A DNA stretch of 64,000 nucleotides, taken from positions 1,623,970-1,687,969 of the forward strand of contig JAFLBX010000001.1 of the NCBI GenBank assembly GCA_017303675.1, written 5' to 3'. The notes under the pieces are model-generated. The model was not told where the DNA came from, searched no databases, and saw only the letters and a program-made list of their open reading frames with translations. The DNA comes from Ignavibacteria bacterium (GTDB lineage: Bacteria; Bacteroidota; Ignavibacteria; Tepidaquicellales; OLB5). Within the stretch, counting starts at the first letter, position 1; each line of letters starts with the position of its first letter. Below, in pieces: positions 1 to 64,000 of the stretch. The translations under genes and the position numbers were made by a program.

Positions 1-77
1 AAAAAATAAAATCTTTTTCATTGTATAGAAGTGTTTAATGTATAGATTTAAACTGTAAAATATATATAGTGTTCCGC

Positions 78-93
78 CCTAACGTATGTTAGG
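78..93. promoter_or_regulatory. Perfect 16-bp inverted repeat upstream of the sigma factor gene
   Basis: CCTAAC-GTAT-GTTAGG is a perfect inverted repeat about 160 bases before the sigma factor start. It has no T tract, so it is more likely an operator or a short dispersed palindrome than a terminator. I see no gene in the first 255 bases. Confidence 0.3.
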
Positions 94-255
94 CTGAGAG
101 AGCAAAATTAAGCTCAATTTACAAATATTTACACCTAATAATGGAAAATTTTATCATATTATATAGTAACTATTTTGGGTAATTTATATAAATTGGATTG
201 CTTGAAATAGTGCATTAAATTCATTAACTTAATGAACTAAAAATAAGAGAAATTA

Positions 256-1005
256 TTGAAAAAAGATAACTCCAAAAAAGAGTCAAAAATAAACAAAGAG
301 GCAGATATCAATAAAACAGCAGAAATAAAAAGTGAGGCAGAAATAATGAATCCTGAAAATTTAGAGCCCACAGAAGCCCCTGAAAATGATGAATATAGTG
401 AAGGTGAAGATAATCCTTTAGATGAGCTAAGTCCTTCGGAATTAGACGCCAGAAAGCGCGATTTTGAGAAGGAAGCTGTGCCGCATATGAAGCTGCTCTT
501 CAATTACGCTCAAAGAATGACCGGTGACCAGCTTGAAGCTGATGACCTGGTACAGGATACCTATATGCGTGCTTTCAGGTTTTTCCACAAGTTTGAACGG
601 GGAACTAACTGCAAAGCATGGCTGTTCAGGATAATGAAGAATTGTTATATCAACAAGTACCGTAAAAATAAAAAAGAGCCTTCAAAAGTTGATTATGAAG
701 ATGTTCAGAACTTTTACGATTCAATAAGAGATGATGTAGTTGATCCTAACGATCTGGAACACAAGGTGTTCAGCAACCTGCTTGATGATGAATTAATGAA
801 CGCGCTTAATTCACTGCAGGATGATTATAAAACGGTTGTAATACTGTGCGATCTTGAAGGATTGAGCTATGAAGAAATAGCGGAGTTCCTTGATGTGCCG
901 ATAGGCACGGTTAGAAGCCGCCTTCACAGAGGAAGAAAAATATTACAGAAAAAGCTTCAGGACTATGCAAAGTCCAGGGGCTATTCGGTTGAATCAATGG
1001 CGTAG
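256..1005 (+). CDS. ECF-type RNA polymerase sigma factor (SigH/SigR-like)
   Basis: This is a two-domain sigma-70 family protein. An acidic, low-complexity N-terminal part (about 1-65) precedes region 2 (about 70-140, with EADDLVQDTYMRAF and GTNCKAWLFRIMKNCYINKYRK-type residues) and region 4 (about 178-240, with LSYEEIAEFLDVPIGTVRSR, the promoter-binding helix-turn-helix). The region 2 block resembles the SigR/SigH group, which often answers thiol stress. The frame opens with TTG at 256. An ATG at 346 has a GAGG eight bases upstream and would remove the odd 30-residue leader, so the real start is unsettled. The next genes encode a membrane anti-sigma-like protein and a TlpA-like lipoprotein, so the three probably form one envelope-stress unit. 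Sigma factor identity is firm; the redox role is inferred. Confidence 0.92.
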   Translation: MKKDNSKKESKINKEADINKTAEIKSEAEIMNPENLEPTEAPENDEYSEGEDNPLDELSPSELDARKRDFEKEAVPHMKLLFNYAQRMTGDQLEADDLVQDTYMRAFRFFHKFERGTNCKAWLFRIMKNCYINKYRKNKKEPSKVDYEDVQNFYDSIRDDVVDPNDLEHKVFSNLLDDELMNALNSLQDDYKTVVILCDLEGLSYEEIAEFLDVPIGTVRSRLHRGRKILQKKLQDYAKSRGYSVESMA

Positions 1006-1083
1006 GTCTCATAAACCAGCATTCATTATTTTTAACCGGAATTAGACGGAGAAAATTGTTATTATCAAAAACCATCAAATACT

Positions 1084-2016
1084 ATGCCTATGGGTCTAAA
1101 TACTACTACTTTTAACATAGATGAGTTAATTTCATCCTATGCAGATAACCAAATTACAGATCCCGAATTAAAGAAACAAATTGAAGACCTTTTAAGCAAA
1201 GATCAGAAGCTCAATGCCAAGTATAAGGCAGAAGTTCTGACCAAAGATCTTTTACGGACCAGGTTACCTGAAGTCGAGCTGCCTTCCGTTACTTATCAGA
1301 AAGTAATGCTTTCAATTGATAACATGATAGCGGAATCCAAAAAAAAATACAATACTTCTTCTGCCGGCGGTAATTTAGCTGAAGCAGAAATTGAATACCC
1401 TTCCTTCTGGGAATCACTAAAACAGGCATTCACTGAAAAATTCATTGGCGTTCCGAGATATGCATTTGCGATACTTGCATTTGTAATTATCGGGGGTCTT
1501 GTTGTATTTTCAGGCGGAAAGAAAACACGCAATCCGTACATTTTAACCGGCACTGAATCAAGCATAATGGTACAGGCTGTAAACAGCTTCCACAAAGTTT
1601 TAAAGGGAGATGTTAAGCCGCAGCTTACATCAAGCAATGCAGCAGAGGTTGAAAAGTATGTGATGGAAAAAGCGCATTTCGATCCTTACGTTCCCGTGAT
1701 TGAAAATTACCAAATAGCAGGTGTTGTTTGCAATGATTATAAAGGCCAGGAACTTGCTCACATAATTTATAAGAACAATGACGGCTCAATGATATACATT
1801 CTGCAGGTGCCGATAACTGCCATGCAGAAAAAGAACCTTGATCTGCCTGATGACGTACAGAATGAAATTAAAAAAGCGCAGTATTACATGTGTGATGAGG
1901 TTGATGAAAACGACTGCACTATGACACTTTGGTACAAGGAAAATAATGTATGCGCTTCCATGACAACAATGCCGAAGCAGGAAATGTATTCAACGTTCAC
2001 AAGTTTCAATAAATAA
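1084..2016 (+). CDS. Membrane-bound anti-sigma-like protein with periplasmic cysteines
   Basis: The 310-residue protein has an acidic, helical cytoplasmic N-terminus (about 10-85), one membrane segment (about 126-144, followed by GGKKTR) and a C-terminal extracytoplasmic domain. This is the usual layout of an anti-sigma factor, and it follows the sigma gene by 78 bases. It lacks the HxxxCxxC zinc motif that SigR/SigH partners normally carry. Four cysteines (216, 270, 278, 290) all lie on the outer side. A TlpA-type thioredoxin follows after 15 bases. I infer that it holds the sigma factor at the membrane and senses the envelope, perhaps its thiol state. No characterised family was recognised for the outer domain. 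Confidence 0.7.
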   Translation: MPMGLNTTTFNIDELISSYADNQITDPELKKQIEDLLSKDQKLNAKYKAEVLTKDLLRTRLPEVELPSVTYQKVMLSIDNMIAESKKKYNTSSAGGNLAEAEIEYPSFWESLKQAFTEKFIGVPRYAFAILAFVIIGGLVVFSGGKKTRNPYILTGTESSIMVQAVNSFHKVLKGDVKPQLTSSNAAEVEKYVMEKAHFDPYVPVIENYQIAGVVCNDYKGQELAHIIYKNNDGSMIYILQVPITAMQKKNLDLPDDVQNEIKKAQYYMCDEVDENDCTMTLWYKENNVCASMTTMPKQEMYSTFTSFNK

Positions 2017-2031
2017 ATATAAAAAATTTTA

Positions 2032-2670
2032 ATGTACAGGTTAATTTTAGTATTAATAACAGCAGCGGCAGTTTCTTTTAACTGTTCAAAAACAACGGAA
2101 AAAACCGATGTTAAGCCGCAGGATAATAAACAAAACACTCAGCAGCAGAATACACAGCAGCAGAACACACAGCAAAATAACCAGAAACAGGATACAAAGC
2201 CTGCTTCGGGCAGCTCTTTTGTTGTGAAAGAAGTTGATAAGGATGTAGCCAAAGATAAGATGGTTGATTTTAAGTGGGATGAGAACGGCAAGGAAATGAA
2301 GCTTTCTGATTACAAAGGCAAGGTAATACTGCTGAACTTCTGGGCAACATGGTGCCCGCCATGCAGGAAAGAGCTTCCGGACCTTTCGACAATTTCAACA
2401 GAGCTGAAGGATAAGGATTTTAAAATGATTGGTGTATCAGTAGATGATAACCAGGAAGTTCTGAATAATTTCCTTAAAGCTAACAATCTTTCATATACTG
2501 TGGTGTTTGAACCAAATGAGCTTGTGGCGAAGTATATGTCAGCTGCCGGGCAGAACCAGAATGTTGTTCCGCAGACATATATTATTGATAAGAACGGTAA
2601 AGTTGTTGAAGCAATAATGGGTTCAAGAAGCAAAGCTGACTTTTTGAGTATAATTAATAAGTATTTGTAA
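2032..2670 (+). CDS. TlpA-like thioredoxin-fold lipoprotein
   Basis: The signal peptide ends in a lipobox-like VSFNC with Cys18 as the lipidated residue. A Q/N-rich linker (about 32-55) then spaces the thioredoxin fold from the membrane. The fold carries the active site WCPPC (107-111) and a cis-proline (VPQTY, Pro170). Such proteins reduce thiols or maturate cytochromes in the periplasm. It is the last gene of the sigma/anti-sigma unit and is followed by a strong terminator, which suggests that the sigma factor controls a thiol-repair enzyme. The target substrates cannot be read from the sequence. Confidence 0.88.
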   Translation: MYRLILVLITAAAVSFNCSKTTEKTDVKPQDNKQNTQQQNTQQQNTQQNNQKQDTKPASGSSFVVKEVDKDVAKDKMVDFKWDENGKEMKLSDYKGKVILLNFWATWCPPCRKELPDLSTISTELKDKDFKMIGVSVDDNQEVLNNFLKANNLSYTVVFEPNELVAKYMSAAGQNQNVVPQTYIIDKNGKVVEAIMGSRSKADFLSIINKYL

Positions 2671-2690
2671 GAATAATAATTGTTTTTTTA

Positions 2691-2717
2691 AAAGCCCGGT
2701 ATTTGCCGGGCTTTTTT
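2691..2717 (+). terminator. Rho-independent terminator of the sigma operon
   Basis: AAAGCCCGG pairs with CCGGGCTTT across a 6-nt loop, and a run of seven T follows. It lies 20 bases after the TlpA-like gene. Confidence 0.9.
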
Positions 2718-2741
2718 TATTTATAGTTGTTGGTAAACTTT

Positions 2742-2840
2742 ACGCCGTCGTTGGGCTTTTGACCAAATTTAGACGTTGGTGAGAACACCGACGCCGGCGA
2801 TAAACATACCCTCTCCAGCTCCCCCTCTTAGTGGGAGAGT
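2742..2840. repeat. Two intergenic hairpin words (dispersed-repeat type)
   Basis: The gap between the terminator and tRNA-Leu exceeds 300 bases. It holds a hairpin CGTTGGTG-AGAA-CACCGACG (about 2773-2792) and a CT/GA-rich inverted repeat, CTCTCC...GGGAGAG (about 2811-2838). Similar words lie in other gaps of this window. No open frame in the gap looks like a gene. Confidence 0.45.
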
Positions 2841-2893
2841 TAAGAATCTGCCGATAAATTCGGCAAATTTTATGTATATTTGTACGCTAAGCA

Positions 2894-2909
2894 TCAATTA
2901 TATAATTGA
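2894..2909. promoter_or_regulatory. 16-bp perfect palindrome upstream of tRNA-Leu
   Basis: TCAATTATATAATTGA is perfectly symmetric. A TANNTTTG-like element (TATATTTG) ends at 2882, just before it, so the palindrome could be an operator on the tRNA-Leu/recJ transcript. No -33 element was found, so the promoter is uncertain. Confidence 0.3.
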
Positions 2910-2992
2910 GATTTAGCTAAAATTTTAGTAAATTTAACAGTTTATATGTATTCATATCTTTAAAATTACCTGATTTAACATATAAATATCCA

Positions 2993-3076
2993 GCCCGGAT
3001 GGTGAAATTGGTATACACGCTGTGTTCAGGGCGCAGTTCCGGTCACGGAGTGCGAGTTCGAGTCTCGCTCCGGGCA
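2993..3076 (+). tRNA. tRNA-Leu (anticodon CAG)
   Basis: Acceptor arms GCCCGGA and TCCGGGC pair perfectly with discriminator A. The anticodon stem CTGTG/CGCAG encloses loop TTCAGGG, giving anticodon CAG. A long variable arm (CCGGTCACGG region) is as expected for a class II leucine tRNA, and the T loop is GTTCGAGTC. The 3' CCA is not encoded. recJ begins 23 bases downstream and may be co-transcribed. Confidence 0.95.
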
Positions 3077-3099
3077 CTATAAAAATAAATAAAAATTGA

Positions 3100-4884
3100 A
3101 TGTCCAGTGCAATCAGGAAGAAATGGACAATATCAAGCGCAGAAGATGAAGAAAAGGTTAATAATCTATCTCAGGAGATAAACGTACCGGCCTCTTTAGC
3201 CAGAATTCTGGTTGAGAGGAAAATACACTCACGCGCTGATGCGAAGAAATTTTTCGTCCATGATCTAAAAAATCTTTATGACCCGTTCCTTATGAAAGGA
3301 ATGGAAACCGCTTCCGAAAGGATAATAGAGGTTATAAAGAATAAAGAAAAGATCCTTATCTTTGGTGACTACGATGTAGACGGTACATCCGGGGTTTCCA
3401 TGTTTCACACATTTTTAAGAGATCTAGGCGTACCCAACGAAGTTTTTATACCCGATAGGTTCACAGATGGTTATGGCCTATCCAACACTGGAATAGATCA
3501 TGCTAATTCACTTGGCATAAAGCTAATTGTTGCCATCGATTGCGGCATTACCGCAGTTGATAAGGTTGATTATGCCAAGTCGCTTGGTATTGATATGATA
3601 ATATGTGACCATCACCAGCCGCCGGCAACTCTTCCAAACGCGTATGCTATTCTGGATGCGCTGCAGCCGGACTGCAATTACCCGTTCAAGAGTCTTTGCG
3701 GCACAGGCGTTGCGTTTAAGCTTATACAGGCTGTTTGCAAAAAGCTTGAGCTGAATGACTGGCAGTCACTTCTTGATTTTGTTGCCGTTGCAACGGCTGC
3801 CGATATGGTGCCGGTAATTGATGAGAACAGAACGCTAATAAGCTATGGATTTAAGCAGATATTAAATAATCCAAGACCCAGCTTTGCAACAATATTTAAA
3901 AATTCAAGCTTAAAGCTTGAACATATCACAACATCAAACGTTGTGTTCACAATCGGACCCCGCATAAATGCCGTTGGCAGGCTTGGCGATGCTACCAGGG
4001 CTGTTAAGTTCTTAACCAGCAAGTCAATAGCTGAAGCTGAAGAATTAATGAGCGTGCTTGAGAAAGAAAATTCTAACCGCAAAAAAATTGACAGCGAAAT
4101 TTACCTGCAGGCGCAAAGCTCATACGAAACTTACAAAGTGAACAGTATAAACACCGCTGAAAAAGATGATGTAGCAATTGTGCTGCATAATCCTGAGTGG
4201 CACCCTGGTGTGCTTGGTATAATAGCTTCAAGAATGGTAGAGAAATATTACAGGCCTTCAATCATACTTACAACATTCAACGGTTATGCCAAAGGTTCAG
4301 CCAGAAGCATAAATAATTTCAATATCTATGAAGCGATCAAGCGGACATCTGAAGAATGCGGTGCAGTCGTTCAGTTTGGCGGTCATTTTCACGCAGCCGG
4401 AATAGAAATTGAAGTTGAAAAGGTTGAGGAATTCAGAAATACATTTAACAGGATAGCTAAAAGTATCATAAATGATACAGCAGGCGGTAAAGAGCTGCTT
4501 ATACCTGAAATTAAGGTTGATGCTGAAATTGATGTAACAGAAGTGAACCAGAGATTTGTTAAAATACTGAGTCATTTTGAGCCTTTTGGACCGGGAAATA
4601 TGACACCGGTATTTTTAACCCGTGACCTGCAGATAGTGGGGGACCCTAAAACATATAACGGCTCAACAACTGTATTTAAGGTCAGAAAAGGAACTCAAAA
4701 CGGAAACAGGTTTGATAATTACAGCTTTGATTGTGTTTACTACCAGTCACCCGATCTTGACGAGAGCTCACGCTATCATTTAAAGACCGGAACAAAGCTT
4801 GATATTATTTATTCAGTTGAGGAAAATCACTGGAACGGAAATACAAAGACACAGTTCAGGATAAGAGATCTTAAGATCAATTAA
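3100..4884 (+). CDS. recJ: Single-stranded-DNA-specific 5'-3' exonuclease RecJ
   Basis: RecJ degrades 5' ends of single-stranded DNA in RecF-pathway recombination, mismatch repair and base excision repair. The 594-residue length is usual. The DHH domain shows GDYDVDG (89-95), a DCG (147-149) and CDHHQPP (169-175), the Mn-binding residues. The DHHA1 domain has GGHFHAAG near residue 428, and a C-terminal OB-like domain follows. It opens a repair cluster with yebC-, ruvC- and ruvA-type genes on the same strand. Its stop codon lies inside the first unit of a heptamer-period array. Confidence 0.97.
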   Translation: MSSAIRKKWTISSAEDEEKVNNLSQEINVPASLARILVERKIHSRADAKKFFVHDLKNLYDPFLMKGMETASERIIEVIKNKEKILIFGDYDVDGTSGVSMFHTFLRDLGVPNEVFIPDRFTDGYGLSNTGIDHANSLGIKLIVAIDCGITAVDKVDYAKSLGIDMIICDHHQPPATLPNAYAILDALQPDCNYPFKSLCGTGVAFKLIQAVCKKLELNDWQSLLDFVAVATAADMVPVIDENRTLISYGFKQILNNPRPSFATIFKNSSLKLEHITTSNVVFTIGPRINAVGRLGDATRAVKFLTSKSIAEAEELMSVLEKENSNRKKIDSEIYLQAQSSYETYKVNSINTAEKDDVAIVLHNPEWHPGVLGIIASRMVEKYYRPSIILTTFNGYAKGSARSINNFNIYEAIKRTSEECGAVVQFGGHFHAAGIEIEVEKVEEFRNTFNRIAKSIINDTAGGKELLIPEIKVDAEIDVTEVNQRFVKILSHFEPFGPGNMTPVFLTRDLQIVGDPKTYNGSTTVFKVRKGTQNGNRFDNYSFDCVYYQSPDLDESSRYHLKTGTKLDIIYSVEENHWNGNTKTQFRIRDLKIN

Positions 4885-4942
4885 CAATGAACAAATAGCA
4901 TCGAGTAATTACGAATTAATAATTACGAATTCAAATTAACAA
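4880..4942. repeat. Heptamer-period array at the recJ 3' end
   Basis: From the recJ stop codon on, the DNA reads in 7-nt units: ATTAACA, ATGAACA, AATAGCA, TCGAGTA, ATTACGA, ATTAATA, ATTACGA, ATTCAAA, TTAACAA. The period is kept while the sequence drifts. It is one of six such arrays in the window. Confidence 0.6.
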
Positions 4943-4973
4943 TTTTTAAAAGTCTAAATTTTTATTTCAAAGT

Positions 4974-5729
4974 ATGTCAGGACACTCGAAGTGGTCAACA
5001 ATAAAAAGGAAAAAAGGCGCAATTGATGCTGCCAGGGGAAAAGTATTCACCAAAATAATCAAGGAAATTACCGTAGCTGCCAGGATAGGCGGCGGTGATA
5101 TCGAAGCGAATCCCAGGCTTAGACTTGCAGTAAACAATGCCAAGTCAAACAATATGCCTGCAGATAATATTACCAGGGCTATTAAAAAAGGAACCGGCGA
5201 GCTTGAAGGTGTAAGCTATGATGAAATAACATATGAAGGATACGGACCCGGCGGAGTTGCGCTGATTATTGAATCAATGACAGATAACAAGAACCGTACA
5301 GTTGCAGAGCTGCGGCATTTGCTTTCAAAACACGGCGGCAATCTGGCTGAATCAGGCGCAGTGAGCTGGAATTTTGAGCGCAAGGGTGTTATAACCGTTA
5401 CAAAAGGAAGTTACACAGAAGATGACCTGATGAATGTTATACTTGATGCCGGAGCTGATGATATGGAAGGTGAAGAAGATTTTTATGAAGTTACAGCATC
5501 ACTTGAAAACTTTGAAACTGTAAGAAAAGCAATCGAAGCATCAGGACTAAACGGCGCTAAGATAGAAAGCGCTTCGCTGCAATATGTGCCTAAACAAACC
5601 ACAAAGGTTGAAGGCGGTGCTGCTGAATCCACAATAAAGCTGATAAGCGTAATAGAAGATAACGATGATGTGCAGAATGTTTATTCAAACGCTGATATTG
5701 ATGAGAAGGTAATGGAAGAATTTGGATAA
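4974..5729 (+). CDS. YebC/PmpR family (TACO1) protein
   Basis: The 251-residue protein begins with the family hallmark MSGHSKWSTIKRKKGA and continues with GGGDIEANPRLR and YEGYGPGGVALI. It has the three-domain YebC length. YebC proteins were first described as DNA-binding transcription regulators. More recent work ties them to translation of difficult proline stretches. The gene sits directly before ruvC, a very common arrangement in bacteria (yebC-ruvC-ruvA). An array of 7-nt units starts two bases after its stop codon. Confidence 0.95.
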   Translation: MSGHSKWSTIKRKKGAIDAARGKVFTKIIKEITVAARIGGGDIEANPRLRLAVNNAKSNNMPADNITRAIKKGTGELEGVSYDEITYEGYGPGGVALIIESMTDNKNRTVAELRHLLSKHGGNLAESGAVSWNFERKGVITVTKGSYTEDDLMNVILDAGADDMEGEEDFYEVTASLENFETVRKAIEASGLNGAKIESASLQYVPKQTTKVEGGAAESTIKLISVIEDNDDVQNVYSNADIDEKVMEEFG

Positions 5730-5731
5730 GG

Positions 5732-5773
5732 TAATACAATTACAAATTTCAAATTACAAATTTCAAATTGATA
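5732..5773. repeat. Heptamer-period array between the yebC-type gene and ruvC
   Basis: Units TAATACA, ATTACAA, ATTTCAA, ATTACAA, ATTTCAA, ATTGATA run from just after the yebC-type stop codon into the ruvC start. The ruvC TTG start lies in the last unit, and no Shine-Dalgarno sequence is visible, since the array occupies its place. Confidence 0.65.
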
Positions 5774-6325
5774 ATACTTGGAGTTGATCCCGGAACGCTT
5801 TTTACGGGTTATGCCGTAATAAGCGGTGTAAACGAAAAGCTGGAAATGCTGTGCTGCGATGTCATTAAAATACCCGCCAAAAATAAATTTCCCGTTAGAT
5901 TAAAACAGATATATGATTCACTGGTTGATGTGATCGAGGAATATAAACCGGATGAATTTGCAATTGAAACCGCGTTTTACAGCAAAAATGTTCAGTCAAC
6001 ATTAAAACTGGGTCACGCAAGGGGAGTTTCTATACTTGCTGCAGTAAATAAACAGATTCCCACCACAGAATACTCACCCCGCGAGGTTAAAAAATCAGTT
6101 TCAGGCCTGGGAGCCGCTTCAAAGGAACAGGTAAGATTTATGGTTTGCAGCATACTGAATATTGATATTAATTCACTCCCCAAACAAACCGATATTTCAG
6201 ACGCAATTGCAGTGGCAATTTGCCATCACAATAAAATGCTTGGCGGCAGTATTAAAAAATCCAAAGGCAGCAGCTGGGAAGCCTATGTGAAGGAGAATCC
6301 GAAAAAAGTTAAAGTGCAAACGTGA
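5768..6325 (+). CDS. ruvC: Holliday junction resolvase RuvC
   Basis: RuvC cuts Holliday junctions held by RuvAB. The RNase H-like fold starts with GVDPGT (catalytic Asp7). Glu67 in FAIETAFYSKN and Asp142/Asp145 in TDISDA complete the acidic site. The 185-residue length includes a slightly long lysine-rich tail. The start is TTG at 5768, the only one that keeps the first beta strand. The last codons (VQT and stop) appear to be supplied by the adjoining CGTSAAA heptamer array, so the array has probably grown into the 3' end of the gene. ruvA follows after 223 bases; ruvB is not in the window. Confidence 0.95.
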   Translation: MIILGVDPGTLFTGYAVISGVNEKLEMLCCDVIKIPAKNKFPVRLKQIYDSLVDVIEEYKPDEFAIETAFYSKNVQSTLKLGHARGVSILAAVNKQIPTTEYSPREVKKSVSGLGAASKEQVRFMVCSILNIDINSLPKQTDISDAIAVAICHHNKMLGGSIKKSKGSSWEAYVKENPKKVKVQT

Positions 6326-6411
6326 AACGTCAAACGTGAAATGTGAAGCGTCAAACGTGAAATGTGAAACGTCAAACGTGAAATGTGAAACGTCAAACGT
6401 CAAACGTGAAA
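6321..6411. repeat. Thirteen tandem heptamers at the ruvC 3' end
   Basis: CGTGAAA, CGTCAAA and TGTGAAA alternate 13 times without a gap. A 21-bp higher-order unit (CGTCAAA-CGTGAAA-TGTGAAA) is repeated three times almost perfectly. The ruvC stop TGA lies in the first unit. The remaining 137 bases before ruvA show only imperfect hairpin words (CGCTGCGCTCAG and TTACTTCTGTAAGG). Confidence 0.9.
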
Positions 6412-6548
6412 TCTTCAATCGCTGCGCTCAGTAAGGCAAGCGTGAAAACTTTCTACTCTTACTTCTGTAAGGCTGGTGTGAAAAATTAAAAAGATTGATA
6501 CAATACTATTTTTTATTAAAAGTATTGAGATTTTATTATTAAAGATTA

Positions 6549-7160
6549 ATGATAGATTATATAAAAGGTAAGCTCATTAACAAAAAGGCTGCGCAATTAA
6601 TAGTTGAGGCGGGCGGAATAGGCTACAGTATTAACTGTACTTTGGGAACAATTGAAAATACCGGAAGCATAGGTGATGAAGTAATGATTTCTGTTCACCT
6701 GAATATAAAAGATAACCCGTTTTCAGTAACGCTTTACGGCTTCCGTGATGAAGCAGAAAGAGAGTGCTTCAGGCAGATCATCTCGGTATCAGGTATTGGT
6801 CCCAAAACCGGGCTGAGTATCCTTTCAGCTATCAGTTATAATGACTTAATCGATATGATATCAAAGGGTAATTATCATCCATTGACCTCAATTTCAGGTG
6901 TGGGTAAAAAAACAGCTGAAAGGCTTGCTGTGGAGCTTAAAGATAAGCTGGGCAAAGTTGAAACTGAAACAGCAGGCGTTAATTTAAATTCAGGAAAGCT
7001 TGGTGAGCTTGGCAAGGCATCTGAGGTAATTGGAGCGCTTATGGCGCTTGGCTACAACAGGCTTGAAGCTGATAAAATGGTCAGAACCATTTCATCACGC
7101 AGTGATTTTATGGATATGCCGACAGAAGCAGCGGTTCGCGAAATTTTAAGAGGGAAATGA
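6549..7160 (+). CDS. ruvA: Holliday junction branch migration subunit RuvA
   Basis: RuvA binds four-way junctions as a tetramer and loads the RuvB helicase. An OB fold (1-65) is followed by two helix-hairpin-helix motifs, SVSGIGPKTGLSIL (79-92) and SISGVGKKTAERLAVEL (114-130). A C-terminal three-helix domain that contacts RuvB (about 155-203) completes the protein. Length 203 is typical. It ends three bases from the convergent purF gene, with no terminator between them. Confidence 0.97.
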   Translation: MIDYIKGKLINKKAAQLIVEAGGIGYSINCTLGTIENTGSIGDEVMISVHLNIKDNPFSVTLYGFRDEAERECFRQIISVSGIGPKTGLSILSAISYNDLIDMISKGNYHPLTSISGVGKKTAERLAVELKDKLGKVETETAGVNLNSGKLGELGKASEVIGALMALGYNRLEADKMVRTISSRSDFMDMPTEAAVREILRGK

Positions 7161-7163
7161 CAG

Positions 7164-8708
7164 CTATCCCTCAAATTCTGTTTTTTCTATTTCTTCAATA
7201 GGTATCGGGTAATTACCGCTGAAACATGCATCACAGTAACTTATCTTTTCGCCATGCTTATTAATACCCTGCGGCACTGAATCATGCAGCTTATCAAGCG
7301 ATAAATACTCAACTGAATTCACATCGAGATATTCCCTGATCTTCTCTAGATCCCTATCACACTGGTTAGCGATAAGCTCGCTTTTTGAAGGGAAATCCAT
7401 GCCGTAATAACACGGTGAAATTATCGGCGGTGATGTTATTCTTAAATGAATTTCTTTTGGGCCGGCTTCTTTCACCAGCTTTACAAGCTGCCGGGCAGTA
7501 GTTCCCCTTACTATTGAATCATCAACTATTACAACAATCCTGTCTTTGAGAACAGATTTAACAGTATTGAATTTTGCTTTTACTTTTATTTCCCTGTTAT
7601 CCTGCCCGGGCTGAATAAATGTTCTGCCGATATAATGGCTTCTTATTAAACCAAGCTCCAGCTTAACATAAGGATTGCTTTTTATGGTTTCAGTAACGAA
7701 ACCAAGCGCAGCGGTATTGCTTGAATCCGGTACGCTTATTACAACTACTTTTTTATCTTCGATGTTCGCTTTTGGTGCAGGTTTTTCAATTGACAGGTTT
7801 TTCCCCAGCTTTCTGCGGACCTTATCCACTGTATGCCCGAAAATTGTAGAATCAGGGCGTGAGAAATAGATATATTCAAAAATACAGTGTTTTGTTTCAG
7901 GTTTTTTATCGATGAAAAAAGATTTAACTTCGCCGGTTCTGATCACTTCATCATCAATCTGAATAACTTCACCGGCTTTCAGATCGCGGATATAATCAGC
8001 GTTTATGATATCAAATGCACAGGTTTCAGATGCAAATACAAAGCTGGAGCCCAGCTTCGCCATGGAAAGTGGCCTTACGGCATAGGGATCCCTGATAGCA
8101 AAGAGCTTATCATCAGTTATAAGTATAATTGAATAAGCGCCCCTTATCTGCCTGGCAGCATCGAGGATCTTATCTATCATTTCATTTTCACGCGAGCGGG
8201 CAATCAGATGAAGGAAAATTTCGCTGTCTGTTGAAGTCTGAAACAATGTACCTTCATTCTGCAGCTTTTCCCTTAGCTCGCGGGTGTTGGTAAAATTACC
8301 GTTGTGTGAAAGCGCCAAATGTCCTTCTTTAAAATTAACTTTAAAGGGCTGAATATTAGCGCGGCTATCCGATGCACCGGTGGTGGAATAACGGTTATGG
8401 CCGATAGCTGCTGAGCCTTTGAGTACATTTGTTAAAATATTTTTCCCTGAAAATACGTTGAGTGCAATGCCGTGTCCTTTATGAATGTTGAACCTGTACC
8501 TGCCGTTATCCAGCTTTTCAGAAGCGCATATGCCGGAAGCTTCCTGCCCGCGGTGCTGCTGCGAGTGCAGTCCGTAATAAGTCATAACGGCAGCCTGCGG
8601 GTGGTCATATATGCCGAATATAGCGCAGTTACTGTGCGGTTTATCATCGCCGTCAAAATCTTTAGGATCTGAATCCATGCCTTTGGAGCTGATCAATTTA
8701 ATTTCCAA
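7164..8708 (-). CDS. purF: Amidophosphoribosyltransferase PurF
   Basis: PurF makes 5-phosphoribosylamine from PRPP and glutamine, the first step of purine synthesis. A propeptide precedes the catalytic nucleophile Cys28 (NCAIFGIYDH), followed by the class II glutaminase domain with HNGNF. The PRPP loop is VVIVDDSIVRGTTA (392-405). Cys275, Cys433, Cys492 and Cys495 match the four ligands of the 4Fe-4S form seen in Bacillus subtilis, so the enzyme is probably oxygen-sensitive. The frame opens with TTG at 8708. An ATG at 8678 would give a shorter propeptide, and neither has a clear ribosome site. The PHP gene lies 16 bases upstream in the same operon. Confidence 0.96.
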   Translation of the reverse strand: MEIKLISSKGMDSDPKDFDGDDKPHSNCAIFGIYDHPQAAVMTYYGLHSQQHRGQEASGICASEKLDNGRYRFNIHKGHGIALNVFSGKNILTNVLKGSAAIGHNRYSTTGASDSRANIQPFKVNFKEGHLALSHNGNFTNTRELREKLQNEGTLFQTSTDSEIFLHLIARSRENEMIDKILDAARQIRGAYSIILITDDKLFAIRDPYAVRPLSMAKLGSSFVFASETCAFDIINADYIRDLKAGEVIQIDDEVIRTGEVKSFFIDKKPETKHCIFEYIYFSRPDSTIFGHTVDKVRRKLGKNLSIEKPAPKANIEDKKVVVISVPDSSNTAALGFVTETIKSNPYVKLELGLIRSHYIGRTFIQPGQDNREIKVKAKFNTVKSVLKDRIVVIVDDSIVRGTTARQLVKLVKEAGPKEIHLRITSPPIISPCYYGMDFPSKSELIANQCDRDLEKIREYLDVNSVEYLSLDKLHDSVPQGINKHGEKISYCDACFSGNYPIPIEEIEKTEFEG

Positions 8709-8724
8709 TTTTATATATAAATTT

Positions 8725-9798
8725 TTAAATTATTCTGATATGATTTGAAAATATCCAACCTCTTGAAGCTGTCCAGCATTCAACTCTGTAAATACCGGGC
8801 TCTTTTACATCCCAGGCTGCATTCATGCCTTTGGTCTGGTTCAGCAAATTGCCGTTATGAATAAGTTTTATATCACATTCTTTTGGCACCAGCGCACGAA
8901 GTATCACATTTTCACCTTTAGCTGTAATAGTATCGCCCATATTGCATGTTATTCCCCTGAATTCAGCATAAAACCTGAAACCGCGTGCACTACCGTTGTA
9001 AAAATTTGCAACGAAACATTTTCCGTACCTTAGCGCATCAAGAATTTTGGTTTTATCCTTTTCAAATGAAGCTGAATTGTTTTTTGATATTTCTTCATCA
9101 AGCAAAACATGTGTCCTGATTGACTTGAATAAAACCTTATATGCAAATATTTCAACCTCAAAAAATCCTAAAACGTTCTGTTTGAGTGCATGAGCGTCAA
9201 CTCCGCCAATACCGGTCACATGCCTGCTCATAGCGGCATCATCCCATCTTTTAAGTGTTTTGGCAGAAGGAGCAATAATTGATTTAAGGGGATGAAGAAA
9301 GCGGTCAATTTTATTGCCTTCGTCCATTCCTTCTATCCATTCACTCATATGGTTCCAGATCTCAATTCCCGTATAATCATCAGTTTCTTCGATCCATGGA
9401 TAAGAGGGATGTTCAGGCAAATGGGAGCGTTCTTCATCGGGATGAGCTAAAAAACCAATACCGCCTTTTTCCTTTATCTGCTTAACATATTCTTTTGCAG
9501 AAAGTTTGCAGCCCAGCTCTCCGTTTCCAAGCTCACGGTAAGTACCGATAACTTCTTTCAATCCAAATGTAAGGTAGTGATTTTTATTAGCCATATCATT
9601 AACTTCATAGCCAATAATAACCATAACATTATTCAGCCATTTTTCATAACCATCTATGATAGGCTGCAGAGTATTATGGTCGGTCATTAAGATGAAATCC
9701 AGGTCAGAATCATTTGCCGCTTTGGCAATATCTTCAATTTTTCCTGTTCCATCTGAATAAACAGAATGTATATGTACCGCACCTGCGTATTCGTACAT
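8725..9798 (-). CDS. PHP-domain metal-dependent phosphoesterase (CehA/McbA-like)
   Basis: The PHP motif is clear: HIHSVYSDG (His9, His11, Asp16), MTDHN (Asp40, His41) and a Glu65 in GYEVND. Later HPDEE and GGVDAHAL supply further metal ligands. The last 90 residues look like a beta-sandwich cap (VECWTASRGWIFSNHI). PHP proteins hydrolyse phosphoesters or related bonds with a trinuclear metal centre; the substrate here is unknown. It heads a two-gene unit with purF, which is weak evidence for a link to nucleotide metabolism. Confidence 0.85.
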   Translation of the reverse strand: MYEYAGAVHIHSVYSDGTGKIEDIAKAANDSDLDFILMTDHNTLQPIIDGYEKWLNNVMVIIGYEVNDMANKNHYLTFGLKEVIGTYRELGNGELGCKLSAKEYVKQIKEKGGIGFLAHPDEERSHLPEHPSYPWIEETDDYTGIEIWNHMSEWIEGMDEGNKIDRFLHPLKSIIAPSAKTLKRWDDAAMSRHVTGIGGVDAHALKQNVLGFFEVEIFAYKVLFKSIRTHVLLDEEISKNNSASFEKDKTKILDALRYGKCFVANFYNGSARGFRFYAEFRGITCNMGDTITAKGENVILRALVPKECDIKLIHNGNLLNQTKGMNAAWDVKEPGIYRVECWTASRGWIFSNHIRII

Positions 9799-9873
9799 TT
9801 TAGACCTGAATTATTGGATTAAGAACAAAAATAACTTTAAAAGTAATTAATATAAATGTATTATTGTATATCT

Positions 9874-10476
9874 ATGAAACAAAGCAGGCTAAGTATTAAG
9901 AAACTCGTATTTTTCATAATTTTAACCGGATTTTTTTGTCCTGAAATTATATACAGCCAGTTAAAAGAGGAAAATTTACTGCTTAAGTACGGAAGCTGGG
10001 CTTTACTGCAGTGCATTCCCTCACCTGTGTTTTACGATGACAGTAATGAAGAAAAGGCAAAATTAAAATTCGGTCTTCAGTGGCACGTAGTGCCTGTTTC
10101 TTATTCATTTAACACAAATAAATATGTATCTCCCCTGAATTTTCTCTTCATTAAGCCAAATAAACGCTTTTCAGGTTCTATAGAAACTTATTTTGAACCT
10201 TCATTTATTCCGGGTGGATTCAGGAATAACAACCTCAAAAAATTTATGTATAATGCCGGAGTTCGTTTGGTGCTGCCGGTGTTTCACAAAGGAGAGTATC
10301 TGGCTATTTCAGCCGGCGGCGGATATTATAATCAGCAGTCAGAAGAAAAAAAATATGAAGGTATCACCTATGAAGCAGGAATTTACAGTTTTTTCGGAAT
10401 GATGGGGCTGAAATTTCAGTATAATACAAACGGGCTGAGCAGATATAATATTGGGCTGTATATAAAATATTATTAA
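9874..10476 (+). CDS. Exported protein of unknown function, probably beta-rich outer membrane
   Basis: The frame is open from an ATG at 9856. The ATG at 9874 (MKQSRLSIKK) gives a better signal peptide: a basic start, then a hydrophobic stretch ending near YSQ. The rest alternates aromatic and polar residues (GSIETYFEPSF, AGVRLVLPVF, LAISAGGGYYNQ) and ends with a strand-like YNIGLYIKYY. This suggests a small outer membrane barrel. The stop overlaps the next start by one base, so it is translationally coupled to the MBL-fold lipoprotein. No family was recognised. Confidence 0.6.
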   Translation: MKQSRLSIKKLVFFIILTGFFCPEIIYSQLKEENLLLKYGSWALLQCIPSPVFYDDSNEEKAKLKFGLQWHVVPVSYSFNTNKYVSPLNFLFIKPNKRFSGSIETYFEPSFIPGGFRNNNLKKFMYNAGVRLVLPVFHKGEYLAISAGGGYYNQQSEEKKYEGITYEAGIYSFFGMMGLKFQYNTNGLSRYNIGLYIKYY

Positions 10477-11441
10477 TGAAAAAAAACATAACATATCTTT
10501 TATTATTATTATCATTATCAGCTTTACCGGGCTGCAACCTTTTATTGGTAGCAGTTAAGAATGTTCCGACATTTTTTGAAAGTCCGCGTAAAGTTAAAAA
10601 TAAAATTAAAGAACCTTTAAAGCCCGATGTAAGACTTTCAGCTCTTTGGATTGGACATGCTACAGTATTATTACAGATGGATGATAAGGTCATAATCACA
10701 GATCCTTTTTTAACCGAAACTGCAGGAGAGTTTGCAAGAAGAGTTGTTGAGCCGGGAATAGATGTGGAAAATATTCCACCTTGTGACCTGATACTGATCT
10801 CACATTCACATTTTGATCATTTAAATCTAGCCAGCCTGGAAATGCTGGAAGAAAAAAGCAATAAAACCGCACTGGTTTTTCCCGAAGACCTTGAAAATTA
10901 CCTGCCTGCTTATGATATGAACCTGGTAAGAATGAAAAATAATAACGGATATGAATCAGGTATAACCGGCGAAACCAGAATAATAAACGGCATAAAAGTA
11001 ACAACAGTATTTGCGCAGCATTGGGGCGGCAGGTACGGAATTGATGGTTATGTTTGGGGTGATAATGCATTTACAGGCTATATTCTGGAATATAACTGCA
11101 TGACAGTATATTTTGCAGGTGATACAGGATATGATAACCAAAAATTTAAAAAGCTCGGTGAATTATATAAAATTGATCTTGCGTTGATACCTATTGGTCC
11201 GTGCGCCGATTGTAAACAATGCGGTACCTATAACCACGTATTCCCTGTGGATGCTTATGATATATTTAAAGATATGAAGGCTAAACATATGCTGCCGATT
11301 CACTACGGTACACTTCACTTTGCCCAGGCAGACCCGATGGAGCCGGTTTATGCTTTCAGAGAAATTATTAAAAATAACAAAGCGGGGGAATTTATAAAGA
11401 TCCTTGAAATAGGGGAACAGGAAATTTATCTGAGAAAATAA
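10476..11441 (+). CDS. MBL-fold metallohydrolase lipoprotein (UlaG/NAPE-PLD-like)
   Basis: A lipobox LPGC makes Cys20 the lipid anchor. The metallo-beta-lactamase fold follows, with ISHSHFDHLN (His110, His112, Asp114, His115), a later FAGDTGYD and a terminal HYGTLHF, the ordered zinc ligands of this superfamily. The opening WIGHATVLLQMDDKVIITDP is typical of the UlaG / N-acyl-phosphatidylethanolamine phospholipase D-like branch, so a phosphodiester or lactone substrate in the periplasm is possible. It is coupled to the preceding exported protein. Confidence 0.88.
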   Translation: MKKNITYLLLLLSLSALPGCNLLLVAVKNVPTFFESPRKVKNKIKEPLKPDVRLSALWIGHATVLLQMDDKVIITDPFLTETAGEFARRVVEPGIDVENIPPCDLILISHSHFDHLNLASLEMLEEKSNKTALVFPEDLENYLPAYDMNLVRMKNNNGYESGITGETRIINGIKVTTVFAQHWGGRYGIDGYVWGDNAFTGYILEYNCMTVYFAGDTGYDNQKFKKLGELYKIDLALIPIGPCADCKQCGTYNHVFPVDAYDIFKDMKAKHMLPIHYGTLHFAQADPMEPVYAFREIIKNNKAGEFIKILEIGEQEIYLRK

Positions 11442-11444
11442 TAA

Positions 11445-11480
11445 AAAAGTGAAAGCCCGCATTTTGGGAAGCGGACTTTC
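11445..11480 (-). terminator. Terminator of the small YxWxPGH gene
   Basis: GAAAGxCCGC pairs with GCGGxCTTTC. Read on the reverse strand, the stem is followed by CACTTTTTTATT. It may also attenuate the MBL gene, which ends three bases away on the other strand. Confidence 0.55.
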
Positions 11481-11533
11481 CGGGGATATTGAGGTAATGC
11501 TGATCTAAAAAAAACTTAAAGTTTTGATGACTA

Positions 11534-11749
11534 TTATACTCTTTTCCAGTGACCCGGAATCCAAAAAAGCTTTCCGTGTTTGTTATGTTTGTAATGACCC
11601 GGTACCCAGACATATTTTGGACCGGGTTTAACTGTATTACTGATTTCTGCTGATTTATTCATTTCAGATGAAATGGAATTTCCTGAAAAACCAAATAATA
11701 AAACAAATATTGCCGTAATTGTTAATAATGTTAGTTTGATGGTTTTCAT
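11534..11749 (-). CDS. Small exported protein with two W-x-PGH repeats
   Basis: A 71-residue protein with a signal peptide (cut near SIS/SEM) and two copies of an aromatic motif, YVWVPGHY (46-53) and FWIPGHW (62-68), followed by KRV. It belongs to the broad group of YXWxxGH-repeat exported proteins, whose role is unknown. The ribosome site AGGAGAAA precedes the ATG. Its own terminator suggests a single-gene transcript. Confidence 0.75.
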   Translation of the reverse strand: MKTIKLTLLTITAIFVLLFGFSGNSISSEMNKSAEISNTVKPGPKYVWVPGHYKHNKHGKLFWIPGHWKRV

Positions 11750-11858
11750 AAAATTTCTCCTTTAGTTAAATGATTAACTGTATCTTTTGTAAATTAGACA
11801 GGAGAAATTTAAAAAGGTTTAAAAGGGGAAATAAAATTATTTTAACAAGTAAAACTTG

Positions 11859-12989
11859 TTACTTTCTGAAGTATTTTTTTAATTTAATAGATAAATTTAC
11901 AAGGATTAAAGTGAGCTGTACATTCTGGCCAATCAATTTTTCAGCTTCTTCAAGCTGAAGAACAATGTTGAAGATATCACTTTCAGGGAAATTAGTATTT
12001 AACTTACCGAGCCTTTCAGCGAGGTCATAGTTAACCAGCATTCCGCTTTCCGATGAGCCTGCTGCTTTTACTCTTAACAGGTCTCTTATCCATATATTCA
12101 AAAAGAATAAAAACTGGCGGGTTTTTTCTTTATCATTTTTAGCTGAAATTGTTCTGCATAAAGAAATTACCTGCGCTGTATCATTTTTAAGCAGGGAAAC
12201 CAGGAAATCAAGCGCCTGGCTGCGAAGTTCTTCAATTCCCATTTGCAGCAGGTCATTTGCCCTGCTGTAGCTGCCAAAACACAACCTGGCAGCAAGCTTT
12301 ACCTGTTTTTCTGTATAGCCGCCGGTTTCTAAGAGCTTATCTGTAATTAAGCTTTCCTCTAAGGATTCAAAATGAATTCTTTGGCACCTTCCAATAATTG
12401 TTTGAGGTAATGAATTTACTTTTGAAGTGGTTAAGATTATCATGCTGTTTTTGGGAGGCTCTTCGAGTATTTTCAGCAAAGCATTAGCAGCTTCCTGCTT
12501 CATTTTATCGGCTTCTGAGATCAGGAATACTTTTTTATATCCGGCAGGCGCAGAAAGATAAATTTTACTTACCAGATCACGAATGCTGTTGATCCTGATG
12601 TTGTTTGCCCCGGATATGCTGATACGGTGGTAAGGATTTTCAGATTTCAAAGCAATTTGTTCCATATATTCATCAAAATCAGAAGCGGCAAGCTTATCAA
12701 CAGGGTCACTTTCAGATTCATCAGTTTTTGAAGCGGGCAGAGCAGTTATAAGCTTGAAATATTCTGAGCGGAATGAAGATATTTTTCTGCAATTATCGCA
12801 TTTATCGCAGGCTTCATTGCCGTTTACAGGCTGAGTACAATTCAGAAGCTTTGCAAACTCGATAGCGGCAGCATCTTTGCCAACTCCATCAGTGCCTTCA
12901 AACAGATAAGCGTGAGCAGCTTTACCGCTTAGAAATATTGACTTAAGCTTTTCAACAACCTGTGACTGACCTATTATATTTTTCCACAT
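11859..12989 (-). CDS. holB: DNA polymerase III delta' subunit (clamp loader)
   Basis: The protein has the AAA+ clamp-loader fold with a P-loop-like EGTDGVGKD (31-39), where the usual Thr is Asp. A zinc module follows, formed by Cys51, Cys61, Cys64 and Cys67. ISEADKMKQEAANALLKILE and IIGRCQRI match the sensor and SRC regions of DnaX/HolB. The altered P-loop is expected in delta', which does not hydrolyse ATP. DnaX would have a full GKT and be longer. The BamA-like gene lies 17 bases upstream on the same strand. Confidence 0.92.
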   Translation of the reverse strand: MWKNIIGQSQVVEKLKSIFLSGKAAHAYLFEGTDGVGKDAAAIEFAKLLNCTQPVNGNEACDKCDNCRKISSFRSEYFKLITALPASKTDESESDPVDKLAASDFDEYMEQIALKSENPYHRISISGANNIRINSIRDLVSKIYLSAPAGYKKVFLISEADKMKQEAANALLKILEEPPKNSMIILTTSKVNSLPQTIIGRCQRIHFESLEESLITDKLLETGGYTEKQVKLAARLCFGSYSRANDLLQMGIEELRSQALDFLVSLLKNDTAQVISLCRTISAKNDKEKTRQFLFFLNIWIRDLLRVKAAGSSESGMLVNYDLAERLGKLNTNFPESDIFNIVLQLEEAEKLIGQNVQLTLILVNLSIKLKKYFRK

Positions 12990-13006
12990 AGAGGGTAATA
13001 TCCAGT

Positions 13007-15016
13007 CTAAAAAGCATTGCCCAGTCCAAAATGAACTGCGAATTTATTTTTAAAAATATTTGAAGGCTGCTGCCATAACCATTTGTTTCCCTCACCGGCC
13101 TGCGGATCATAAAGCTTAAAGCCAAGATCAATTCTAACAGGTCCAACGAAGGTATCATACCTGATACCTAATCCGGCAGCAAGAGCAATTTGATTAAATT
13201 TAAATTTCCCGTCACTTTCCCATACATTGCCGTAATCCAGAAATAATACTCCCCATACCGGGGCAAGAAAGCTTCTATCGGGAAATGGTTTTCTTCTGAG
13301 TTCAAGGCTGCCTTCAAGTATAAACTTACCCCCCTGTTCAGGGTCTGCTAAAATGCCTCCTGTTTGAGCGCGCCAGCCGCGGAGGCTGTTGCCTCCGCCC
13401 ATGAAGAACTTATATGGCAGAGTAACAGGTTCAATATTCTCACCGGAGCCATATTCGATAATATCACCCAGCTCAAAATTTGTTGCTATAATAGTTGCGG
13501 CCCTGCCACCTGAAATATCAAAATAAAAGCTGTTCAGGGTACTGAGCTTAAAATACTGAGAGTAATATAAACTTTTGTTAAACAAACTTATAAGCCTCGG
13601 AATATTTCCTGCGGATTCACCTGTTATAGAATGGTAAAATCCGTTTGAAGGGTTAAAAAGATTATTTGTGCTGTTATGAATAACAGTTAAACCTAAAATA
13701 CTGTTAACTACATATAACCTTTCTTCATTTTTCAGTCCAGTATTGGTATCAAGTACGTTCAGCTTTAATTGTAAATAGTCAAAAGTAACATCGCTGTATG
13801 CATTTTTGTAAAAGGTATGATCTGATATAAAATATGTTAATCTCAACAGATTTTGGGAAACTATTGCCTGTATATCTTCATTCAGATTCAGAAATGCTAT
13901 TTCAGGCGTAAGTGTTGCGGTAATATTATTATTGAATAAAAACGGCTGAAAAAGGTTGAAGCTCAAAGTAATGCCATTAATATATTTTGAGTTATACAGT
14001 CCTTCTGTAGTTACACTGAATGTTCTGCCGCCTCCAAAAAAATCTTTATCTTTGTATTCAAGGTTTGCCCCGAGAAACAGCCTGTTAGACTGATAAGAAG
14101 TATAAATACCGGGCGTCAGCTCATATTTATTATTGAGTTCTATATTTACCTCAGTATTTACAATTTTTGTTTCAGTATTTACTGAATCCGGAATTACTCT
14201 ACCAAGTGAAATAATTGCAAGTTTTGTGAAATTTTTTTCACTTTCGATCATTTTGCTTCTGCTGAAAATTTCACCTTCTTTAAAAGCAAGCTCCCTTGAA
14301 ACGACAGTTTGGCTAATATTGTAATTATTTTTTTCTATTTTAAATTTTATTCTGCCAAACCTGTAAACATCCTGTGTACCGATAAATCTCATTCTGACTA
14401 TTACTTTATCATTATATTCAGGGTCTTTCTGCATTTCTTCCGAAAATTTACCGATAATAATTCCTCTCCGGGAAGAATCAATTTTACTTCTTACGGTATC
14501 TATCTGCGCGAAGAAATATCCGTTATCCTGAAGGATTCCGAGTATGCGGTCTTTTTCTCTGTTTATATTGTTTTTTATATAAGGCGTACCCGGTTCAACA
14601 AGCCTGTTGGCATTGATCTCGTTCCTGATATTATCGGGTATTTTATCAAGTCCCTGCAGTCTGAATTCTTTTATAAGATACCTTGGATTTTCGATAATAA
14701 TAAATGTAATATCCATTTCATTATCATCTTTATCAAGCTTTGTGACGGTATCTATAGCAGCATCAAAAAAGCCGTTATCAAAATAAAACTTATTCAGCCG
14801 CTGAATATCTTCTTCCAGGTTAATACGGTTAAAATATTTTTCTCTGGGCAGGAGCATAATATCCAGCAGGGCAGCTTCTGAAAATGATTCGGTTTTTTTG
14901 AACTTAAAATCAATATCACCTGTTTCTGTTTTTTTTGACTGCGCTGAAAGATCGCCAGCAATCATTAACAGGATAAAAATAGCCGTAAAAAGTATATTAG
15001 CAGTAAAATTTTTCAA
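13007..15016 (-). CDS. BamA/TamA family outer membrane protein
   Basis: A 669-residue Omp85-type protein. It has a signal peptide (1-26), two to three POTRA-like repeats up to about residue 310, and a C-terminal 16-strand-type barrel. The barrel carries the conserved GGGNSLRGWR and the final GPVRIDLGF block. Such proteins insert or export outer membrane proteins. At this length and with few POTRA repeats it is more like TamA or a second Omp85 than the main BamA. The start is TTG at 15016, which gives an intact signal peptide (MKNFTANILF). A terminator separates it from the upstream DUF2795 gene. Confidence 0.88.
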   Translation of the reverse strand: MKNFTANILFTAIFILLMIAGDLSAQSKKTETGDIDFKFKKTESFSEAALLDIMLLPREKYFNRINLEEDIQRLNKFYFDNGFFDAAIDTVTKLDKDDNEMDITFIIIENPRYLIKEFRLQGLDKIPDNIRNEINANRLVEPGTPYIKNNINREKDRILGILQDNGYFFAQIDTVRSKIDSSRRGIIIGKFSEEMQKDPEYNDKVIVRMRFIGTQDVYRFGRIKFKIEKNNYNISQTVVSRELAFKEGEIFSRSKMIESEKNFTKLAIISLGRVIPDSVNTETKIVNTEVNIELNNKYELTPGIYTSYQSNRLFLGANLEYKDKDFFGGGRTFSVTTEGLYNSKYINGITLSFNLFQPFLFNNNITATLTPEIAFLNLNEDIQAIVSQNLLRLTYFISDHTFYKNAYSDVTFDYLQLKLNVLDTNTGLKNEERLYVVNSILGLTVIHNSTNNLFNPSNGFYHSITGESAGNIPRLISLFNKSLYYSQYFKLSTLNSFYFDISGGRAATIIATNFELGDIIEYGSGENIEPVTLPYKFFMGGGNSLRGWRAQTGGILADPEQGGKFILEGSLELRRKPFPDRSFLAPVWGVLFLDYGNVWESDGKFKFNQIALAAGLGIRYDTFVGPVRIDLGFKLYDPQAGEGNKWLWQQPSNIFKNKFAVHFGLGNAF

Positions 15017-15031
15017 TTAAAATAGTGTATA

Positions 15032-15057
15032 AAAAACCCCGATGGCTCGGGGTTTTT
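15032..15057 (-). terminator. Terminator between DUF2795 gene and BamA-like gene
   Basis: AAAAACCCCGA pairs with CGGGGTTTTT. T runs follow on both strands, so it can work in either direction; the reverse-strand DUF2795 gene ends 23 bases upstream of it. Confidence 0.85.
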
Positions 15058-15079
15058 GAAATATTGAGCTTTTTAAAAA

Positions 15080-15307
15080 TCAGAAATCCTTTTCTTCATC
15101 ATCATAGAAAAAGTCTTCTTTTGTCGGATAGTCAAGCCAGATCTCTTCAATGCTTTCGTAGGGCTCATCGGTATCTTCCAGATCCCTGAGGTTTTCGATA
15201 ACCTCCTGCGGAGCGCCTGTTCTTATTGCATAATCTATGAGCTCTGCTTTATTAGCCGGCCATGGTGCATCATCAAGGTAAGAAGCCAGTTCCAGAGTCC
15301 ATACCAT
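15080..15307 (-). CDS. DUF2795 domain protein
   Basis: A 75-residue acidic protein whose core (LASYLDDAPWPANKAELIDY and GAPQEVIENLRDL) matches DUF2795, a small helical family that recurs in Bacteroidota and Chlorobi. The function is unknown. AGGAGAAG lies eight bases before the ATG, a strong ribosome site. It stands alone between the peptide transporter operon and a terminator. Confidence 0.85.
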   Translation of the reverse strand: MVWTLELASYLDDAPWPANKAELIDYAIRTGAPQEVIENLRDLEDTDEPYESIEEIWLDYPTKEDFFYDDEEKDF

Positions 15308-15382
15308 ATTTTCTTCTCCTTTTGAATATAGTTTAAAGTTTTGTTTATTTTAAAAAATCGTTGAAACTAAAAACGGAAAAAA

Positions 15383-16522
15383 TTAATCTCTCAGGCGCGG
15401 ATCGAGTGCATCCCTTAAGCCTTCACCTACAAGGTTGTAGGCAACTACAGTAAGAAATATCATAAAGCCCGGGAATACAGCAAGCCACCATGAACTGGTT
15501 GCGCCTCTTGCTTCAGAAAGCACTGAACCCCATGTAACTTTTGTAGCTGCAACACCAAAACCCAGGAAGCTTAAGCCTGCTTCTGAAAGAATTGCACCTG
15601 CAATTTCAAATGATGCGGCTATAAGTACCGGGGCAATTGCGTTTGGCAGAACATGCCTGAAAATTATTCGAACATTTGAAAGGCCGAGTGAAACCGCCGC
15701 CTGTACGTAATCCATATTCCTTACCTTCAATATTTCGCCTCTAACCAGCTTAGTATTTCCGGTCCAGCTGGTAAGCCCAATGGCTATCATAATGTACCAG
15801 ATACTCGAGCCATACAATGCTACAATCGTAATAATAAGAAAGAATGACGGGAAGAGCTGCATAATTTCAACAAAGCGCATAATAACAAGATCAACTTTGC
15901 CGCCATAATAACCGGCAAGTGAGCCGAGCAATACTCCGATAAAAATTGCGATACCCGCTGCTATGAATCCAACTGAAAGTGATACCCTTGAGCCGTGTAT
16001 AAGGCCTGAGAGAACATCTCTTCCGATAGCATCAGTTCCCAGGTAATGCCCTGATTCAATAGAAGGCGGAGCCGAGTTATTGAAGAGATCAACATTAGAC
16101 GGAGCATATTTTATAGGCGGCCAGATTGCGGATTCGAAAGTTAAAGTTTTCCAGTCAACATTCAAAAAATCTCCTTCCCATTTGGAAAGTCCAAGCCCAA
16201 CCATATATTCCTTAATAACGGGGAAATAGGTTGTACCTTTATAACTGCAGTATAGCGGCTTATCGTTAGCAACAAAATCAGCGGTTAAAGCCATAGCAAC
16301 CAGGAAAAAAACTACATAAAGTGCAGCTACTGCAAGCTTATTTTTTTTATACTGGTGTTTAACCAAAGACCAGTAAGTCTGATCTACTTTTCTTTTTTGT
16401 GATTCGCCGTTTTTGGGGATCTCATTTCCTTCGGTTACCATACCTTGCGGCATGGGTCCCCCTGCCATGGTATTATCTGCTATAAATTCACTTTCAGGGA
16501 CTTTTCTGTCTTTATCTGCCAT
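15383..16522 (-). CDS. Peptide/oligopeptide ABC transporter permease (OppC/DppC type)
   Basis: An inner membrane permease with a long polar N-terminal tail (1-55) and a first membrane helix near 63-83. A periplasmic insert runs to about 160. A core of five more helices follows, including GTDAIGRDVLSGLIHGSR and the EAA-type loop near AAVSLGLSNVRIIFRHVLPN. It pairs with the OppB-type permease 15 bases upstream. It is the last gene of the operon; no ATPase genes follow. Confidence 0.92.
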   Translation of the reverse strand: MADKDRKVPESEFIADNTMAGGPMPQGMVTEGNEIPKNGESQKRKVDQTYWSLVKHQYKKNKLAVAALYVVFFLVAMALTADFVANDKPLYCSYKGTTYFPVIKEYMVGLGLSKWEGDFLNVDWKTLTFESAIWPPIKYAPSNVDLFNNSAPPSIESGHYLGTDAIGRDVLSGLIHGSRVSLSVGFIAAGIAIFIGVLLGSLAGYYGGKVDLVIMRFVEIMQLFPSFFLIITIVALYGSSIWYIMIAIGLTSWTGNTKLVRGEILKVRNMDYVQAAVSLGLSNVRIIFRHVLPNAIAPVLIAASFEIAGAILSEAGLSFLGFGVAATKVTWGSVLSEARGATSSWWLAVFPGFMIFLTVVAYNLVGEGLRDALDPRLRD

Positions 16523-16537
16523 ATGAAGTAGTAATTT

Positions 16538-17548
16538 TTATTTCTTAGAAAACGCGATCCTTGGATCAACAATTGCGTAAAGTATATCAACTAAAAGCAA
16601 ACCGAACATAGTTAAAACTGCCGCAAGAACAAGCTCTGCCATAATAAGCGGGTAATCTCTTGCAATTAATGCCTGGAAAGCAAGCTGTCCGATACCTGGG
16701 ATACTGAAAATTGATTCAATAATAACTGAACCGCCAACAAGGCTGGGCAAAATACCGCCGAGCAGTGTTATAATTGGTATTAATGAATTGCGAAGCGCAT
16801 GTTTTAATACAACTTTTTTTTCAGTCAGACCTTTTGCCCGGGCTGTTCTTACATAATCCTGCCTGATAACTTCAAGCATACTTCCGCGCATCTGCCTTGA
16901 AAGGAAAGCAAAGCTTGCAAGTGAACTGCATGTTACCGGAAGAATAAGATGGTAAATCCTGTCCCATGCTTTTTCCAGAAAGCTCCAGTTTTCAGAGCCT
17001 AAAGTATATAAGCCTGAAGTTGGAAATATTTTTATGTATTCAACATTTGCAAGGAATACAATAGCCATTGTAGCCACCCAAAAAGAGGGGAGCGAATAAA
17101 ATACAAACAGCATAAAAGTAGAGAACCTGTCTATTTTGCTGTATTGTCTTGCTGCTGAATAGATACCGATAGGTATTGCAATGAGGTAACTTAATGATAT
17201 TACCATCAGTGTAATAGGTGCAGTAACCGGAATTCTTTCCATGATCTTGCTCATAACAGGGCGGTTATCAACAAATGAATTGCCGAAATCACCGGTAGCC
17301 ATATTACCAAGCCAGATTAAGTACTGCATATAGATCGGTTTATCCAATCCCCATTTCTGTTTATAATAATCCTTAGCCTGCTGATTAAGCTGACTTTTTT
17401 CATCAGCTTTCATATTTTCTCCGCTTACGCCAACTTTTAATTCCGTCGGGTCACCGGGCGCAAGCCTGGATATTGTGAACGTAATAATTGTGATAGCTAT
17501 CAGCGTTGGTATAAATAACAGGATTCTTTTTAAAATGTACTGTGACAT
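16538..17548 (-). CDS. Peptide/oligopeptide ABC transporter permease (OppB/DppB type)
   Basis: The N-terminus MSQYILKRILLFIPTLIAIT is the family hallmark. The 336-residue protein has six membrane helices, a periplasmic loop and the EAA loop RTARAKGLTEKKVVLKHALRN. The end LLLVDILYAIVDPRI is typical. It forms the translocation pore with the OppC-type protein. It lies 13 bases after a peptide-binding lipoprotein gene in the same operon. Confidence 0.94.
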   Translation of the reverse strand: MSQYILKRILLFIPTLIAITIITFTISRLAPGDPTELKVGVSGENMKADEKSQLNQQAKDYYKQKWGLDKPIYMQYLIWLGNMATGDFGNSFVDNRPVMSKIMERIPVTAPITLMVISLSYLIAIPIGIYSAARQYSKIDRFSTFMLFVFYSLPSFWVATMAIVFLANVEYIKIFPTSGLYTLGSENWSFLEKAWDRIYHLILPVTCSSLASFAFLSRQMRGSMLEVIRQDYVRTARAKGLTEKKVVLKHALRNSLIPIITLLGGILPSLVGGSVIIESIFSIPGIGQLAFQALIARDYPLIMAELVLAAVLTMFGLLLVDILYAIVDPRIAFSKK

Positions 17549-17561
17549 TCTTTATCTGCGT

Positions 17562-19367
17562 TTAGTTATTCTTATTCTGAGTGTATTTTTGTGATCCTGT
17601 CGGTACCCACCATTCATTATACGAAGGACTTGGCTGAATGTTATACCATCTTGCATTTTTAAATCTCTTATCATGTATATATCTTGCCCTCGGGCTCCAT
17701 AAGAATGTATATGGCTGCTCATCATAAATAAGCTTTTGCCATTCTTTTATAAGAGCTGTTCGTTTGTTCTCATCCATTTCATTTCTATATGTTTCTATAA
17801 GGCTATCATTAGTTTTATTTTTAAAGCTAATGTAATTACTTCCTTCTCCTTCAGACTGTGATGAATGCCATATCTGGTATGGGTCCGGCGGAGTTGTTGG
17901 TGATGTCCATGCTGAGTATGTTGCTTCAAATTCATGTTTTTTCGTTTTATCAAGATAAACTGACCATTCAAGCTCCTGTACTTCTGCCTGGATACCAACT
18001 TTTTTCAAAGCGTCAACAATAACCAAAAGGATCTGCTTTCTTACAGGGTTTGTATTGCTTAAGAATGTAAATTTGAAATCAGTTTTTTTGCCGTTAATAA
18101 CTTTATCTAAAACGCCGTCACCGTTGCTATCTTTCCATCCTGCTTCTTCAAGAAGCTTTTTAGCTTTTTCAGGGTCATATTGAATTTCGGGAAGATCTGA
18201 ATTTAAGATCTTTGTGTTTTTGTAGAAAACATGTGATTGAATAGGAACACCATCGCCATACATTACTTTATCAATAATTGTTTTTCTATCAACCAAATGA
18301 GCAAGTGCAAGCCTTACTTTTTTATCCTGGAAAAGCGGGTTTAGCTGGTTCCAAGCTAGGTAAGTATATGCAGGTTCAAAAGGTCTAGCTTTTACCAGGT
18401 TAAACTGATCGGCGTTTTCCAGATCTTTATAAAAATCAGAGGGTTTTATTACCGACATTGCGTCAATCTCTTTATTTTTTGCTGCAACAAGAGCTGCTGA
18501 ATTATCCTGTATGGTTTTAAATATAATTTTCTGGGGATAATTAGGGGTTACAACAGTGCCACCCCAATAGTTTGCATTTCTAACTAATGTAACTCCCGCG
18601 CCAGTATCCCATTTTTCAAATTTGTAAGGTCCTGAACCAATAAGGTATTTTGCATCCCTTGATACTTCCTGGGAATTTATGAAATCAGCGTATTTCATCA
18701 TCGCGCCGTTATTTCTTGCGGCATTCATATCTTTAAATTCTTCCCATGTAAATTTATCTGTTATATTTTCAGGATCAAGTACATGTTTTGGAAGAATACT
18801 GAAAAGTCCTAATGTATAAATACCTCTCCAGTTGGGTTTGGTTAAAGTAAATTTTACTTTCAAAGGGTCTCCATCTGCAACTTCAGCTTTTTCTACCATT
18901 TCAAAATAATTCCTTGTTGCTGCTGCATCAATGAAAGGTATTTTGATCAGCTTTAAAGTAAAGATCACGTCGTTAGCAGTAACAGGTTTCCCGTCTGAAA
19001 ATTTCGCGTTTTTATTTATTGTGAAAGTGTATGTCAAGTTATCTGCAGATATAACCGGTAAGTTTGCAAGTAATGGTTCAAGTTCATATGTTTCTTTATT
19101 TTGAGTCAATAAATATTCAAAAATATATGAACAAATTTCAGATGCAGTGGCATCATTTGAAACTATAGGGTTAAGCTTTTCAGGGTCAGACATCTCTCTG
19201 ATAATAAGCCAGTCTCCGCTTACAGCGGTAGCAGTATCTACTGCTGCAACATCGTTTGTTTGCTGATTATTGTTTGTGTTCTGCTGAGTGGTTTTTCCGC
19301 CGCAACCGGTCATAACTAATGTAATTATCAAAACTGCAAAGAGGGCAGTTATTTTAAGTTTATTCAT
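17562..19367 (-). CDS. Peptide-binding lipoprotein, SBP family 5 (copy 1)
   Basis: The start at 19367 (MNKLKITALF) gives a clean lipoprotein signal with lipobox VMTGC (Cys22); an in-frame ATG five codons earlier is less likely. The body is an OppA/DppA-type solute-binding protein, with the signature around LTYTFTINKNAKFSDGKPVT and GSGPYKFEKWD. An EF-hand-like DSNGDGVLDK insert may bind calcium. It is about 600 residues and closely similar along its whole length to the next upstream gene, so the two arose by tandem duplication. Confidence 0.93.
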   Translation of the reverse strand: MNKLKITALFAVLIITLVMTGCGGKTTQQNTNNNQQTNDVAAVDTATAVSGDWLIIREMSDPEKLNPIVSNDATASEICSYIFEYLLTQNKETYELEPLLANLPVISADNLTYTFTINKNAKFSDGKPVTANDVIFTLKLIKIPFIDAAATRNYFEMVEKAEVADGDPLKVKFTLTKPNWRGIYTLGLFSILPKHVLDPENITDKFTWEEFKDMNAARNNGAMMKYADFINSQEVSRDAKYLIGSGPYKFEKWDTGAGVTLVRNANYWGGTVVTPNYPQKIIFKTIQDNSAALVAAKNKEIDAMSVIKPSDFYKDLENADQFNLVKARPFEPAYTYLAWNQLNPLFQDKKVRLALAHLVDRKTIIDKVMYGDGVPIQSHVFYKNTKILNSDLPEIQYDPEKAKKLLEEAGWKDSNGDGVLDKVINGKKTDFKFTFLSNTNPVRKQILLVIVDALKKVGIQAEVQELEWSVYLDKTKKHEFEATYSAWTSPTTPPDPYQIWHSSQSEGEGSNYISFKNKTNDSLIETYRNEMDENKRTALIKEWQKLIYDEQPYTFLWSPRARYIHDKRFKNARWYNIQPSPSYNEWWVPTGSQKYTQNKNN

Positions 19368-19563
19368 AGATTGATGTATCAAATTAAATTGGGAAATTTA
19401 TTTTATTGTAAAATCCTTAAATTTTTGCGCTATAAACCGCAATTTATCTATAATAATGAGAAATTCAACTGCAAAATGCATTCTGTTTAAAATGCAGAAA
19501 TCAACTAAAAACAAGCAAAACCAGGGTTAGTTCAGTCAAATAAATTTATACCGTAATACAGTG

Positions 19564-21366
19564 TTAATTCTTATCCTGGTATTTCCGCTGATTTGCAGGA
19601 ACCCACCACTCCGGTGTATGATAAGCTGTCGGAGGCGTTGGATACCATCTTACATTTTTGAACCTATCTGCGTAAACGTATTTAGCTTTAGGCGTCCAAA
19701 GGAAAGTATAAGCCTGTTCATCATAAAGAACTTTCTGCAGCTGTTTGTTTATTTCAATTCTTTTTGCTTCATCAAACTCACTGCGGTAAGCCTGCATTAA
19801 TGAATCAGCCAATGGGCTGGAATAGCTTCCGTAATTGCTGCCGTCATTTTTTGATTGGGATGAATGAAATATCTGGTACTGATCAGGCGGGTAATCTGTT
19901 AAAACCCATGCACCCATTAAAGCATCAAATTCATGTTTTTTAATTTTTTCAAGAAATACAGACCATTCAAGTGTCTGAATTTCTGCAATGATACCTACTT
20001 TTTTAAGTGCGTCAGCAACTACAAGTATAGTCTGTTTCCTTGATTCATTGGTATTAAGAAGGTAAGTGAATTTGAAATCAACCTTTTTTCCGTTTATGGT
20101 TTTATCAAGAATGCCGTCACCATCGTTATCCTTCCAGCCTGCTTCGCTAAGGAGCTGTTTTGCTTTTTCGGGGTTGAATTCAATTGGCGGAAGATCAGGG
20201 TTGAAATTCTTTTTATCACCAAAGTAAATGGGGCTCTGGATAGGAACAGCAAGTCCGTATTGTACCTTTTCGATAATTAAATTCCTGTCAACAAGATATG
20301 CAAGCGCCCAGCGTACTTTTACATCGCTGAATAATACATTATTATGGTTATAACCAATGTAAACGAACTGAGGTTCGAACGGGTCAGCTTTTTTCATGTT
20401 GAACTGTTCAGGATTTGCAAGCTCTTTTACAAAATCCATAGGCTTCACTACATACATCAGGTCAATTTCTTTATTCTTTGCTGCTACAGTAGCGGCGCTT
20501 TGATCCTGGATCACCCTTATTATAAGTTTTTCAGGATAGGTCATACCGTGAACAGCGGTTTTATTCCAGTAATTCGGATTTCTTTTAAAGTAAACCCATT
20601 GACCTGTATCCCATTTTTCAAAAGTGTATGGTCCTGAGCCGATAAGCCTTGAAGGATCACGGTTTGCTTCCTGTGAATTGAAGAAATCAGCGAACTTTTT
20701 CATACTTTCGTTCTTACGGGCTGTTGCCAAATCCTTGCATTCTTCAAAAGTATATTTATCCGTAAGGTTTTCAGGGTCCGCCGCAGCTTTAGACATAATC
20801 TGAATATCAGAAAGCGCATAAACTGCCTTAAAGTAAGGCCTTGAAAGATTGAACCTGACAGTGTATTCATCACCGTTCACAAGCTCAACATTTTTCAGCA
20901 TATCAATAGCCTGTCTTGACTGCGCTGCATCAACAAGCGGATTCATCATAGCTTTATAAGTGAAAATTACATCTTTGCCTGTTAATGGTTTCCCATCGGA
21001 AAATGTAATTCCTTTTTTAAGCCTGAAAGTATATGTTAAATGGTCAGGTGTTTCTTCAGGTTTTGCTTCCACAAGCCAGGGAACAAGCTCGTAATCTTCT
21101 CTGCCTGCTGCCCACATAAGCCTTTCAAACACATGAAGGGAAAATTCCCTTCCTGTAGCATCCTGCAATGTCACTGGATTCAGGCTTTGGGGGTCAGCCA
21201 GCTCACGCTGTATGATCCAGTCACCGGTAACCGCACCTGTTGTATCGGTTGCAGCTACTTTGCTGTAGTCATCCTTATTTTCTGTTGTTGTATTATCCTT
21301 TTTAGAGCAGTTTATTGAAGTAAGAGCAATCAGGGCAGCGAAAAGCAGGTTAAAATACGTTTTCAT
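19564..21366 (-). CDS. Peptide-binding lipoprotein, SBP family 5 (copy 2)
   Basis: The signal peptide ends in TSINC (Cys20). The fold is the same as in the downstream paralog: LTYTFRLKKGITFSDGKPLT, GSGPYTFEKWDTG, DNDGDGILDK and a matching WWVP end. The pair may bind different peptides and share one permease. The 181 bases between the two copies hold only AT-rich DNA with a short inverted repeat (TGCATTCTGTTTAAAATGCA). The gene follows hprK by 15 bases. Confidence 0.93.
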   Translation of the reverse strand: MKTYFNLLFAALIALTSINCSKKDNTTTENKDDYSKVAATDTTGAVTGDWIIQRELADPQSLNPVTLQDATGREFSLHVFERLMWAAGREDYELVPWLVEAKPEETPDHLTYTFRLKKGITFSDGKPLTGKDVIFTYKAMMNPLVDAAQSRQAIDMLKNVELVNGDEYTVRFNLSRPYFKAVYALSDIQIMSKAAADPENLTDKYTFEECKDLATARKNESMKKFADFFNSQEANRDPSRLIGSGPYTFEKWDTGQWVYFKRNPNYWNKTAVHGMTYPEKLIIRVIQDQSAATVAAKNKEIDLMYVVKPMDFVKELANPEQFNMKKADPFEPQFVYIGYNHNNVLFSDVKVRWALAYLVDRNLIIEKVQYGLAVPIQSPIYFGDKKNFNPDLPPIEFNPEKAKQLLSEAGWKDNDGDGILDKTINGKKVDFKFTYLLNTNESRKQTILVVADALKKVGIIAEIQTLEWSVFLEKIKKHEFDALMGAWVLTDYPPDQYQIFHSSQSKNDGSNYGSYSSPLADSLMQAYRSEFDEAKRIEINKQLQKVLYDEQAYTFLWTPKAKYVYADRFKNVRWYPTPPTAYHTPEWWVPANQRKYQDKN

Positions 21367-21381
21367 ACTTTTAGTATTTAA

Positions 21382-22428
21382 TTATTCAAAGTCATGTTCC
21401 AGGTATTCTACTGAGCGTTCATAACCCAGGTTTCCGGCTTTGAGTTTGGATTTATTGTTAATTGCAATTTCAAGTTTATCGCTTAATGCCTTTGCAGCAT
21501 CGTAACCGTAGTGTTTGCAAAGGTAATTGAGAGCAATAATTTCAGAAATTACCGTAATGTTTTTACCGGGGAAAATAGGCAGTCTAACGAACGGAAGCTC
21601 GACACCAAGCAGTTCTATGGTTTCATTATCAAGCCCGGTCCTGGTGTATTCCTTTTTCGGGTCCCATTCTTCCAGATTCACAAGAAGCTCGACCCTTTTT
21701 TGAAACCTTATAGCTCTGATGCCGAAGACACTCCTAACGTCTATAATGCCAAGTCCCCTGATTTCCATAAAATGCTTAACAAGCTCAGTGCCTGTACCCA
21801 TCAGAATACCATCACCCTTACGGGAGATCATTACGACATCATCAGCAACTAAGCGGTGGCCGCGCTCGACAAGATCGAGGGCAATTTCACTTTTGCCGAT
21901 GCCGCTTCTTCCGTAGAAAAGAAGCCCTACACCGTAAACATCAACAAATGAACCGTGCAGCGCTACCTGGGGAGAGAACTGATCATCGAGGAAGTCATTT
22001 ATAAAATAGGCGAATTTTGTGGTTTCAAGCGGTGTGATAAAAACCGGTATCTCCTTCTTATCAGCCATTTCCATAAATTCTTCGCTTGGCTTATTGTTGA
22101 AAGTAAGGCAGATACAGGGCATATTGAATGAGAAGAATTTTTTAAGGGTTTTAGTCCGCTGCTCTGATGAAAGTGTCTTTAAGTAGCGCATTTCTGTGTT
22201 ACCGAGTATTTGTACTCTGTCAAAGGTAAAAAGTGCCGTATAACCTGCAAGTGCAAGACCCGGCCTGTTGATATGCTGATCACGTATGTTCTTATCAAGT
22301 CCCTTGGAGGGATCTGATATCATTGAAAGCTTGAACCGCTCTTTGGCTGCATTATAGAAAAAATCAACACTGATCTTTTCTTTGCGTATCTCTTCAATGT
22401 TTTTTAAAACTTTATGAAAATGTTTCAT
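21382..22428 (-). CDS. hprK: HPr kinase/phosphorylase
   Basis: HprK phosphorylates HPr on a serine and removes the phosphate again. The C-terminal domain has Walker A GRSGIGKS (173-180), the upstream His158 in ALHGS, and acidic HRLVADD (191-197). The signature EIRGLGIIDVRSVFG (222-236) is also present. Length 348 is slightly long. No HPr or PTS gene is in the window. The gene lies between hpf and the two peptide-binding proteins with 10- and 15-base gaps. A role as a nutritional sensor or as a kinase for another target is therefore plausible, but inferred. Confidence 0.95.
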   Translation of the reverse strand: MKHFHKVLKNIEEIRKEKISVDFFYNAAKERFKLSMISDPSKGLDKNIRDQHINRPGLALAGYTALFTFDRVQILGNTEMRYLKTLSSEQRTKTLKKFFSFNMPCICLTFNNKPSEEFMEMADKKEIPVFITPLETTKFAYFINDFLDDQFSPQVALHGSFVDVYGVGLLFYGRSGIGKSEIALDLVERGHRLVADDVVMISRKGDGILMGTGTELVKHFMEIRGLGIIDVRSVFGIRAIRFQKRVELLVNLEEWDPKKEYTRTGLDNETIELLGVELPFVRLPIFPGKNITVISEIIALNYLCKHYGYDAAKALSDKLEIAINNKSKLKAGNLGYERSVEYLEHDFE

Positions 22429-22438
22429 TCAGATATTT

Positions 22439-22774
22439 TTATTCAGCTTCAATATGCTTAACGGATTTTTCTCCGCTGTGATCGGTCAGCTTATCTTTAA
22501 ATTTCCTAACCTGGGTTTCAACTTTTTCCATTGAGGCAAGGATTGATTTCATGAAATCATCTGAGGATTCTTTAGCAGTAAAAGTATGGTTATTCTTAGC
22601 GTGGACTATAACTTCAGCATGTTTAATGCTGTTTTCAGGTTTATCATAACTTAATATGACTTCTGTCTTTATGATTCCGTCGTAAATCTGTGAAAATTTT
22701 TTAGCTTCTTCTTCTGCAAATGTTCTGAGTGAATCGTGGGCTTTAAAATGGCGTGCTGTAAAGATGAATGACAT
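22439..22774 (-). CDS. hpf: Ribosome hibernation-promoting factor (HPF/RaiA)
   Basis: The start at 22774 (MSFIFTARHFKAHDSLRTF) is fixed by GGAGGA seven bases upstream; the longer open frame has no such site. The 111-residue beta-alpha-beta-beta-beta-alpha fold and the line KAEVIVHAKNNHTFTAKE fit the short HPF form. It binds 30S subunits in slow growth and promotes ribosome dimerisation or inactivation. It is the first gene of the operon that continues into hprK and the peptide transporter. Confidence 0.92.
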   Translation of the reverse strand: MSFIFTARHFKAHDSLRTFAEEEAKKFSQIYDGIIKTEVILSYDKPENSIKHAEVIVHAKNNHTFTAKESSDDFMKSILASMEKVETQVRKFKDKLTDHSGEKSVKHIEAE

Positions 22775-22830
22775 AGTTAATCCTCCATATAATAAAATGA
22801 ACAAATTCAGGGCAATCTGCCCTTTATTTG

Positions 22831-22861
22831 CAAATATGCTAAAGTAGTTCGTTAATTTCAA
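22831..22861 (-). promoter_or_regulatory. Bacteroidota-style promoter of the hpf operon
   Basis: On the reverse strand a TTG (22861-22859) is followed after exactly 20 bases by CATATTTG (22838-22831), one mismatch from TANNTTTG. The same 20-base spacing occurs before lpdA, prs and the Ycf48-like genes. Confidence 0.5.
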
Positions 22862-22905
22862 CAATGGAATAATTCATACCTTTTTAGCAAAATGACCCCA
22901 CCCTT

Positions 22906-23045
22906 CCCTCCCCAAAGGGGAGGGCCTTAAGTATAATTTATTGATTTGAAATGGTTTTAAATGGTGGGTATATTAGCTTTATTAATTAAAAAGAACCCCC
23001 CGCGTCCCGCCAAAGCGGGTCTGCCCCTCCTAAAGTAGGGGAGGG
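22906..23045. repeat. GC-rich hairpin words between hpf and the acyltransferase gene
   Basis: Three inverted repeats occur here: CCCTCCCC-AAA-GGGGAGGG (22906-22924), CCCGC-CAAA-GCGGG (about 23006-23019), and CCCCTCC...GGGGAGGG (about 23024-23045). They are far richer in GC than the neighbouring genes. They look like dispersed intergenic repeats rather than terminators, as no T tract follows. Confidence 0.55.
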
Positions 23046-23064
23046 AAAAAAGTAATCTAATTAA

Positions 23065-23847
23065 ATGGAAACAGGAAAATTTCTTCAGACTATGGGCAAT
23101 ATGTTCATAGATGGCAGCGCGAAGCTTGGAAAGAACTGTTCAATAGGGCAGTTCACAGTAATTGAAAAGGATGTTGTATTAGGGGATGATTGCCAGATTG
23201 GACATAATGTAGTGATCCACCAGGGGACAAAATTAGGCAATGGAGTAAGGATAGATGCTAATTCAGTAATAGGCAAGCAGCCGCTGCGCTCAAAACGCAG
23301 CATATTTAAATCAGATAAAACATACGAACCGGCAGAAATAGGCGATGAATGTTTGATAGGCGCACAGGTGATAGTTTACACCGGCTGCAAAATTGCAAAC
23401 AATGTGCTGATAGCGGATTCCGCTGCTGTACGTGAAGATGTTACCGTTGGCGAATATACTATTATAGGCAGAAGCTGTACCATTGAAAATTTTACATCAG
23501 TTGGCAAGAAATGTAAACTTGAAACCAATTCATATATTACGGCTTATTCCACAATTGAAGATTACTGCTTTATTGCGCCGGGTGTTGTTACAACCAATGA
23601 TAATTATTTAGGCAGAACAGAAGAGCGTTTTAAACACTTTAAAGGTGTAACAATCCGTAAAGGCGGAAGGATAGGCGGAGGAGCGGTAATACTACCCGGT
23701 CTGGAAATTGGTGAAGATGCGCTCGTAGCCGCCGGTGCAGTTGTGACGAAGAACGTACCCGCTAAAACAATTTATGTGGGAATGCCGGCTAAGGAATTCC
23801 GCGATGTACCGCCGGAACAATTACTGGAAAATCAGGGGTGGGAGTAG
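23065..23847 (+). CDS. Left-handed beta-helix acyltransferase (sugar N-acetyltransferase-like)
   Basis: The 260 residues are almost entirely hexapeptide repeats (IGQFTVIEKDVVLGDDCQIG and following). A loop with NDNYLGRTEERFKHF precedes the final RKGGRIGGGAVILPGLEIG and the C-terminal GMPAKEFRDVP. This pattern fits UDP-sugar N-acetyltransferases of the WbpD/FdtC kind, which act in surface polysaccharide synthesis; LpxA/LpxD-type acyl transfer is less likely. The neighbours give no pathway clue. A heptamer-period array begins right after the stop codon. Confidence 0.85.
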   Translation: METGKFLQTMGNMFIDGSAKLGKNCSIGQFTVIEKDVVLGDDCQIGHNVVIHQGTKLGNGVRIDANSVIGKQPLRSKRSIFKSDKTYEPAEIGDECLIGAQVIVYTGCKIANNVLIADSAAVREDVTVGEYTIIGRSCTIENFTSVGKKCKLETNSYITAYSTIEDYCFIAPGVVTTNDNYLGRTEERFKHFKGVTIRKGGRIGGGAVILPGLEIGEDALVAAGAVVTKNVPAKTIYVGMPAKEFRDVPPEQLLENQGWE

Positions 23848-23882
23848 GTAGGCTGCATGTAGCATGTTGCAGGTTACAGGTT
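23848..23882. repeat. Heptamer-period array at the acyltransferase 3' end
   Basis: Immediately after the TAG stop come the units GTAGGCT, GCATGTA, GCATGTT, GCAGGTT, ACAGGTT. The 7-nt register is exact. Confidence 0.55.
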
Positions 23883-24011
23883 TTTTTCATTCTTAAATTC
23901 TGAATCACCTATGAATTGAATATTTTACCCCAAAAATTAGACTTTAAAATCAATAAAATTATCCTTAAAATTGCAGTTCTACATTACAGATAATAATATA
24001 AAGGATTTAAA

Positions 24012-24446
24012 ATGATCAGTATTTTCATAATTTTGCTTGTTTTAGTATCAATTTTGCTGATGGGAGTAATTCTCATACAGTCTTCAAAAGGCGGCGGTTT
24101 AGCCGGTACTTTTGGCGGCGGCGGAGCCGATGCTTCAATGGTATTTGGTGTTCGCAGAACCGCTGATTTTTTAATTAAACTAACAAGCATTTTAGCCACA
24201 ATATTGCTTTTATTTTCACTGGTAACAAATGTACTCATAAATAAAAGCGGCGGTACAAATGAAAGCATAATTCAGCAGAATTCAGGGCAGCAGAATTTTC
24301 CTCAGCCTAACGTGCCGAATGAAATGCAGCAGCCGCAGCAGCAGGATCCGAATCAGCAGCCTAATCAGCAGCCTAATCAGCAGCAGCCAACAGATCCTAA
24401 TCAGCAGCAGCAACAGGCTCCAAATAACCAGCAGCCTCCTAAATAA
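24012..24446 (+). CDS. secG: Preprotein translocase subunit SecG with a Q/N/P-rich tail
   Basis: SecG assists SecYE in protein export. Two membrane helices (about 2-20 and 55-75) flank the conserved loop SSKGGGLAGTFGGGGADASMVFG with the usual glycine run. The domain ends near residue 80. A further 60 residues are almost only Q, N and P (QQPNQQPNQQ type), which doubles the normal length. Such low-complexity tails occur in some Bacteroidota SecG proteins, but this one is extreme. The DUF5683 gene follows after 30 bases. Confidence 0.93.
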   Translation: MISIFIILLVLVSILLMGVILIQSSKGGGLAGTFGGGGADASMVFGVRRTADFLIKLTSILATILLLFSLVTNVLINKSGGTNESIIQQNSGQQNFPQPNVPNEMQQPQQQDPNQQPNQQPNQQQPTDPNQQQQQAPNNQQPPK

Positions 24447-24476
24447 TAAGATATATTCAGAAATCAGAATGATTTA

Positions 24477-25109
24477 ATGAATAAAGTAATAAAGTTTTTT
24501 CTAAAAGGTACAGTTATGTTTTTAATAACTGTGCCTTTTTTAATTATTCAGGATGCCTTTTCCCAGGAAATGTTCAGGCTGAAATTGAAGAGTGAAGGGA
24601 TTGCCGCGCTTAATATACCAACACGTAAAAGCGATACTCTTACGGCAGATTCTAACATGACAATAATAAAACCAAAGGAACCTACTGTAAAAAAATTCCG
24701 TATGAGGAAATCACCCACTACAGCGGTGCTGTTAAGTGCAGTAATACCGGGGGCGGGACAGTTTTATAATGAATCATACTGGAAGATCCCCATTATAGGT
24801 GGACTTGTTGGATATTTTGGATATGAGTATTTCCGCAATAATAATTTATATAAAGATTACAGGGATGATTATGCCGATTCGCAAACAGAGTTAAACCCTA
24901 ACGGTGACCTGAATCTCAAGACACTGCGCGAATTTTACCGTGACCAGAGGGACGATTTTGTATGGTATTTCCTGATAGTCTATGTAATTAACATGGTTGA
25001 TGCATATGTTGACGCTCACCTGTTCGATTTTGATGTCAGCGATGATAAGTTCACAAAAGGCGGTGTGCGGGGGAAGGAATATAAGCTGAAATTTAATTTA
25101 AAATTCTGA
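24477..25109 (+). CDS. DUF5683 domain protein, exported or membrane-anchored
   Basis: The 210-residue protein starts with a hydrophobic signal (11-29, ending FSQ). It carries the domain core TTAVLLSAVIPGAGQFYN (about 81-98), with a second hydrophobic stretch (IPIIGGLVGYFGYEYF) and a third (VWYFLIVYVINMVDAYVDAH). The PGAGQFYN motif and the DAYVDAH segment are typical of DUF5683, a Bacteroidota envelope family of unknown function. It is probably co-transcribed with secG; a strong terminator follows. Confidence 0.85.
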   Translation: MNKVIKFFLKGTVMFLITVPFLIIQDAFSQEMFRLKLKSEGIAALNIPTRKSDTLTADSNMTIIKPKEPTVKKFRMRKSPTTAVLLSAVIPGAGQFYNESYWKIPIIGGLVGYFGYEYFRNNNLYKDYRDDYADSQTELNPNGDLNLKTLREFYRDQRDDFVWYFLIVYVINMVDAYVDAHLFDFDVSDDKFTKGGVRGKEYKLKFNLKF

Positions 25110-25126
25110 TCTTTTGAAGTAAAAGT

Positions 25127-25163
25127 AAAACCCGGTCAATATTACTATTGACCGGGTTTTTTG
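25127..25163 (+). terminator. Terminator after the secG-DUF5683 unit
   Basis: AAAACCCGGTCAAT pairs perfectly with ATTGACCGGGTTTT across a 6-nt loop, and TTGTTT follows. Confidence 0.92.
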
Positions 25164-25209
25164 TTTAAATAAATTTACATAAATCAAAAAAAACACTGCT
25201 ATTTTATCA

Positions 25210-25260
25210 GTCCCGCGGAGCGGGATTTTCTGCCTGCGCTATGCTTCAGCAGACAGGCAA
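25210..25260. repeat. Two adjacent hairpin words (dispersed-repeat type)
   Basis: TCCCGC-GGA-GCGGGA (25210-25224) and TGCCTG...CAGGCA (about 25231-25259) sit side by side just outside the T9SS gene end. They have no T tract, and their GC content is above the local level. Confidence 0.5.
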
Positions 25261-25271
25261 AAGTAACTACG

Positions 25272-27059
25272 TTACTTTATCAACATCATTTTTTTGGTAT
25301 CGGTGAATTCACCGGCGGTAATTCTGTAGAAATATATTCCGCTGGTTAAATTTGAAGCGTTAAAATCATATGTGTAAAAACCGGCTTCCATATTTTCAGA
25401 AACAAGCTGAGAAACAACCTGCCCTAAAGTATTATATATATTTATTGTAACAAAAGAAGCCCTGGGGATCGCAAAGTTTATCTTTGTTTCAGGATTGAAC
25501 GGATTTGGGTAATTCTGCGATAAACTGAAAGACTGCGGAATTCCGTTTCCGTTATTGTTTATTCCTACAACCGGTGATACATTTGAACCATCATAGAATA
25601 TCCTGTTTTGGCCTGCTGCAACAAATGTAACGCCGCCACCGTATACATTAGCACCAGTCCTGAATCCGGATACATCAGGTGAGGTTGTAGTATTGGCATC
25701 TATATTTGTCGTAACAACGGTTCTTGAAGTAGGTGGTAATGTAAATGCTGAAGTATAAATGACAGTATCTACATTAGAAGAGCCTTTAGATACATATGAA
25801 ATTCTGTATGCACCCTGCTGTTCGCTGCATTCTATTCTTCCCCTGTCGCAATCATTCGGGAAGTTGGCAATTGCACCGAGATTAGGCCAGTAAGCGCCGG
25901 TTTCAGCAGTATAGTTATAGTTAATTTTTTTAACGCCGCCGGTAGTTTGTGTCCACATACAAGCCATTTCGTTCGTTTGCCTGTTTACTGCAATTTCCGG
26001 ATCAACTTCAGGATCTGAAGTTGCCTGAACATTGAACTGTGTCCATGAAGTGGCTGTTCCGAAATTTGCGAGCGCGATCCTGTTAAGCCTTAAGTTTGCA
26101 TTTGTAGGAGTAAGGTCATTGGTGAACACTACATAAATTGAATCATATGAAGCACCATGCCTGTAGTCAATATCAATATTAAAATCATTAAAAGTATTTC
26201 TGACAGAATCATGAGTCCATGCGAGGCCGCCATTCATTGATAATGCTGCTCTTAGCCCTATGCCGGCACCGGTACCGGAATTAACGTGCTGGTAAGCTAC
26301 ATACCACCAGGTTAGACCATAGCTCCAATAATAACTATCAGCTACAATTGAAGGATTCAAATGACCTCCGCCTGATGGAGTACTTATTATAGATACTACA
26401 TTCAATCCGCCGCCATTAGCATCATATACCAGCCAATAAAGATCTCCATCCAAGGATGACACTGTTGAAGTTCTGCAGGCAGCGAAACCGAGTTTAAAAG
26501 TGTTTGCCGAATCAGCTATGAAGAAATCAAATGAATGCCATTTGGTTGTGCCGCCGGGATTTATTGAAGCAATATATGCCCATGTTGCTCCCTGATCAGT
26601 TGATTTCATTACTCGGAGTGAGTCTCTGTTAGCAGAAATATATGCAATATATTTGTTGCCAAGTGAATCTACTTCCAGATCAAGACCAGCCTGTGTATTG
26701 TTTGCAGGCGGCTGGTATGCGGGTGCGTTATCAACAATAAAATCGCCTCCACCCCAATCACCTGTAAAAGGGGGCTGAATATGGTTTTCAATATTCAGAA
26801 ACGGTTTGTTTTCAATATTCTGATTGCCGGTAAATCTTTCAGGGAATTCCCTTAGAAGTCTATCCCTTAGTTGATTATACAATTGAACATTTCCGCTTCT
26901 TCTGGCTTCAACTTGTTGCCGCCATAAAACTGCGTATGGTGAGTTATCCTGTACAAATGATTGATCAGGAAAAGCTTCATTTTGGATGTTGTTTGATTGT
27001 GAATTTACGGATGTAATGCATAAAAACAAAACTATTAAAAATGAGAATATTGATTTCAT
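25272..27059 (-). CDS. Large secreted protein with T9SS type A sorting domain
   Basis: The 595-residue protein begins with a signal peptide ending near VNSQ. The middle (about 120-500) is rich in beta strands with repeated sialidase/BNR-like phrases (VMKSTDQGATWAYIAS, AALSMNGGLAWTHDS), suggesting a beta-propeller. The last 80 residues form the sorting domain, starting with QNYPNPFNPETKINF and ending with SGIYFYRITAGEFTDTKKMM. The domain is cut off during type IX secretion across the outer membrane. No enzyme motif was recognised. It is transcribed alone. Confidence 0.9.
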   Translation of the reverse strand: MKSIFSFLIVLFLCITSVNSQSNNIQNEAFPDQSFVQDNSPYAVLWRQQVEARRSGNVQLYNQLRDRLLREFPERFTGNQNIENKPFLNIENHIQPPFTGDWGGGDFIVDNAPAYQPPANNTQAGLDLEVDSLGNKYIAYISANRDSLRVMKSTDQGATWAYIASINPGGTTKWHSFDFFIADSANTFKLGFAACRTSTVSSLDGDLYWLVYDANGGGLNVVSIISTPSGGGHLNPSIVADSYYWSYGLTWWYVAYQHVNSGTGAGIGLRAALSMNGGLAWTHDSVRNTFNDFNIDIDYRHGASYDSIYVVFTNDLTPTNANLRLNRIALANFGTATSWTQFNVQATSDPEVDPEIAVNRQTNEMACMWTQTTGGVKKINYNYTAETGAYWPNLGAIANFPNDCDRGRIECSEQQGAYRISYVSKGSSNVDTVIYTSAFTLPPTSRTVVTTNIDANTTTSPDVSGFRTGANVYGGGVTFVAAGQNRIFYDGSNVSPVVGINNNGNGIPQSFSLSQNYPNPFNPETKINFAIPRASFVTINIYNTLGQVVSQLVSENMEAGFYTYDFNASNLTSGIYFYRITAGEFTDTKKMMLIK

Positions 27060-27179
27060 GAATGACTCCTTTAATTAATTAATGAATACTTTTCTAAACA
27101 TCAAGTTTATTTTTAAAATAAACAATTCTAATAATCATTCTTATATTAAATTGTTGAAATACAGTTGTTTCAAACGAAA

Positions 27180-27203
27180 AAGCCGGCATTAATAATGCCG
27201 GCT
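27180..27203 (-). terminator. Terminator of the small exported protein gene
   Basis: AAGCCGGCATTA/TAATGCCGGCTT is a perfect stem with a minimal loop. On the reverse strand it ends in CTTTTTCG, 24 bases past the stop of the 27228-27560 gene. Confidence 0.8.
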
Positions 27204-27227
27204 TGATAATTTATGAATTTACAGAAT

Positions 27228-27560
27228 TTATTTAGAAAGTGTGATCGAGGTAATGCTGCAAAGATCAACGCCTCTCATGTAATATTTATTCCCGTCATCT
27301 GCTGTGAATAAAATATCCCAGCTGCAATGTTCAGGATCAACACCTGTAAACGTGAAATCAAATGTTTCACCATCAAGTATCATATCTTTGGGAATAACAT
27401 CTGAACCCCAGTTATCAGAAGCACTGGGTGAAATGAAAACATCAACCAGTATCATACCGGTGTTGTTTGTCATAGAAAAATTCTGGTTCTGTGCATTAGC
27501 GCTCTGGCTGAAAATAAATAAACCGAGAACTGCAGCAAAAATTAAAAGTGATTTTTTCAA
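27228..27560 (-). CDS. Small exported protein of unknown function
   Basis: The start is TTG at 27560, preceded by GGAGGAAAA, a near-perfect ribosome site. The signal peptide is MKKSLLIFAAVLGLFIFSQS with a cut near ANAQ. The mature part (about 85 residues) includes NNTGMILVDVFISPS, WGSDVIP and a Cys pair (CSWDILF and VDLCSI). This resembles a family of small periplasmic proteins with a WG...C pattern whose role is unknown. It is monocistronic. Confidence 0.75.
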   Translation of the reverse strand: MKKSLLIFAAVLGLFIFSQSANAQNQNFSMTNNTGMILVDVFISPSASDNWGSDVIPKDMILDGETFDFTFTGVDPEHCSWDILFTADDGNKYYMRGVDLCSITSITLSK

Positions 27561-27857
27561 TTTTCCTCCTTTAGGAATTTTTTTTGGAACGTGAAAATAA
27601 CATAATGCCGGTAATAAAGCAATAATATTTTAAATGTATGATATTTAGATCATAATAAATATTTAACAGTCGGAAATCGACAAATTTTGCTAAAATAAAT
27701 GAAAATTCCCGTAAAAATGAAAGAAATAGCATTTCCACATTCGACATTTGCAATAATTTTTCTTTTACATATGGGATTTTGATATTGTATTTTTGAATAG
27801 TTAAGGTGAACCAACTTAACACAGCAGTATCTTAAAGCTTCAAGTATGACCCCCTAA
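27561..27857. other. AT-rich gap without a recognisable gene
   Basis: This is the first half of the 517-base gap before lpdA. An open frame of 83 codons on the reverse strand has no ribosome site and a biased, low-complexity translation (many I, L, F, Y), so I do not call it. I see no RNA gene or terminator here. Confidence 0.5.
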
Positions 27858-27859
27858 AC

Positions 27860-27929
27860 CCCTCCTGTGTATCCGGAAAGTATACGCCTTGTTAGATAGA
27901 GCGAAGAAAAGAAGGAAAAACAGGAGGGT
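27860..27929. repeat. Small element with 9-bp inverted ends
   Basis: CCCTCCTGT (27860-27868) and ACAGGAGGG (27920-27928) are perfect inverted repeats around about 50 bases of purine-rich DNA. The motif resembles the CCCTCC/GGAGGG words near 22.9 kb. No target duplication is clear. Confidence 0.4.
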
Positions 27930-27971
27930 ATTTTATTTTATCCGCTTACAATGATAATTCAGGTATAATTA

Positions 27972-28008
27972 ACTCAATTGAGTAAATCGGTTTAAATATG
28001 TATTTTTG
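27972..28008 (+). promoter_or_regulatory. lpdA promoter with overlapping palindromic operator
   Basis: TTG (27978-27980), a 20-base spacer and TATTTTTG (28001-28008) form a Bacteroidota-style promoter. The perfect palindrome ACTCAATTGAGT (27972-27983) covers the -33 element. This is where a repressor would block polymerase. The lpdA start is 70 bases downstream. Confidence 0.55.
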
Positions 28009-28077
28009 CTGATACCATCAGAAAATTAATCAATAAATTATATATATTTTCCCAAAACAAGGGAAACAGGATAAAAA

Positions 28078-29502
28078 ATGGCAAAAACAGAATTTGATGT
28101 TGTTGTTCTGGGTGGCGGTGTTGGAGGATATTCAGCAGCTATCCGCGCATCGCAGCTAGGCTTAAAAACAGCGCTTGTTGAAACAGCAAGGCTTGGGGGA
28201 ATTTGTCTTAACTGGGGCTGTATTCCTTCAAAATCTTTACTTAAAGCCGCCGAAGTTATGCATATGATGAAAAAGTCCAAAGAATTCGGGATAACAACAA
28301 GCGGTGTTGAGTTTGATTTTGCAGCAGTTGTGAAACGTTCACGTGATGTTGCCGATAAATCAGAAAAAGGCGTGCAATATCTCATGAAGAAGAACAAGAT
28401 CACAAATATTTCCGGGTACGGTAAATTAAAAAAACATGCAGGCGGTACCCTGATAGAAGTTTATAACGGTGATAAAGTAACTGAAGAACTTGTGGCAAAG
28501 CATACTATTGTAGCTACAGGCTCAAGAGCGCGCTCGTTCCCCGGTATGAATGTTGATGGCAAGCGTGTACTTTCTTTCATGGAAGGAATAGTGCTTGATA
28601 AACAGCCTGAGAGCGTTACAATTATAGGCGCAGGCGCTATCGGAATGGAATTCGCATATTTCTGGAATGCCTTCGGCGCAAAAGTTACGGTAGTGGAAAT
28701 GCTGGACCAGCCGCTGCCAATGGAAGATAAGGAAATGAGCGATGTTGTTGGCAGGGAATACAGGAAAATGGGAATTAATGTTATGACAGGAACAAAGGTA
28801 GAAAGCATTACAGTAGAAAAAACCGCTCCGAACAGCAAGACAGAAAAAGTTATTACAAAAGTCAGCGGCAAAAATAATGCTGAAATTGAAAGTGATATCG
28901 CACTTGTGGCTGTTGGATTTGCCGGCAATGTTGAAGGTTTCGGACTTGAAGAGCTTGGTGTAAATGTTGAAAAAGGATTTATTAAGGTAGATAGTGATTA
29001 TAAAACCAATGTTGATGGTGTTTACGCAATTGGTGATGTTAACGGTCCGCCATGGCTTGCTCATGTTGCTGCCGCTGAAGGAATAAACTGCGCAGAAAAA
29101 ATTGCGGGTCACCATGTACCTGATGTAGATTACAACTGCATACCTGCAGTAACATTTTGCCAGCCGCAGGTTGCCTCGGTGGGTATGACAGAAAAGAAAG
29201 CTAAAGAGCTTGGTTATGAAGTTAAGATCGGTAAGTTCCCGTTCAGCGCCAGCGGTAAAGCAAGGGCAGTTGGCGAAACTGCCGGACTTGTTAAGCTGAT
29301 ATTTGACGCTAAGTACGGTGAATTATTAGGCGCACATATTTGCGGAAATGAAGCAAGTGAGCTTATTGCAGAAATTACGCTGGGAAAATCACTTGAAGCT
29401 ACTTACGAGCAGATAGTAAGAACAGTACATGCGCACCCCACACTTGCAGAAGCAATAATGGAAGCAGCCGCTGATGCATACGGTGAGGCGATAAATATTT
29501 GA
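28078..29502 (+). CDS. lpdA: Dihydrolipoyl dehydrogenase
   Basis: The E3 enzyme reoxidises lipoamide in 2-oxoacid dehydrogenase and glycine cleavage complexes with FAD and NAD. FAD motif GGGVGG (12-17), the redox disulfide Cys43/Cys48 in GGICLNWGCIPSKS, NAD motif IIGAGAIGMEF and the C-terminal dimer motif HAHPTLAE (His451, His453, Glu458) are all present. Length 474 is standard. No E1 or E2 genes are nearby, so it probably serves several complexes. An array of heptamers starts at the stop codon. Confidence 0.96.
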   Translation: MAKTEFDVVVLGGGVGGYSAAIRASQLGLKTALVETARLGGICLNWGCIPSKSLLKAAEVMHMMKKSKEFGITTSGVEFDFAAVVKRSRDVADKSEKGVQYLMKKNKITNISGYGKLKKHAGGTLIEVYNGDKVTEELVAKHTIVATGSRARSFPGMNVDGKRVLSFMEGIVLDKQPESVTIIGAGAIGMEFAYFWNAFGAKVTVVEMLDQPLPMEDKEMSDVVGREYRKMGINVMTGTKVESITVEKTAPNSKTEKVITKVSGKNNAEIESDIALVAVGFAGNVEGFGLEELGVNVEKGFIKVDSDYKTNVDGVYAIGDVNGPPWLAHVAAAEGINCAEKIAGHHVPDVDYNCIPAVTFCQPQVASVGMTEKKAKELGYEVKIGKFPFSASGKARAVGETAGLVKLIFDAKYGELLGAHICGNEASELIAEITLGKSLEATYEQIVRTVHAHPTLAEAIMEAAADAYGEAINI

Positions 29503-29535
29503 TTTCGGAATTGGGATTTTTGATTTTGGATTTAT
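29501..29535. repeat. Heptamer-period array at the lpdA 3' end
   Basis: Units GATTTCG, GAATTGG, GATTTTT, GATTTTG, GATTTAT run from the lpdA TGA stop codon. All five start with GA and keep the 7-nt step. Confidence 0.65.
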
Positions 29536-29582
29536 AAATAAAAATTTAATAAAAAAATCTGAGTTATCGAATGATCAATGAG

Positions 29583-29603
29583 ATCCTTCGCTTCGCTCAG
29601 GAT
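29583..29603. repeat. Dispersed hairpin word ATCCT...AGGAT
   Basis: ATCCTTCGCTTCGCTCAGGA-T is a stem of ATCCT/AGGAT around a CGCTTCGCTC core. It ends 15 bases before the peroxiredoxin start. As far as I know the same word recurs in intergenic regions of many environmental genomes. It lies in an upstream in-frame extension of the peroxiredoxin frame, which is why that extension is not accepted. Confidence 0.5.
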
Positions 29604-29618
29604 AAAAGGGAGTTTAAA

Positions 29619-30098
29619 ATGGCATTAAAAGTCGGAGATAAAGCACCGGATTTCACATTACCATCATTTACACCATCTGCGGAGCTTGCACAGATATCAC
29701 TTGGTGATTACAAAGGTAAAAATGTTGTATTGTTATTTTTTCCGCAGGCATTCACAGGCGTTTGCACAACAGAAATGTGTACAATGAGCGATAACTTCAA
29801 CGCTTACCAGGGAATGAATGCTGAAATTCTTGGTATCAGTGTTGACGGAACATTTGTTCAGAAAGCATTTGCAGAAAAGAACGGAATTAAAATTCCGCTG
29901 CTCAGCGATTTCAACAAGGAAGTTATCAGGAAATATGATGTAGTACAGGCAGAATTCGCACACGGTCAGAAGGAAACAGCACAGAGAGCAGTTTACCTGA
30001 TAGATAAAGACGGTGTTATAAAATATGTTGAAGTTACAGAAAACCCGGGTGTGCAGGTGAATTTTGACGCACTCAAAAACGCAGCTGCAGGGTTGTAA
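29619..30098 (+). CDS. Peroxiredoxin (AhpE/Prx5-like)
   Basis: The start at 29619 (MALKVGDKAPDF) follows GGGAG; the longer frame from 29571 reads through a dispersed repeat. The thioredoxin-like fold holds the peroxidatic Cys49 in FPQAFTGVCTTEMC, with a second Cys54 five residues on. It reduces hydrogen peroxide or organic peroxides, using a thioredoxin-type donor. A Bcp-type peroxiredoxin gene follows after 147 bases, so this is a small peroxide-defence pair next to lpdA. Confidence 0.92.
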   Translation: MALKVGDKAPDFTLPSFTPSAELAQISLGDYKGKNVVLLFFPQAFTGVCTTEMCTMSDNFNAYQGMNAEILGISVDGTFVQKAFAEKNGIKIPLLSDFNKEVIRKYDVVQAEFAHGQKETAQRAVYLIDKDGVIKYVEVTENPGVQVNFDALKNAAAGL

Positions 30099-30109
30099 AA
30101 ATCTTTTTT

Positions 30110-30172
30110 TGCGGGCTAGCGCAGCAATCTCATTATCTAAAAGATTGCCACGCTCACTTTGTTCGCTCGCAA
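30110..30172. repeat. Dispersed hairpin words between the two peroxiredoxin genes
   Basis: GCAATCT...AGATTGC forms a stem (about 30124-30148), flanked by TTTGCGGGC and GCTCGCAAAA, which also face each other. The pattern matches the hairpin words in other gaps of this window. Confidence 0.5.
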
Positions 30173-30199
30173 AATAATATTGAATTCTAAATAAATTTC

Positions 30200-30225
30200 C
30201 AACAAGGGGCAAATGCCCCTTGTTG
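30200..30225 (+). terminator. Strong hairpin before bcp, probable terminator
   Basis: CAACAAGGGGC pairs perfectly with GCCCCTTGTTG across AAAT, and TTTATT follows. It ends 20 bases before the bcp start and would separate the two peroxiredoxin transcripts. Confidence 0.7.
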
Positions 30226-30245
30226 TTTATTAAAAGGAGAGTAAA

Positions 30246-30698
30246 ATGTTAAAAGTTGGAGATAAAGCACCGGAATTCAGCCTGATCGGTGATAACGGTG
30301 AGAAAATTTCCCTGAAGGATTACAAAGGTAAAAAAGTAGTGCTCTATTTTTATCCCAAAGATATGACAAGCGGCTGCACTCAGGAAGCATGTGATTTCAG
30401 GGATAGTATAAAAAAGTTTGAAAAAAAGAATACTGTTGTTATAGGCGTATCGCCTGATGATACAAAAAGCCATAACAAGTTCAAGGATAAATACGGGCTT
30501 CCGTTCACTTTGCTGAGCGATGAAACAAAAGAAATGCTGAATGATTACGGTGTTTGGCAGGAAAAAAGTATGTACGGCAGGAAGTATATGGGAGTTGTAA
30601 GGACTACATTCATTATTGATGAAAAGGGAAAAATTGAAAAAATATATGATAAGGTGAAAGTACCGGGTCATATAGAAGAAATTCTTAAAGAAATATAG
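30246..30698 (+). CDS. bcp: Thioredoxin-dependent thiol peroxidase (Bcp/PrxQ)
   Basis: The 150-residue protein opens with LKVGDKAPEFSLIGDNG and has the PrxQ site FYPKDMTSGCTQEACDFRD. Peroxidatic Cys44 and resolving Cys49 are five residues apart on one helix. VVRTTFIIDEKGKI and the final HIEEILKEI fit Bcp. It reduces peroxides in the cytoplasm. AAGGAGAGT lies before the ATG. Confidence 0.96.
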   Translation: MLKVGDKAPEFSLIGDNGEKISLKDYKGKKVVLYFYPKDMTSGCTQEACDFRDSIKKFEKKNTVVIGVSPDDTKSHNKFKDKYGLPFTLLSDETKEMLNDYGVWQEKSMYGRKYMGVVRTTFIIDEKGKIEKIYDKVKVPGHIEEILKEI

Positions 30699-30758
30699 TT
30701 GTTTTTTTAATAGTTTAGATGTTATATTGCAAACATTCATTAACCAAAATCCAAACAA

Positions 30759-31160
30759 ATGAAAAACAACGTACTGGCAGTTATTATGTTGGCAGCAATT
30801 TTTACTTCGATCAGTTTTTTCCAGGCTTGCAACGTTTCAACAGCAAATCTTTCTGATGTGAAGCTGTGTACAGAAAAAACTGATGCCGGATGTTCATCTG
30901 ATGCATCAACATTTCCTGTAACTTCAGCAGCTGTTTATTGTTCAGCAGTTTTGAAAAATGCACCTACCGGTACAAAAGTAACTTTTGAATGGAAACATGA
31001 CGGCAAAGAGCTTGGTCATGCGGATGTTGAATCAACCGGCGGTTCAGTTATTGGAAATATGAATATCAATGGTGCTCTTGAGCCCGGAAAATATTCAGTT
31101 ACCGTAAAATTGAATTCAGATAATTCAACTCCAATTACAAAAGAATTTACTCTGGAATAA
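30759..31160 (+). CDS. Small lipoprotein of unknown function
   Basis: A signal peptide with lipobox FFQAC (Cys24) leads to a mature protein of about 110 residues. Two further cysteines (LCTEKTDAGC) lie near the N-terminus, with another in VYCSAVL. The second half looks like one Ig-like or Big-type beta-sandwich (TKVTFEWKHDGKELG and PGKYSVTVKLN). It ends in a terminator and appears monocistronic. I recognise no family. Confidence 0.7.
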   Translation: MKNNVLAVIMLAAIFTSISFFQACNVSTANLSDVKLCTEKTDAGCSSDASTFPVTSAAVYCSAVLKNAPTGTKVTFEWKHDGKELGHADVESTGGSVIGNMNINGALEPGKYSVTVKLNSDNSTPITKEFTLE

Positions 31161-31182
31161 TTTTAAGCATAAATAAATTACT

Positions 31183-31212
31183 AAAAGCCATTCAAACTGA
31201 ATGGCTTTTTTT
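31183..31212 (+). terminator. Terminator of the small lipoprotein gene
   Basis: AAAAGCCATTCA pairs perfectly with TGAATGGCTTTT, followed by a T run. Confidence 0.92.
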
Positions 31213-31283
31213 ATTTATATTTTTCTATTTTTCAATAAATAACAAACCATTATCTTTGCCGATACATCTAAATTACAATATTT

Positions 31284-32855
31284 ATGGCAGATACTGAAAG
31301 AAAAGAAAAATTTATCCAATCAATAAATGAGGGATATACCTTTAAAGGCGAAACTATTACCCTTGGCGCAGCTATACTTGATAAAGAAGTTTTAACAGGC
31401 ACACATATTAAGCTGCCGCTGAAAACCATGAACAGGCATGGCCTTATAGCAGGGGCAACTGGTACAGGTAAAACTAAAACACTTCAGCTTATCACTGAAT
31501 CACTTGCGGCAAAAAGTGTACCGGTTGTTGTAATGGATATTAAAGGTGACTTGAGCGGTGTTGCCAAACCGGGTATATCAAATCCTAAAATTGATGAGCG
31601 TATGCAGCACATCGGGCTTCAGTGGAATCCCGAAGGAAATACAATAGAATTTCTTACTATCTCAGCGGAAAAGGGTACAAGGCTAAGGGCAACAACTTCT
31701 GAATTCGGTCCGGTATTGTTTTCGAGGATGCTTGAGCTCAATGAAACACAGTCCAGCCTTGTTTCAGTTATTTTTAAATACAGCGATGATAAACAGCTCC
31801 CCCTGCTTGACCTGGCAGATATGAAGCGCTTGCTTCAGTATATACAGGAAGAAGGCAAAGCGGAATTTGAAGCTTCATATGGAAAAGTATCATCAAGCTC
31901 GCTGGGAATAATATTAAGAAAAATAGTTGAGCTTGAACAGCAGGGAGCGAACCAGTTCTTCGGAGAAAGGTCTTTTGAAGCTGAAGACCTTGCCCGGTGC
32001 GACAGCAACGGCAGGGGAGTAATTTCTGTTATCAGGCTTATCGATATGCAGCAAAAGCCAAAGCTCTTTTCAACTTTTTTATTAAGCCTGCTTGCAGAAA
32101 TTTACGCAACTTTCCCGGAAGAAGGTGATTTAGACCAGCCAAAACTTGTAATTTTTATTGATGAAGCTCATTTACTTTTTAATGAAGCAAGTGATGCATT
32201 ATTGAGCCAGATAGAAAGTATCATCAAACTAATTAGATCCAAAGGTGTCGGAATATTTTTCTGCACACAAAACCCGAATGATATACCTAATGTTGTGTTA
32301 AGCCAGTTAGGTATGAAAGTTCAGCACGCGCTTCGCGCATTTACCGCCAAAGATAGAAAAGATATCAAATTGATCTCTGAAAATTACCCGATGAGTGAAT
32401 ATTATGATATTGATGACCTGCTAACCAGTATGGGGATCGGTGAAGCAGCAGTAACAGTGCTTAGCGAAAAAGGGAATCCGACCCCGCTTGCAGCAACGCT
32501 GCTCTGCGCTCCGCGCTCAAGGATGGATATTTTAACTCCCGCCGAAATTGATGAAATAATTTCAGGTTCTAAAATAGCAGCTAAGTATAACGAGGTAATT
32601 GACAGGGAAAGCGCTCTGGAAATACTAAATAAAAAAATTGAAGAGCATGCCACTGAACAGCAGAAGGAAGAAGCGGAGAAAGTTGAAGCCAAGACTAAAT
32701 CAGGTAAGACAGAAAAGAGTACAGTTGAAAAAGTATTGACCAGTACAACAGCAAAACAAGTTGGCAGGACAGTTGCGAGAGAGGTCACCCGGGGATTGCT
32801 GGGAATATTAGGAATTGGCGGTACAAGGACGAAGAAAAAATCAAGCTGGTTTTGA
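31284..32855 (+). CDS. HerA/VirB4-like ATPase (DUF853 family)
   Basis: The 523-residue protein has Walker A GATGTGKT (57-64), a Walker B VIFIDEAHLLF near 288 and the DUF853 opening NRHGLIAGATGTGKTKT. The last 60 residues are charged and lysine-rich, ending in KKKSSWF. DUF853 proteins are related to the HerA DNA-translocating ATPase, and their role is poorly known. No NurA nuclease gene lies nearby, so the classic HerA-NurA pair is absent. TATCTTTG at 31251 could be its -7 element, without a clear -33. Confidence 0.9.
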   Translation: MADTERKEKFIQSINEGYTFKGETITLGAAILDKEVLTGTHIKLPLKTMNRHGLIAGATGTGKTKTLQLITESLAAKSVPVVVMDIKGDLSGVAKPGISNPKIDERMQHIGLQWNPEGNTIEFLTISAEKGTRLRATTSEFGPVLFSRMLELNETQSSLVSVIFKYSDDKQLPLLDLADMKRLLQYIQEEGKAEFEASYGKVSSSSLGIILRKIVELEQQGANQFFGERSFEAEDLARCDSNGRGVISVIRLIDMQQKPKLFSTFLLSLLAEIYATFPEEGDLDQPKLVIFIDEAHLLFNEASDALLSQIESIIKLIRSKGVGIFFCTQNPNDIPNVVLSQLGMKVQHALRAFTAKDRKDIKLISENYPMSEYYDIDDLLTSMGIGEAAVTVLSEKGNPTPLAATLLCAPRSRMDILTPAEIDEIISGSKIAAKYNEVIDRESALEILNKKIEEHATEQQKEEAEKVEAKTKSGKTEKSTVEKVLTSTTAKQVGRTVAREVTRGLLGILGIGGTRTKKKSSWF

Positions 32856-32867
32856 CCCAATTCTGAG

Positions 32868-32896
32868 GAGCTTCAGCGACGAAGAATCTCATGGAT
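32868..32896. repeat. Dispersed hairpin word (ATTCTGAGG...GAAGAAT)
   Basis: ATTCT and AGAAT face each other around GAGGAGCTTCAGCGACGA, directly after the HerA-like gene. The word resembles a repeat that I recall from many uncultured bacterial genomes. Confidence 0.4.
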
Positions 32897-32983
32897 AAAA
32901 CATTAATTGTAGCTATATATTTATTCAGTCGATACATTGAAAAGAATTATGCCCTCCAATAATACTTTAGAAGGGCATTTTAT

Positions 32984-33826
32984 ATGAATGAATTAAGCAA
33001 ACAAAGACTTAAACAAGCTCAGAAAAACCTGGAATTATTCGCTCAGCTTGATATTCGTGCCGCCGCTGTTACAGGTTCAGCTGCAAAAGGATATGCCGAT
33101 GATAATTCAGATATTGATACGATAGTTATGCTGAACAGCCCTATGACTAAAGGTGAGTTTGATAAGATCATTAACGATGCTAAAGCATCAGGAGGTGATT
33201 TTTATCACGGCTCACCTGAAGAAGGATTTGCCGTATATTATTACATAGATGGCGTAAGGTGTGATTTCGGTTTCGGGCATTACAGCGAAACTGAAACTCT
33301 GATTAATGAAATGATTGAAAAGCCTGAAGTTGACCTGACAAAACATCTTATGATATCAGGTCTTTTAGATGGTTATATTTTGAAAGATTCTGCCTGGCTG
33401 GCTGCCCTTTTAAAAAAAGCTGAAGAGAACTTTCCAAAAGAGCTGCAGGTTATTATGGTGGAGCATTTTAAAAAATTCCATCCAGAATGGGCTATTGAAA
33501 AGATGACGATTGGCAGGGGCGATCTTCTGTATTATTACGAATCAATTGTTGAAATGACCGGTAACATAATCGGAATTCTTTGCGGACTTAATAAATATTA
33601 CCATCCCGGCAAGTTAAAAGGAGTTGAACATACTATCGAGAAGATGAAAATTAAACCCCGGGATTTTATAAACAGGTATAAATTTGTTTTATCCGCTGAA
33701 AAATCCGAAGCATTAAAGGAGATGTTCAACCTGGTGAGGGAAACATTTGATCTGATAGATAAAAACTTGCCCGAAGTTAGTACAGCCCGTTCAAGAAATA
33801 TTTTAGAAATGATATTGAGGAAGTAA
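32984..33826 (+). CDS. Nucleotidyltransferase-domain protein
   Basis: The N-terminal half carries the polymerase-beta-like motif GSAAKGYADDNSDID (Gly31-Ser32, Asp43 and Asp45), the nucleotide and metal site of small nucleotidyltransferases. The C-terminal half is helical, as in aminoglycoside-adenylyltransferase-type or DUF4037 proteins (EHFKKFHPEWAIEKM, KLKGVEHTIEKMK). The substrate is unknown. AGAAGGGC precedes the start. It is not obviously a toxin-antitoxin MNT partner, as no HEPN gene is adjacent. Confidence 0.8.
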   Translation: MNELSKQRLKQAQKNLELFAQLDIRAAAVTGSAAKGYADDNSDIDTIVMLNSPMTKGEFDKIINDAKASGGDFYHGSPEEGFAVYYYIDGVRCDFGFGHYSETETLINEMIEKPEVDLTKHLMISGLLDGYILKDSAWLAALLKKAEENFPKELQVIMVEHFKKFHPEWAIEKMTIGRGDLLYYYESIVEMTGNIIGILCGLNKYYHPGKLKGVEHTIEKMKIKPRDFINRYKFVLSAEKSEALKEMFNLVRETFDLIDKNLPEVSTARSRNILEMILRK

Positions 33827-33841
33827 AAATTGCAGATTTAG

Positions 33842-33849
33842 TATTTTTG
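33842..33849 (+). promoter_or_regulatory. Possible -7 element for the DUF192 gene
   Basis: TATTTTTG matches TANNTTTG exactly, 48 bases before the DUF192 start, but I find no TTG at the expected distance upstream. Confidence 0.3.
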
Positions 33850-33896
33850 CAATACACAGAAAGTAATAAAGAATTTTGGAATATTGAATGTAATAT

Positions 33897-34436
33897 ATGG
33901 CAAAAACAAAATCCTACACAGGGAAGAAAATCCCGAAGGTACCTTTTTATAAAACTAAAAAAGTATTAATAGCATTAATACCTGTAATAGTATTCATCTT
34001 CATTTACTTTTTTTACATTAAAAAAAGTTCAAATGAACCTGTATGGGTAAAAGAAGGTGAAGTAACATTTTTAAGTAAAGATACACGCAGCCAGCTTAGC
34101 AGAATTGATGTTGAAGTGGCTATGAGCCCGGCGGAACGCTCACAGGGTTTAATGTACCGGTCAAAAATGGAAGAAAATCACGGAATGCTCTTTATTTTTG
34201 ACAGGGATGAAATGCAGTCATTCTGGATGAAAAATACAATTATGCCACTTGATATATTATTTATAGACAGCAAGGGTGTTATAAATACAATTCACCACAA
34301 TACTGTGCCTTACTCAGAAAAACCGATACCATCCAAAGGGAAATCTCAATTTGTTGTAGAAGTGAACGGCGGTTATTGCAGCAGGTACGGAATCAAAGAA
34401 GGTGACCTAATCGAATACAGGCTGGATCTTAAATAA
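33897..34436 (+). CDS. Membrane-anchored DUF192 protein
   Basis: A basic N-terminus is followed by one membrane helix (about 25-42) and a DUF192 domain. The domain shows the typical MSPAERSQGLMYRSKMEENHGMLF, MKNTIMPLDILFID and a final GGYCSRYGIKEGD. DUF192 proteins are small and beta-rich, and no firm function is known to me. The end lies two bases from the convergent permease-like gene, without a terminator. Confidence 0.9.
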   Translation: MAKTKSYTGKKIPKVPFYKTKKVLIALIPVIVFIFIYFFYIKKSSNEPVWVKEGEVTFLSKDTRSQLSRIDVEVAMSPAERSQGLMYRSKMEENHGMLFIFDRDEMQSFWMKNTIMPLDILFIDSKGVINTIHHNTVPYSEKPIPSKGKSQFVVEVNGGYCSRYGIKEGDLIEYRLDLK

Positions 34437-34438
34437 TT

Positions 34439-35146
34439 TTACAAACCTAATAAGTTTATAGCCAGTCCTGAAGCAAAAATCGCAAAACCTGCCAAAGCAT
34501 GAGTGAACCTTTCAAGTTTGCCGAGCGGAAGAAAATTTATACCCCACAATGAAATCATAACAATACCCAGCATGGTGCCAATTGTGGTGATCCCGAATAT
34601 TGCAGTAACTATCCACAGCCCAGCAATGCTTTCCTGCGCGGCAGGAAACATTAATAACGGTATCAGCGGTTCACACGGTCCCAGAACAAATACCAGAAAT
34701 AATATCCATGGTGTAAGTGACTTTTTTTGTTCTTTCATGTGCACGTGTTCACCGTGATGCTGATGTGTATGTGTGTGATATGTTCCGTCGCTTTCAACAT
34801 GTATATGTGAGTGTGGCCTGTTTTTATACGCTTTTTTTATACCCCATATCATATAAGTAAACCCAAAGGCAATAAGCGCCCAGCCTGCAATTTCTCCGCG
34901 TGTACCTTCAATAAGTTCAAGCTTATCCAGAGCAATTCCCGCTGCAATACCGATAAAACCCAGCACAACTGAGCTTAAAACGTGGCCGATGCCGCAAAAA
35001 ATAGTTACCCAAAAAGTCTTGATTTTTGTCCATTTTCCGGCTTTTGCCATCATTATAAAAGGCAGGTAATGGTCAGGGCCTATTAATGTATGTATAAATC
35101 CAATGGAAGCAGCTGTAAGCGAAAGAATATATATCTCGTTATTCAT
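34439..35146 (-). CDS. UreH/TauE-like membrane transporter with a His-rich loop
   Basis: The 235-residue protein has six or so membrane helices. Helix 1 carries HTLIGPDHYLP (His19, Asp25, His26), similar to the metal-binding helix of nickel/cobalt permeases and UreH. Between helices three and four a loop (about 112-136) holds ten histidines, a likely metal-binding or metal-buffering segment. It may export or import Ni, Co or another divalent metal; urease genes are absent from the window. It is transcribed alone. Confidence 0.8.
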   Translation of the reverse strand: MNNEIYILSLTAASIGFIHTLIGPDHYLPFIMMAKAGKWTKIKTFWVTIFCGIGHVLSSVVLGFIGIAAGIALDKLELIEGTRGEIAGWALIAFGFTYMIWGIKKAYKNRPHSHIHVESDGTYHTHTHQHHGEHVHMKEQKKSLTPWILFLVFVLGPCEPLIPLLMFPAAQESIAGLWIVTAIFGITTIGTMLGIVMISLWGINFLPLGKLERFTHALAGFAIFASGLAINLLGL

Positions 35147-35265
35147 ATTTCGTGCAGTTTACAATACAAAAATGCTAAGTTTTGAATAATTTGCAAATGA
35201 TACAAATCATATAATTGAATTTAATTAGAGTATAAATAATGCTATTTTTGAGTGAATTTAATTTC

Positions 35266-35311
35266 TAATATTTTCTTAACATTAAATTAACAAAGAAATG
35301 CTAATTTTAAC
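35266..35311 (+). promoter_or_regulatory. Putative Pho box upstream of phoB
   Basis: Half-sites CTAAT (T at 35266), TTAAC (TAAC at 35277), TTAAC (35288) and TTAAC (35308) are spaced 11, 11 and 20 bases. The same geometry occurs before pstS and the DUF47 gene. It would allow PhoB to control its own gene. Confidence 0.65.
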
Positions 35312-35348
35312 AATAAGAAAATTATCAGAACATTAAAAATTCATTATT

Positions 35349-36038
35349 ATGAAGGAAAAAATACTTGTAGTTGACGATGAAAAAGATATTCTTGAGCTAA
35401 TTGATTATAATTTAACAAAGAATGGTTACCGTGTTAAAACAGCATCAACCGGTGAAGATGCTCTTGACCTGGTGAAAGAGAATGATTATGATCTTATTAT
35501 TCTTGATCTTATGCTGCCGGGTGTTGATGGTTTTGATATAACCAAAATAATTAAAGCTGATAAACAAAAAGCCGGCATTCCGATTGTAATGGTGACGGCT
35601 AAAGCCGATGAAGCCGATAAAGTTGCAGGCCTTGAAATTGGCGCTGATCATTATGTTACCAAACCGTTCAGTCCAAGGGAGCTGCTTGCAATAGTGAAAG
35701 CAACTTTAAGGCGCAGACCCCCGAAAGAGGAAGAGGAAAAGCCAATAATTGAGCGGGGTGACCTCAGGATTCACACAGGCAGGCATGAAGTAACAATAAA
35801 AGGCGTACAAATTGACTTAACTCACCTTGAGTTCAGAATACTTTTAACTTTAGCAAAAAAACCGGGCTGGGTGATGACAAGATACCAGATAGTTGATTCA
35901 ACAAGGGGAGAAGGAGTTTCAGTAACTGACAGAAGCATAGACGTTCATATAGTATCATTACGCAAAAAGCTGGGTGAAGAAAATGAATATATTGAAACTG
36001 TCAGGGGAGTTGGCTATAAATTTAAGGAGAATCTTTGA
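35349..36038 (+). CDS. phoB: PhoB-like response regulator
   Basis: The receiver domain has Asp9-Asp10, phosphoacceptor Asp53 (ILDLMLPG) and the TKPF loop. A winged-helix OmpR/PhoB-type DNA-binding domain follows (about 130-229, with VTDRSIDVHIVSLRKKLGE and ETVRGVGYKF). Its place before phoR and pstSCAB-phoU makes it the phosphate-starvation regulator. An upstream Pho box suggests autoregulation. phoR starts 32 bases later. Confidence 0.95.
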   Translation: MKEKILVVDDEKDILELIDYNLTKNGYRVKTASTGEDALDLVKENDYDLIILDLMLPGVDGFDITKIIKADKQKAGIPIVMVTAKADEADKVAGLEIGADHYVTKPFSPRELLAIVKATLRRRPPKEEEEKPIIERGDLRIHTGRHEVTIKGVQIDLTHLEFRILLTLAKKPGWVMTRYQIVDSTRGEGVSVTDRSIDVHIVSLRKKLGEENEYIETVRGVGYKFKENL

Positions 36039-36070
36039 TGTATTGTTTTAGCAAGGGAGTTTTTTAAAAA

Positions 36071-37837
36071 ATGAGGAAAAAATTCCTTTGGAAATTATTT
36101 TATATTTTTGCCGCCCTTTCCCTTATTCCTATGATAATCCTTGCTTTATATGCTTCATCATTATTTAACGATACTATCATTACAAATGATATCGATGTAT
36201 TAACTCAGCGTTCAAATCTGATAAAAGAAAGGCTTGAAACCACTGAAATTGATACCGCCGATCTTCAAAAGTTCGCCATACGGTATGATAACCTTAGCGG
36301 CGCAAGGGTAACTTTGATCACTCCGCAGGGTAAAGTTGTTTCAGATTCCCGTGAAGAACCGCAAAGTATGGATAACCATGCAGACAGGCCAGAAGTTATT
36401 GATGCACTTTCGGGCAAGACCGGTATTTCACAAAGATACAGTTTTACCCTTAAAGAAGACTTCATCTATGCTGCAGTTCCGGTATATAATAAGGAAGGGC
36501 GAATTGAATATATTCTAAGGACAGGCTTTCCGTTAACCGGCGTTCAGAAAGAAGCGGCTAACGCAAATACAGGGCTTCTGTTAACTGTTATATTTTTCAG
36601 TATAATTATCCTTGTAATCGGATTTTTAACTATAAGGAATATGTTCAATCCGATCACAGAAATCAGCCTCGCTGCAGAAAGCTTTTCAAAGGGAGATTTC
36701 AGCAAGAAAATTTACCCGCCGCAGGATGAAGAGCTGAAGAGGCTTTCTGAGAGCCTTAATTCAATGGCGAAGCAGCTTGATGAAAAGCTTGATATTATCG
36801 GTGAACAAGATAACCTTCAGAAAGTAGTATTAAAAAGCATGAATGAAGGGATCCTGGCTGTAGATCACGAAGAGAGAATACTTCTTCTTAATGAAAATGC
36901 GACGCATATTCTGGATATAAAAGATCCTGATCCTACCGGCAAGACTCTGCAGGAAGTTGTAAGGGTATCGGAAATCCAGAAGTTTTTTAAAAAGATATTG
37001 TTTGAAGGAAATAACCAGGAAACAGAGATAATTTTACAGCACGATAAAGATGTATTCCTGCAGCTAAGCGGTACACTGCTTTATGATATGGACAATAAAG
37101 CGCTTGGTGCGCTGGTAGTATTCAATGATATATCAAACATTAAACACCTTGATACCTTAAAGAAAGACCTTGTAGCAAACGTTTCTCATGAGCTGCGCAC
37201 ACCTGTAACTACTATCAAAGGGTTTATAGAAACACTTAAAGAAGGCGCAATTGATGATCCTAAAAATGCGGAAAGATTCCTGAATATTATTACAAAGCAT
37301 ATAAACAGGCTTAACCTGCTTATAGATGACCTGCTTACCCTTTCAAAGCTTGAGCAGAAACCTGATGAAATTAAAACGGCGAATGAAAATATAAATCTGC
37401 TGTTACGATCAGTTGCAGAAGATTATGAATTCAAAGCCAGCGAAAAAAAGATCACGGTAAATATTAAGTGTGATGAAAAACTTACCGCTGATATAAATAA
37501 ACATCTGCTGGAGCAGGCAATAGGAAACCTTGTTGATAATGCCATAAAATACAGTGATAAGAAATCGGAAATTGAAATAGGCGCTTACGAAAACGATGCT
37601 GAACTATGCATTTACGTAAAAGATGAAGGGTATGGAATATCAGACGACCACATGCCAAGACTTTTTGAGAGATTTTACAGAGTAGATAAGGGCAGAAGCC
37701 GCGAAGAAGGCGGAACAGGCCTTGGATTAGCAATTGTTAAACACATTATTAATACAATGAACGGCATCATTGATGTTGATTCAAAACCAGGAAAAGGTAG
37801 TAAGTTTACCGTTAAAATCCCCCAAAAGAACGATTAA
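36071..37837 (+). CDS. phoR: PhoR-like sensor histidine kinase
   Basis: The 588-residue kinase has a first membrane helix (8-31), a periplasmic sensor domain (about 35-165) and a second helix (about 170-192). A HAMP region, a PAS domain (about 255-355), a HisKA domain with His373 in VSHELRTP, and an HATPase domain with NLVDNAIKYS and GGTGLGLAIVKHI follow. The long periplasmic domain is unlike E. coli PhoR but usual in the Gram-positive and Bacteroidota form. It pairs with the PhoB-like regulator. Confidence 0.94.
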   Translation: MRKKFLWKLFYIFAALSLIPMIILALYASSLFNDTIITNDIDVLTQRSNLIKERLETTEIDTADLQKFAIRYDNLSGARVTLITPQGKVVSDSREEPQSMDNHADRPEVIDALSGKTGISQRYSFTLKEDFIYAAVPVYNKEGRIEYILRTGFPLTGVQKEAANANTGLLLTVIFFSIIILVIGFLTIRNMFNPITEISLAAESFSKGDFSKKIYPPQDEELKRLSESLNSMAKQLDEKLDIIGEQDNLQKVVLKSMNEGILAVDHEERILLLNENATHILDIKDPDPTGKTLQEVVRVSEIQKFFKKILFEGNNQETEIILQHDKDVFLQLSGTLLYDMDNKALGALVVFNDISNIKHLDTLKKDLVANVSHELRTPVTTIKGFIETLKEGAIDDPKNAERFLNIITKHINRLNLLIDDLLTLSKLEQKPDEIKTANENINLLLRSVAEDYEFKASEKKITVNIKCDEKLTADINKHLLEQAIGNLVDNAIKYSDKKSEIEIGAYENDAELCIYVKDEGYGISDDHMPRLFERFYRVDKGRSREEGGTGLGLAIVKHIINTMNGIIDVDSKPGKGSKFTVKIPQKND

Positions 37838-37851
37838 AAGCCAAAAAAATC

Positions 37852-37898
37852 TTAACCAAATCTTAACAATTCTCTAACAGAACAATAAATTTATTAAC
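37852..37898 (+). promoter_or_regulatory. Putative Pho box upstream of pstS
   Basis: TAAC half-sites at 37853, 37864, 37875 and 37895 are spaced 11, 11 and 20 bases. The last, TTAACA, has TAATAA 17 bases on and could act as a -35/-10-like pair. It lies between phoR and pstS, so the pst operon has its own regulated promoter. Confidence 0.7.
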
Positions 37899-37946
37899 AT
37901 AATTTGCATTAAAAGTTAATAAGTGAAATTTAAAATATTTTAAAAA

Positions 37947-38813
37947 ATGAAAAATCCGGCAATAAAGTTAGCTGTTTTAATGCTTGTCCTGTTTTCTTTT
38001 GCAGCAGCAGGATGTGCTAAAAAAGATAAAACTGATTCAAAAGATAAAAAATCTGTAACAATTAAAGGTTCTGATACAATGGTGCATTTAATGAGCACTC
38101 TGGCTGAAGCATTTATGAAAAAACATCCTGAAGTTCAGGTATCAGTTACAGGCGGCGGCTCAGGAACAGGAATTGCGGCATTAATAAACGGAACCACTGA
38201 TATTTGCGCATCATCAAGAGATATGCAGCAAAAAGAAAAAGACCAGGCAAAAGAAAAAAATATTAATGCAGTTGAAAAAACTATAGCATATGATGGTATT
38301 GCAATAGTAGTGCATCCTGATAATCCGCTTAAAGATGTAACCATGGAACAGTTAAAGAAGATCTATACCGGAGCGTATAAGAACTGGAAAGAGCTTGGTG
38401 GTCCTGATCAGCCTATAACAGTGCTTTCAAGAGAGAGCAATTCAGGCACATATGTATTTTTCCAGGAGCATGTGTTGAATAAAGAAAATTTTGCTCCGAC
38501 AGTTAAGCTTATGCCTGCATCTTCATCAATAGTTCAGTCTATTTCTGCTGATAAATGGTCAATTGGTTATGTTGGTCTTGGTTACACCAAAGAAGGCAAT
38601 ATCAAAGTTGTTCCTGTAAAAAAAGATGATTCTTCACCTGCGGTTACACCTACTCACAATACAGTTCTTGATAAGTCATATGGAATTGCGAGACCGCTGT
38701 ATTTATACTTTAACGGTGAACCTGCCAATAACAATAAGCTCCTTCTCGATTTTGCTACATCACCTGATGGACAGAAAATTGTTGAAGAAACAGGTTATAT
38801 AACATTAAAATAA
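37947..38813 (+). CDS. pstS: Phosphate-binding lipoprotein PstS
   Basis: Signal peptide with lipobox AAAGC (Cys23). The PBP-like fold carries the phosphate-binding phrases KGSDTMVHL, TGGGSGTGIAALINGTTDI and SRESNSGTYVFF. It captures phosphate for the PstCAB transporter. Length 288 is on the short side, as in Gram-positive and Bacteroidota lipoprotein forms. It is the first gene of the pst operon. Confidence 0.96.
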   Translation: MKNPAIKLAVLMLVLFSFAAAGCAKKDKTDSKDKKSVTIKGSDTMVHLMSTLAEAFMKKHPEVQVSVTGGGSGTGIAALINGTTDICASSRDMQQKEKDQAKEKNINAVEKTIAYDGIAIVVHPDNPLKDVTMEQLKKIYTGAYKNWKELGGPDQPITVLSRESNSGTYVFFQEHVLNKENFAPTVKLMPASSSIVQSISADKWSIGYVGLGYTKEGNIKVVPVKKDDSSPAVTPTHNTVLDKSYGIARPLYLYFNGEPANNNKLLLDFATSPDGQKIVEETGYITLK

Positions 38814-38858
38814 TTCTGAGCTCAAAGCAGTAAAAAGCATTATAAGTACTGATAATTA

Positions 38859-39740
38859 TTGAACAAGCAAAGATTAAAAGCTAAAATAATAAAATATTTT
38901 CTGCAGAGCTGTGGTTCTCTTTCGATAATCATAGTTCTGCTTATATTTTTATTTCTGTTTAAAGAAGCTTTCCCGTTTATCGGCTCGCCGGGAATAGGCG
39001 AGCTGTTTCATAATATCTGGAACCCCGTTTCATTTCAAAAAGAAGAATTCGGCTTATATCCGCTTATAACAGGATCAATACTTGTAACAATCCTTGCAAC
39101 AGTTATAGCAATTCCATTTGGAATTATAGGTGCTGTTTATATTTCTGAAGTTGCATCTGCAAAAGAACGTGAATTTTTAAAGGCGTTCATTGAAATACTC
39201 GCCGGAATTCCCTCCGTTGTACTTGGCTTTTTCGGGCTTGTAGTTATAGCCCCTTTAATTAAGCAATTGTTTGATCTTAACACAGGCTTAACAGCGCTTA
39301 CAGGTGCGGTGCTTCTGGCATTTATGGCAATACCAACCATTATGTCTATTTCTGAAGATGCCATAAAAAGCGTTCCTTCAGCGTATAAAGAAGCTTCGCT
39401 GGCATTGGGAGCTAGCAAGCTTGAAACCATATGGAAGGTTGTAGTTCCTGCCGCGCTTTCGGGAATAGTTGCTTCGGTGATGCTTGGAATGGGCAGAGTA
39501 GTGGGCGAAACAATGACTGTTATGATGGTTACTGGCAATGCCCCGGTTATCAGCATGAATCCATTTACATCTGTCAGAACAATGACGGCAACAATTGCCG
39601 CTGAAATGGGTGAGGTTACAATTGGCTCACATCATTACATGGCATTGTTCTGGGTGGGGATCGTACTGATGCTTATGACATTTATACTCAACCTTATTTC
39701 ATACAGGGTACTTAAAAAGTACGGGATGATAGATAAATAA
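38859..39740 (+). CDS. pstC: Phosphate ABC transporter permease PstC
   Basis: A 293-residue permease with six helices and the EAA-loop region ASLALGASKLETIWKVVVPA. GIPSVVLGFFGLVVIAP is a PstC hallmark. The start is TTG at 38859 (MNKQRLKAK), 45 bases after pstS; no ATG gives the full first helix. Its stop overlaps the pstA start by one base. Confidence 0.95.
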   Translation: MNKQRLKAKIIKYFLQSCGSLSIIIVLLIFLFLFKEAFPFIGSPGIGELFHNIWNPVSFQKEEFGLYPLITGSILVTILATVIAIPFGIIGAVYISEVASAKEREFLKAFIEILAGIPSVVLGFFGLVVIAPLIKQLFDLNTGLTALTGAVLLAFMAIPTIMSISEDAIKSVPSAYKEASLALGASKLETIWKVVVPAALSGIVASVMLGMGRVVGETMTVMMVTGNAPVISMNPFTSVRTMTATIAAEMGEVTIGSHHYMALFWVGIVLMLMTFILNLISYRVLKKYGMIDK

Positions 39741-40594
39741 TGAGAAAAAACAGAACAGGCGAAAAAATTATATACTGGATGATGAGAGGTATAACATACC
39801 TTGTAGTGGTATTTATCGCTTATATTTTAATAGATATTCTCATTCATGGATTGCCGGCTATATCGTGGGAGTTCCTTACAGGGGATCCTGAAAAAAGCGG
39901 TGCAGAAGGCGGAATTTTTCCCGCAATACTTGGTACATTATTCCTGGTTATAGGTACCATAGTAGTGGCGCTGCCGCTTGGTATGTTCAGCGCGATATAT
40001 TTAACCGAATATGCAAAGCAGTCTAAGTTTACGCAGACTATCCGTATGGCTATTGTAACTTTAGCCGGTGTGCCCTCAATAGTTTTTGGTCTTTTCGGGC
40101 TTGGGTTATTTGTAGTTGCACTGGATTTTGGCTCTTCAATGCTTGCAGGCAGCTTAACCCTTGCATGTATGATATTACCCACAATAATTGTAGCCAGTGA
40201 AGAAGCATTAAAAGCTGTACCGAAGTATATGAGAGAAGGAAGCCTGGCGCTGGGAGCAACCAAATGGGAAACAATTTACAAAAATGTATTGCCGTATGCA
40301 CTTCCCGGAATGTTAACCGGTGCTATTTTAGGAATAGGAAGAGCGGCAGGGGAAACTGCTCCAATTCTGCTTACTGCAGCAGCTTTCTTTTTACCTGAAT
40401 TGCCAAGCTCAGTATATGACCAGGTAATGGCGCTTCCGTATCATCTTTATATTCTTGCAACACAGCATCCTGAGGCTCAGAAAATACTTCCCATGCAGTA
40501 CGGTACTGCATTAGTGCTGTTATTTTTGGTTATCGGATTAAATTTTGTTGCAATAATTTTAAGGATCAAAGTGCGTAAAAAATACAAATGGTAA
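39740..40594 (+). CDS. pstA: Phosphate ABC transporter permease PstA
   Basis: A 284-residue partner of PstC, with GVPSIVFGLFGLGLFV and the EAA loop GSLALGATKWETIYKNVLPYA. The start overlaps the pstC stop (TAATG), which couples their translation. Together they form the membrane pore for phosphate. Confidence 0.95.
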   Translation: MRKNRTGEKIIYWMMRGITYLVVVFIAYILIDILIHGLPAISWEFLTGDPEKSGAEGGIFPAILGTLFLVIGTIVVALPLGMFSAIYLTEYAKQSKFTQTIRMAIVTLAGVPSIVFGLFGLGLFVVALDFGSSMLAGSLTLACMILPTIIVASEEALKAVPKYMREGSLALGATKWETIYKNVLPYALPGMLTGAILGIGRAAGETAPILLTAAAFFLPELPSSVYDQVMALPYHLYILATQHPEAQKILPMQYGTALVLLFLVIGLNFVAIILRIKVRKKYKW

Positions 40595-40633
40595 CAGAAC
40601 TGAAGCATAATTAACGGAAACTGAATAAAGATA

Positions 40634-41410
40634 ATGGCTGAAATATTTTCTGATAATAAGAATAAAGTTCATGTGGAAAATATGAATTTTTACTACGGGG
40701 CTGTGCAGGCTTTATTTGATATCAATATGGATATTGCCGAAAAAAAAGTTACAGCATTTATCGGTCCATCAGGATGCGGTAAATCAACTTTTCTAAGAAC
40801 ACTGAACCGTATGAATGATATTATTGACGGAACCCGGATTGAGGGAAAAGTATTAATAGATGGTAATGATATATACGGACCCATGACCGATGTTGTTGCT
40901 TTGAGGAAAAAAGTAGGTATGATATTCCAAAAATCAAACCCGTTTCCAAAATCTATTTTTGATAATATTGCATACGGTCCCAGGCTGCACGGGGTAAAGG
41001 ATAAGAACAAACTGATGGAAATTGTTGAATCATGCCTTGTTAAATCTGCATTATGGGATGAAGTAAAAGACAGGCTTGATAAAAGCGCTATGGGACTCTC
41101 AGGCGGTCAGCAGCAAAGGCTCTGCATTGCCCGTGCGCTTGCAATAAATCCGGAAGTTGTCCTTATGGATGAACCGGCTTCAGCGCTTGATCCAAAATCC
41201 ACATTAAAGATAGAAGACCTGGTAAATGAGCTAAAGAAGGATTATACAATTATCATAGTAACACATAATATGCAGCAGGCAGGAAGGGTATCTGACTACA
41301 CTGCATTTTTTTATGAAGGACATCTTGTAGAGTTTGGAGCTACAGGACAAATATTCACAAAACCCAATCAAAAACAAACCGAAGATTATATTACTGGAAG
41401 GTTTGGTTAG
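40634..41410 (+). CDS. pstB: Phosphate ABC transporter ATPase PstB
   Basis: Walker [10 protein letters not shown] (44-52), signature [15 protein letters not shown] (about 156-170), Walker B VVLMDEP and the switch His in VTHNMQQA are all intact. The 258-residue length and [16 protein letters not shown] opening fit PstB. It powers phosphate uptake and, with PhoU and PhoR, belongs to the signalling complex. Confidence 0.97.
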
Positions 41411-41421
41411 AAAGAATAAAT

Positions 41422-42111
41422 ATGTTACACTACTGGCAAAGAGAAATTGAAAATTTAAAAAAACTTATACTAAGCCTGGGCGCGATAGTTGAAGAACAGA
41501 TACAGCGCGCAATGCTCTCGCTGGAAAGACGAGATACAGAGCTTGCCGATGAAGTTATAATCAAGGATAGAGAAGTTGATTCACTGGAAATATTGATCGA
41601 AGAAGAATGCCTGAAAATTCTAGCATTATATCAGCCGGTTGCAAAAGAGCTCAGGTTTGTGATAGCTGTTTTAAAAATGAACAATGACCTTGAAAGAATG
41701 GGTGACCTGGCTTCTAATATTGCTAAGAGAGTAAGATATCTTTCTAAAAAAGAAAAAATTGATCTCATCAGTGAATTCAGGGTTGTAAGCGAGAAAGTAC
41801 AGATGATGGTGAAAAAAAGTCTTGACGCACTTGTTAATACAGATGTTATGCTTGCGCGTGAAGTACTTGCGGCTGATGACGAAATTGACAGGTTAACAAA
41901 ACAAATGCTTAAACGAACCATAAATTCAATTGAAAAAGATCCTGAAAGAACAAAAGAGTATTTTAGTATCAGATCAATTTCAAAAAATCTTGAAAGAATT
42001 GCAGACTCAGCAACAAATATTGCCGAGGATGTAGTTTATTTATGCAGCGGAGAAATAATCAGGCATCAGTCTGAAGATTTTAATCCGGAAGATAGTACTG
42101 ATAAGGCATAA
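41422..42111 (+). CDS. phoU: Phosphate signalling protein PhoU
   Basis: Two PhoU helical repeats with the metal-site motif pattern in each half: VIAVLKMNNDLERMGDLASNIAKR and ISKNLERIADSATNIAEDVVY. Length 229 is standard. PhoU represses PhoR signalling when phosphate is plentiful. It begins 11 bases after pstB and ends the operon. Confidence 0.96.
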   Translation: MLHYWQREIENLKKLILSLGAIVEEQIQRAMLSLERRDTELADEVIIKDREVDSLEILIEEECLKILALYQPVAKELRFVIAVLKMNNDLERMGDLASNIAKRVRYLSKKEKIDLISEFRVVSEKVQMMVKKSLDALVNTDVMLAREVLAADDEIDRLTKQMLKRTINSIEKDPERTKEYFSIRSISKNLERIADSATNIAEDVVYLCSGEIIRHQSEDFNPEDSTDKA

Positions 42112-42138
42112 TTTATAATAAATATTCATTTTTTTAAA

Positions 42139-42164
42139 AAGAGGGTAAAAACCCTCTTTTTTTG
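42139..42164 (+). terminator. Terminator of the pst-phoU operon
   Basis: AAAGAGGGT pairs with ACCCTCTTT around AAAA, followed by a T run and G. Confidence 0.92.
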
Positions 42165-42253
42165 TTATTATACTCTTCTAAATCCATACAAATTAAATTA
42201 TTAAATATCATTCAATTTTTTTTGGGTATGTTTTTCAAGTTCTTTATATAATT

Positions 42254-42320
42254 TTAACAGTATTCTAACCAAAATTTAACTAAAAAGTCGAAATTTTAAC
42301 AAAAATCCTCGATTTTTAAC
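42254..42320 (+). promoter_or_regulatory. Putative Pho box upstream of the DUF47-pit operon
   Basis: Five TAAC half-sites at 42255, 42266, 42277, 42297 and 42317 are spaced 11, 11, 20 and 20 bases. It is the longest of the three boxes. The last two sites lie in a 20-base direct repeat (TCGAAATTTTAACAAA and TCGATTTTTAACAAA). Confidence 0.7.
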
Positions 42321-42342
42321 AAATATTTAAATCTAAACATTT

Positions 42343-42960
42343 ATGTTTAAAAGATTTCTACCAAAACAAAATAATTTTTTCGAGATCCTAAATGAGTTGG
42401 CTGAATCAGTGCTTGAAGCCGGAAAAATGCTTGATGAAATGATGGATAAACAGGATAGCTTTGCTGAGTATTCACATAAAATTCATTTTATTGAAAACAG
42501 GTGTGATGATCTGACTCACCAGGTTATTAGTGACCTGAACGATACATTTATTACCCCGATTGACAGGGAAGATATATTTGCTCTTGTGAATTCAATGGAT
42601 GATATTGTTGATACAATTGATACTATTGCTTCAAGGATGAGTATGTATAAACTTAAATCAAAGCTTCAGTTCGGACCACAGCTTACAGATATACTGCTGA
42701 TACAGACCGATGTGCTTTTTGATGTTGTGAAAAATCTGCAAAACCCTAAACAAACCACAGAGAAGATCGTACAGGTTAAGACCCTGGAAACAGAAGGTGA
42801 CATTGTATTCAAAGATGCGCTGCTTGACCTGTTTGAAAATGAAAAAGATGTGGTTGAACTAATTAAGAAAAAAGAGATACTTGAAATTATTGAAAGAGCA
42901 GTTGATAAATGCCAGAATGCTGCAACTGTAATTGAAGGAATATTAATTAAGAATATGTAG
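42343..42960 (+). CDS. DUF47 family PhoU-like protein (Pit partner)
   Basis: The 205-residue helical protein has PhoU-like metal motifs (EHxxD type: FIENRCDDLTHQV and DREDIFALVNSMDDIVDTID). DUF47 genes stand almost always directly before a Pit-type phosphate transporter and are thought to regulate it. The Pit gene follows three bases after its stop. The upstream Pho box puts the pair in the phosphate regulon. Confidence 0.93.
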   Translation: MFKRFLPKQNNFFEILNELAESVLEAGKMLDEMMDKQDSFAEYSHKIHFIENRCDDLTHQVISDLNDTFITPIDREDIFALVNSMDDIVDTIDTIASRMSMYKLKSKLQFGPQLTDILLIQTDVLFDVVKNLQNPKQTTEKIVQVKTLETEGDIVFKDALLDLFENEKDVVELIKKKEILEIIERAVDKCQNAATVIEGILIKNM

Positions 42961-42963
42961 AGT

Positions 42964-43950
42964 ATGTTTGAACTGGTACTTGTTGTTATTATAATAGCTC
43001 TGATATTTGATTTTCTGAACGGGTTCCATGATTCAGCAAATTCAATAGCAACAATTGTTTCTACAGGGGTGCTTTCACCCCAGAAAGCTGTAATGTTTGC
43101 AGCTTTTTTTAATTTTGCCGCAGCATTTGCATTCGGTGAAGAAGTCGCAAAAACTGTGGGCAGCGGCCTTGTTAAGCTGGATAGCGTTGATATTTATGTT
43201 ATACTGGCAGGTTTATTGGGAGCTATATTCTGGAATGTTTTTACTTGGTATTACGGAATACCGGTAAGCTCTTCGCATGCGCTTATTGGCGGTTACGGAG
43301 GAGCGGCAATAGCCAAGCTTGGCTTTAGTGTAATAATCTGGAGCGGTTTTGAAAGAGTTGTGATATTTATTGTATTGGCGCCGGTAATTGGTTTTATTCT
43401 TGGACTTCTTTATATGCTGATAACCAGCTGGGTTGTAAAAAATAAAAAACCGCGACAGGTAGATGGTGTATTCAGAAAACTTCAGCTTGTTTCAGCCGCA
43501 TTTTACAGCTTTGGGCACGGTTCAAACGATGCACAAAAAACAATGGGAATAATTGTTTCCGTTTTAGTAGCAACCAATTACCAGGCTGAATTTCATGTAC
43601 CCATATGGGTAGTAATGTCTTGCCATTTAGCAATCGGGTTAGGAACACTTTTCGGCGGCTGGAGAATAGTTAAGACCATGGGTATGAAAATTACGAAGCT
43701 CAAACCGATCGGCGGATTCTGTGCGGAATTTTCAGGCGCAACTACGTTGTTATTAACCGCGATCTTCGGCATACCGGTCAGCACAACACAAACAATAACA
43801 GGTTCAATACTTGGTGTCGGAAGCTTAAAACGGCTTTCAGCGGTAAAATGGGGAGTTGCAGGAAAAATTGTATGGGCATGGGTTTTAACAATTCCGCTTT
43901 CAGGCCTGGTAGGTGCACTTTGTTACTGGCTTGTCAGCCTTTTTCTCTGA
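42964..43950 (+). CDS. Inorganic phosphate transporter, Pit family
   Basis: Two inverted PHO4 repeats are clear: DFLNGFHDSANSIATIV (16-32) and SFGHGSNDAQKTMGI (about 183-197), both with the conserved GxxxxN/D signature. The 328 residues contain about nine to ten membrane helices. It takes up phosphate (often as metal phosphate) with protons or sodium at low affinity, complementing the Pst system. Confidence 0.95.
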   Translation: MFELVLVVIIIALIFDFLNGFHDSANSIATIVSTGVLSPQKAVMFAAFFNFAAAFAFGEEVAKTVGSGLVKLDSVDIYVILAGLLGAIFWNVFTWYYGIPVSSSHALIGGYGGAAIAKLGFSVIIWSGFERVVIFIVLAPVIGFILGLLYMLITSWVVKNKKPRQVDGVFRKLQLVSAAFYSFGHGSNDAQKTMGIIVSVLVATNYQAEFHVPIWVVMSCHLAIGLGTLFGGWRIVKTMGMKITKLKPIGGFCAEFSGATTLLLTAIFGIPVSTTQTITGSILGVGSLKRLSAVKWGVAGKIVWAWVLTIPLSGLVGALCYWLVSLFL

Positions 43951-43982
43951 ACTTAAATAAAATAATCATTGTTTAATTATTT

Positions 43983-44012
43983 ACCCTCCTGAAACCTCAG
44001 GGGGGTTTTTTG
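43983..44012 (+). terminator. Terminator of the DUF47-pit operon
   Basis: ACCCTCCTGA pairs with TCAGGGGGGT (one mismatch), then TTTTTTG. Confidence 0.88.
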
Positions 44013-44051
44013 CATCTAATATATATAACACTCAATTATATATTAATTTAT

Positions 44052-45911
44052 ATGAACAGAACCCGAAATGCTGTCTTTTTTCTTTTAATTTCAATTTTTT
44101 CTTTAAATCTTACTTTTGCGCAGGAGGGGCAGGAAAGATCATCGAAAACCTTTGCAAGGATAGATCTTACACAGGCAACCGGTGACCATAAGCTCAAGGT
44201 AGAAGTAGAACCACCTGCAATAACATCAGGGAGCATAAGGTATTATATGCCTAAGATTGTACCGGGTACTTATGCCATCAACAATTTCGGAAGATTTGTT
44301 CATGACCTGAGAGCATATGATGAAAATGGTATTGAGTTAACTGTTTCAAGAATAGATACCAATACATGGGAAATTTCTCAGGCAGAGAAGTTAAAAAAAA
44401 TATCATATTGGGTTGAAGATACTTATCATTCTTCAAGCAAGCCGGTAGTTTTTGAACCAACAGGAACCTGTATAGATTCAGGCAAAGTTTTCATGCTGAA
44501 TAATTTTACGCTGATAGGTTATTTTGAAGGATTCAAAGATAATCCATACACAATTTCATATACTAAACCTGCAGGCTTTTATGGAGCAACTTCTATGCCG
44601 CTGGAAAGTTCAAATTTTTCTGCGGATGTATATAATCCAAAAAATTACTTTGAGCTTCATGATAACCCGATAATGTATTCAATCCCGGATACTGCATCGC
44701 TTATGGTAAATAATACACAAATACTGCTTTCGCTTTATTCACCGAATAAAAAAGTCAACGCATCATACCTGGTTGAACATACAAAAGAACTTTTTGAAGC
44801 ACAGGGTGAATATCTTGGTGGTGAGCTGCCTGCAAAGAAATATTCCATTCTTGTATATTTATTTGAAGGAACCTCCTTATCCGGCTCCGCCGGTGCGCTG
44901 GAACATTTCAGCTCAACCACATTTACTTACCCTGAAGTAACCGGAGAAGAATTTCTGCAGCCTTTCAGGGATGTTGTAGCACATGAATTCTTTCATATTA
45001 TTACTCCGCTGGGAATTCATTCGGAAGAAATTGGCAATTTCGATTTTATTAATCCCGTAATGAGCAGGCACTTATGGCTGTATGAAGGTTCAACGGAATA
45101 TTACGCTGTCCATTCACAGGTGAAACACGGTGTAATTACCCCGGATGAATTTTTCAAGAAAATTCAGCAGAAACTATATATATCAACTTTATATTTAAAT
45201 GATACACTTCCGTTCACGGAATTAAGCAAAGGAGCTTTGGATAAATATAAATCACAATATTTTAATGTTTATCAAAAAGGCGCTTTAATAAATATGTGTC
45301 TTGATCTTTACCTGCTGAAGTTATCTGGAGGGAAATACGGCTTACAGCAGTTAAAAGCAGATCTTGGGGAAAAATTCGGACCAGATAGGGCTTTCAAAGA
45401 TCCTGAGCTGTTTGATATAATTACAGAAATGACATATCCTGAAATCAGAGAATTTTTCAGTAAGTATGTGGAAGGTTCAAGTAAGCTTCCCTATAAACAG
45501 TTTTTAAATTATGCCGGGTATGATTATTACGATGAATACGAAATTGAAGTACCGGCAATAATAGGAGCTGCGCTGCAATTGAGTGAAGATGGTTCTGTTG
45601 AAGTAGTGGAAGTGAATCAATTCGGAAAAGAGCTGAAATTAAAAGAAGGAGACAGGATAATTTCCATTAATGGTATAGAAGTTAACGGCCATAACTTTCA
45701 GGATGTTGCCGGTGAAATTGAAAATAAACTTAAAACCGGTGATAAAGTAACATTGGTTGTTGACAGGAAAAACAAAGGCAGCAATTTCATAAGGAAAAAA
45801 CTTTCTGCAAATACATATACGGTAAAAAGAAAAGAACGTTTTGTTATTATGCCGGCAAAAAACCCTTCACCTGAACAACTGATGCTCAGAAAAGCATGGA
45901 TCAATCAATAA
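44052..45911 (+). CDS. M61-family metalloprotease with C-terminal PDZ domain
   Basis: The start at 44052 (MNRTRNAVFF) gives a signal peptide ending near TFAQ. An N-terminal beta domain is followed by the zinc protease domain with HEFFH (311-315) and the third ligand Glu345 in YEGSTEYY, the M61 (glycyl aminopeptidase-like) arrangement. A PDZ domain (about 495-590, with LKEGDRIISINGIEV) ends the protein. It probably acts on periplasmic or surface peptides. It stands alone with a terminator on each side. Confidence 0.9.
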   Translation: MNRTRNAVFFLLISIFSLNLTFAQEGQERSSKTFARIDLTQATGDHKLKVEVEPPAITSGSIRYYMPKIVPGTYAINNFGRFVHDLRAYDENGIELTVSRIDTNTWEISQAEKLKKISYWVEDTYHSSSKPVVFEPTGTCIDSGKVFMLNNFTLIGYFEGFKDNPYTISYTKPAGFYGATSMPLESSNFSADVYNPKNYFELHDNPIMYSIPDTASLMVNNTQILLSLYSPNKKVNASYLVEHTKELFEAQGEYLGGELPAKKYSILVYLFEGTSLSGSAGALEHFSSTTFTYPEVTGEEFLQPFRDVVAHEFFHIITPLGIHSEEIGNFDFINPVMSRHLWLYEGSTEYYAVHSQVKHGVITPDEFFKKIQQKLYISTLYLNDTLPFTELSKGALDKYKSQYFNVYQKGALINMCLDLYLLKLSGGKYGLQQLKADLGEKFGPDRAFKDPELFDIITEMTYPEIREFFSKYVEGSSKLPYKQFLNYAGYDYYDEYEIEVPAIIGAALQLSEDGSVEVVEVNQFGKELKLKEGDRIISINGIEVNGHNFQDVAGEIENKLKTGDKVTLVVDRKNKGSNFIRKKLSANTYTVKRKERFVIMPAKNPSPEQLMLRKAWINQ

Positions 45912-45930
45912 ACTGAATAAGATCAATATT

Positions 45931-45962
45931 AAAAAGGCGCTAACTTAAGCGCCTTTTTTTAT
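45931..45962 (+). terminator. Terminator of the M61 protease gene
   Basis: AAAAAGGCGC pairs with GCGCCTTTTT across TAACTTAA, followed by more T. Confidence 0.93.
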
Positions 45963-46022
45963 TATGATGGAAATTTTGTTTTACATTGAAATTAAAATAA
46001 CATACCTTTATGATTGTAAAAT

Positions 46023-48635
46023 ATGGCACAGAATACTGAAAATACAGGAAGTAAATTTAAGTTTAAATCCCTTAAAGTTCACAATACGAACGACTGGATA
46101 CTTGGGAACAGGAAAAAATACAGGCAGGTATTTAATGCACGCGTAACAAAGTATATTTATGTTGAACTTGCAGTTTTTAACCTGCTTTTTACAAAAGAAG
46201 ACTGGAATATCACGGTTAATTTTAAAGCATATGACCAGGCTAATAAGCTTTTATGTGATAATAAAGTTGAACACAGGGTAGATAAAGATACAGATACTGC
46301 TTATATACGTTATTCATGGGGTAAGCCTGAACCGGGAGCATACTGGAAAAAAGATAATTACAGATGGGAAGCATGGGTAGATGGAGTATTGCTTTCTACC
46401 GCATATTTTTATACAATTGATGAAGGCGAAGTTACAGATGAAGGTAATCCTTACTTTAATTTAACTTCAATAAAGCTTTATGAGAGTCCATTTGAAACGG
46501 TGCCTTTTGGTGAAAGAAAATACCTGAAGACCTTTAACTATAAAACAACAAGATACATGTGGGTAGAAATTGAAGGTGATAATCTTCAGTTCAATAAAGT
46601 GCCATGGATGGGTGAATTTATCATAAGAATAAGGGATAGTGCCGGAGATTATGCTGCTGAGATTTTTGACCTTTATAATTATAATAATAATATTTCAAAA
46701 GTAAGGTTCATGCGGGGATGGGGCAGTAAGGAGCCGGGAAGCTGGTACGAAGGTACCTATGTGGTTGAAGTTATATTTCTGGAAAAGGTTATAGGAGCAG
46801 TGAACGTTAACTTTGGAACTGAAGAAGAAATTGATCCTGATGCCGGAACATTCTATTTACCGGGTGAAGGAATGCCTTCTTTAAGTAAAAAAAGCACTGG
46901 TGCACCTGAAAAAGAGCTTACAGAAGCAGAGATCATGAAAGAAATAAACGAAATGATCGGGCTTGCGACGATTAAAAAAGATATTGATGACCTGTATGAT
47001 TATCTGAAGTTCGTAAAGTTAAGGAAGACCAAAGGATTTGATGACAAGGAAAAGTTAAATCTACACGCTGTATTTACGGGTAATCCCGGCACGGGAAAAA
47101 CCAAGGTAGCTTTAATGCTGGGTAAAATTTATAAAAACCTCGGCATACTTTCCAAAGGCCATGTTCACGAAGTTGACCGGGCTGACCTGATAGGTGAATT
47201 TATCGGGCAAACCGGACCGAAAGTTAAAGAGGCAATAAAAAAAGCCAGGGGAGGTATCTTATTCATAGATGAAGCTTATGCTCTTGCCAGAAAAGGCGAT
47301 ACTGAAAAGGATTACGGCAAGGAAGTTATAGAAATAATTTTAAAGGAAATGAGCGACGGTAAAGGAGATCTTGCAGTGATAGTTGCGGGATACCCGGAGG
47401 AAATGCAGTATTTTGTTGGTTCCAACCCGGGATTAAAATCCAGGTTTACACGTTTTTTCCATTTTCCTGATTATTCTCCGACTGAATTACTTCAAATAGG
47501 AAATTACCACGCATCCAAAACTGATGTTGACCTGGATAAAGATGCTGAAGAATTCCTGTACACAAAGCTTGTTGAAGCTTACAGGGATAGAGATAAAACT
47601 TTCGGGAATGCTAGGTATGTAAATTCCATAATTGATGAGGCCAAAATGAACATGGGGCTCAGGGTTATGAATGAAAATCCGAATATTGAAACCCTGGATA
47701 ATGTTGCACTATCAACAATAACTACTGAAGACCTGAAAGATATTTTTTACAGCAAAGAATATAAAATTGTTGATATTCCGCCGGATGAAGAATTGATGAG
47801 AGATTCACTTGCTGAGTTGAATAAACTTGTTGGATTGAATGAATTGAAGGCTGATGTTCATGAAATGGTCAAGCTTGTGAGGTATTTCAGGGAAATTGGC
47901 AAGGATGTTACACGTTCATTTTCTCTTCATACGGTATTTACAGGAAATCCCGGAACAGGAAAAACTACAGTTGCCAGAATAATGGCGCGGATTTTCCGCG
48001 CTTTGGGTGTGCTTGAGCGCGGCCACCTTGTGGAAGTTGACAGGGAAGAGCTTGTTGCCGGGTACATAGGGCAAACAGCTATTAAAACCGCAGAGAAAAT
48101 AGATGCCGCTATGGGCGGCGTATTGTTTATAGATGAGGCATATTCACTTTCAAACCAGTATGAAAATGATTTTGGCAAAGAAGCTATTGAAATTATCCTT
48201 AAACGGATGGAAGATAACCGGGGTAAATTTGTTGTAATATGCGCCGGGTACACAGGTGAAATGGAAAATTTCCTGAAAACAAACCCGGGTTTAAAATCAA
48301 GGTTTGACAGGAAATTCAATTTTCCTGATTACAGTGAGGAAGAATTATTTGCTATTGCAAAAATAATATTATCAGGCAATGAGCTGGAATTTGATAATGA
48401 AGCCGGTGAGTATTTTAAAAAACATATCAGCTCACTTTACAGCGGAAGGGATAAATATTTTGGTAATGCCAGGGAAATACGAAAATCGATAAGTGAAACT
48501 GTAAAAAACCAGAACTTAAGACTTGCTGAAATACCAAAAGTCAAAAGGACTGCAGCTATGATCAAAACTGTAACTATAGATGATGTAAAAGAACTTGATA
48601 TAACCATTAAAGAAGAAAAAAGAATGGGTTTTTAA
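46023..48635 (+). CDS. Double CbxX/SpoVK-type AAA+ ATPase with duplicated N-terminal beta domain
   Basis: The 870-residue protein has two complete AAA+ modules of the CbxX/CfqX (SpoVK, EccA-like) type. Module 1 has Walker A GNPGTGKT (353-360) and Walker B FIDEA with Asp416-Glu417. Module 2 has Walker A at 641-648 and Asp704-Glu705. Both keep the FIGQT/YIGQT pore-type phrase and NPGLKSRF with the arginine finger. Ahead of them lie two copies of a domain of about 125 residues (about 13-135 and 148-270), each with a Y-x-x-VE strand, a late EPGxYW or EPGSWY phrase and a strand-rich pattern. They probably bind a partner or substrate. Related ATPases remodel RuBisCO or secretion complexes; neither target is seen here. 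A small membrane protein gene follows after 18 bases. Confidence 0.9.
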   Translation: MAQNTENTGSKFKFKSLKVHNTNDWILGNRKKYRQVFNARVTKYIYVELAVFNLLFTKEDWNITVNFKAYDQANKLLCDNKVEHRVDKDTDTAYIRYSWGKPEPGAYWKKDNYRWEAWVDGVLLSTAYFYTIDEGEVTDEGNPYFNLTSIKLYESPFETVPFGERKYLKTFNYKTTRYMWVEIEGDNLQFNKVPWMGEFIIRIRDSAGDYAAEIFDLYNYNNNISKVRFMRGWGSKEPGSWYEGTYVVEVIFLEKVIGAVNVNFGTEEEIDPDAGTFYLPGEGMPSLSKKSTGAPEKELTEAEIMKEINEMIGLATIKKDIDDLYDYLKFVKLRKTKGFDDKEKLNLHAVFTGNPGTGKTKVALMLGKIYKNLGILSKGHVHEVDRADLIGEFIGQTGPKVKEAIKKARGGILFIDEAYALARKGDTEKDYGKEVIEIILKEMSDGKGDLAVIVAGYPEEMQYFVGSNPGLKSRFTRFFHFPDYSPTELLQIGNYHASKTDVDLDKDAEEFLYTKLVEAYRDRDKTFGNARYVNSIIDEAKMNMGLRVMNENPNIETLDNVALSTITTEDLKDIFYSKEYKIVDIPPDEELMRDSLAELNKLVGLNELKADVHEMVKLVRYFREIGKDVTRSFSLHTVFTGNPGTGKTTVARIMARIFRALGVLERGHLVEVDREELVAGYIGQTAIKTAEKIDAAMGGVLFIDEAYSLSNQYENDFGKEAIEIILKRMEDNRGKFVVICAGYTGEMENFLKTNPGLKSRFDRKFNFPDYSEEELFAIAKIILSGNELEFDNEAGEYFKKHISSLYSGRDKYFGNAREIRKSISETVKNQNLRLAEIPKVKRTAAMIKTVTIDDVKELDITIKEEKRMGF

Positions 48636-48653
48636 AAATCAAAATATAATTTT

Positions 48654-49061
48654 ATGATAGAAGTATTGATAATTGTCGGGGTTTTTGCAGCAATAATTGT
48701 GTTTTTTATGTATGCTTCTAAAAGCGGGGCTAAAATGCTAGCTGAAAGAGAAGCCAAAATTGCCAGGGCAGAAAAAGGAAAAGCAATTGTTATAGGTTCC
48801 CACGCAGCCGGTATAAGAGGCACAGGCAACGGCGGGCATTACCAGGGATATGAAATGACGCTTGAAGTATCCAATGCATACAAAGAGCCGTACAGGGCCA
48901 AATGCGTTTGGGAAGTTTATCCTATGGGTGCCCCAAAAGTTCAGAACGGTATGGAAGTTAATGTGAAAATTGATGCAGAAGATGACCAGATCATTTACCC
49001 GATGGAAAACGGCCTTGCATTAAGCTGGAACTGGCAAATGATGAATAGAAAGAAAAAATGA
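48654..49061 (+). CDS. Small membrane-anchored protein of unknown function
   Basis: A 135-residue protein with one N-terminal membrane helix (about 4-22), then a charged helix (MLAEREAKIARAEKGKA) and a beta-rich domain (GHYQGYEMTLEVSNAYKE, AKCVWEVYPMGAPKVQNG). It is almost certainly co-transcribed with the double AAA+ ATPase, so it may be its membrane partner. The end lies six bases from a convergent gene. Confidence 0.65.
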   Translation: MIEVLIIVGVFAAIIVFFMYASKSGAKMLAEREAKIARAEKGKAIVIGSHAAGIRGTGNGGHYQGYEMTLEVSNAYKEPYRAKCVWEVYPMGAPKVQNGMEVNVKIDAEDDQIIYPMENGLALSWNWQMMNRKKK

Positions 49062-49067
49062 GTGAAG

Positions 49068-50522
49068 TTAAATCAGCTCTTTGATCTTTTCCAATAGCCA
49101 GTCTTTGTTCTGTACATTTGTTAATTTTTCTGTTTTAGAAAGTAAAATTTCTGCTGATGCTTTATCTTTATTTTCTTTTACCTTTACCAGTTCTGAAAAA
49201 ACTTTTATGAACCCGGAATAAATATCATACTGCTGCTCTCCAACAAATTTATTTCCTTCTACAAGCTTTTTATAGCTATCAAGCTGGTAAAGAACGGAGA
49301 TAAAATCATCTTCATCATAATAGATCTTAAGTTTTAGAATATTTACTTCATGTTTCAGAAAGAAGCCTTCATACTCTATTTTCGACGTATATTCCAAAGC
49401 TTCTGAGGTCGAACCTGTACTGTATGTAAGCTCAGCCATTGCATAATTATAAAGATTTCTCCTGTGTTTTTCCTGCAGCAGTGGTGTAAATTTATTGATA
49501 AAGGAACTCACCCATTCAAATTCTTTTGAACTTATCCCTATGGTTATCATTGTAACATATACAGAATAAGGCATGCTTCCTCCCGGATAAAATGCATACG
49601 CTTCATGTTCAAGGATCAGGTTGTTCACCTCAAACAGCTCTTTTAAAGCATCAGCATCATTTTCCCTTATTCTTTTTATCTGTATTCCCTGTAAGCATGT
49701 AAAAAGATTATTCAGCTCGAAATGTGATATTTTTTTATGATTATTTAGAAGCAGTTCTTTAAATTTATTGTATGTTTGTTTATCGTATGCATCATTCACG
49801 CATTTAATGATACAAAAATTCATTATCAGTATTTCTGAAAATTCATATTTTGTTTCTTCAAGCCATTCAATATATCTGTCCATATCAATAAAAGAAAAAA
49901 ACTTTGGAAGAAGGGGCTCTGCTGCTATCAAATTATAATATTGTTTTGCTTTAATGTTTTGCACGATCTTAGTTGAAAATGATACAAAATAATTAAGCAG
50001 GTAACTGTTGATCTTATCTTCTGTTAAATTCCCGGTTTGAAAGGACTCCTTTTTTAGTTCAATGGTTTTTTTCTTGATCTGAATTTTCATCAGCTCATAA
50101 AAATAATGCTGCCCGTTTATTTTTTCTATTGCGGATATTTCTTCCAGCTGCGTTACAATTTTTTCAGCATTACCTACCAAATCTTTTGATAATAGCTTTC
50201 CTGCCAAATTTATATTTTTTTCAAAATCGTTTTTATCATATTCATTTTGGCACATGTATCCTTCGGCAAGCTTGGTTAATCCGGAAAGCAGCTTACGGGT
50301 TTCTGTATCCCTGTATTTTGTACCGGGAAAAACTGCAGAATATAATTCTTCTTTATTGAAATCTTTATTTGAATAGTCACCAAAGTATATTTTAAAGTAA
50401 TTATAAGAGGTTATTAATTTTTTGTTTACGTTAAAATAAGGTGAATTAACATATCTCCCGAATTCTTTGAATTCTTCAGCAGAGAATTTTTCCAAAAAAT
50501 CAACAATTTTACTTTTGATCAT
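49068..50522 (-). CDS. Helical-repeat protein of unknown function
   Basis: The start at 50522 (MIKSKIVDFLEKF) is preferred over an upstream in-frame start because the conserved-looking text begins there: SAEEFKEFGRYVNSPYFN. The 484 residues are nearly all alpha-helical, with a pattern of paired helices of about 35-40 residues, as in TPR-like repeats, and no signal peptide. Similar proteins with an F-x-x-F-x-x-Y-V-x-SPYFN opening are, I believe, frequent in Ignavibacteria and Bacteroidota. No catalytic motif is visible. CAAATTTG upstream on the same strand is a weak -7 candidate. Confidence 0.65.
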   Translation of the reverse strand: MIKSKIVDFLEKFSAEEFKEFGRYVNSPYFNVNKKLITSYNYFKIYFGDYSNKDFNKEELYSAVFPGTKYRDTETRKLLSGLTKLAEGYMCQNEYDKNDFEKNINLAGKLLSKDLVGNAEKIVTQLEEISAIEKINGQHYFYELMKIQIKKKTIELKKESFQTGNLTEDKINSYLLNYFVSFSTKIVQNIKAKQYYNLIAAEPLLPKFFSFIDMDRYIEWLEETKYEFSEILIMNFCIIKCVNDAYDKQTYNKFKELLLNNHKKISHFELNNLFTCLQGIQIKRIRENDADALKELFEVNNLILEHEAYAFYPGGSMPYSVYVTMITIGISSKEFEWVSSFINKFTPLLQEKHRRNLYNYAMAELTYSTGSTSEALEYTSKIEYEGFFLKHEVNILKLKIYYDEDDFISVLYQLDSYKKLVEGNKFVGEQQYDIYSGFIKVFSELVKVKENKDKASAEILLSKTEKLTNVQNKDWLLEKIKELI

Positions 50523-50635
50523 AAACCCAATATTTAGTTGGTACAAATTTGATTGAAAATATGCGAAAAACTCACAAAATCGCTATTTATTACGGAAAAA
50601 CATAATCAGAAGCGGAACAATTTAATATTCTTTTC

Positions 50636-50667
50636 TTTGATTAGCTATCCACAGTAAGATAAATTTG
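50636..50667 (+). promoter_or_regulatory. Promoter of the tandem Ycf48-like T9SS genes
   Basis: TTTG (50636-50639), a 20-base spacer and TAAATTTG (50660-50667) give an exact TTTG-N20-TANNTTTG promoter, the best in the window. Transcription should start near 50674, about 145 bases before the first start codon. Confidence 0.65.
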
Positions 50668-50673
50668 CATCAT

Positions 50674-50819
50674 TATTCTATGTGATGATAGAAATCCTAA
50701 AAAATAACCCCCAATTATGAAAAGTATTCCTACATCACATAGGCAGGGTAATAAAGCTCCTTGAAAACAGTAATTTGCCAGTAAAGGAGCTTTACTCTGA
50801 AAATTTAAATAATAATGTG
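50674..50819 (+). ncRNA. Structured 5' leader with two long inverted repeats
   Basis: The predicted leader has a first perfect 10-bp stem, CTATGTGATG (50678-50687) with CATCACATAG (50733-50742). A second 11-bp stem follows, TAAAGCTCCTT (50752-50762) with AAGGAGCTTTA (50784-50794). The 3' strand of the second stem contains AAGGAG, a ribosome-site-like sequence held in a stem 30 bases before the ATG. It is a candidate cis-regulatory RNA. I could not match it to a known riboswitch. Confidence 0.4.
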
Positions 50820-52067
50820 ATGAGGAAAATAATTATTCAATTACTGTTTTTCATTTCTGTTTCAAATGCTCAATGGGTACAGCAATCAAGCGGAACAACT
50901 GTTACATTGTTTGATATTTCAATGCCGGGAGTCAGCACAACATTAGTTGGCTGGGCAGTTGGTTTAAGCGGAACAATTCTGCGCACAACAAATGGCGGTA
51001 CAAACTGGATTGCGGTAAACAGTCCTACTTCTAATTCTTTAACATCAGTTCATTGCTTTAATTCCACGTCTATATTGGCAGTTGGCTGGAACGGAACTGT
51101 TATTAAAACAACCAACAATGGGCTTGACTGGACTTCCAATTTTATCGGATCATTTGACCTGGAATCAGTTAGTTTTATTAATTCCACTACCGGATTTATA
51201 TGCGGTAAATCAGGGGGTATATGGAAGACAACTAATGGGGGGAACACATGGAACGGATTAGTTGTAAATTCTCTTGATAACCGTGAATGTTATTTTATCA
51301 ATTCTACAACAGGCTATACATGCGGACCTTTGATAAATACTCAAACAGCTTCGGTAAAAAGAACAACCAGTGGCGGAGCTTCGTGGCAGCAGCCGGTGAA
51401 CGTATTTGGCACATTAAACAGTATTACATTTTATGGTGATCAAATGGGCTGGAGCTGCGGAAGCCTGGGTAATTTAGCTAGAACAACAAACGGCGGTGTT
51501 ACATGGAGTACATATGCACCGATAAATTCTGCGATCACTTTATTTGATATATATTTCAGCAAACCCGAAGAGCTGGGTAACGGCACTACCGGCTGGATAG
51601 CTGCTGATTCAGGTAAAATTTATGTAACATCGAACAGCGGGGTAAACTGGGAAACACAGATTACGCCGGTAAACTATCCTTTATATGCAGTAAAAGTAAT
51701 AGGGAATACACATGGCTGGGCTGTTGGCGATAATGGAACTATTTTAAGAACTACTAACGGCGGTGTACCTATCGGAATTCAGACCATTTCTTCTGAAATA
51801 CCGGTAGGGTATAAACTTTGGCAGAATTACCCGAACCCTTTTAACCCGTTGACAAATATTGAGTTTTCTATACCAAAAGGAAACAATGTTAAATTAGAAA
51901 TATTTGATTCTGAAGGAAAACATATTGCTGAAATTGTGAATGGTTTTTATTCAGCCGGAACCTATAAAGCTGATTTCGAGGCTGGTAATCTGGCAAGCGG
52001 CATATACTTTTACAGTTTACAGGCAGGATATTTTTCTGAAACTAAAAAAATGATATTAATTAAATAA
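50820..52067 (+). CDS. Secreted Ycf48-like propeller with T9SS sorting domain (copy 1)
   Basis: The start at 50820 (MRKIIIQLLFF) gives a signal peptide ending SNAQ. The body is six to seven repeats of the Ycf48/BNR type, each with a TTNGGxxW-like phrase (LRTTNGGTNW, IKTTNNGLDW, WKTTNGGNTW, ARTTNGGVTW), which should form a seven-bladed propeller. The last 85 residues are a type A sorting domain with QNYPNPFNPLTNIEF and SGIYFYSLQAGYFSETKKM. It is a surface or released protein of unknown ligand. Copy 2 follows 11 bases later. Confidence 0.9.
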   Translation: MRKIIIQLLFFISVSNAQWVQQSSGTTVTLFDISMPGVSTTLVGWAVGLSGTILRTTNGGTNWIAVNSPTSNSLTSVHCFNSTSILAVGWNGTVIKTTNNGLDWTSNFIGSFDLESVSFINSTTGFICGKSGGIWKTTNGGNTWNGLVVNSLDNRECYFINSTTGYTCGPLINTQTASVKRTTSGGASWQQPVNVFGTLNSITFYGDQMGWSCGSLGNLARTTNGGVTWSTYAPINSAITLFDIYFSKPEELGNGTTGWIAADSGKIYVTSNSGVNWETQITPVNYPLYAVKVIGNTHGWAVGDNGTILRTTNGGVPIGIQTISSEIPVGYKLWQNYPNPFNPLTNIEFSIPKGNNVKLEIFDSEGKHIAEIVNGFYSAGTYKADFEAGNLASGIYFYSLQAGYFSETKKMILIK

Positions 52068-52078
52068 ATTTAATTGTG

Positions 52079-53302
52079 ATGAGGAAATTAATTATAATAT
52101 TGTTTGCAGTATCATCAATTATAAAAGCTGACTGGGAAACAGTAAACTCTCCTGTTAATTTTGATATTAACACAGTTAGTTTTATTTATAACCAGAACAC
52201 AGGTTATATAGGCTGCCTTGCAGGTAATATATATAAAACAACCAATGGCGGAACTAACTGGCAATTCCAAAATCTAGCCGGAGGCAATGGAATAGATATA
52301 AATGATATCTATATTAATCCGGTTAATAATAACTATGTATATGCTGCAGGAGCTGACGGAGTTATACATAAAACTACAAACGGCGGAAATAACTGGACAT
52401 TTATTGATGTAGGCAATCCCAGTATCACATCAATAATATTCTTTGATTTGCTGCACGGACTTGCAGCTTCTTACGGAACGCAGATGTTCATAACATCTAA
52501 CGGGGGGAACAACTGGAGTACAGTTAATACGGGTTTATTATCAGAAAATTACTGGGATGGATGTTATACATCTAACGCTGTTTACTTTTCCGCATCCGGG
52601 GGCAAGATAGTAAAATCAACCAATGGTGGAGTAAACTGGAGTATTCAATCAATTAATGAAAATGTGGCGGTATATTCACTGTATTTTAAAGATGTGAATA
52701 CCGGTTATGCAGGTACAGGCAATGGTAAAGTATATCAAACAACAAATGGAGGGACTAACTGGTTTCTGCTTTCAGTGTTAAACCAGCCAATTAGCATTAA
52801 CTGCATAACTTCAAACGGTTTTGATATTTATCTTTGCGGGAATTCCGGTTCAATTTATAAAAGACCTGGGGGAGGAAATACATGGTATTTGCAAACAACA
52901 AATTTCAATTCTACTTTACATGATTTATGCTTTACCGGTGAATTTACAGGTTATACTGTGGGAGTGAACGGAGTAATAAAAAAAACAACAAATGGGGGAA
53001 ATCCAATAGGCATTGAACCGATTGCCGGGAATATCCCTTCGGAATTCTCACTATTGCAAAATTACCCAAATCCTTTTAATCCTGTTACAAAATTTGAATT
53101 TTCACTCCCCGGCAGCGGGCATGTTGAGATCATAATTTATGATGCAGCGGGAAGAATTGCAGAAGTACTGATTAATGAAGAATTAAAAGCAGGGGTTTAC
53201 CAGGCGGAATGGAATGGTTCAGGATTCTCAAGCGGGGTTTATTTTTATAAGATAAGAACTAAAGAATATACTGAGACCAGAAAAATGATATTAGTTAAAT
53301 AA
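52079..53302 (+). CDS. Secreted Ycf48-like propeller with T9SS sorting domain (copy 2)
   Basis: A GTG directly precedes the ATG at 52079, which I choose as the start (MRKLIIILFAV). The signal peptide ends near KADW. Repeats YKTTNGGTNW, HKTTNGGNNW, FITSNGGNNW, VKSTNGGVNW, YQTTNGGTNW, YKRPGGGNTW and KKTTNGGNPIG mark seven blades. The sorting domain starts QNYPNPFNPVTKFEF and ends SGVYFYKIRTKEYTETRKM. It is a diverged tandem duplicate of copy 1 in the same operon. Confidence 0.9.
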   Translation: MRKLIIILFAVSSIIKADWETVNSPVNFDINTVSFIYNQNTGYIGCLAGNIYKTTNGGTNWQFQNLAGGNGIDINDIYINPVNNNYVYAAGADGVIHKTTNGGNNWTFIDVGNPSITSIIFFDLLHGLAASYGTQMFITSNGGNNWSTVNTGLLSENYWDGCYTSNAVYFSASGGKIVKSTNGGVNWSIQSINENVAVYSLYFKDVNTGYAGTGNGKVYQTTNGGTNWFLLSVLNQPISINCITSNGFDIYLCGNSGSIYKRPGGGNTWYLQTTNFNSTLHDLCFTGEFTGYTVGVNGVIKKTTNGGNPIGIEPIAGNIPSEFSLLQNYPNPFNPVTKFEFSLPGSGHVEIIIYDAAGRIAEVLINEELKAGVYQAEWNGSGFSSGVYFYKIRTKEYTETRKMILVK

Positions 53303-53332
53303 TTATTTTAATCTATTACTATAAAGCCGGTT

Positions 53333-53358
53333 AATATTTAATTAACCGGCTTTTTTAG
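53333..53358 (+). terminator. Terminator of the Ycf48-like operon
   Basis: AAAGCCGGTTAAT pairs with ATTAACCGGCTTT, followed by TTTA. Confidence 0.9.
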
Positions 53359-53363
53359 TTTGG

Positions 53364-53876
53364 TTACCTGTAATTTTTTATATAATTATCCAGGTCCACT
53401 ACGTTGGATTCAAACACAAAAATATCATACAGTTTATAGTAATTGCCCCTGTCAACAACATTCTTAAAAACATATTTCGCCAGATCTAATTTATTCGATT
53501 CAAAAACAAACCAGCTTAAGATATCCCGTACCTGTTCAGTTGTAAACAGGTTGTTATCTATTACACTCTTGGTCATATCATATTTTGTTGTTTCAAAGGT
53601 TCTGCCGGCTATTAGGTTCTTAAATTCTGAAAAATCCCTTGCACTCATCGGCATTCCGTAAAACTCTTCATAATAAACAGGCTTGTCAGGTTCATTAAAT
53701 TTACAGTTTCTGCATGCATCGCAGCTACATGTGCAATGCTCGTGAAAATCTTTATTAAATGCGGAATTATAATTGAACATTGTTCCTGATGATAAATACC
53801 AGTTGCCATCTGCAAAAATATTTACAGCAAAAATCATAAAAAACAAAGTAAACAGTAAAATTTTGGTGGTCTTCAT
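53364..53876 (-). CDS. Exported DUF4476 protein with a CxCxCxxCxxC cluster
   Basis: The signal peptide (1-22) ends near IFADG. A short linker then holds HEHCTCSCDACRNC, with cysteines 48, 50, 52, 55 and 58, a dense cluster that could bind a metal ion. The C-terminal part (about 75-168) is a DUF4476 domain: three helical repeats of the type TFETTKYDMTKSVIDNN, FESNKLDLAKYVFKNV and FESNVVDLDNYI. DUF4476 is a Bacteroidota envelope domain of unknown role. A perfect TAACTTTG at 53925-53918 may be its -7 element. Confidence 0.8.
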   Translation of the reverse strand: MKTTKILLFTLFFMIFAVNIFADGNWYLSSGTMFNYNSAFNKDFHEHCTCSCDACRNCKFNEPDKPVYYEEFYGMPMSARDFSEFKNLIAGRTFETTKYDMTKSVIDNNLFTTEQVRDILSWFVFESNKLDLAKYVFKNVVDRGNYYKLYDIFVFESNVVDLDNYIKNYR

Positions 53877-53917
53877 AAATTTGTTATTAGATTATTGGAT
53901 TCATTTATTCTACCTTA

Positions 53918-53925
53918 CAAAGTTA
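53918..53925 (-). promoter_or_regulatory. Possible -7 element for the DUF4476 gene
   Basis: TAACTTTG on the reverse strand fits TANNTTTG exactly, 42 bases before the start codon. No good TTG was found at -33. Confidence 0.3.
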
Positions 53926-54157
53926 CCGTAAGTTTCTGTTTTTGCTGTAAAAATATGTAAATGAATGTGAATAATGTTAAATATATTCTGGATATAGGTA
54001 TTCAGTAAAATCAGATATACAATACATGTACACTATGAGGTGTAGTGGAGAAAAATTAAAAAAAAGAAAATGCGATATATCAATCAGTTTAATTATATAT
54101 TATTTTTGTACTACTAAGGTTTAAATTAAAATCATTTAAATATTCCCGGGAGGTATT

Positions 54158-55009
54158 ATGATCACTATATACAGATCATTTATCCTATTCTTTTTAATTT
54201 TATCAAACCTCCATCCACTATCCCAGAATGTTCATTCAGGCCGCTTCACTAACACCGATGATTCATCACTGACGAATGAACATGATTATTTCAAGCTTAC
54301 TATCCGAAATGCTCCCGTATTGACATTACAGTTTTCATTAGATTATGATTTCGGTGTCTTTGAGCTATCCGCTAATGATAACGGTGATCTTAATAAAGAT
54401 CAATTTATTTATGGCAAGAATTTTGGAGTAAGACATGGCTTTGGCGGTAATATAACTGCTAAATATCCTTTGCATAAAGCGGGCAACCTAAGGCTTACTT
54501 CATCTTTAATGTATAACAGGTTTACAAGTAAGTTCAATAAAGTATTTGCAGATCAAAAGGAGCAGGATTTTGTTAAATATGATGTGTATTCATTCGGGGT
54601 AGGGATAGAGGATAATTTTAATCCCGGTTTAAAGTTAAGAGCATTTGCCGGAATAGGATTGATAGGCAGCGTAATTTCAGGTAATGCAAAAATTACAGAT
54701 ACTCTTGGTAGCAGGGAGCTCAGTATAAATCCTGCTTTCAGGCTAGGGCTGAATATATACTCGGGGTTTGAATTTTTATTATCTAAAAATGTAGGTTTAA
54801 GCTTCGGTCTCAAGTTTACCCATGCAAATCTTTGGCTGAAGCAAAGCAGTAGTTCCGATAATCCGCTTGAGCTTAATTTGAACGATCAGAAAGTGAATAA
54901 CGGGCAATTATACTCCGGTTACAGGCAGTTTGCCTGGGGTTCATTCGGCATAGGTTTTAATTATTATCTTGGTGTAAAGGAAAAGGAATATTACTACAGA
55001 AAATACTGA
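54158..55009 (+). CDS. Outer membrane beta-barrel protein (porin-like fold)
   Basis: A signal peptide (about 1-22) is followed by alternating strands with turn glycines: GVRHGFGGNITAKYPL, LKLRAFAGIGLIGSVIS, NVGLSFGLKFTHANLWL. The end, WGSFGIGFNYYLGVKEKEYYYRKY, is close to a closing strand. Length 283 fits an eight- to ten-strand barrel. GGGAGGT precedes the ATG. TATTTTTG at 54101 may be the -7 element. A terminator follows 41 bases after the stop. Confidence 0.7.
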   Translation: MITIYRSFILFFLILSNLHPLSQNVHSGRFTNTDDSSLTNEHDYFKLTIRNAPVLTLQFSLDYDFGVFELSANDNGDLNKDQFIYGKNFGVRHGFGGNITAKYPLHKAGNLRLTSSLMYNRFTSKFNKVFADQKEQDFVKYDVYSFGVGIEDNFNPGLKLRAFAGIGLIGSVISGNAKITDTLGSRELSINPAFRLGLNIYSGFEFLLSKNVGLSFGLKFTHANLWLKQSSSSDNPLELNLNDQKVNNGQLYSGYRQFAWGSFGIGFNYYLGVKEKEYYYRKY

Positions 55010-55050
55010 TAACTGATCTCAAAAGAATAAAATAATTTTGTTTATATTAA

Positions 55051-55091
55051 AAGTACTGCCTCAATAAATTTTTATTGAGGCAGTATTTATT
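55051..55091 (+). terminator. Terminator of the barrel protein gene
   Basis: AATACTGCCTCAATAAA-type stem: AGTACTGCCTCAATAAA pairs with TTTATTGAGGCAGTATT (one mismatch), and TTATTTTT follows. Confidence 0.9.
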
Positions 55092-55216
55092 TTTAAAGTA
55101 TTGCTGAGTTATTTCACGTTAAATTCTCATTTAATATACCGAATTAGTTTACCAAAAAGTTTGTATTCATGAAAATAACGTTATATTGCCTACGGTTATT
55201 AAAATTTATTTGATTA

Positions 55217-56530
55217 TTACTGAATCGTGAACGTTCGCACGTCGACTGAACCTCCCCCAAGGTTGCCCGAATAATTTGTGACGCTGCCGTTAACTATTAC
55301 CCTGCAGTTAAAGCTTTTGGCAAATCCTGAAAAATGCTCAACATTAACTCTGTAATTACCGGCGGGGATAGTAACAGCAGTGCTGAAAATATTTTCTATA
55401 GCATTACCGGTTTGCGACTGCCAGTCTCTATCCAAAGCAAAGTTAGGGCTGGTTGTATTGCTCCAGAAAATGTGCAGGTTGTTGGGTCCGTATAAATGCA
55501 AATCCAGATCTGCCGCATTTGAAGCAGTATTTAGCCATGTTAATGTTGCCTGGAAAGTTCCTGTACCAACCGGAACGGTTGGCTGCGGCCAATTTTCAGG
55601 TCTGCCTGCAACCCAGGAACCGCCTGCAGGCAAACAGAAGGGGACATATACCTGAGCATCGTAAGTTGACCAGCCGTTAAATACAAGCGGGTCTGGTACT
55701 GTTACGGGTGCAGGTATGCTGTATGTTTCAATTACAGGCGGATTTGCCTGGCAGTTACTTCTTGTTACCCAAAAACTTATTGAACCCTGAGGAACTATTG
55801 CTTTTGTTTTTCCCATGGGGCAGCCTAAAAATATAGGATTCATATATGCCTGGCCGATCAATCCACCGCTATACTGACTAAGTATTGAAGGTTTTTCGGG
55901 TGAAACGCTTTGAACTGTCAATATGTAATTCATGAACGGTTCCGGCGGGCAATCATACATTGCTCCGCCCTGCCTGAAGTCTGAAGAATTATCAAGAAGG
56001 GTTTGTTTTGTAAGTACATAGTAACCCAGTGAAAGCTGATCAATTCCTACTTTCCTGTTGACAGTATCAAGTGCTGAAGTGGGAATCAGTTTCCACTCCT
56101 GGGTTGCTTCGGAATATTTTAATACTGCAAGATCCTGAGGTGAGTTTTCAGAACTTGCGGGAAAAAATAGCTGAACAGGAGAATTCAGATTAAACGATTC
56201 CGGACCCGCTTTTAAGTATGAGCTTATAACTGTAAATCCGGATGGAACAGGTGGAATTCCGGATTCAATTGTTGAAGATGTATTCAAAGAAAACGCTACA
56301 GTACCTGCTGTTCCGTTGCTGTTGCGCGGTACATCACCCACATGTACTTCCATTCTGAAACCATTAAATTCAATATTCTGCCGTTGCTCTGAAGTAACAC
56401 TTTGAGTGACCCCGCTACCGCTGCCCGGATCATTTGGCGTAACAGTAGTATCATTGCTATCAGAACAACTGCTAATAAATACTGCAAGCAGCAGAATTAA
56501 TACTAATGAAAAATTATGAATAGTTTTCAA
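55217..56530 (-). CDS. Lipoprotein with ZU5-like and YfaP-like C-terminal domains
   Basis: The start is TTG at 56530 with AAGGAGGA upstream. The lipobox is FISSC (Cys22), followed by a D/T/P/G-rich linker. The first domain (about 50-165) reads MEVHVGDVPRNSNG, GTVAFSLNTSS and GPESFNLNSPVQLFFP, like ZU5-type beta domains. The last 110 residues (TWLNTASNAADLDLHLYGPN ... GNYRVNVEHFSG) resemble the YfaP/DUF2135 beta-sandwich that often binds calcium. It is probably a surface lipoprotein; the ligand is unknown. Confidence 0.7.
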   Translation of the reverse strand: MKTIHNFSLVLILLLAVFISSCSDSNDTTVTPNDPGSGSGVTQSVTSEQRQNIEFNGFRMEVHVGDVPRNSNGTAGTVAFSLNTSSTIESGIPPVPSGFTVISSYLKAGPESFNLNSPVQLFFPASSENSPQDLAVLKYSEATQEWKLIPTSALDTVNRKVGIDQLSLGYYVLTKQTLLDNSSDFRQGGAMYDCPPEPFMNYILTVQSVSPEKPSILSQYSGGLIGQAYMNPIFLGCPMGKTKAIVPQGSISFWVTRSNCQANPPVIETYSIPAPVTVPDPLVFNGWSTYDAQVYVPFCLPAGGSWVAGRPENWPQPTVPVGTGTFQATLTWLNTASNAADLDLHLYGPNNLHIFWSNTTSPNFALDRDWQSQTGNAIENIFSTAVTIPAGNYRVNVEHFSGFAKSFNCRVIVNGSVTNYSGNLGGGSVDVRTFTIQ

Positions 56531-56756
56531 AAATTCCTCCTTTTGATTTTATCAATAGATAATCACAGTTATAATATTTACTGATAAATTGCTTAAAAAT
56601 TGTAATTGGTTCAAAGAGAAATTTTGCAAATTGTCCCATATTCGTTTAAGAGAATAAGAGGAAAATCTCTGAAATTAGAAAAAATTTGAGTTTTTATCGG
56701 TATTTATGTCGCAAAATAAAAAAGTCTGAATTTAATGTAAATTTTACAGCATAAAA

Positions 56757-56785
56757 AAAACACAAAACCCGGGGTTTTGTGTTTT
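56757..56785 (-). terminator. Terminator of the DUF1543 gene
   Basis: CACAAAAC-CCGG-GTTTTGTG with a T-rich tail on the reverse strand, about 35 bases past the DUF1543 stop. The remaining gap up to 56530 is AT-rich and shows no gene. Confidence 0.85.
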
Positions 56786-56819
56786 AAAATTGAGGCAAAA
56801 TTGTGCTTTCTGTTAGATA

Positions 56820-57386
56820 CTACATTTTCTTCAGATCGGTAAACTGGTAACCCAGCTTCAGCAGGTTTTCCTTAGGTTTTTCTGCTGGAATCAGCTCTAT
56901 AATGTAACCGGGAATGTTTTTCTGCACATTTATTACATCGTCAACATCAAATGCTGAAATGACATGTTTATCATCAAGATGAGAGCGTGTTGCTTCGCTT
57001 AGAGCCTGTCCTTCCGAAAAATCCGGGTCACGTTTCAGCTTTTCGTTAATGCTGTCAGAAGCATCTTTCAAAACAAACGGCATTAATTTATGGAATTCCG
57101 TAAAATGTCCTTCCTTATAATAGCCGATATTTCCAATGACCAGCATTGGAAATTCTTTAGAAGCATTTTCCGGTGGCTTACCTTCTTTTACCAAAATGTC
57201 ATAGCCATCTGCATGGTTCAGTACCATATAAGCATCAAGATGCGTTGCAGCAGGCCATGAACTTTTCATTTGGGGTTTCAATGATTCAAGATCACTGCCA
57301 ACGCCGATAAACAGGTTGTGGGACTCCAGCAAGTCGCCTTTGTTGTATCCTCCTAAGAGGACAATAAATAATTTAAGTTTTTCCAT
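56820..57386 (-). CDS. DUF1543 domain protein
   Basis: A 188-residue soluble protein with the family opening KLFIVLLGGYNKGDLLESHN and the linker WPAATHLDAYMVLNHADGYDI, both typical of DUF1543. No signal peptide or catalytic motif is seen. The C-terminal 60 residues (VISAFDVDDVINVQKNIPGY) form a second alpha-beta unit. The function is unknown. It is a single-gene transcript between two terminators. Confidence 0.85.
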   Translation of the reverse strand: MEKLKLFIVLLGGYNKGDLLESHNLFIGVGSDLESLKPQMKSSWPAATHLDAYMVLNHADGYDILVKEGKPPENASKEFPMLVIGNIGYYKEGHFTEFHKLMPFVLKDASDSINEKLKRDPDFSEGQALSEATRSHLDDKHVISAFDVDDVINVQKNIPGYIIELIPAEKPKENLLKLGYQFTDLKKM

Positions 57387-57400
57387 ATTTTAAAGTTTAT

Positions 57401-57438
57401 AAAAAAGCCTCAAAATTTTAAAATTTTGAGGCTTTTTT
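57401..57438 (-). terminator. Terminator downstream of tRNA-Glu
   Basis: AAAAAAGCCTCAAAATTTT is perfectly complementary to the following half and ends in a T run on either strand. It lies one base after the tRNA 3' end on the reverse strand. Confidence 0.9.
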
Positions 57439-57439
57439 G

Positions 57440-57511
57440 CGCTCCCAACGGGATTCGAACCCGTGTTTCCACTGTGAAAGAGTGATGACCTAACCCCTAG
57501 TCGATGGGAGC
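57440..57511 (-). tRNA. tRNA-Glu (anticodon TTC)
   Basis: Read on the reverse strand, acceptor arms GCTCCCA/TGGGAGC pair with discriminator G. The D arm is GAC...GTC, and the anticodon stem TCACT/AGTGG encloses CTTTCAC, anticodon TTC. The T arm is ACGGG-TTCGAAT-CCCGT. CCA is not encoded. A terminator follows directly. Confidence 0.96.
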
Positions 57512-57571
57512 GTTTTTCAACAGAATTACAAATTTACGAAAAATATTAGATATTTAAAAGGGGGGAAATAA

Positions 57572-57599
57572 TGTCAAAAATGAAACGTCAAACGTGAAA
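57572..57599. repeat. Heptamer array, same words as at the ruvC end
   Basis: TGTCAAA, AATGAAA, CGTCAAA, CGTGAAA lie 16 bases beyond the stop of the reverse-strand HIT gene. The CGTCAAA-CGTGAAA pair is identical to units of the large array near 6.3 kb, 51 kb away. Confidence 0.7.
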
Positions 57600-57615
57600 C
57601 GAGGAAGGAGTGAAA

Positions 57616-58125
57616 TTATTGTTTAATCAGTGCATCAATTACAACCTTCAACTTTTCATATGTTTTTCCCATTTCTTCTGAAATTACCTTAACATCATTC
57701 AGTACAGGCATAAAGTTGGTGTCGCCGTTCCAGCGGGGGACAATGTGAAAATGCAGGTGGTCTTCAATTCCCGCCCCTGCAACCCTTCCGAGATTAGCCC
57801 CGATATTAAAACCATGAGGTTTCATTACCTCGGTTAGAGCCTGCATTCCAAGATCAAGCAAAGAAAACATTTCAAGCCGTGTTTCATCGTCCAGCTCTGT
57901 AAGATCTTTGGCTTCTTTATATGGTACTATCATTAAATGGCCGCTGTTATACGGGTATAGGTTCATTATAATGAAGGCATTTTTTCCGCGATACAGGAGA
58001 TAATTTTTCCTGTCATCATTTTCATTCAAAATTCGTGTAAATAAAGAGCCGGGCAAATTTTGTTTTGGCTCTTCTTTAAAAGTATCAATGTATTGTGAGC
58101 GCCAAGGCGACCAGAGTTTTTCCAT
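57616..58125 (-). CDS. HIT-family protein (Ap4A phosphorylase-like)
   Basis: The histidine triad is HLHFHIV (His123, His125, His127). The surrounding text NIGANLGRVAGAGIEDHLHF and VPRWNGDTNFMP, and the opening MEKLWSPWRSQYI, resemble the actinobacterial Ap4A phosphorylase branch rather than the Hint branch. It probably cleaves dinucleoside polyphosphates or nucleotide-linked groups. The gene is downstream of the EF-G-like gene on the opposite side of a terminator and upstream of tRNA-Glu on the same strand. Confidence 0.9.
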   Translation of the reverse strand: MEKLWSPWRSQYIDTFKEEPKQNLPGSLFTRILNENDDRKNYLLYRGKNAFIIMNLYPYNSGHLMIVPYKEAKDLTELDDETRLEMFSLLDLGMQALTEVMKPHGFNIGANLGRVAGAGIEDHLHFHIVPRWNGDTNFMPVLNDVKVISEEMGKTYEKLKVVIDALIKQ

Positions 58126-58170
58126 AAATCAAAAATAATTGATTTAAAATTTAAATGCCTGATATTAAAA

Positions 58171-58196
58171 AACCCCGCTTTAAAAAAGCGGGGTTG
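58171..58196 (-). terminator. Terminator of the EF-G-like gene
   Basis: AACCCCGCTTT pairs with AAGCGGGGTT. On the reverse strand TTTTTT follows the stem, about 45 bases past the stop. Confidence 0.9.
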
Positions 58197-58242
58197 AATT
58201 GATGAAAATAACCGGGAAATATCCCGGGAAAAGAAAATTATT

Positions 58243-60339
58243 TTAATGAGCTTCTTCCTGTTCTTTCTGGGATTCTGCCACAATTTTTGCTTCAATTTCT
58301 TTGGGCACTTCTTCGTAATGTGAAAAGCGGCGTTTGAATATACCGCGGCCCTGGGTAATTGAACGTAGCTTTGTAGCATAATCATGAAGCTCAGATAGCG
58401 GAACAGCCGCTTTAATTATCTGCATTTTACCGCTGGAATCCATGCCTGATATCTTGCCCCTGCGGGATGAAATATCGCCCATTACGTCACCCATGAATGA
58501 TTCCGGAACAGTAACTTCAATTTCATAAATGGGTTCAAGCAGTACAGGTTTGGCTTCAAGGAATCCTTTTTTAAACGCCTGTGCGCCGGCAATTTTAAAT
58601 GCCATTTCTGAGGAGTCAACATCATGGTATGAGCCAAAATGAACGGTTACCTTTACATCAACAACCGGATAGTGCGCTACGGGACCTTTCAATAATGCTT
58701 CAACAACACCTTTTTCAACTGCGGGAATGAATTTTGTAGGAATTGCTCCGCCAACAACTTCATTGGCGAATTCAAATCCAACGCCGCGTTTTTGAGGTTC
58801 AAGCCTTAAATGAACGTGACCGTATTGGCCGTGTCCGCCGGATTGTTTTTTGTGCTTGTATTCAACATCCTCAATTTTTCCTTTAATTGTTTCCCTGAAA
58901 GGTATTCTTGGCTGAACAATGTTTACTTCAACACCGTATTTTTCCTTGAGCCTTGCAATAATTATTGCCAGGTGAAGCTCACCCTGACCGGAAATAATTG
59001 TCTGCCCAAGCTCAGGATCAAAATGGAAAAGGAATGTCGGGTCTTCTTCGTGCAGGTGAGAAAGCCCGGAGGCGATCTTATCTTCATCACCTTTTTGCTT
59101 AGATTTGAGAGCCTGTTCTATCAATGCTTCAGGGAATATTATAGGATCAATCATAACATTCAGACCCTTGCCTGTTAATGTATTGTTAACATGTGTATCT
59201 TTTAACTTAACAACAGCGCCAATATCACCGGTAACGGCAGTTGACATATCTTTTCTGTTCTTGCCGTTCATCTGGAAAATCTGTGTTAAACGCTCAACTT
59301 TATTCCTGTTCTGGTTGGTCAAGTCCATACCGGCAGCTACACTGCCTGAGAGCACTCTGAAAAATGACATTTCACCAACATGCGGTTCGCTCAGGGTTTT
59401 AAAAACAAATACAGCAGGCGCACCGTTCGGATCAGGCGAAACTTCAACATAGTCATCACCGCCTGTTTTTTTAGCCATAAACGGCGCTGCATCAAGCGGG
59501 CTGGGGCAGTATTTACAGATGAATTCAGTCAACGGTTTTACGCCAATGCCGGTGAGTCCCGCAGTGCAAAGCACCGGTAATATTTTTTTAGCTTTTATTT
59601 CCCTTGAAAGGCCTTCTATAAGCTCTTCTTCTGTAAGTGTTCCGCCTTCATCAAAAAAGCGGCTCATTAATTCTTCATCTTCTTCGGCAACTATTTCAAT
59701 AAGCTCCTGGTGCAGAGCGTTTGCTTTTTCTTTCAGTGCATCGGGAATATCATGTTCTGTATATTCGCCTTTGCCGTCAGGGTTGAACTTAAGCAGCTTC
59801 ATTTTGAGAACATCCACAATACTATCAAAACCGAATCCCTGGTTAACCGGGAACTGCAGCTCTGCAACATGGCTTCCGTAGTTTTCCCTTAATTGAGCCA
59901 ATGTGCTGTCAAAATCTGATTTTTCGTAATCAAGCTTATTAACAACGAAACAAATTTCAATGCCGTATTCTTTTGCATAATTTACGGCAATTTCAGTTCC
60001 GACTTCTACGCCTTCTGAAGCGTTTACAACGATCAAAGCAGTATCCATGATACGCATAGAAGATTTTACCGAACCGGTAAAATCAGTGTATCCGGGTGTA
60101 TCTATAATGTTGATCTTATGGTCTTCCCAAGTAGTGTTTAAAACTGAAGAATTTATGGAGATCTTTCTTGAAATTTCGTCTTTGCTGTAATCAGAGGCAG
60201 TGGAGCCTTCTTCTATTTTCCCGAGCCTGTTCAGCGTGCCGCTGGTATATAAAATTGATTCAGCCAGTATTGTTTTTCCGGAACCGCCGTGTCCTGCAAT
60301 TACGACGTTCCTGATTTTTTCCGGTGTAATGTTACCCAA
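58243..60339 (-). CDS. EF-G-like translation GTPase (EF-G2 type)
   Basis: All five EF-G domains fit the 698-residue length. The G1 loop is GHGGSGKT (16-23), where canonical EF-G has GHIDAGKTT; G3 is DTPGYTDF (80-87) and G4 NKLD (134-137). The domain IV entry GHGQYGHVHLRLEP and domain V PESFMGDVMGDISSRRG are conserved. The changed G1 loop, and the absence of the str ribosomal operon around it, mark it as the EF-G2/FusA paralog rather than the main translocase. Its role (translocation under stress, recycling) is not settled for the family. The start is TTG at 60339 with AAGGGG upstream. A strong inverted repeat lies 30 bases before it. Confidence 0.9.
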   Translation of the reverse strand: MGNITPEKIRNVVIAGHGGSGKTILAESILYTSGTLNRLGKIEEGSTASDYSKDEISRKISINSSVLNTTWEDHKINIIDTPGYTDFTGSVKSSMRIMDTALIVVNASEGVEVGTEIAVNYAKEYGIEICFVVNKLDYEKSDFDSTLAQLRENYGSHVAELQFPVNQGFGFDSIVDVLKMKLLKFNPDGKGEYTEHDIPDALKEKANALHQELIEIVAEEDEELMSRFFDEGGTLTEEELIEGLSREIKAKKILPVLCTAGLTGIGVKPLTEFICKYCPSPLDAAPFMAKKTGGDDYVEVSPDPNGAPAVFVFKTLSEPHVGEMSFFRVLSGSVAAGMDLTNQNRNKVERLTQIFQMNGKNRKDMSTAVTGDIGAVVKLKDTHVNNTLTGKGLNVMIDPIIFPEALIEQALKSKQKGDEDKIASGLSHLHEEDPTFLFHFDPELGQTIISGQGELHLAIIIARLKEKYGVEVNIVQPRIPFRETIKGKIEDVEYKHKKQSGGHGQYGHVHLRLEPQKRGVGFEFANEVVGGAIPTKFIPAVEKGVVEALLKGPVAHYPVVDVKVTVHFGSYHDVDSSEMAFKIAGAQAFKKGFLEAKPVLLEPIYEIEVTVPESFMGDVMGDISSRRGKISGMDSSGKMQIIKAAVPLSELHDYATKLRSITQGRGIFKRRFSHYEEVPKEIEAKIVAESQKEQEEAH

Positions 60340-60368
60340 AATATTCTGCCCCTTCTAATTAATTGTGT

Positions 60369-60400
60369 TTATATACTGTAAAAGGCTTTGCAGTATATAA
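60369..60400. promoter_or_regulatory. 10-bp inverted repeat before the EF-G-like gene
   Basis: TTATATACTG (60369-60378) and CAGTATATAA (60391-60400) are perfect inverted repeats around 12 bases. A further copy of the half, TATACTGT, is at 60410. It could be an operator or a leader hairpin. Confidence 0.4.
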
Positions 60401-60464
60401 AAATGATTTATACTGTGTAAAAATCCTGTAAATTCAAATAATTAAATACTTAACGGGAATAAAA

Positions 60465-60944
60465 TTAAAAAAGGTCCTCTTCAGATTCGTATTCACGAAT
60501 TTTTTTACGTGAATATGAACCATTTTTTGAGCCTGAGAGAACGTTTAAAAATTGTCTTATCCCTTTAGATACAGCATTTACCATATTTAACGCGTCGAAA
60601 ACATTGGTTTCAACTTCTTTCTGAACCTTCTGCTCAAATTCAACAATAGAATCGGTTGTATCTTTTACAGTATCAACTATTCCGTTAATTTTTGCCGACT
60701 GAATTTTGAGGTTAGATGATATCTCTTTGATATCGTTTGTAATAAGAAGAGAGTTTTCAATTAAAGGTTCGGTTTTTGTGGTAATGTGATCTACTTTGCT
60801 TTCGATATTATCAATTGTGCTGTTGATATTATCGATAGCGCTGACAATACGTTTTAATGCCCTTATGAGGTATATTACCAGCGCTATCAATGCAACATAC
60901 AGCGCAATTACGGCAATGCCAGAGATGAATTCTAATTCCTGCAT
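60465..60944 (-). CDS. DUF948 membrane protein
   Basis: One membrane helix (about 8-30) at the N-terminus is followed by a long coiled coil (about 35-130) with heptads of I/L and N (INNSTIDNIESKVDHI-like). The tail, SRKKIREYESEEDLF, is charged. This matches DUF948, a family usually found beside YtxH genes, as here. It may act as an envelope-associated scaffold; no function is proven. The YtxH gene lies 36 bases upstream. Confidence 0.85.
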   Translation of the reverse strand: MQELEFISGIAVIALYVALIALVIYLIRALKRIVSAIDNINSTIDNIESKVDHITTKTEPLIENSLLITNDIKEISSNLKIQSAKINGIVDTVKDTTDSIVEFEQKVQKEVETNVFDALNMVNAVSKGIRQFLNVLSGSKNGSYSRKKIREYESEEDLF

Positions 60945-60980
60945 TTAACTGCCTTCTAAATTTATAAATGCGCTTTGTTG

Positions 60981-61400
60981 TTATAACTTGTTACGTTCTT
61001 CTTTATATGCATCAACACCGGCTTTAATTGCATCTTTAACCTTTGCTGATTCATCTACGATCTTGCTTTTTGCTGTTTCGTAGGAATTTGATGTTTTTTC
61101 CTTCGCAACATTCAGAATATTATTGGCATCTTCAAGTAAGTTGCCGGCTTTTTTTCTTGCATCAGAAATTAATTCTTCTGAACGCTTTTTGCCTTCATTA
61201 ATGATATCCTGAGCTTTGTGTTTTGCAATATCAAGATATTCTTCTGCATCATCAAGCATTTCGTCTTTCTTGTTCTTAATATCCTGACGAAGTTCTTTAC
61301 CGCTTTTTGGCGCATACAACAGAGCCAAAACGCCGCCAACAATTCCGCCGGCTAAAAAGCCAAGGAATAAACCTTTAGCTACGCCTCTTTCTTCTGACAT
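60981..61400 (-). CDS. YtxH-domain stress-type protein
   Basis: The start at 61400 (MSEERGVAKG) is set by GGAGGA eight bases upstream; the longer frame has none. The YtxH signature is GLFLGFLAGGIVGGVLALLYAPKSG, a hydrophobic segment followed by a kinked GKELR. The rest is an amphipathic helix with repeated A-x-x-K patterns, similar to LEA-like proteins. YtxH proteins are linked to general stress in Bacillus. It pairs with the DUF948 gene. Confidence 0.88.
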   Translation of the reverse strand: MSEERGVAKGLFLGFLAGGIVGGVLALLYAPKSGKELRQDIKNKKDEMLDDAEEYLDIAKHKAQDIINEGKKRSEELISDARKKAGNLLEDANNILNVAKEKTSNSYETAKSKIVDESAKVKDAIKAGVDAYKEERNKL

Positions 61401-61622
61401 AGTGTAATCCTCCAATTTAATTTTTTTACCCATTTTTGTTTGGGAATTATAGTGTTTATGTTTTTTGATTGTTGAAAAATAGCAAAATACCCCTCTATTT
61501 TCAATGTAATTTAATTTACTATTTTCATTAATTTAAACGGAAATTTTGCTTAAAAAGTTCGGAAAAATTGAATTTTTTACAATATTTGTCTGAATTTTAA
61601 ATTAAAGAATTAACAATAATTC

Positions 61623-61651
61623 AAAAGGGTGAAGTTAACTTCACCCTTTTT
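61623..61651 (-). terminator. Terminator of prs
   Basis: AAAAGGGTGAA pairs with TTCACCCTTTT around GTTAAC. It works in both directions and lies 30 bases past the prs stop. The rest of the gap to the YtxH start has no gene. Confidence 0.85.
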
Positions 61652-61679
61652 GTTATCATACTAAAATATAATTTGAATA

Positions 61680-62618
61680 TTATTCTACTTTAAACAGTGC
61701 GCTGATTGACTGATTTTCATTGTTCCTTAATATCGCGTGAGCGAACAGACGGGAAACATCGAGTATTTCAATTTTTTTGGATTTGATATTAAGAGGAACG
61801 GTATTTGCTATAACCAGCTTTTTCAGGCTGGAGTCTTCAATTCGCTGCAACGCTTGCCCTGAAAGGATAGGGTGTGTAGCAGCACCATAGATATCTTTAG
61901 CACCGTGCTTTTTTAAGGCATCAACTGCTGCAACAAAAGTATTGGCAGTATCTATGAGGTCATCAACGATCAAAACATTTTTACCCTCTACATCACCAAT
62001 TATATTCATCACTTCGGCGACGTTTGGTTTTGGCCTGCGTTTATCAATTAAAATAAGCTCAGCGCCAAGGTTTTTGGCGTAGGCGCGTGCGCGTTTAGAG
62101 CCTCCAACATCAGGAGCAGCAACCGCAAGGTTGCGAAGCTTTAATCTTTTGAAATATTTGAGAAGCAGAACTGAGCAGTATAAATGGTCAACCGGAATAT
62201 CAAAAAATCCCTGTAATTGAGGTGCGTGCAGGTCCATGGTAATAATACGGTCAACTCCAGCCTTTGTCAGCAGGTTTGCTATCAGTTTGGCTGTAATTGA
62301 TACACGCGGCATATCTTTTCTATCCTGTCTTGCGTATCCAAAATAAGGGATTACCGCTGTAATTCTTTTCGCAGATGCTCTAACTGCAGCATCTATCATG
62401 ATAAGCAGTTCCATCAGGTTATCTGAAGGCGGGTTGGTTGACTGAACAATATATACATCCTTACCGCGGATATTATCGTTATATTTTACCCAGATCTCAC
62501 CATCTGAAAAATTAACAATACGGCATTTGCCAAGAGGCAGGTCTAAATAATCACATATATGTTTTACAAGGTAGTTAGAGTTTCTTCCTGAAAAAATCTG
62601 TATCTCAGATCTTGCCAT
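61680..62618 (-). CDS. prs: Ribose-phosphate pyrophosphokinase
   Basis: Prs makes PRPP from ribose 5-phosphate and ATP for nucleotide, His and Trp synthesis, feeding PurF among others. The 312-residue enzyme has FGYARQDRK (93-101), the metal loop DLHAPQ...FFDIPVDHL (129-145) and the PRPP loop DDLIDTANTF (219-228). Length and motifs are those of class I. It has its own promoter and terminator. Confidence 0.97.
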   Translation of the reverse strand: MARSEIQIFSGRNSNYLVKHICDYLDLPLGKCRIVNFSDGEIWVKYNDNIRGKDVYIVQSTNPPSDNLMELLIMIDAAVRASAKRITAVIPYFGYARQDRKDMPRVSITAKLIANLLTKAGVDRIITMDLHAPQLQGFFDIPVDHLYCSVLLLKYFKRLKLRNLAVAAPDVGGSKRARAYAKNLGAELILIDKRRPKPNVAEVMNIIGDVEGKNVLIVDDLIDTANTFVAAVDALKKHGAKDIYGAATHPILSGQALQRIEDSSLKKLVIANTVPLNIKSKKIEILDVSRLFAHAILRNNENQSISALFKVE

Positions 62619-62655
62619 TAGGTATTTGTGTTTTCGGATTGTTTTGTGGAATACA

Positions 62656-62686
62656 CAAATTTATTAATTAATATCCGTATAATCAA
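62656..62686 (-). promoter_or_regulatory. prs promoter
   Basis: On the reverse strand TTG (62686-62684), 20 bases, then TAAATTTG (62663-62656), an exact match of TANNTTTG with the same spacing as the lpdA and Ycf48-operon promoters. It lies about 40 bases before the start codon. Confidence 0.55.
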
Positions 62687-62767
62687 TTAGAAAGGAATGC
62701 ACAAAAACTGTTTTTTGAAGCTAAATCTGTGGAAATAAAGTTAATTACTTTTGCAGGGAGATGAGAA

Positions 62768-63718
62768 TTAATTCAGGCAGATCTCTTTTGAACTTATGTA
62801 ATATGATGGCTTAGTGTTGAATTTTATAGTTTGGGCATTTTCGGGCATTAATTTTTTATCTAAATAAATAAAATTATTGGAAATTTTGCCGGATTCAACG
62901 GTAATTTCATTTATAGAAAGCTTTCCAAAATTTTCACCTAATATTGAACCACCGGCATTTACAAACCTGATATTGTTCCTTGAATATACACTGTTTACAT
63001 GCTGGTGGCCGTGTAAAACCAATTCAATTCCCATTTGCGAAAATTTCCTTATAATTTTTTTCTTTCCGCGAAGCTTCATGGTTTGTTTTTCTATTGCAAG
63101 CCACATTGCTGCAGATGATGGTGAACTATCGGCAAGATCTTTATTAAAGTGGTGGTGGGTTACAGCAATTAATTTTTTATTGCTGAAATTTTTCTGCTCC
63201 AGCTTTTTCAGCACAAAATCCATTTTGTGCTTTGATATTTTTCCGTTTGAAGCAAATGGATTTTTCACAACTGAATACCCGGAAATTGAATTGAATCCGG
63301 TGATAACTATTTCATCAAGCTCTTTAATAAACGGAAATGGATTTCCTTCTGGATTTATGTTCTTTTCAAATGATTCCCTGAAGTAGTATACAAATTCATT
63401 TACCTTGCTGTGGAAATTTGTCTTCCTGCATTTACCCGGAAAATTAATTATATCTTCCGCAAGATGAACGCCGCCGAAAATATCGTGGTTACCAATTACA
63501 ACAGTTAATTTATCTTTTTCAAGTAATCCCGCTTTTTTAAGGATATTTCTTGCAATTTCAAAAGAACCAGGATCTGCATTTTCAGTAATATCACCTGAAA
63601 TTATCACATGATCAAAGCTGTTACTATTAATGTAATCAATTAATAGCAGGGTATTGGAGTAATTTTGCTTATTATAGTTTACATCGAGGTGAAGATCTGA
63701 AATATGTGCGATTTTCAT
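62768..63718 (-). CDS. Calcineurin-like metallophosphoesterase
   Basis: The five motifs of the family are in order: AHISDLHLD (Asp8, His10), ISGDITENAD, IGNHDIFGG, VTHHHFN and LHGHQH. The 316 residues lack a signal peptide, so it acts in the cytoplasm, on a phosphomonoester, a phosphodiester or a nucleotide such as cAMP or UDP-diacylglucosamine; the exact substrate is open. A TAAC pair with 11-base spacing and a TANNTTTG element precede it, which suggests control by phosphate. Confidence 0.9.
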   Translation of the reverse strand: MKIAHISDLHLDVNYNKQNYSNTLLLIDYINSNSFDHVIISGDITENADPGSFEIARNILKKAGLLEKDKLTVVIGNHDIFGGVHLAEDIINFPGKCRKTNFHSKVNEFVYYFRESFEKNINPEGNPFPFIKELDEIVITGFNSISGYSVVKNPFASNGKISKHKMDFVLKKLEQKNFSNKKLIAVTHHHFNKDLADSSPSSAAMWLAIEKQTMKLRGKKKIIRKFSQMGIELVLHGHQHVNSVYSRNNIRFVNAGGSILGENFGKLSINEITVESGKISNNFIYLDKKLMPENAQTIKFNTKPSYYISSKEICLN

Positions 63719-63746
63719 TGATGTTTTTTAAGTATGCTTTTTAATT

Positions 63747-63780
63747 CAAAGTTATGCTATTTTTGTTAGGTAATTGTTAG
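63747..63780 (-). promoter_or_regulatory. Promoter and Pho-box-like pair of the metallophosphoesterase gene
   Basis: On the reverse strand CCTAACA occurs twice, 11 bases apart (GTTAGG at 63765 and 63776 on the + strand). An exact -7 element TAACTTTG (63754-63747) follows, and no TTG is present at -33. The box takes the place of the -33 element, as at activated promoters. Confidence 0.45.
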
Positions 63781-63887
63781 GCTGATGTATGCTAACTATT
63801 AATATTTACAATGTGATTTTAAACTTAATTAAGATTGAATTCAGATTTAACGTCGATTTAATAATAATGGGTTATTTTTAATAATAT

Positions 63888-64000
63888 ATGGGACTGAAAA
63901 ATAAACAATTAGAACGATTAACAGAATTTGCTGAAAAGACAATTAAAAAAGCAAATTTGATAACTCTTAAGTTTTATTCAAAAAAAATTAAGTACAGGGT
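63888..64000 (+). CDS. Start of an inositol-monophosphatase-like gene (partial)
   Basis: The frame opens with ATG at 63888 and runs off the window end. The 37 codons read MGLKNKQLERLTEFAEKTIK and end ITLKFYSKKIKYR, the helical opening of inositol monophosphatase / CysQ-like sugar and nucleotide phosphatases (AGEITLKYF type). Too little is present to decide the substrate. It is divergent from the metallophosphoesterase gene, with a shared 169-base gap. Confidence 0.5.
   Translation, partial: MGLKNKQLERLTEFAEKTIKKANLITLKFYSKKIKYR

Follow-up and report, generated by a model that had tools for sequence, protein, structure and literature searches.

A tandem-module AAA+ ATPase of the SpoVK/CbbX/EccA clade, headed by two predicted immunoglobulin-like domains, in Ignavibacteria and Bacteroidia

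The window analysed here is a 64,000-nucleotide stretch of a 3.65-Mb Ignavibacteria genome. On its forward strand lies an ATPase gene (46023..48635) that encodes an 870-aa protein with the domain order Ig-Ig-AAA-AAA. It is followed after 18 bases, on the same strand, by an ORF for a 135-aa protein (48654..49061); both ORFs and their spacing are as the first-pass annotation of this DNA had described them. A hairpin resembling an intrinsic terminator (45931..45958, forward strand; an 11-pair stem and a T tail, a consensus match only) stands between an upstream peptidase-like gene and the ATPase gene, and the gene next downstream of the pair is in convergent orientation. Accordingly, the two genes probably form a single transcription unit. 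The locus sits in a housekeeping region that is syntenic within the genus. Upstream, at 38859-43950, there are pst permease, ATPase, PhoU-like and Pit-like genes that we take to be a phosphate cluster, and their synteny is largely kept across the genus. At 50775-53302, two neighbouring repeat proteins appear from their sequence to have beta-propeller-like repeats ('TTNGG') and, at the C-terminus, tails resembling secretion-sorting signals. A search for the client of the ATPase by way of its gene neighbourhood found no neighbour conserved across families, which fits a self-contained enzyme.

The greater part of the protein consists of two AAA+ modules of the CbbX/SpoVK type, identified by motifs and by alignment with CbbX, at residues 303-580 (46929..47762, forward strand) and 593-865 (47799..48617, forward strand). 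Module 1 has its Walker A at 47079, the pore loop GEFIGQT at 47193, Walker B at 47259, the sensor-1 AGY at 47385 and the Arg-finger region at 47424; the corresponding positions in module 2 are 47943, 48057 (pore loop AGYIGQT), 48123, 48243 and 48282. GNPGTGKT, LFIDEAY, the AGY sensor-1 and NPGLKSRF are present in each module. Both align with CbbX over the full length (E values of 4e-57 and 3e-55), and EccA1 also aligns full length with both, so that the two intact CbxX-type modules proposed earlier are complete by motifs as well as by alignment. The sensor-1 motifs, AGYPEEM and AGYTGEM, carry the GY signature with its conserved tyrosine, which nearly all relatives keep. NPGLKSRF aligns with NPGFRSRI of CbbX, from which we infer the exact arginine finger, and FGNAR, also found in both modules, aligns with FANAR of CbbX and is a candidate second arginine finger (sensor-2) region. 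About 31 orthologues were inspected, and almost all of them retain Walker A, Walker B, the GY sensor-1 and NPG(L/F)(K/R)SR; the module-1 sensor-1 or Arg-finger region varies in a few Bacteroidia and Chlorobiota rows.

The 870-aa protein most likely belongs to the SpoVK/CbbX/EccA higher-order AAA+ clade. Its best NCBIfam model is spore_V_K. The whole protein scores 531 bits with TIGR02881 (SpoVK; cut-off 422.95) and 462.9 bits with TIGR02880 (CbbX; cut-off 459.25), and both totals add up two modules or matched stretches. The SpoVK cut-off is passed only through this summing, and the CbbX total, with its two added stretches, lies just above the cut-off. A single module reaches about 273 bits with TIGR02881, and in none of 149 genomes did one attain the cut-off; assignment to SpoVK on a single module was therefore rejected, as was assignment to EccA (TIGR03922; 414.2 bits against a cut-off of 466.65). 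Through such summed scores, many genomes may carry the misleading name 'SpoVK' or 'CbbX'. The RuBisCO large-subunit gene (PF00016) is absent from this genome and from 20 relatives, in line with the first-pass statement that no RuBisCO gene is near. The protein also shares a generic AAA similarity with defence ATPases such as IetA (E = 1e-13). A role in phage defence or conflict is nevertheless very improbable: CbbX, SpoVK and EccA score far above the defence ATPases, the surrounding region is a syntenic housekeeping one, no match to the N-terminus was found among plasmids and phages, and no nuclease or effector partner was seen.

The N-terminus is predicted to form two tandem immunoglobulin-like beta-sandwiches, at residues 12-137 (46056..46433, forward strand) and 145-272 (46455..46838, forward strand). 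Local alignment of residues 1-140 with residues 141-275 gives a score of 98, compared with 31 +/- 5.7 for shuffled sequences (z = 11.8), and a profile-profile comparison of the two domains gives 98.6% probability over 122 columns. The duplication of a domain of about 125 residues, as first proposed, is thus a real repeat, and each copy carries the signature WG..PG.(Y/W) ahead of a G.Y strand. The beta character suggested for the domain agrees with the AlphaFold2 model, which was built from 19 aligned sequences and is all-beta with two sandwiches (mean pLDDT 86, pTM 0.80). Foldseek places the model closest to RbmA, a tandem FnIII protein, and to other Ig-like chains, and cross-matching within the Ig fold is broad (RbmA FnIII, transglutaminase, complement). 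When single domains are compared with VIA-align, 96-107 residues superpose at 2.1-2.8 A, with Z scores of about 10, on glycoside hydrolase sandwich domains and on the carbohydrate-binding domain of Wzt. By sequence, no significant family was found in a Pfam scan of the 19 N-termini at E values up to 1; the domain, called unrecognised in the first-pass annotation, indeed belongs to no characterised adaptor family by this measure. The single match among PDB sequences, to GmaR (E = 0.31), is at chance level, and Wzt_C (PF14524) was rejected as a sequence relative with an hhalign probability below 1%. Since there are fold matches, and neither a Pfam family nor a profile relation to Wzt_C, the N-terminal domain is an Ig-like fold with a sequence signature of its own.

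The structural matches raise the question of whether the pair might be a cytosolic glycan-binding module, similar to that of Wzt, in a machine that remodels envelope-synthesis enzymes or carrier-linked glycans, as SpoVK acts on MurG. For both domains, one of the best structural matches is the carbohydrate-binding domain of Wzt (106-107 residues at 2.5-2.8 A, Z 9.8-10.1), which shares 16% identity with domain 2. Several of the other top matches are glycoside hydrolase sandwich domains, and according to PMC10659427 two members of the clade, SpoVK and EccA1, have envelope enzymes as their targets. However, the failure of the Wzt_C profile comparison indicates no sequence relation, Ig-like folds match one another so broadly that the similarity may be one of fold only, and no envelope gene is consistently found near the ATPase. 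We regard the glycan-binding reading as unlikely. Among orthologues, identity ranges from 34 to 82% in the N-domains, as against 55 to 92% in the AAA modules; the N-domains diverge faster, as is expected for a part that recognises a client. Two copies of the same Ig-like domain also occur on their own, behind a signal-peptide-like N-terminus and with no AAA modules (L054 7475-8311, L116 7418-8338 and L117 7170-7997). The domain is therefore not tied to AAA+ function, which counts against the client-recognition role.

The 135-aa protein is predicted to consist of one membrane helix and a C-terminal beta domain, in a weak model (pLDDT 69). Its close orthologues have a single hydrophobic N-terminal segment, consistent with the one-helix membrane protein that had been read from the DNA. 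In a fold search, this weak model matched nothing under E 0.1, and its best matches include OB-like proteins. Matches to DUF3592 (best single-member E value 0.16 in Pfam; 7.5% by hhalign with DUF3592 members) and DUF2500 (best single-member E value 0.14 in Pfam) fall short of the Pfam cut-offs and do not establish either as its family. The probable two-gene unit, with its gap of 18 bases, its upstream hairpin and its convergent downstream gene, would suit an obligate two-component membrane remodelling complex. So would the distribution within the genus, where the small gene adjoins the ATPase gene in all 12 genomes that have the ATPase, even where the other flanks change. Outside the genus, the next same-strand gene in one genome (G408), 434 bases on, encodes a membrane protein with a zinc ribbon; its C-terminal domain shows a weak resemblance to that of the 135-aa protein, at a 32% probability that may reflect chance.

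The linkage does not extend further, however. The small gene is not beside the ATPase in any of the six genomes from other genera of the order (G408, G414, G422, G423, G433 and G434), nor in about 34 further relatives, mostly Bacteroidia. In the present genome an unlinked paralogue (C1:1254774) adjoins an unrelated oxidoreductase-like gene, and other paralogues likewise occur with no ATPase beside them; tandem duplicates in several genomes suggest that the gene has dynamics of its own. Some lineages have nothing on the same strand behind the ATPase, and four loci (L013, L014, L018 and L202) have other small membrane proteins directly behind it, which are 117-126 aa long and contain two or three hydrophobic segments. 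The two-gene pair of the first-pass annotation therefore holds for the genus only, and the absence of linkage in relatives, which that annotation had itself named as refuting its reading, is what is seen outside the genus: the 135-aa protein is a genus-level accessory at most and lies outside the general machine, and we think it improbable that the two proteins form an obligate complex. Of the undescribed remodelling complex that had been envisaged, remodelling fits the clade and the membrane-bound two-component form is not supported; 'undescribed' probably holds for the architecture and is wrong for the clade.

The N-domains were sampled within Bacteroidota, Ignavibacteriota and Chlorobiota, and relatives come from all three. 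The N-terminal profile has matches in 88 of 395 sampled Bacteroidia genomes, in 24 of the 395 genomes of the phylum sample and in 21 of the 44 genomes of the order; 79 of the 90 Bacteroidia matches fall in frames of 864-935 codons. With such a protein in roughly a fifth of the Bacteroidia genomes sampled, the Ig-Ig-AAA-AAA architecture is a conserved family and no local oddity. In a maximum-likelihood tree of 107 AAA modules, in which degenerate long-branch modules are unsurely placed, first and second modules fall into two separate clades, with support of 100/100 for the former and 100/98 for the latter. The tandem is therefore old across these Bacteroidota-type phyla, and either predates the split of the lineages or travelled as a unit. 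A 598-aa protein of one Bacteroidia genome (G146) has a single module, which falls inside the module-2 clade and is best read as the result of a loss of module 1. Further relatives, judged by frame length only, have short frames of 587-631 codons. Some lineages can thus do without module 1, a point against the two-module reading favoured below. Other irregularities are seen at individual loci. A broken extra CbxX module, in ORFs of 264 and 136 aa, lies just upstream of an intact ATPase gene in G414 (L113 8662-9872). Apparent frameshifts, which may be assembly errors, split the ATPase ORF inside module 2 in L021 (4968-7574) and near residue 27 in L004 (OLB5; 5001-5153 and 5072-7612).

Serial AAA modules are common among the CbxX-type proteins of these genomes. 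The clade of first modules is sister to the first modules of a group of Ignavibacteria proteins with a TPR-Ig-AAAx3 order (99/97), so an Ig-like domain before the first module is common to the two families. In both, the Ig-like domain directly precedes the first AAA module; the TPR-Ig-AAAx3 proteins differ from the window protein in having a TPR-like N-terminus, one recognised Ig repeat and three modules, some of them degenerate. At 6 of 15 Ignavibacteria loci (L055 1876-4286, L063 2734-5144, L064 2466-4879, L171 5633-8091, L240 10225-12653 and L241 2096-4504), the gene for a TPR-Ig-AAA protein with two or three modules is immediately followed by genes for an ABC transporter ATPase, about 240 aa long, and for a multi-span permease (PF16949), apparently a three-gene operon. 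In three genera of one family, the TPR-Ig-AAA gene is preceded on its own strand by groES-groEL, either directly (L051 3260-5210 and L063 7628-9591) or one gene away (L064 10495-12504), an adjacency that hints at a role of the TPR-Ig-AAA protein in protein folding. Other CbxX-type proteins have five or six serial modules (L165 156-5189, L166 4075-8253 and L167 4811-8968), and in L166 and L167 the gene that ends 15-34 bases ahead of the multi-AAA gene encodes a large protein containing a Ser/Thr kinase domain.

Based on these observations, we favour, with a probability of roughly 0.6, the reading that the 870-aa protein acts as a soluble remodelling chaperone: a type II, two-module AAA+ member of the SpoVK/CbbX/EccA clade whose Ig pair would select or dock the client. 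By analogy with type II AAA+ proteins, the two modules would stack as two hexameric rings, and the aromatic pore loops would pull a target peptide through the pore. The Ig pair, placed at the pore mouth, may recognise or dock a dedicated client, which would be activated, assembled or dismantled and not degraded. In the genus of the window, the one-helix membrane protein would be an addition behind the ATPase, perhaps as a tether, a regulator or a client. A bolder version is more doubtful: that a double-ring machine of the p97 type, found widely in Bacteroidota, recognises a central client through its tandem Ig domains and represents a type II ATPase invented independently inside the CbbX/SpoVK clade. 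The open-access literature yielded nothing informative about ATPases of the CbxX or SpoVK type in Bacteroidetes or Ignavibacteria, and the family with the Ig-Ig-AAA-AAA architecture is apparently unstudied.

The members of this clade that have been studied to date, CbbX, SpoVK and EccA, are single-module proteins, as the first-pass annotation had stated; the helical N-termini that it ascribed to them are not general, since the clade carries variable N-terminal domains of beta and other types in the account given by Delerue 2023 (PMC10659427). In the same paper, the characterised members are dedicated chaperones, the variable N-domains are proposed to recruit substrates, and no association with peptidases is found. 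Measured against that account, it is the tandem-module, Ig-headed architecture that is probably new; the clade and its variable N-terminal domains have already been described. Its occurrence in about a fifth of the sampled Bacteroidia would make it a widespread remodelling machine. CbbX, the activase of red-type RuBisCO (PDB 3SYL/3ZUH), has an AAA+ module that aligns full length and shares the same motifs, but it has one module, no Ig pair and a client whose gene was not found here. SpoVK, a MurG chaperone, belongs to the same higher-order clade and offers the proposed logic of a dedicated chaperone (PMC10659427); unlike the window protein, it is a single-module protein with a short N-terminal domain and is restricted to sporulating Firmicutes. 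EccA, the ATPase of type VII secretion, is also of this clade and has an N-terminal interaction region ahead of its AAA module, but this region is made of TPRs and a beta-helix, and there is one module. In layout, the window protein resembles the type II double-ring ATPases p97/Cdc48, NSF and Pex1/6, which have tandem complete AAA modules behind an N-terminal recognition region; p97/NSF and Pex1/6 are described in PMC5447069 as two-module double rings with flanking domains. These proteins belong to another AAA subclade, and where p97 has its N-domain the window protein has two predicted Ig-like sandwiches, for which a corresponding role in client recognition may be proposed by analogy.
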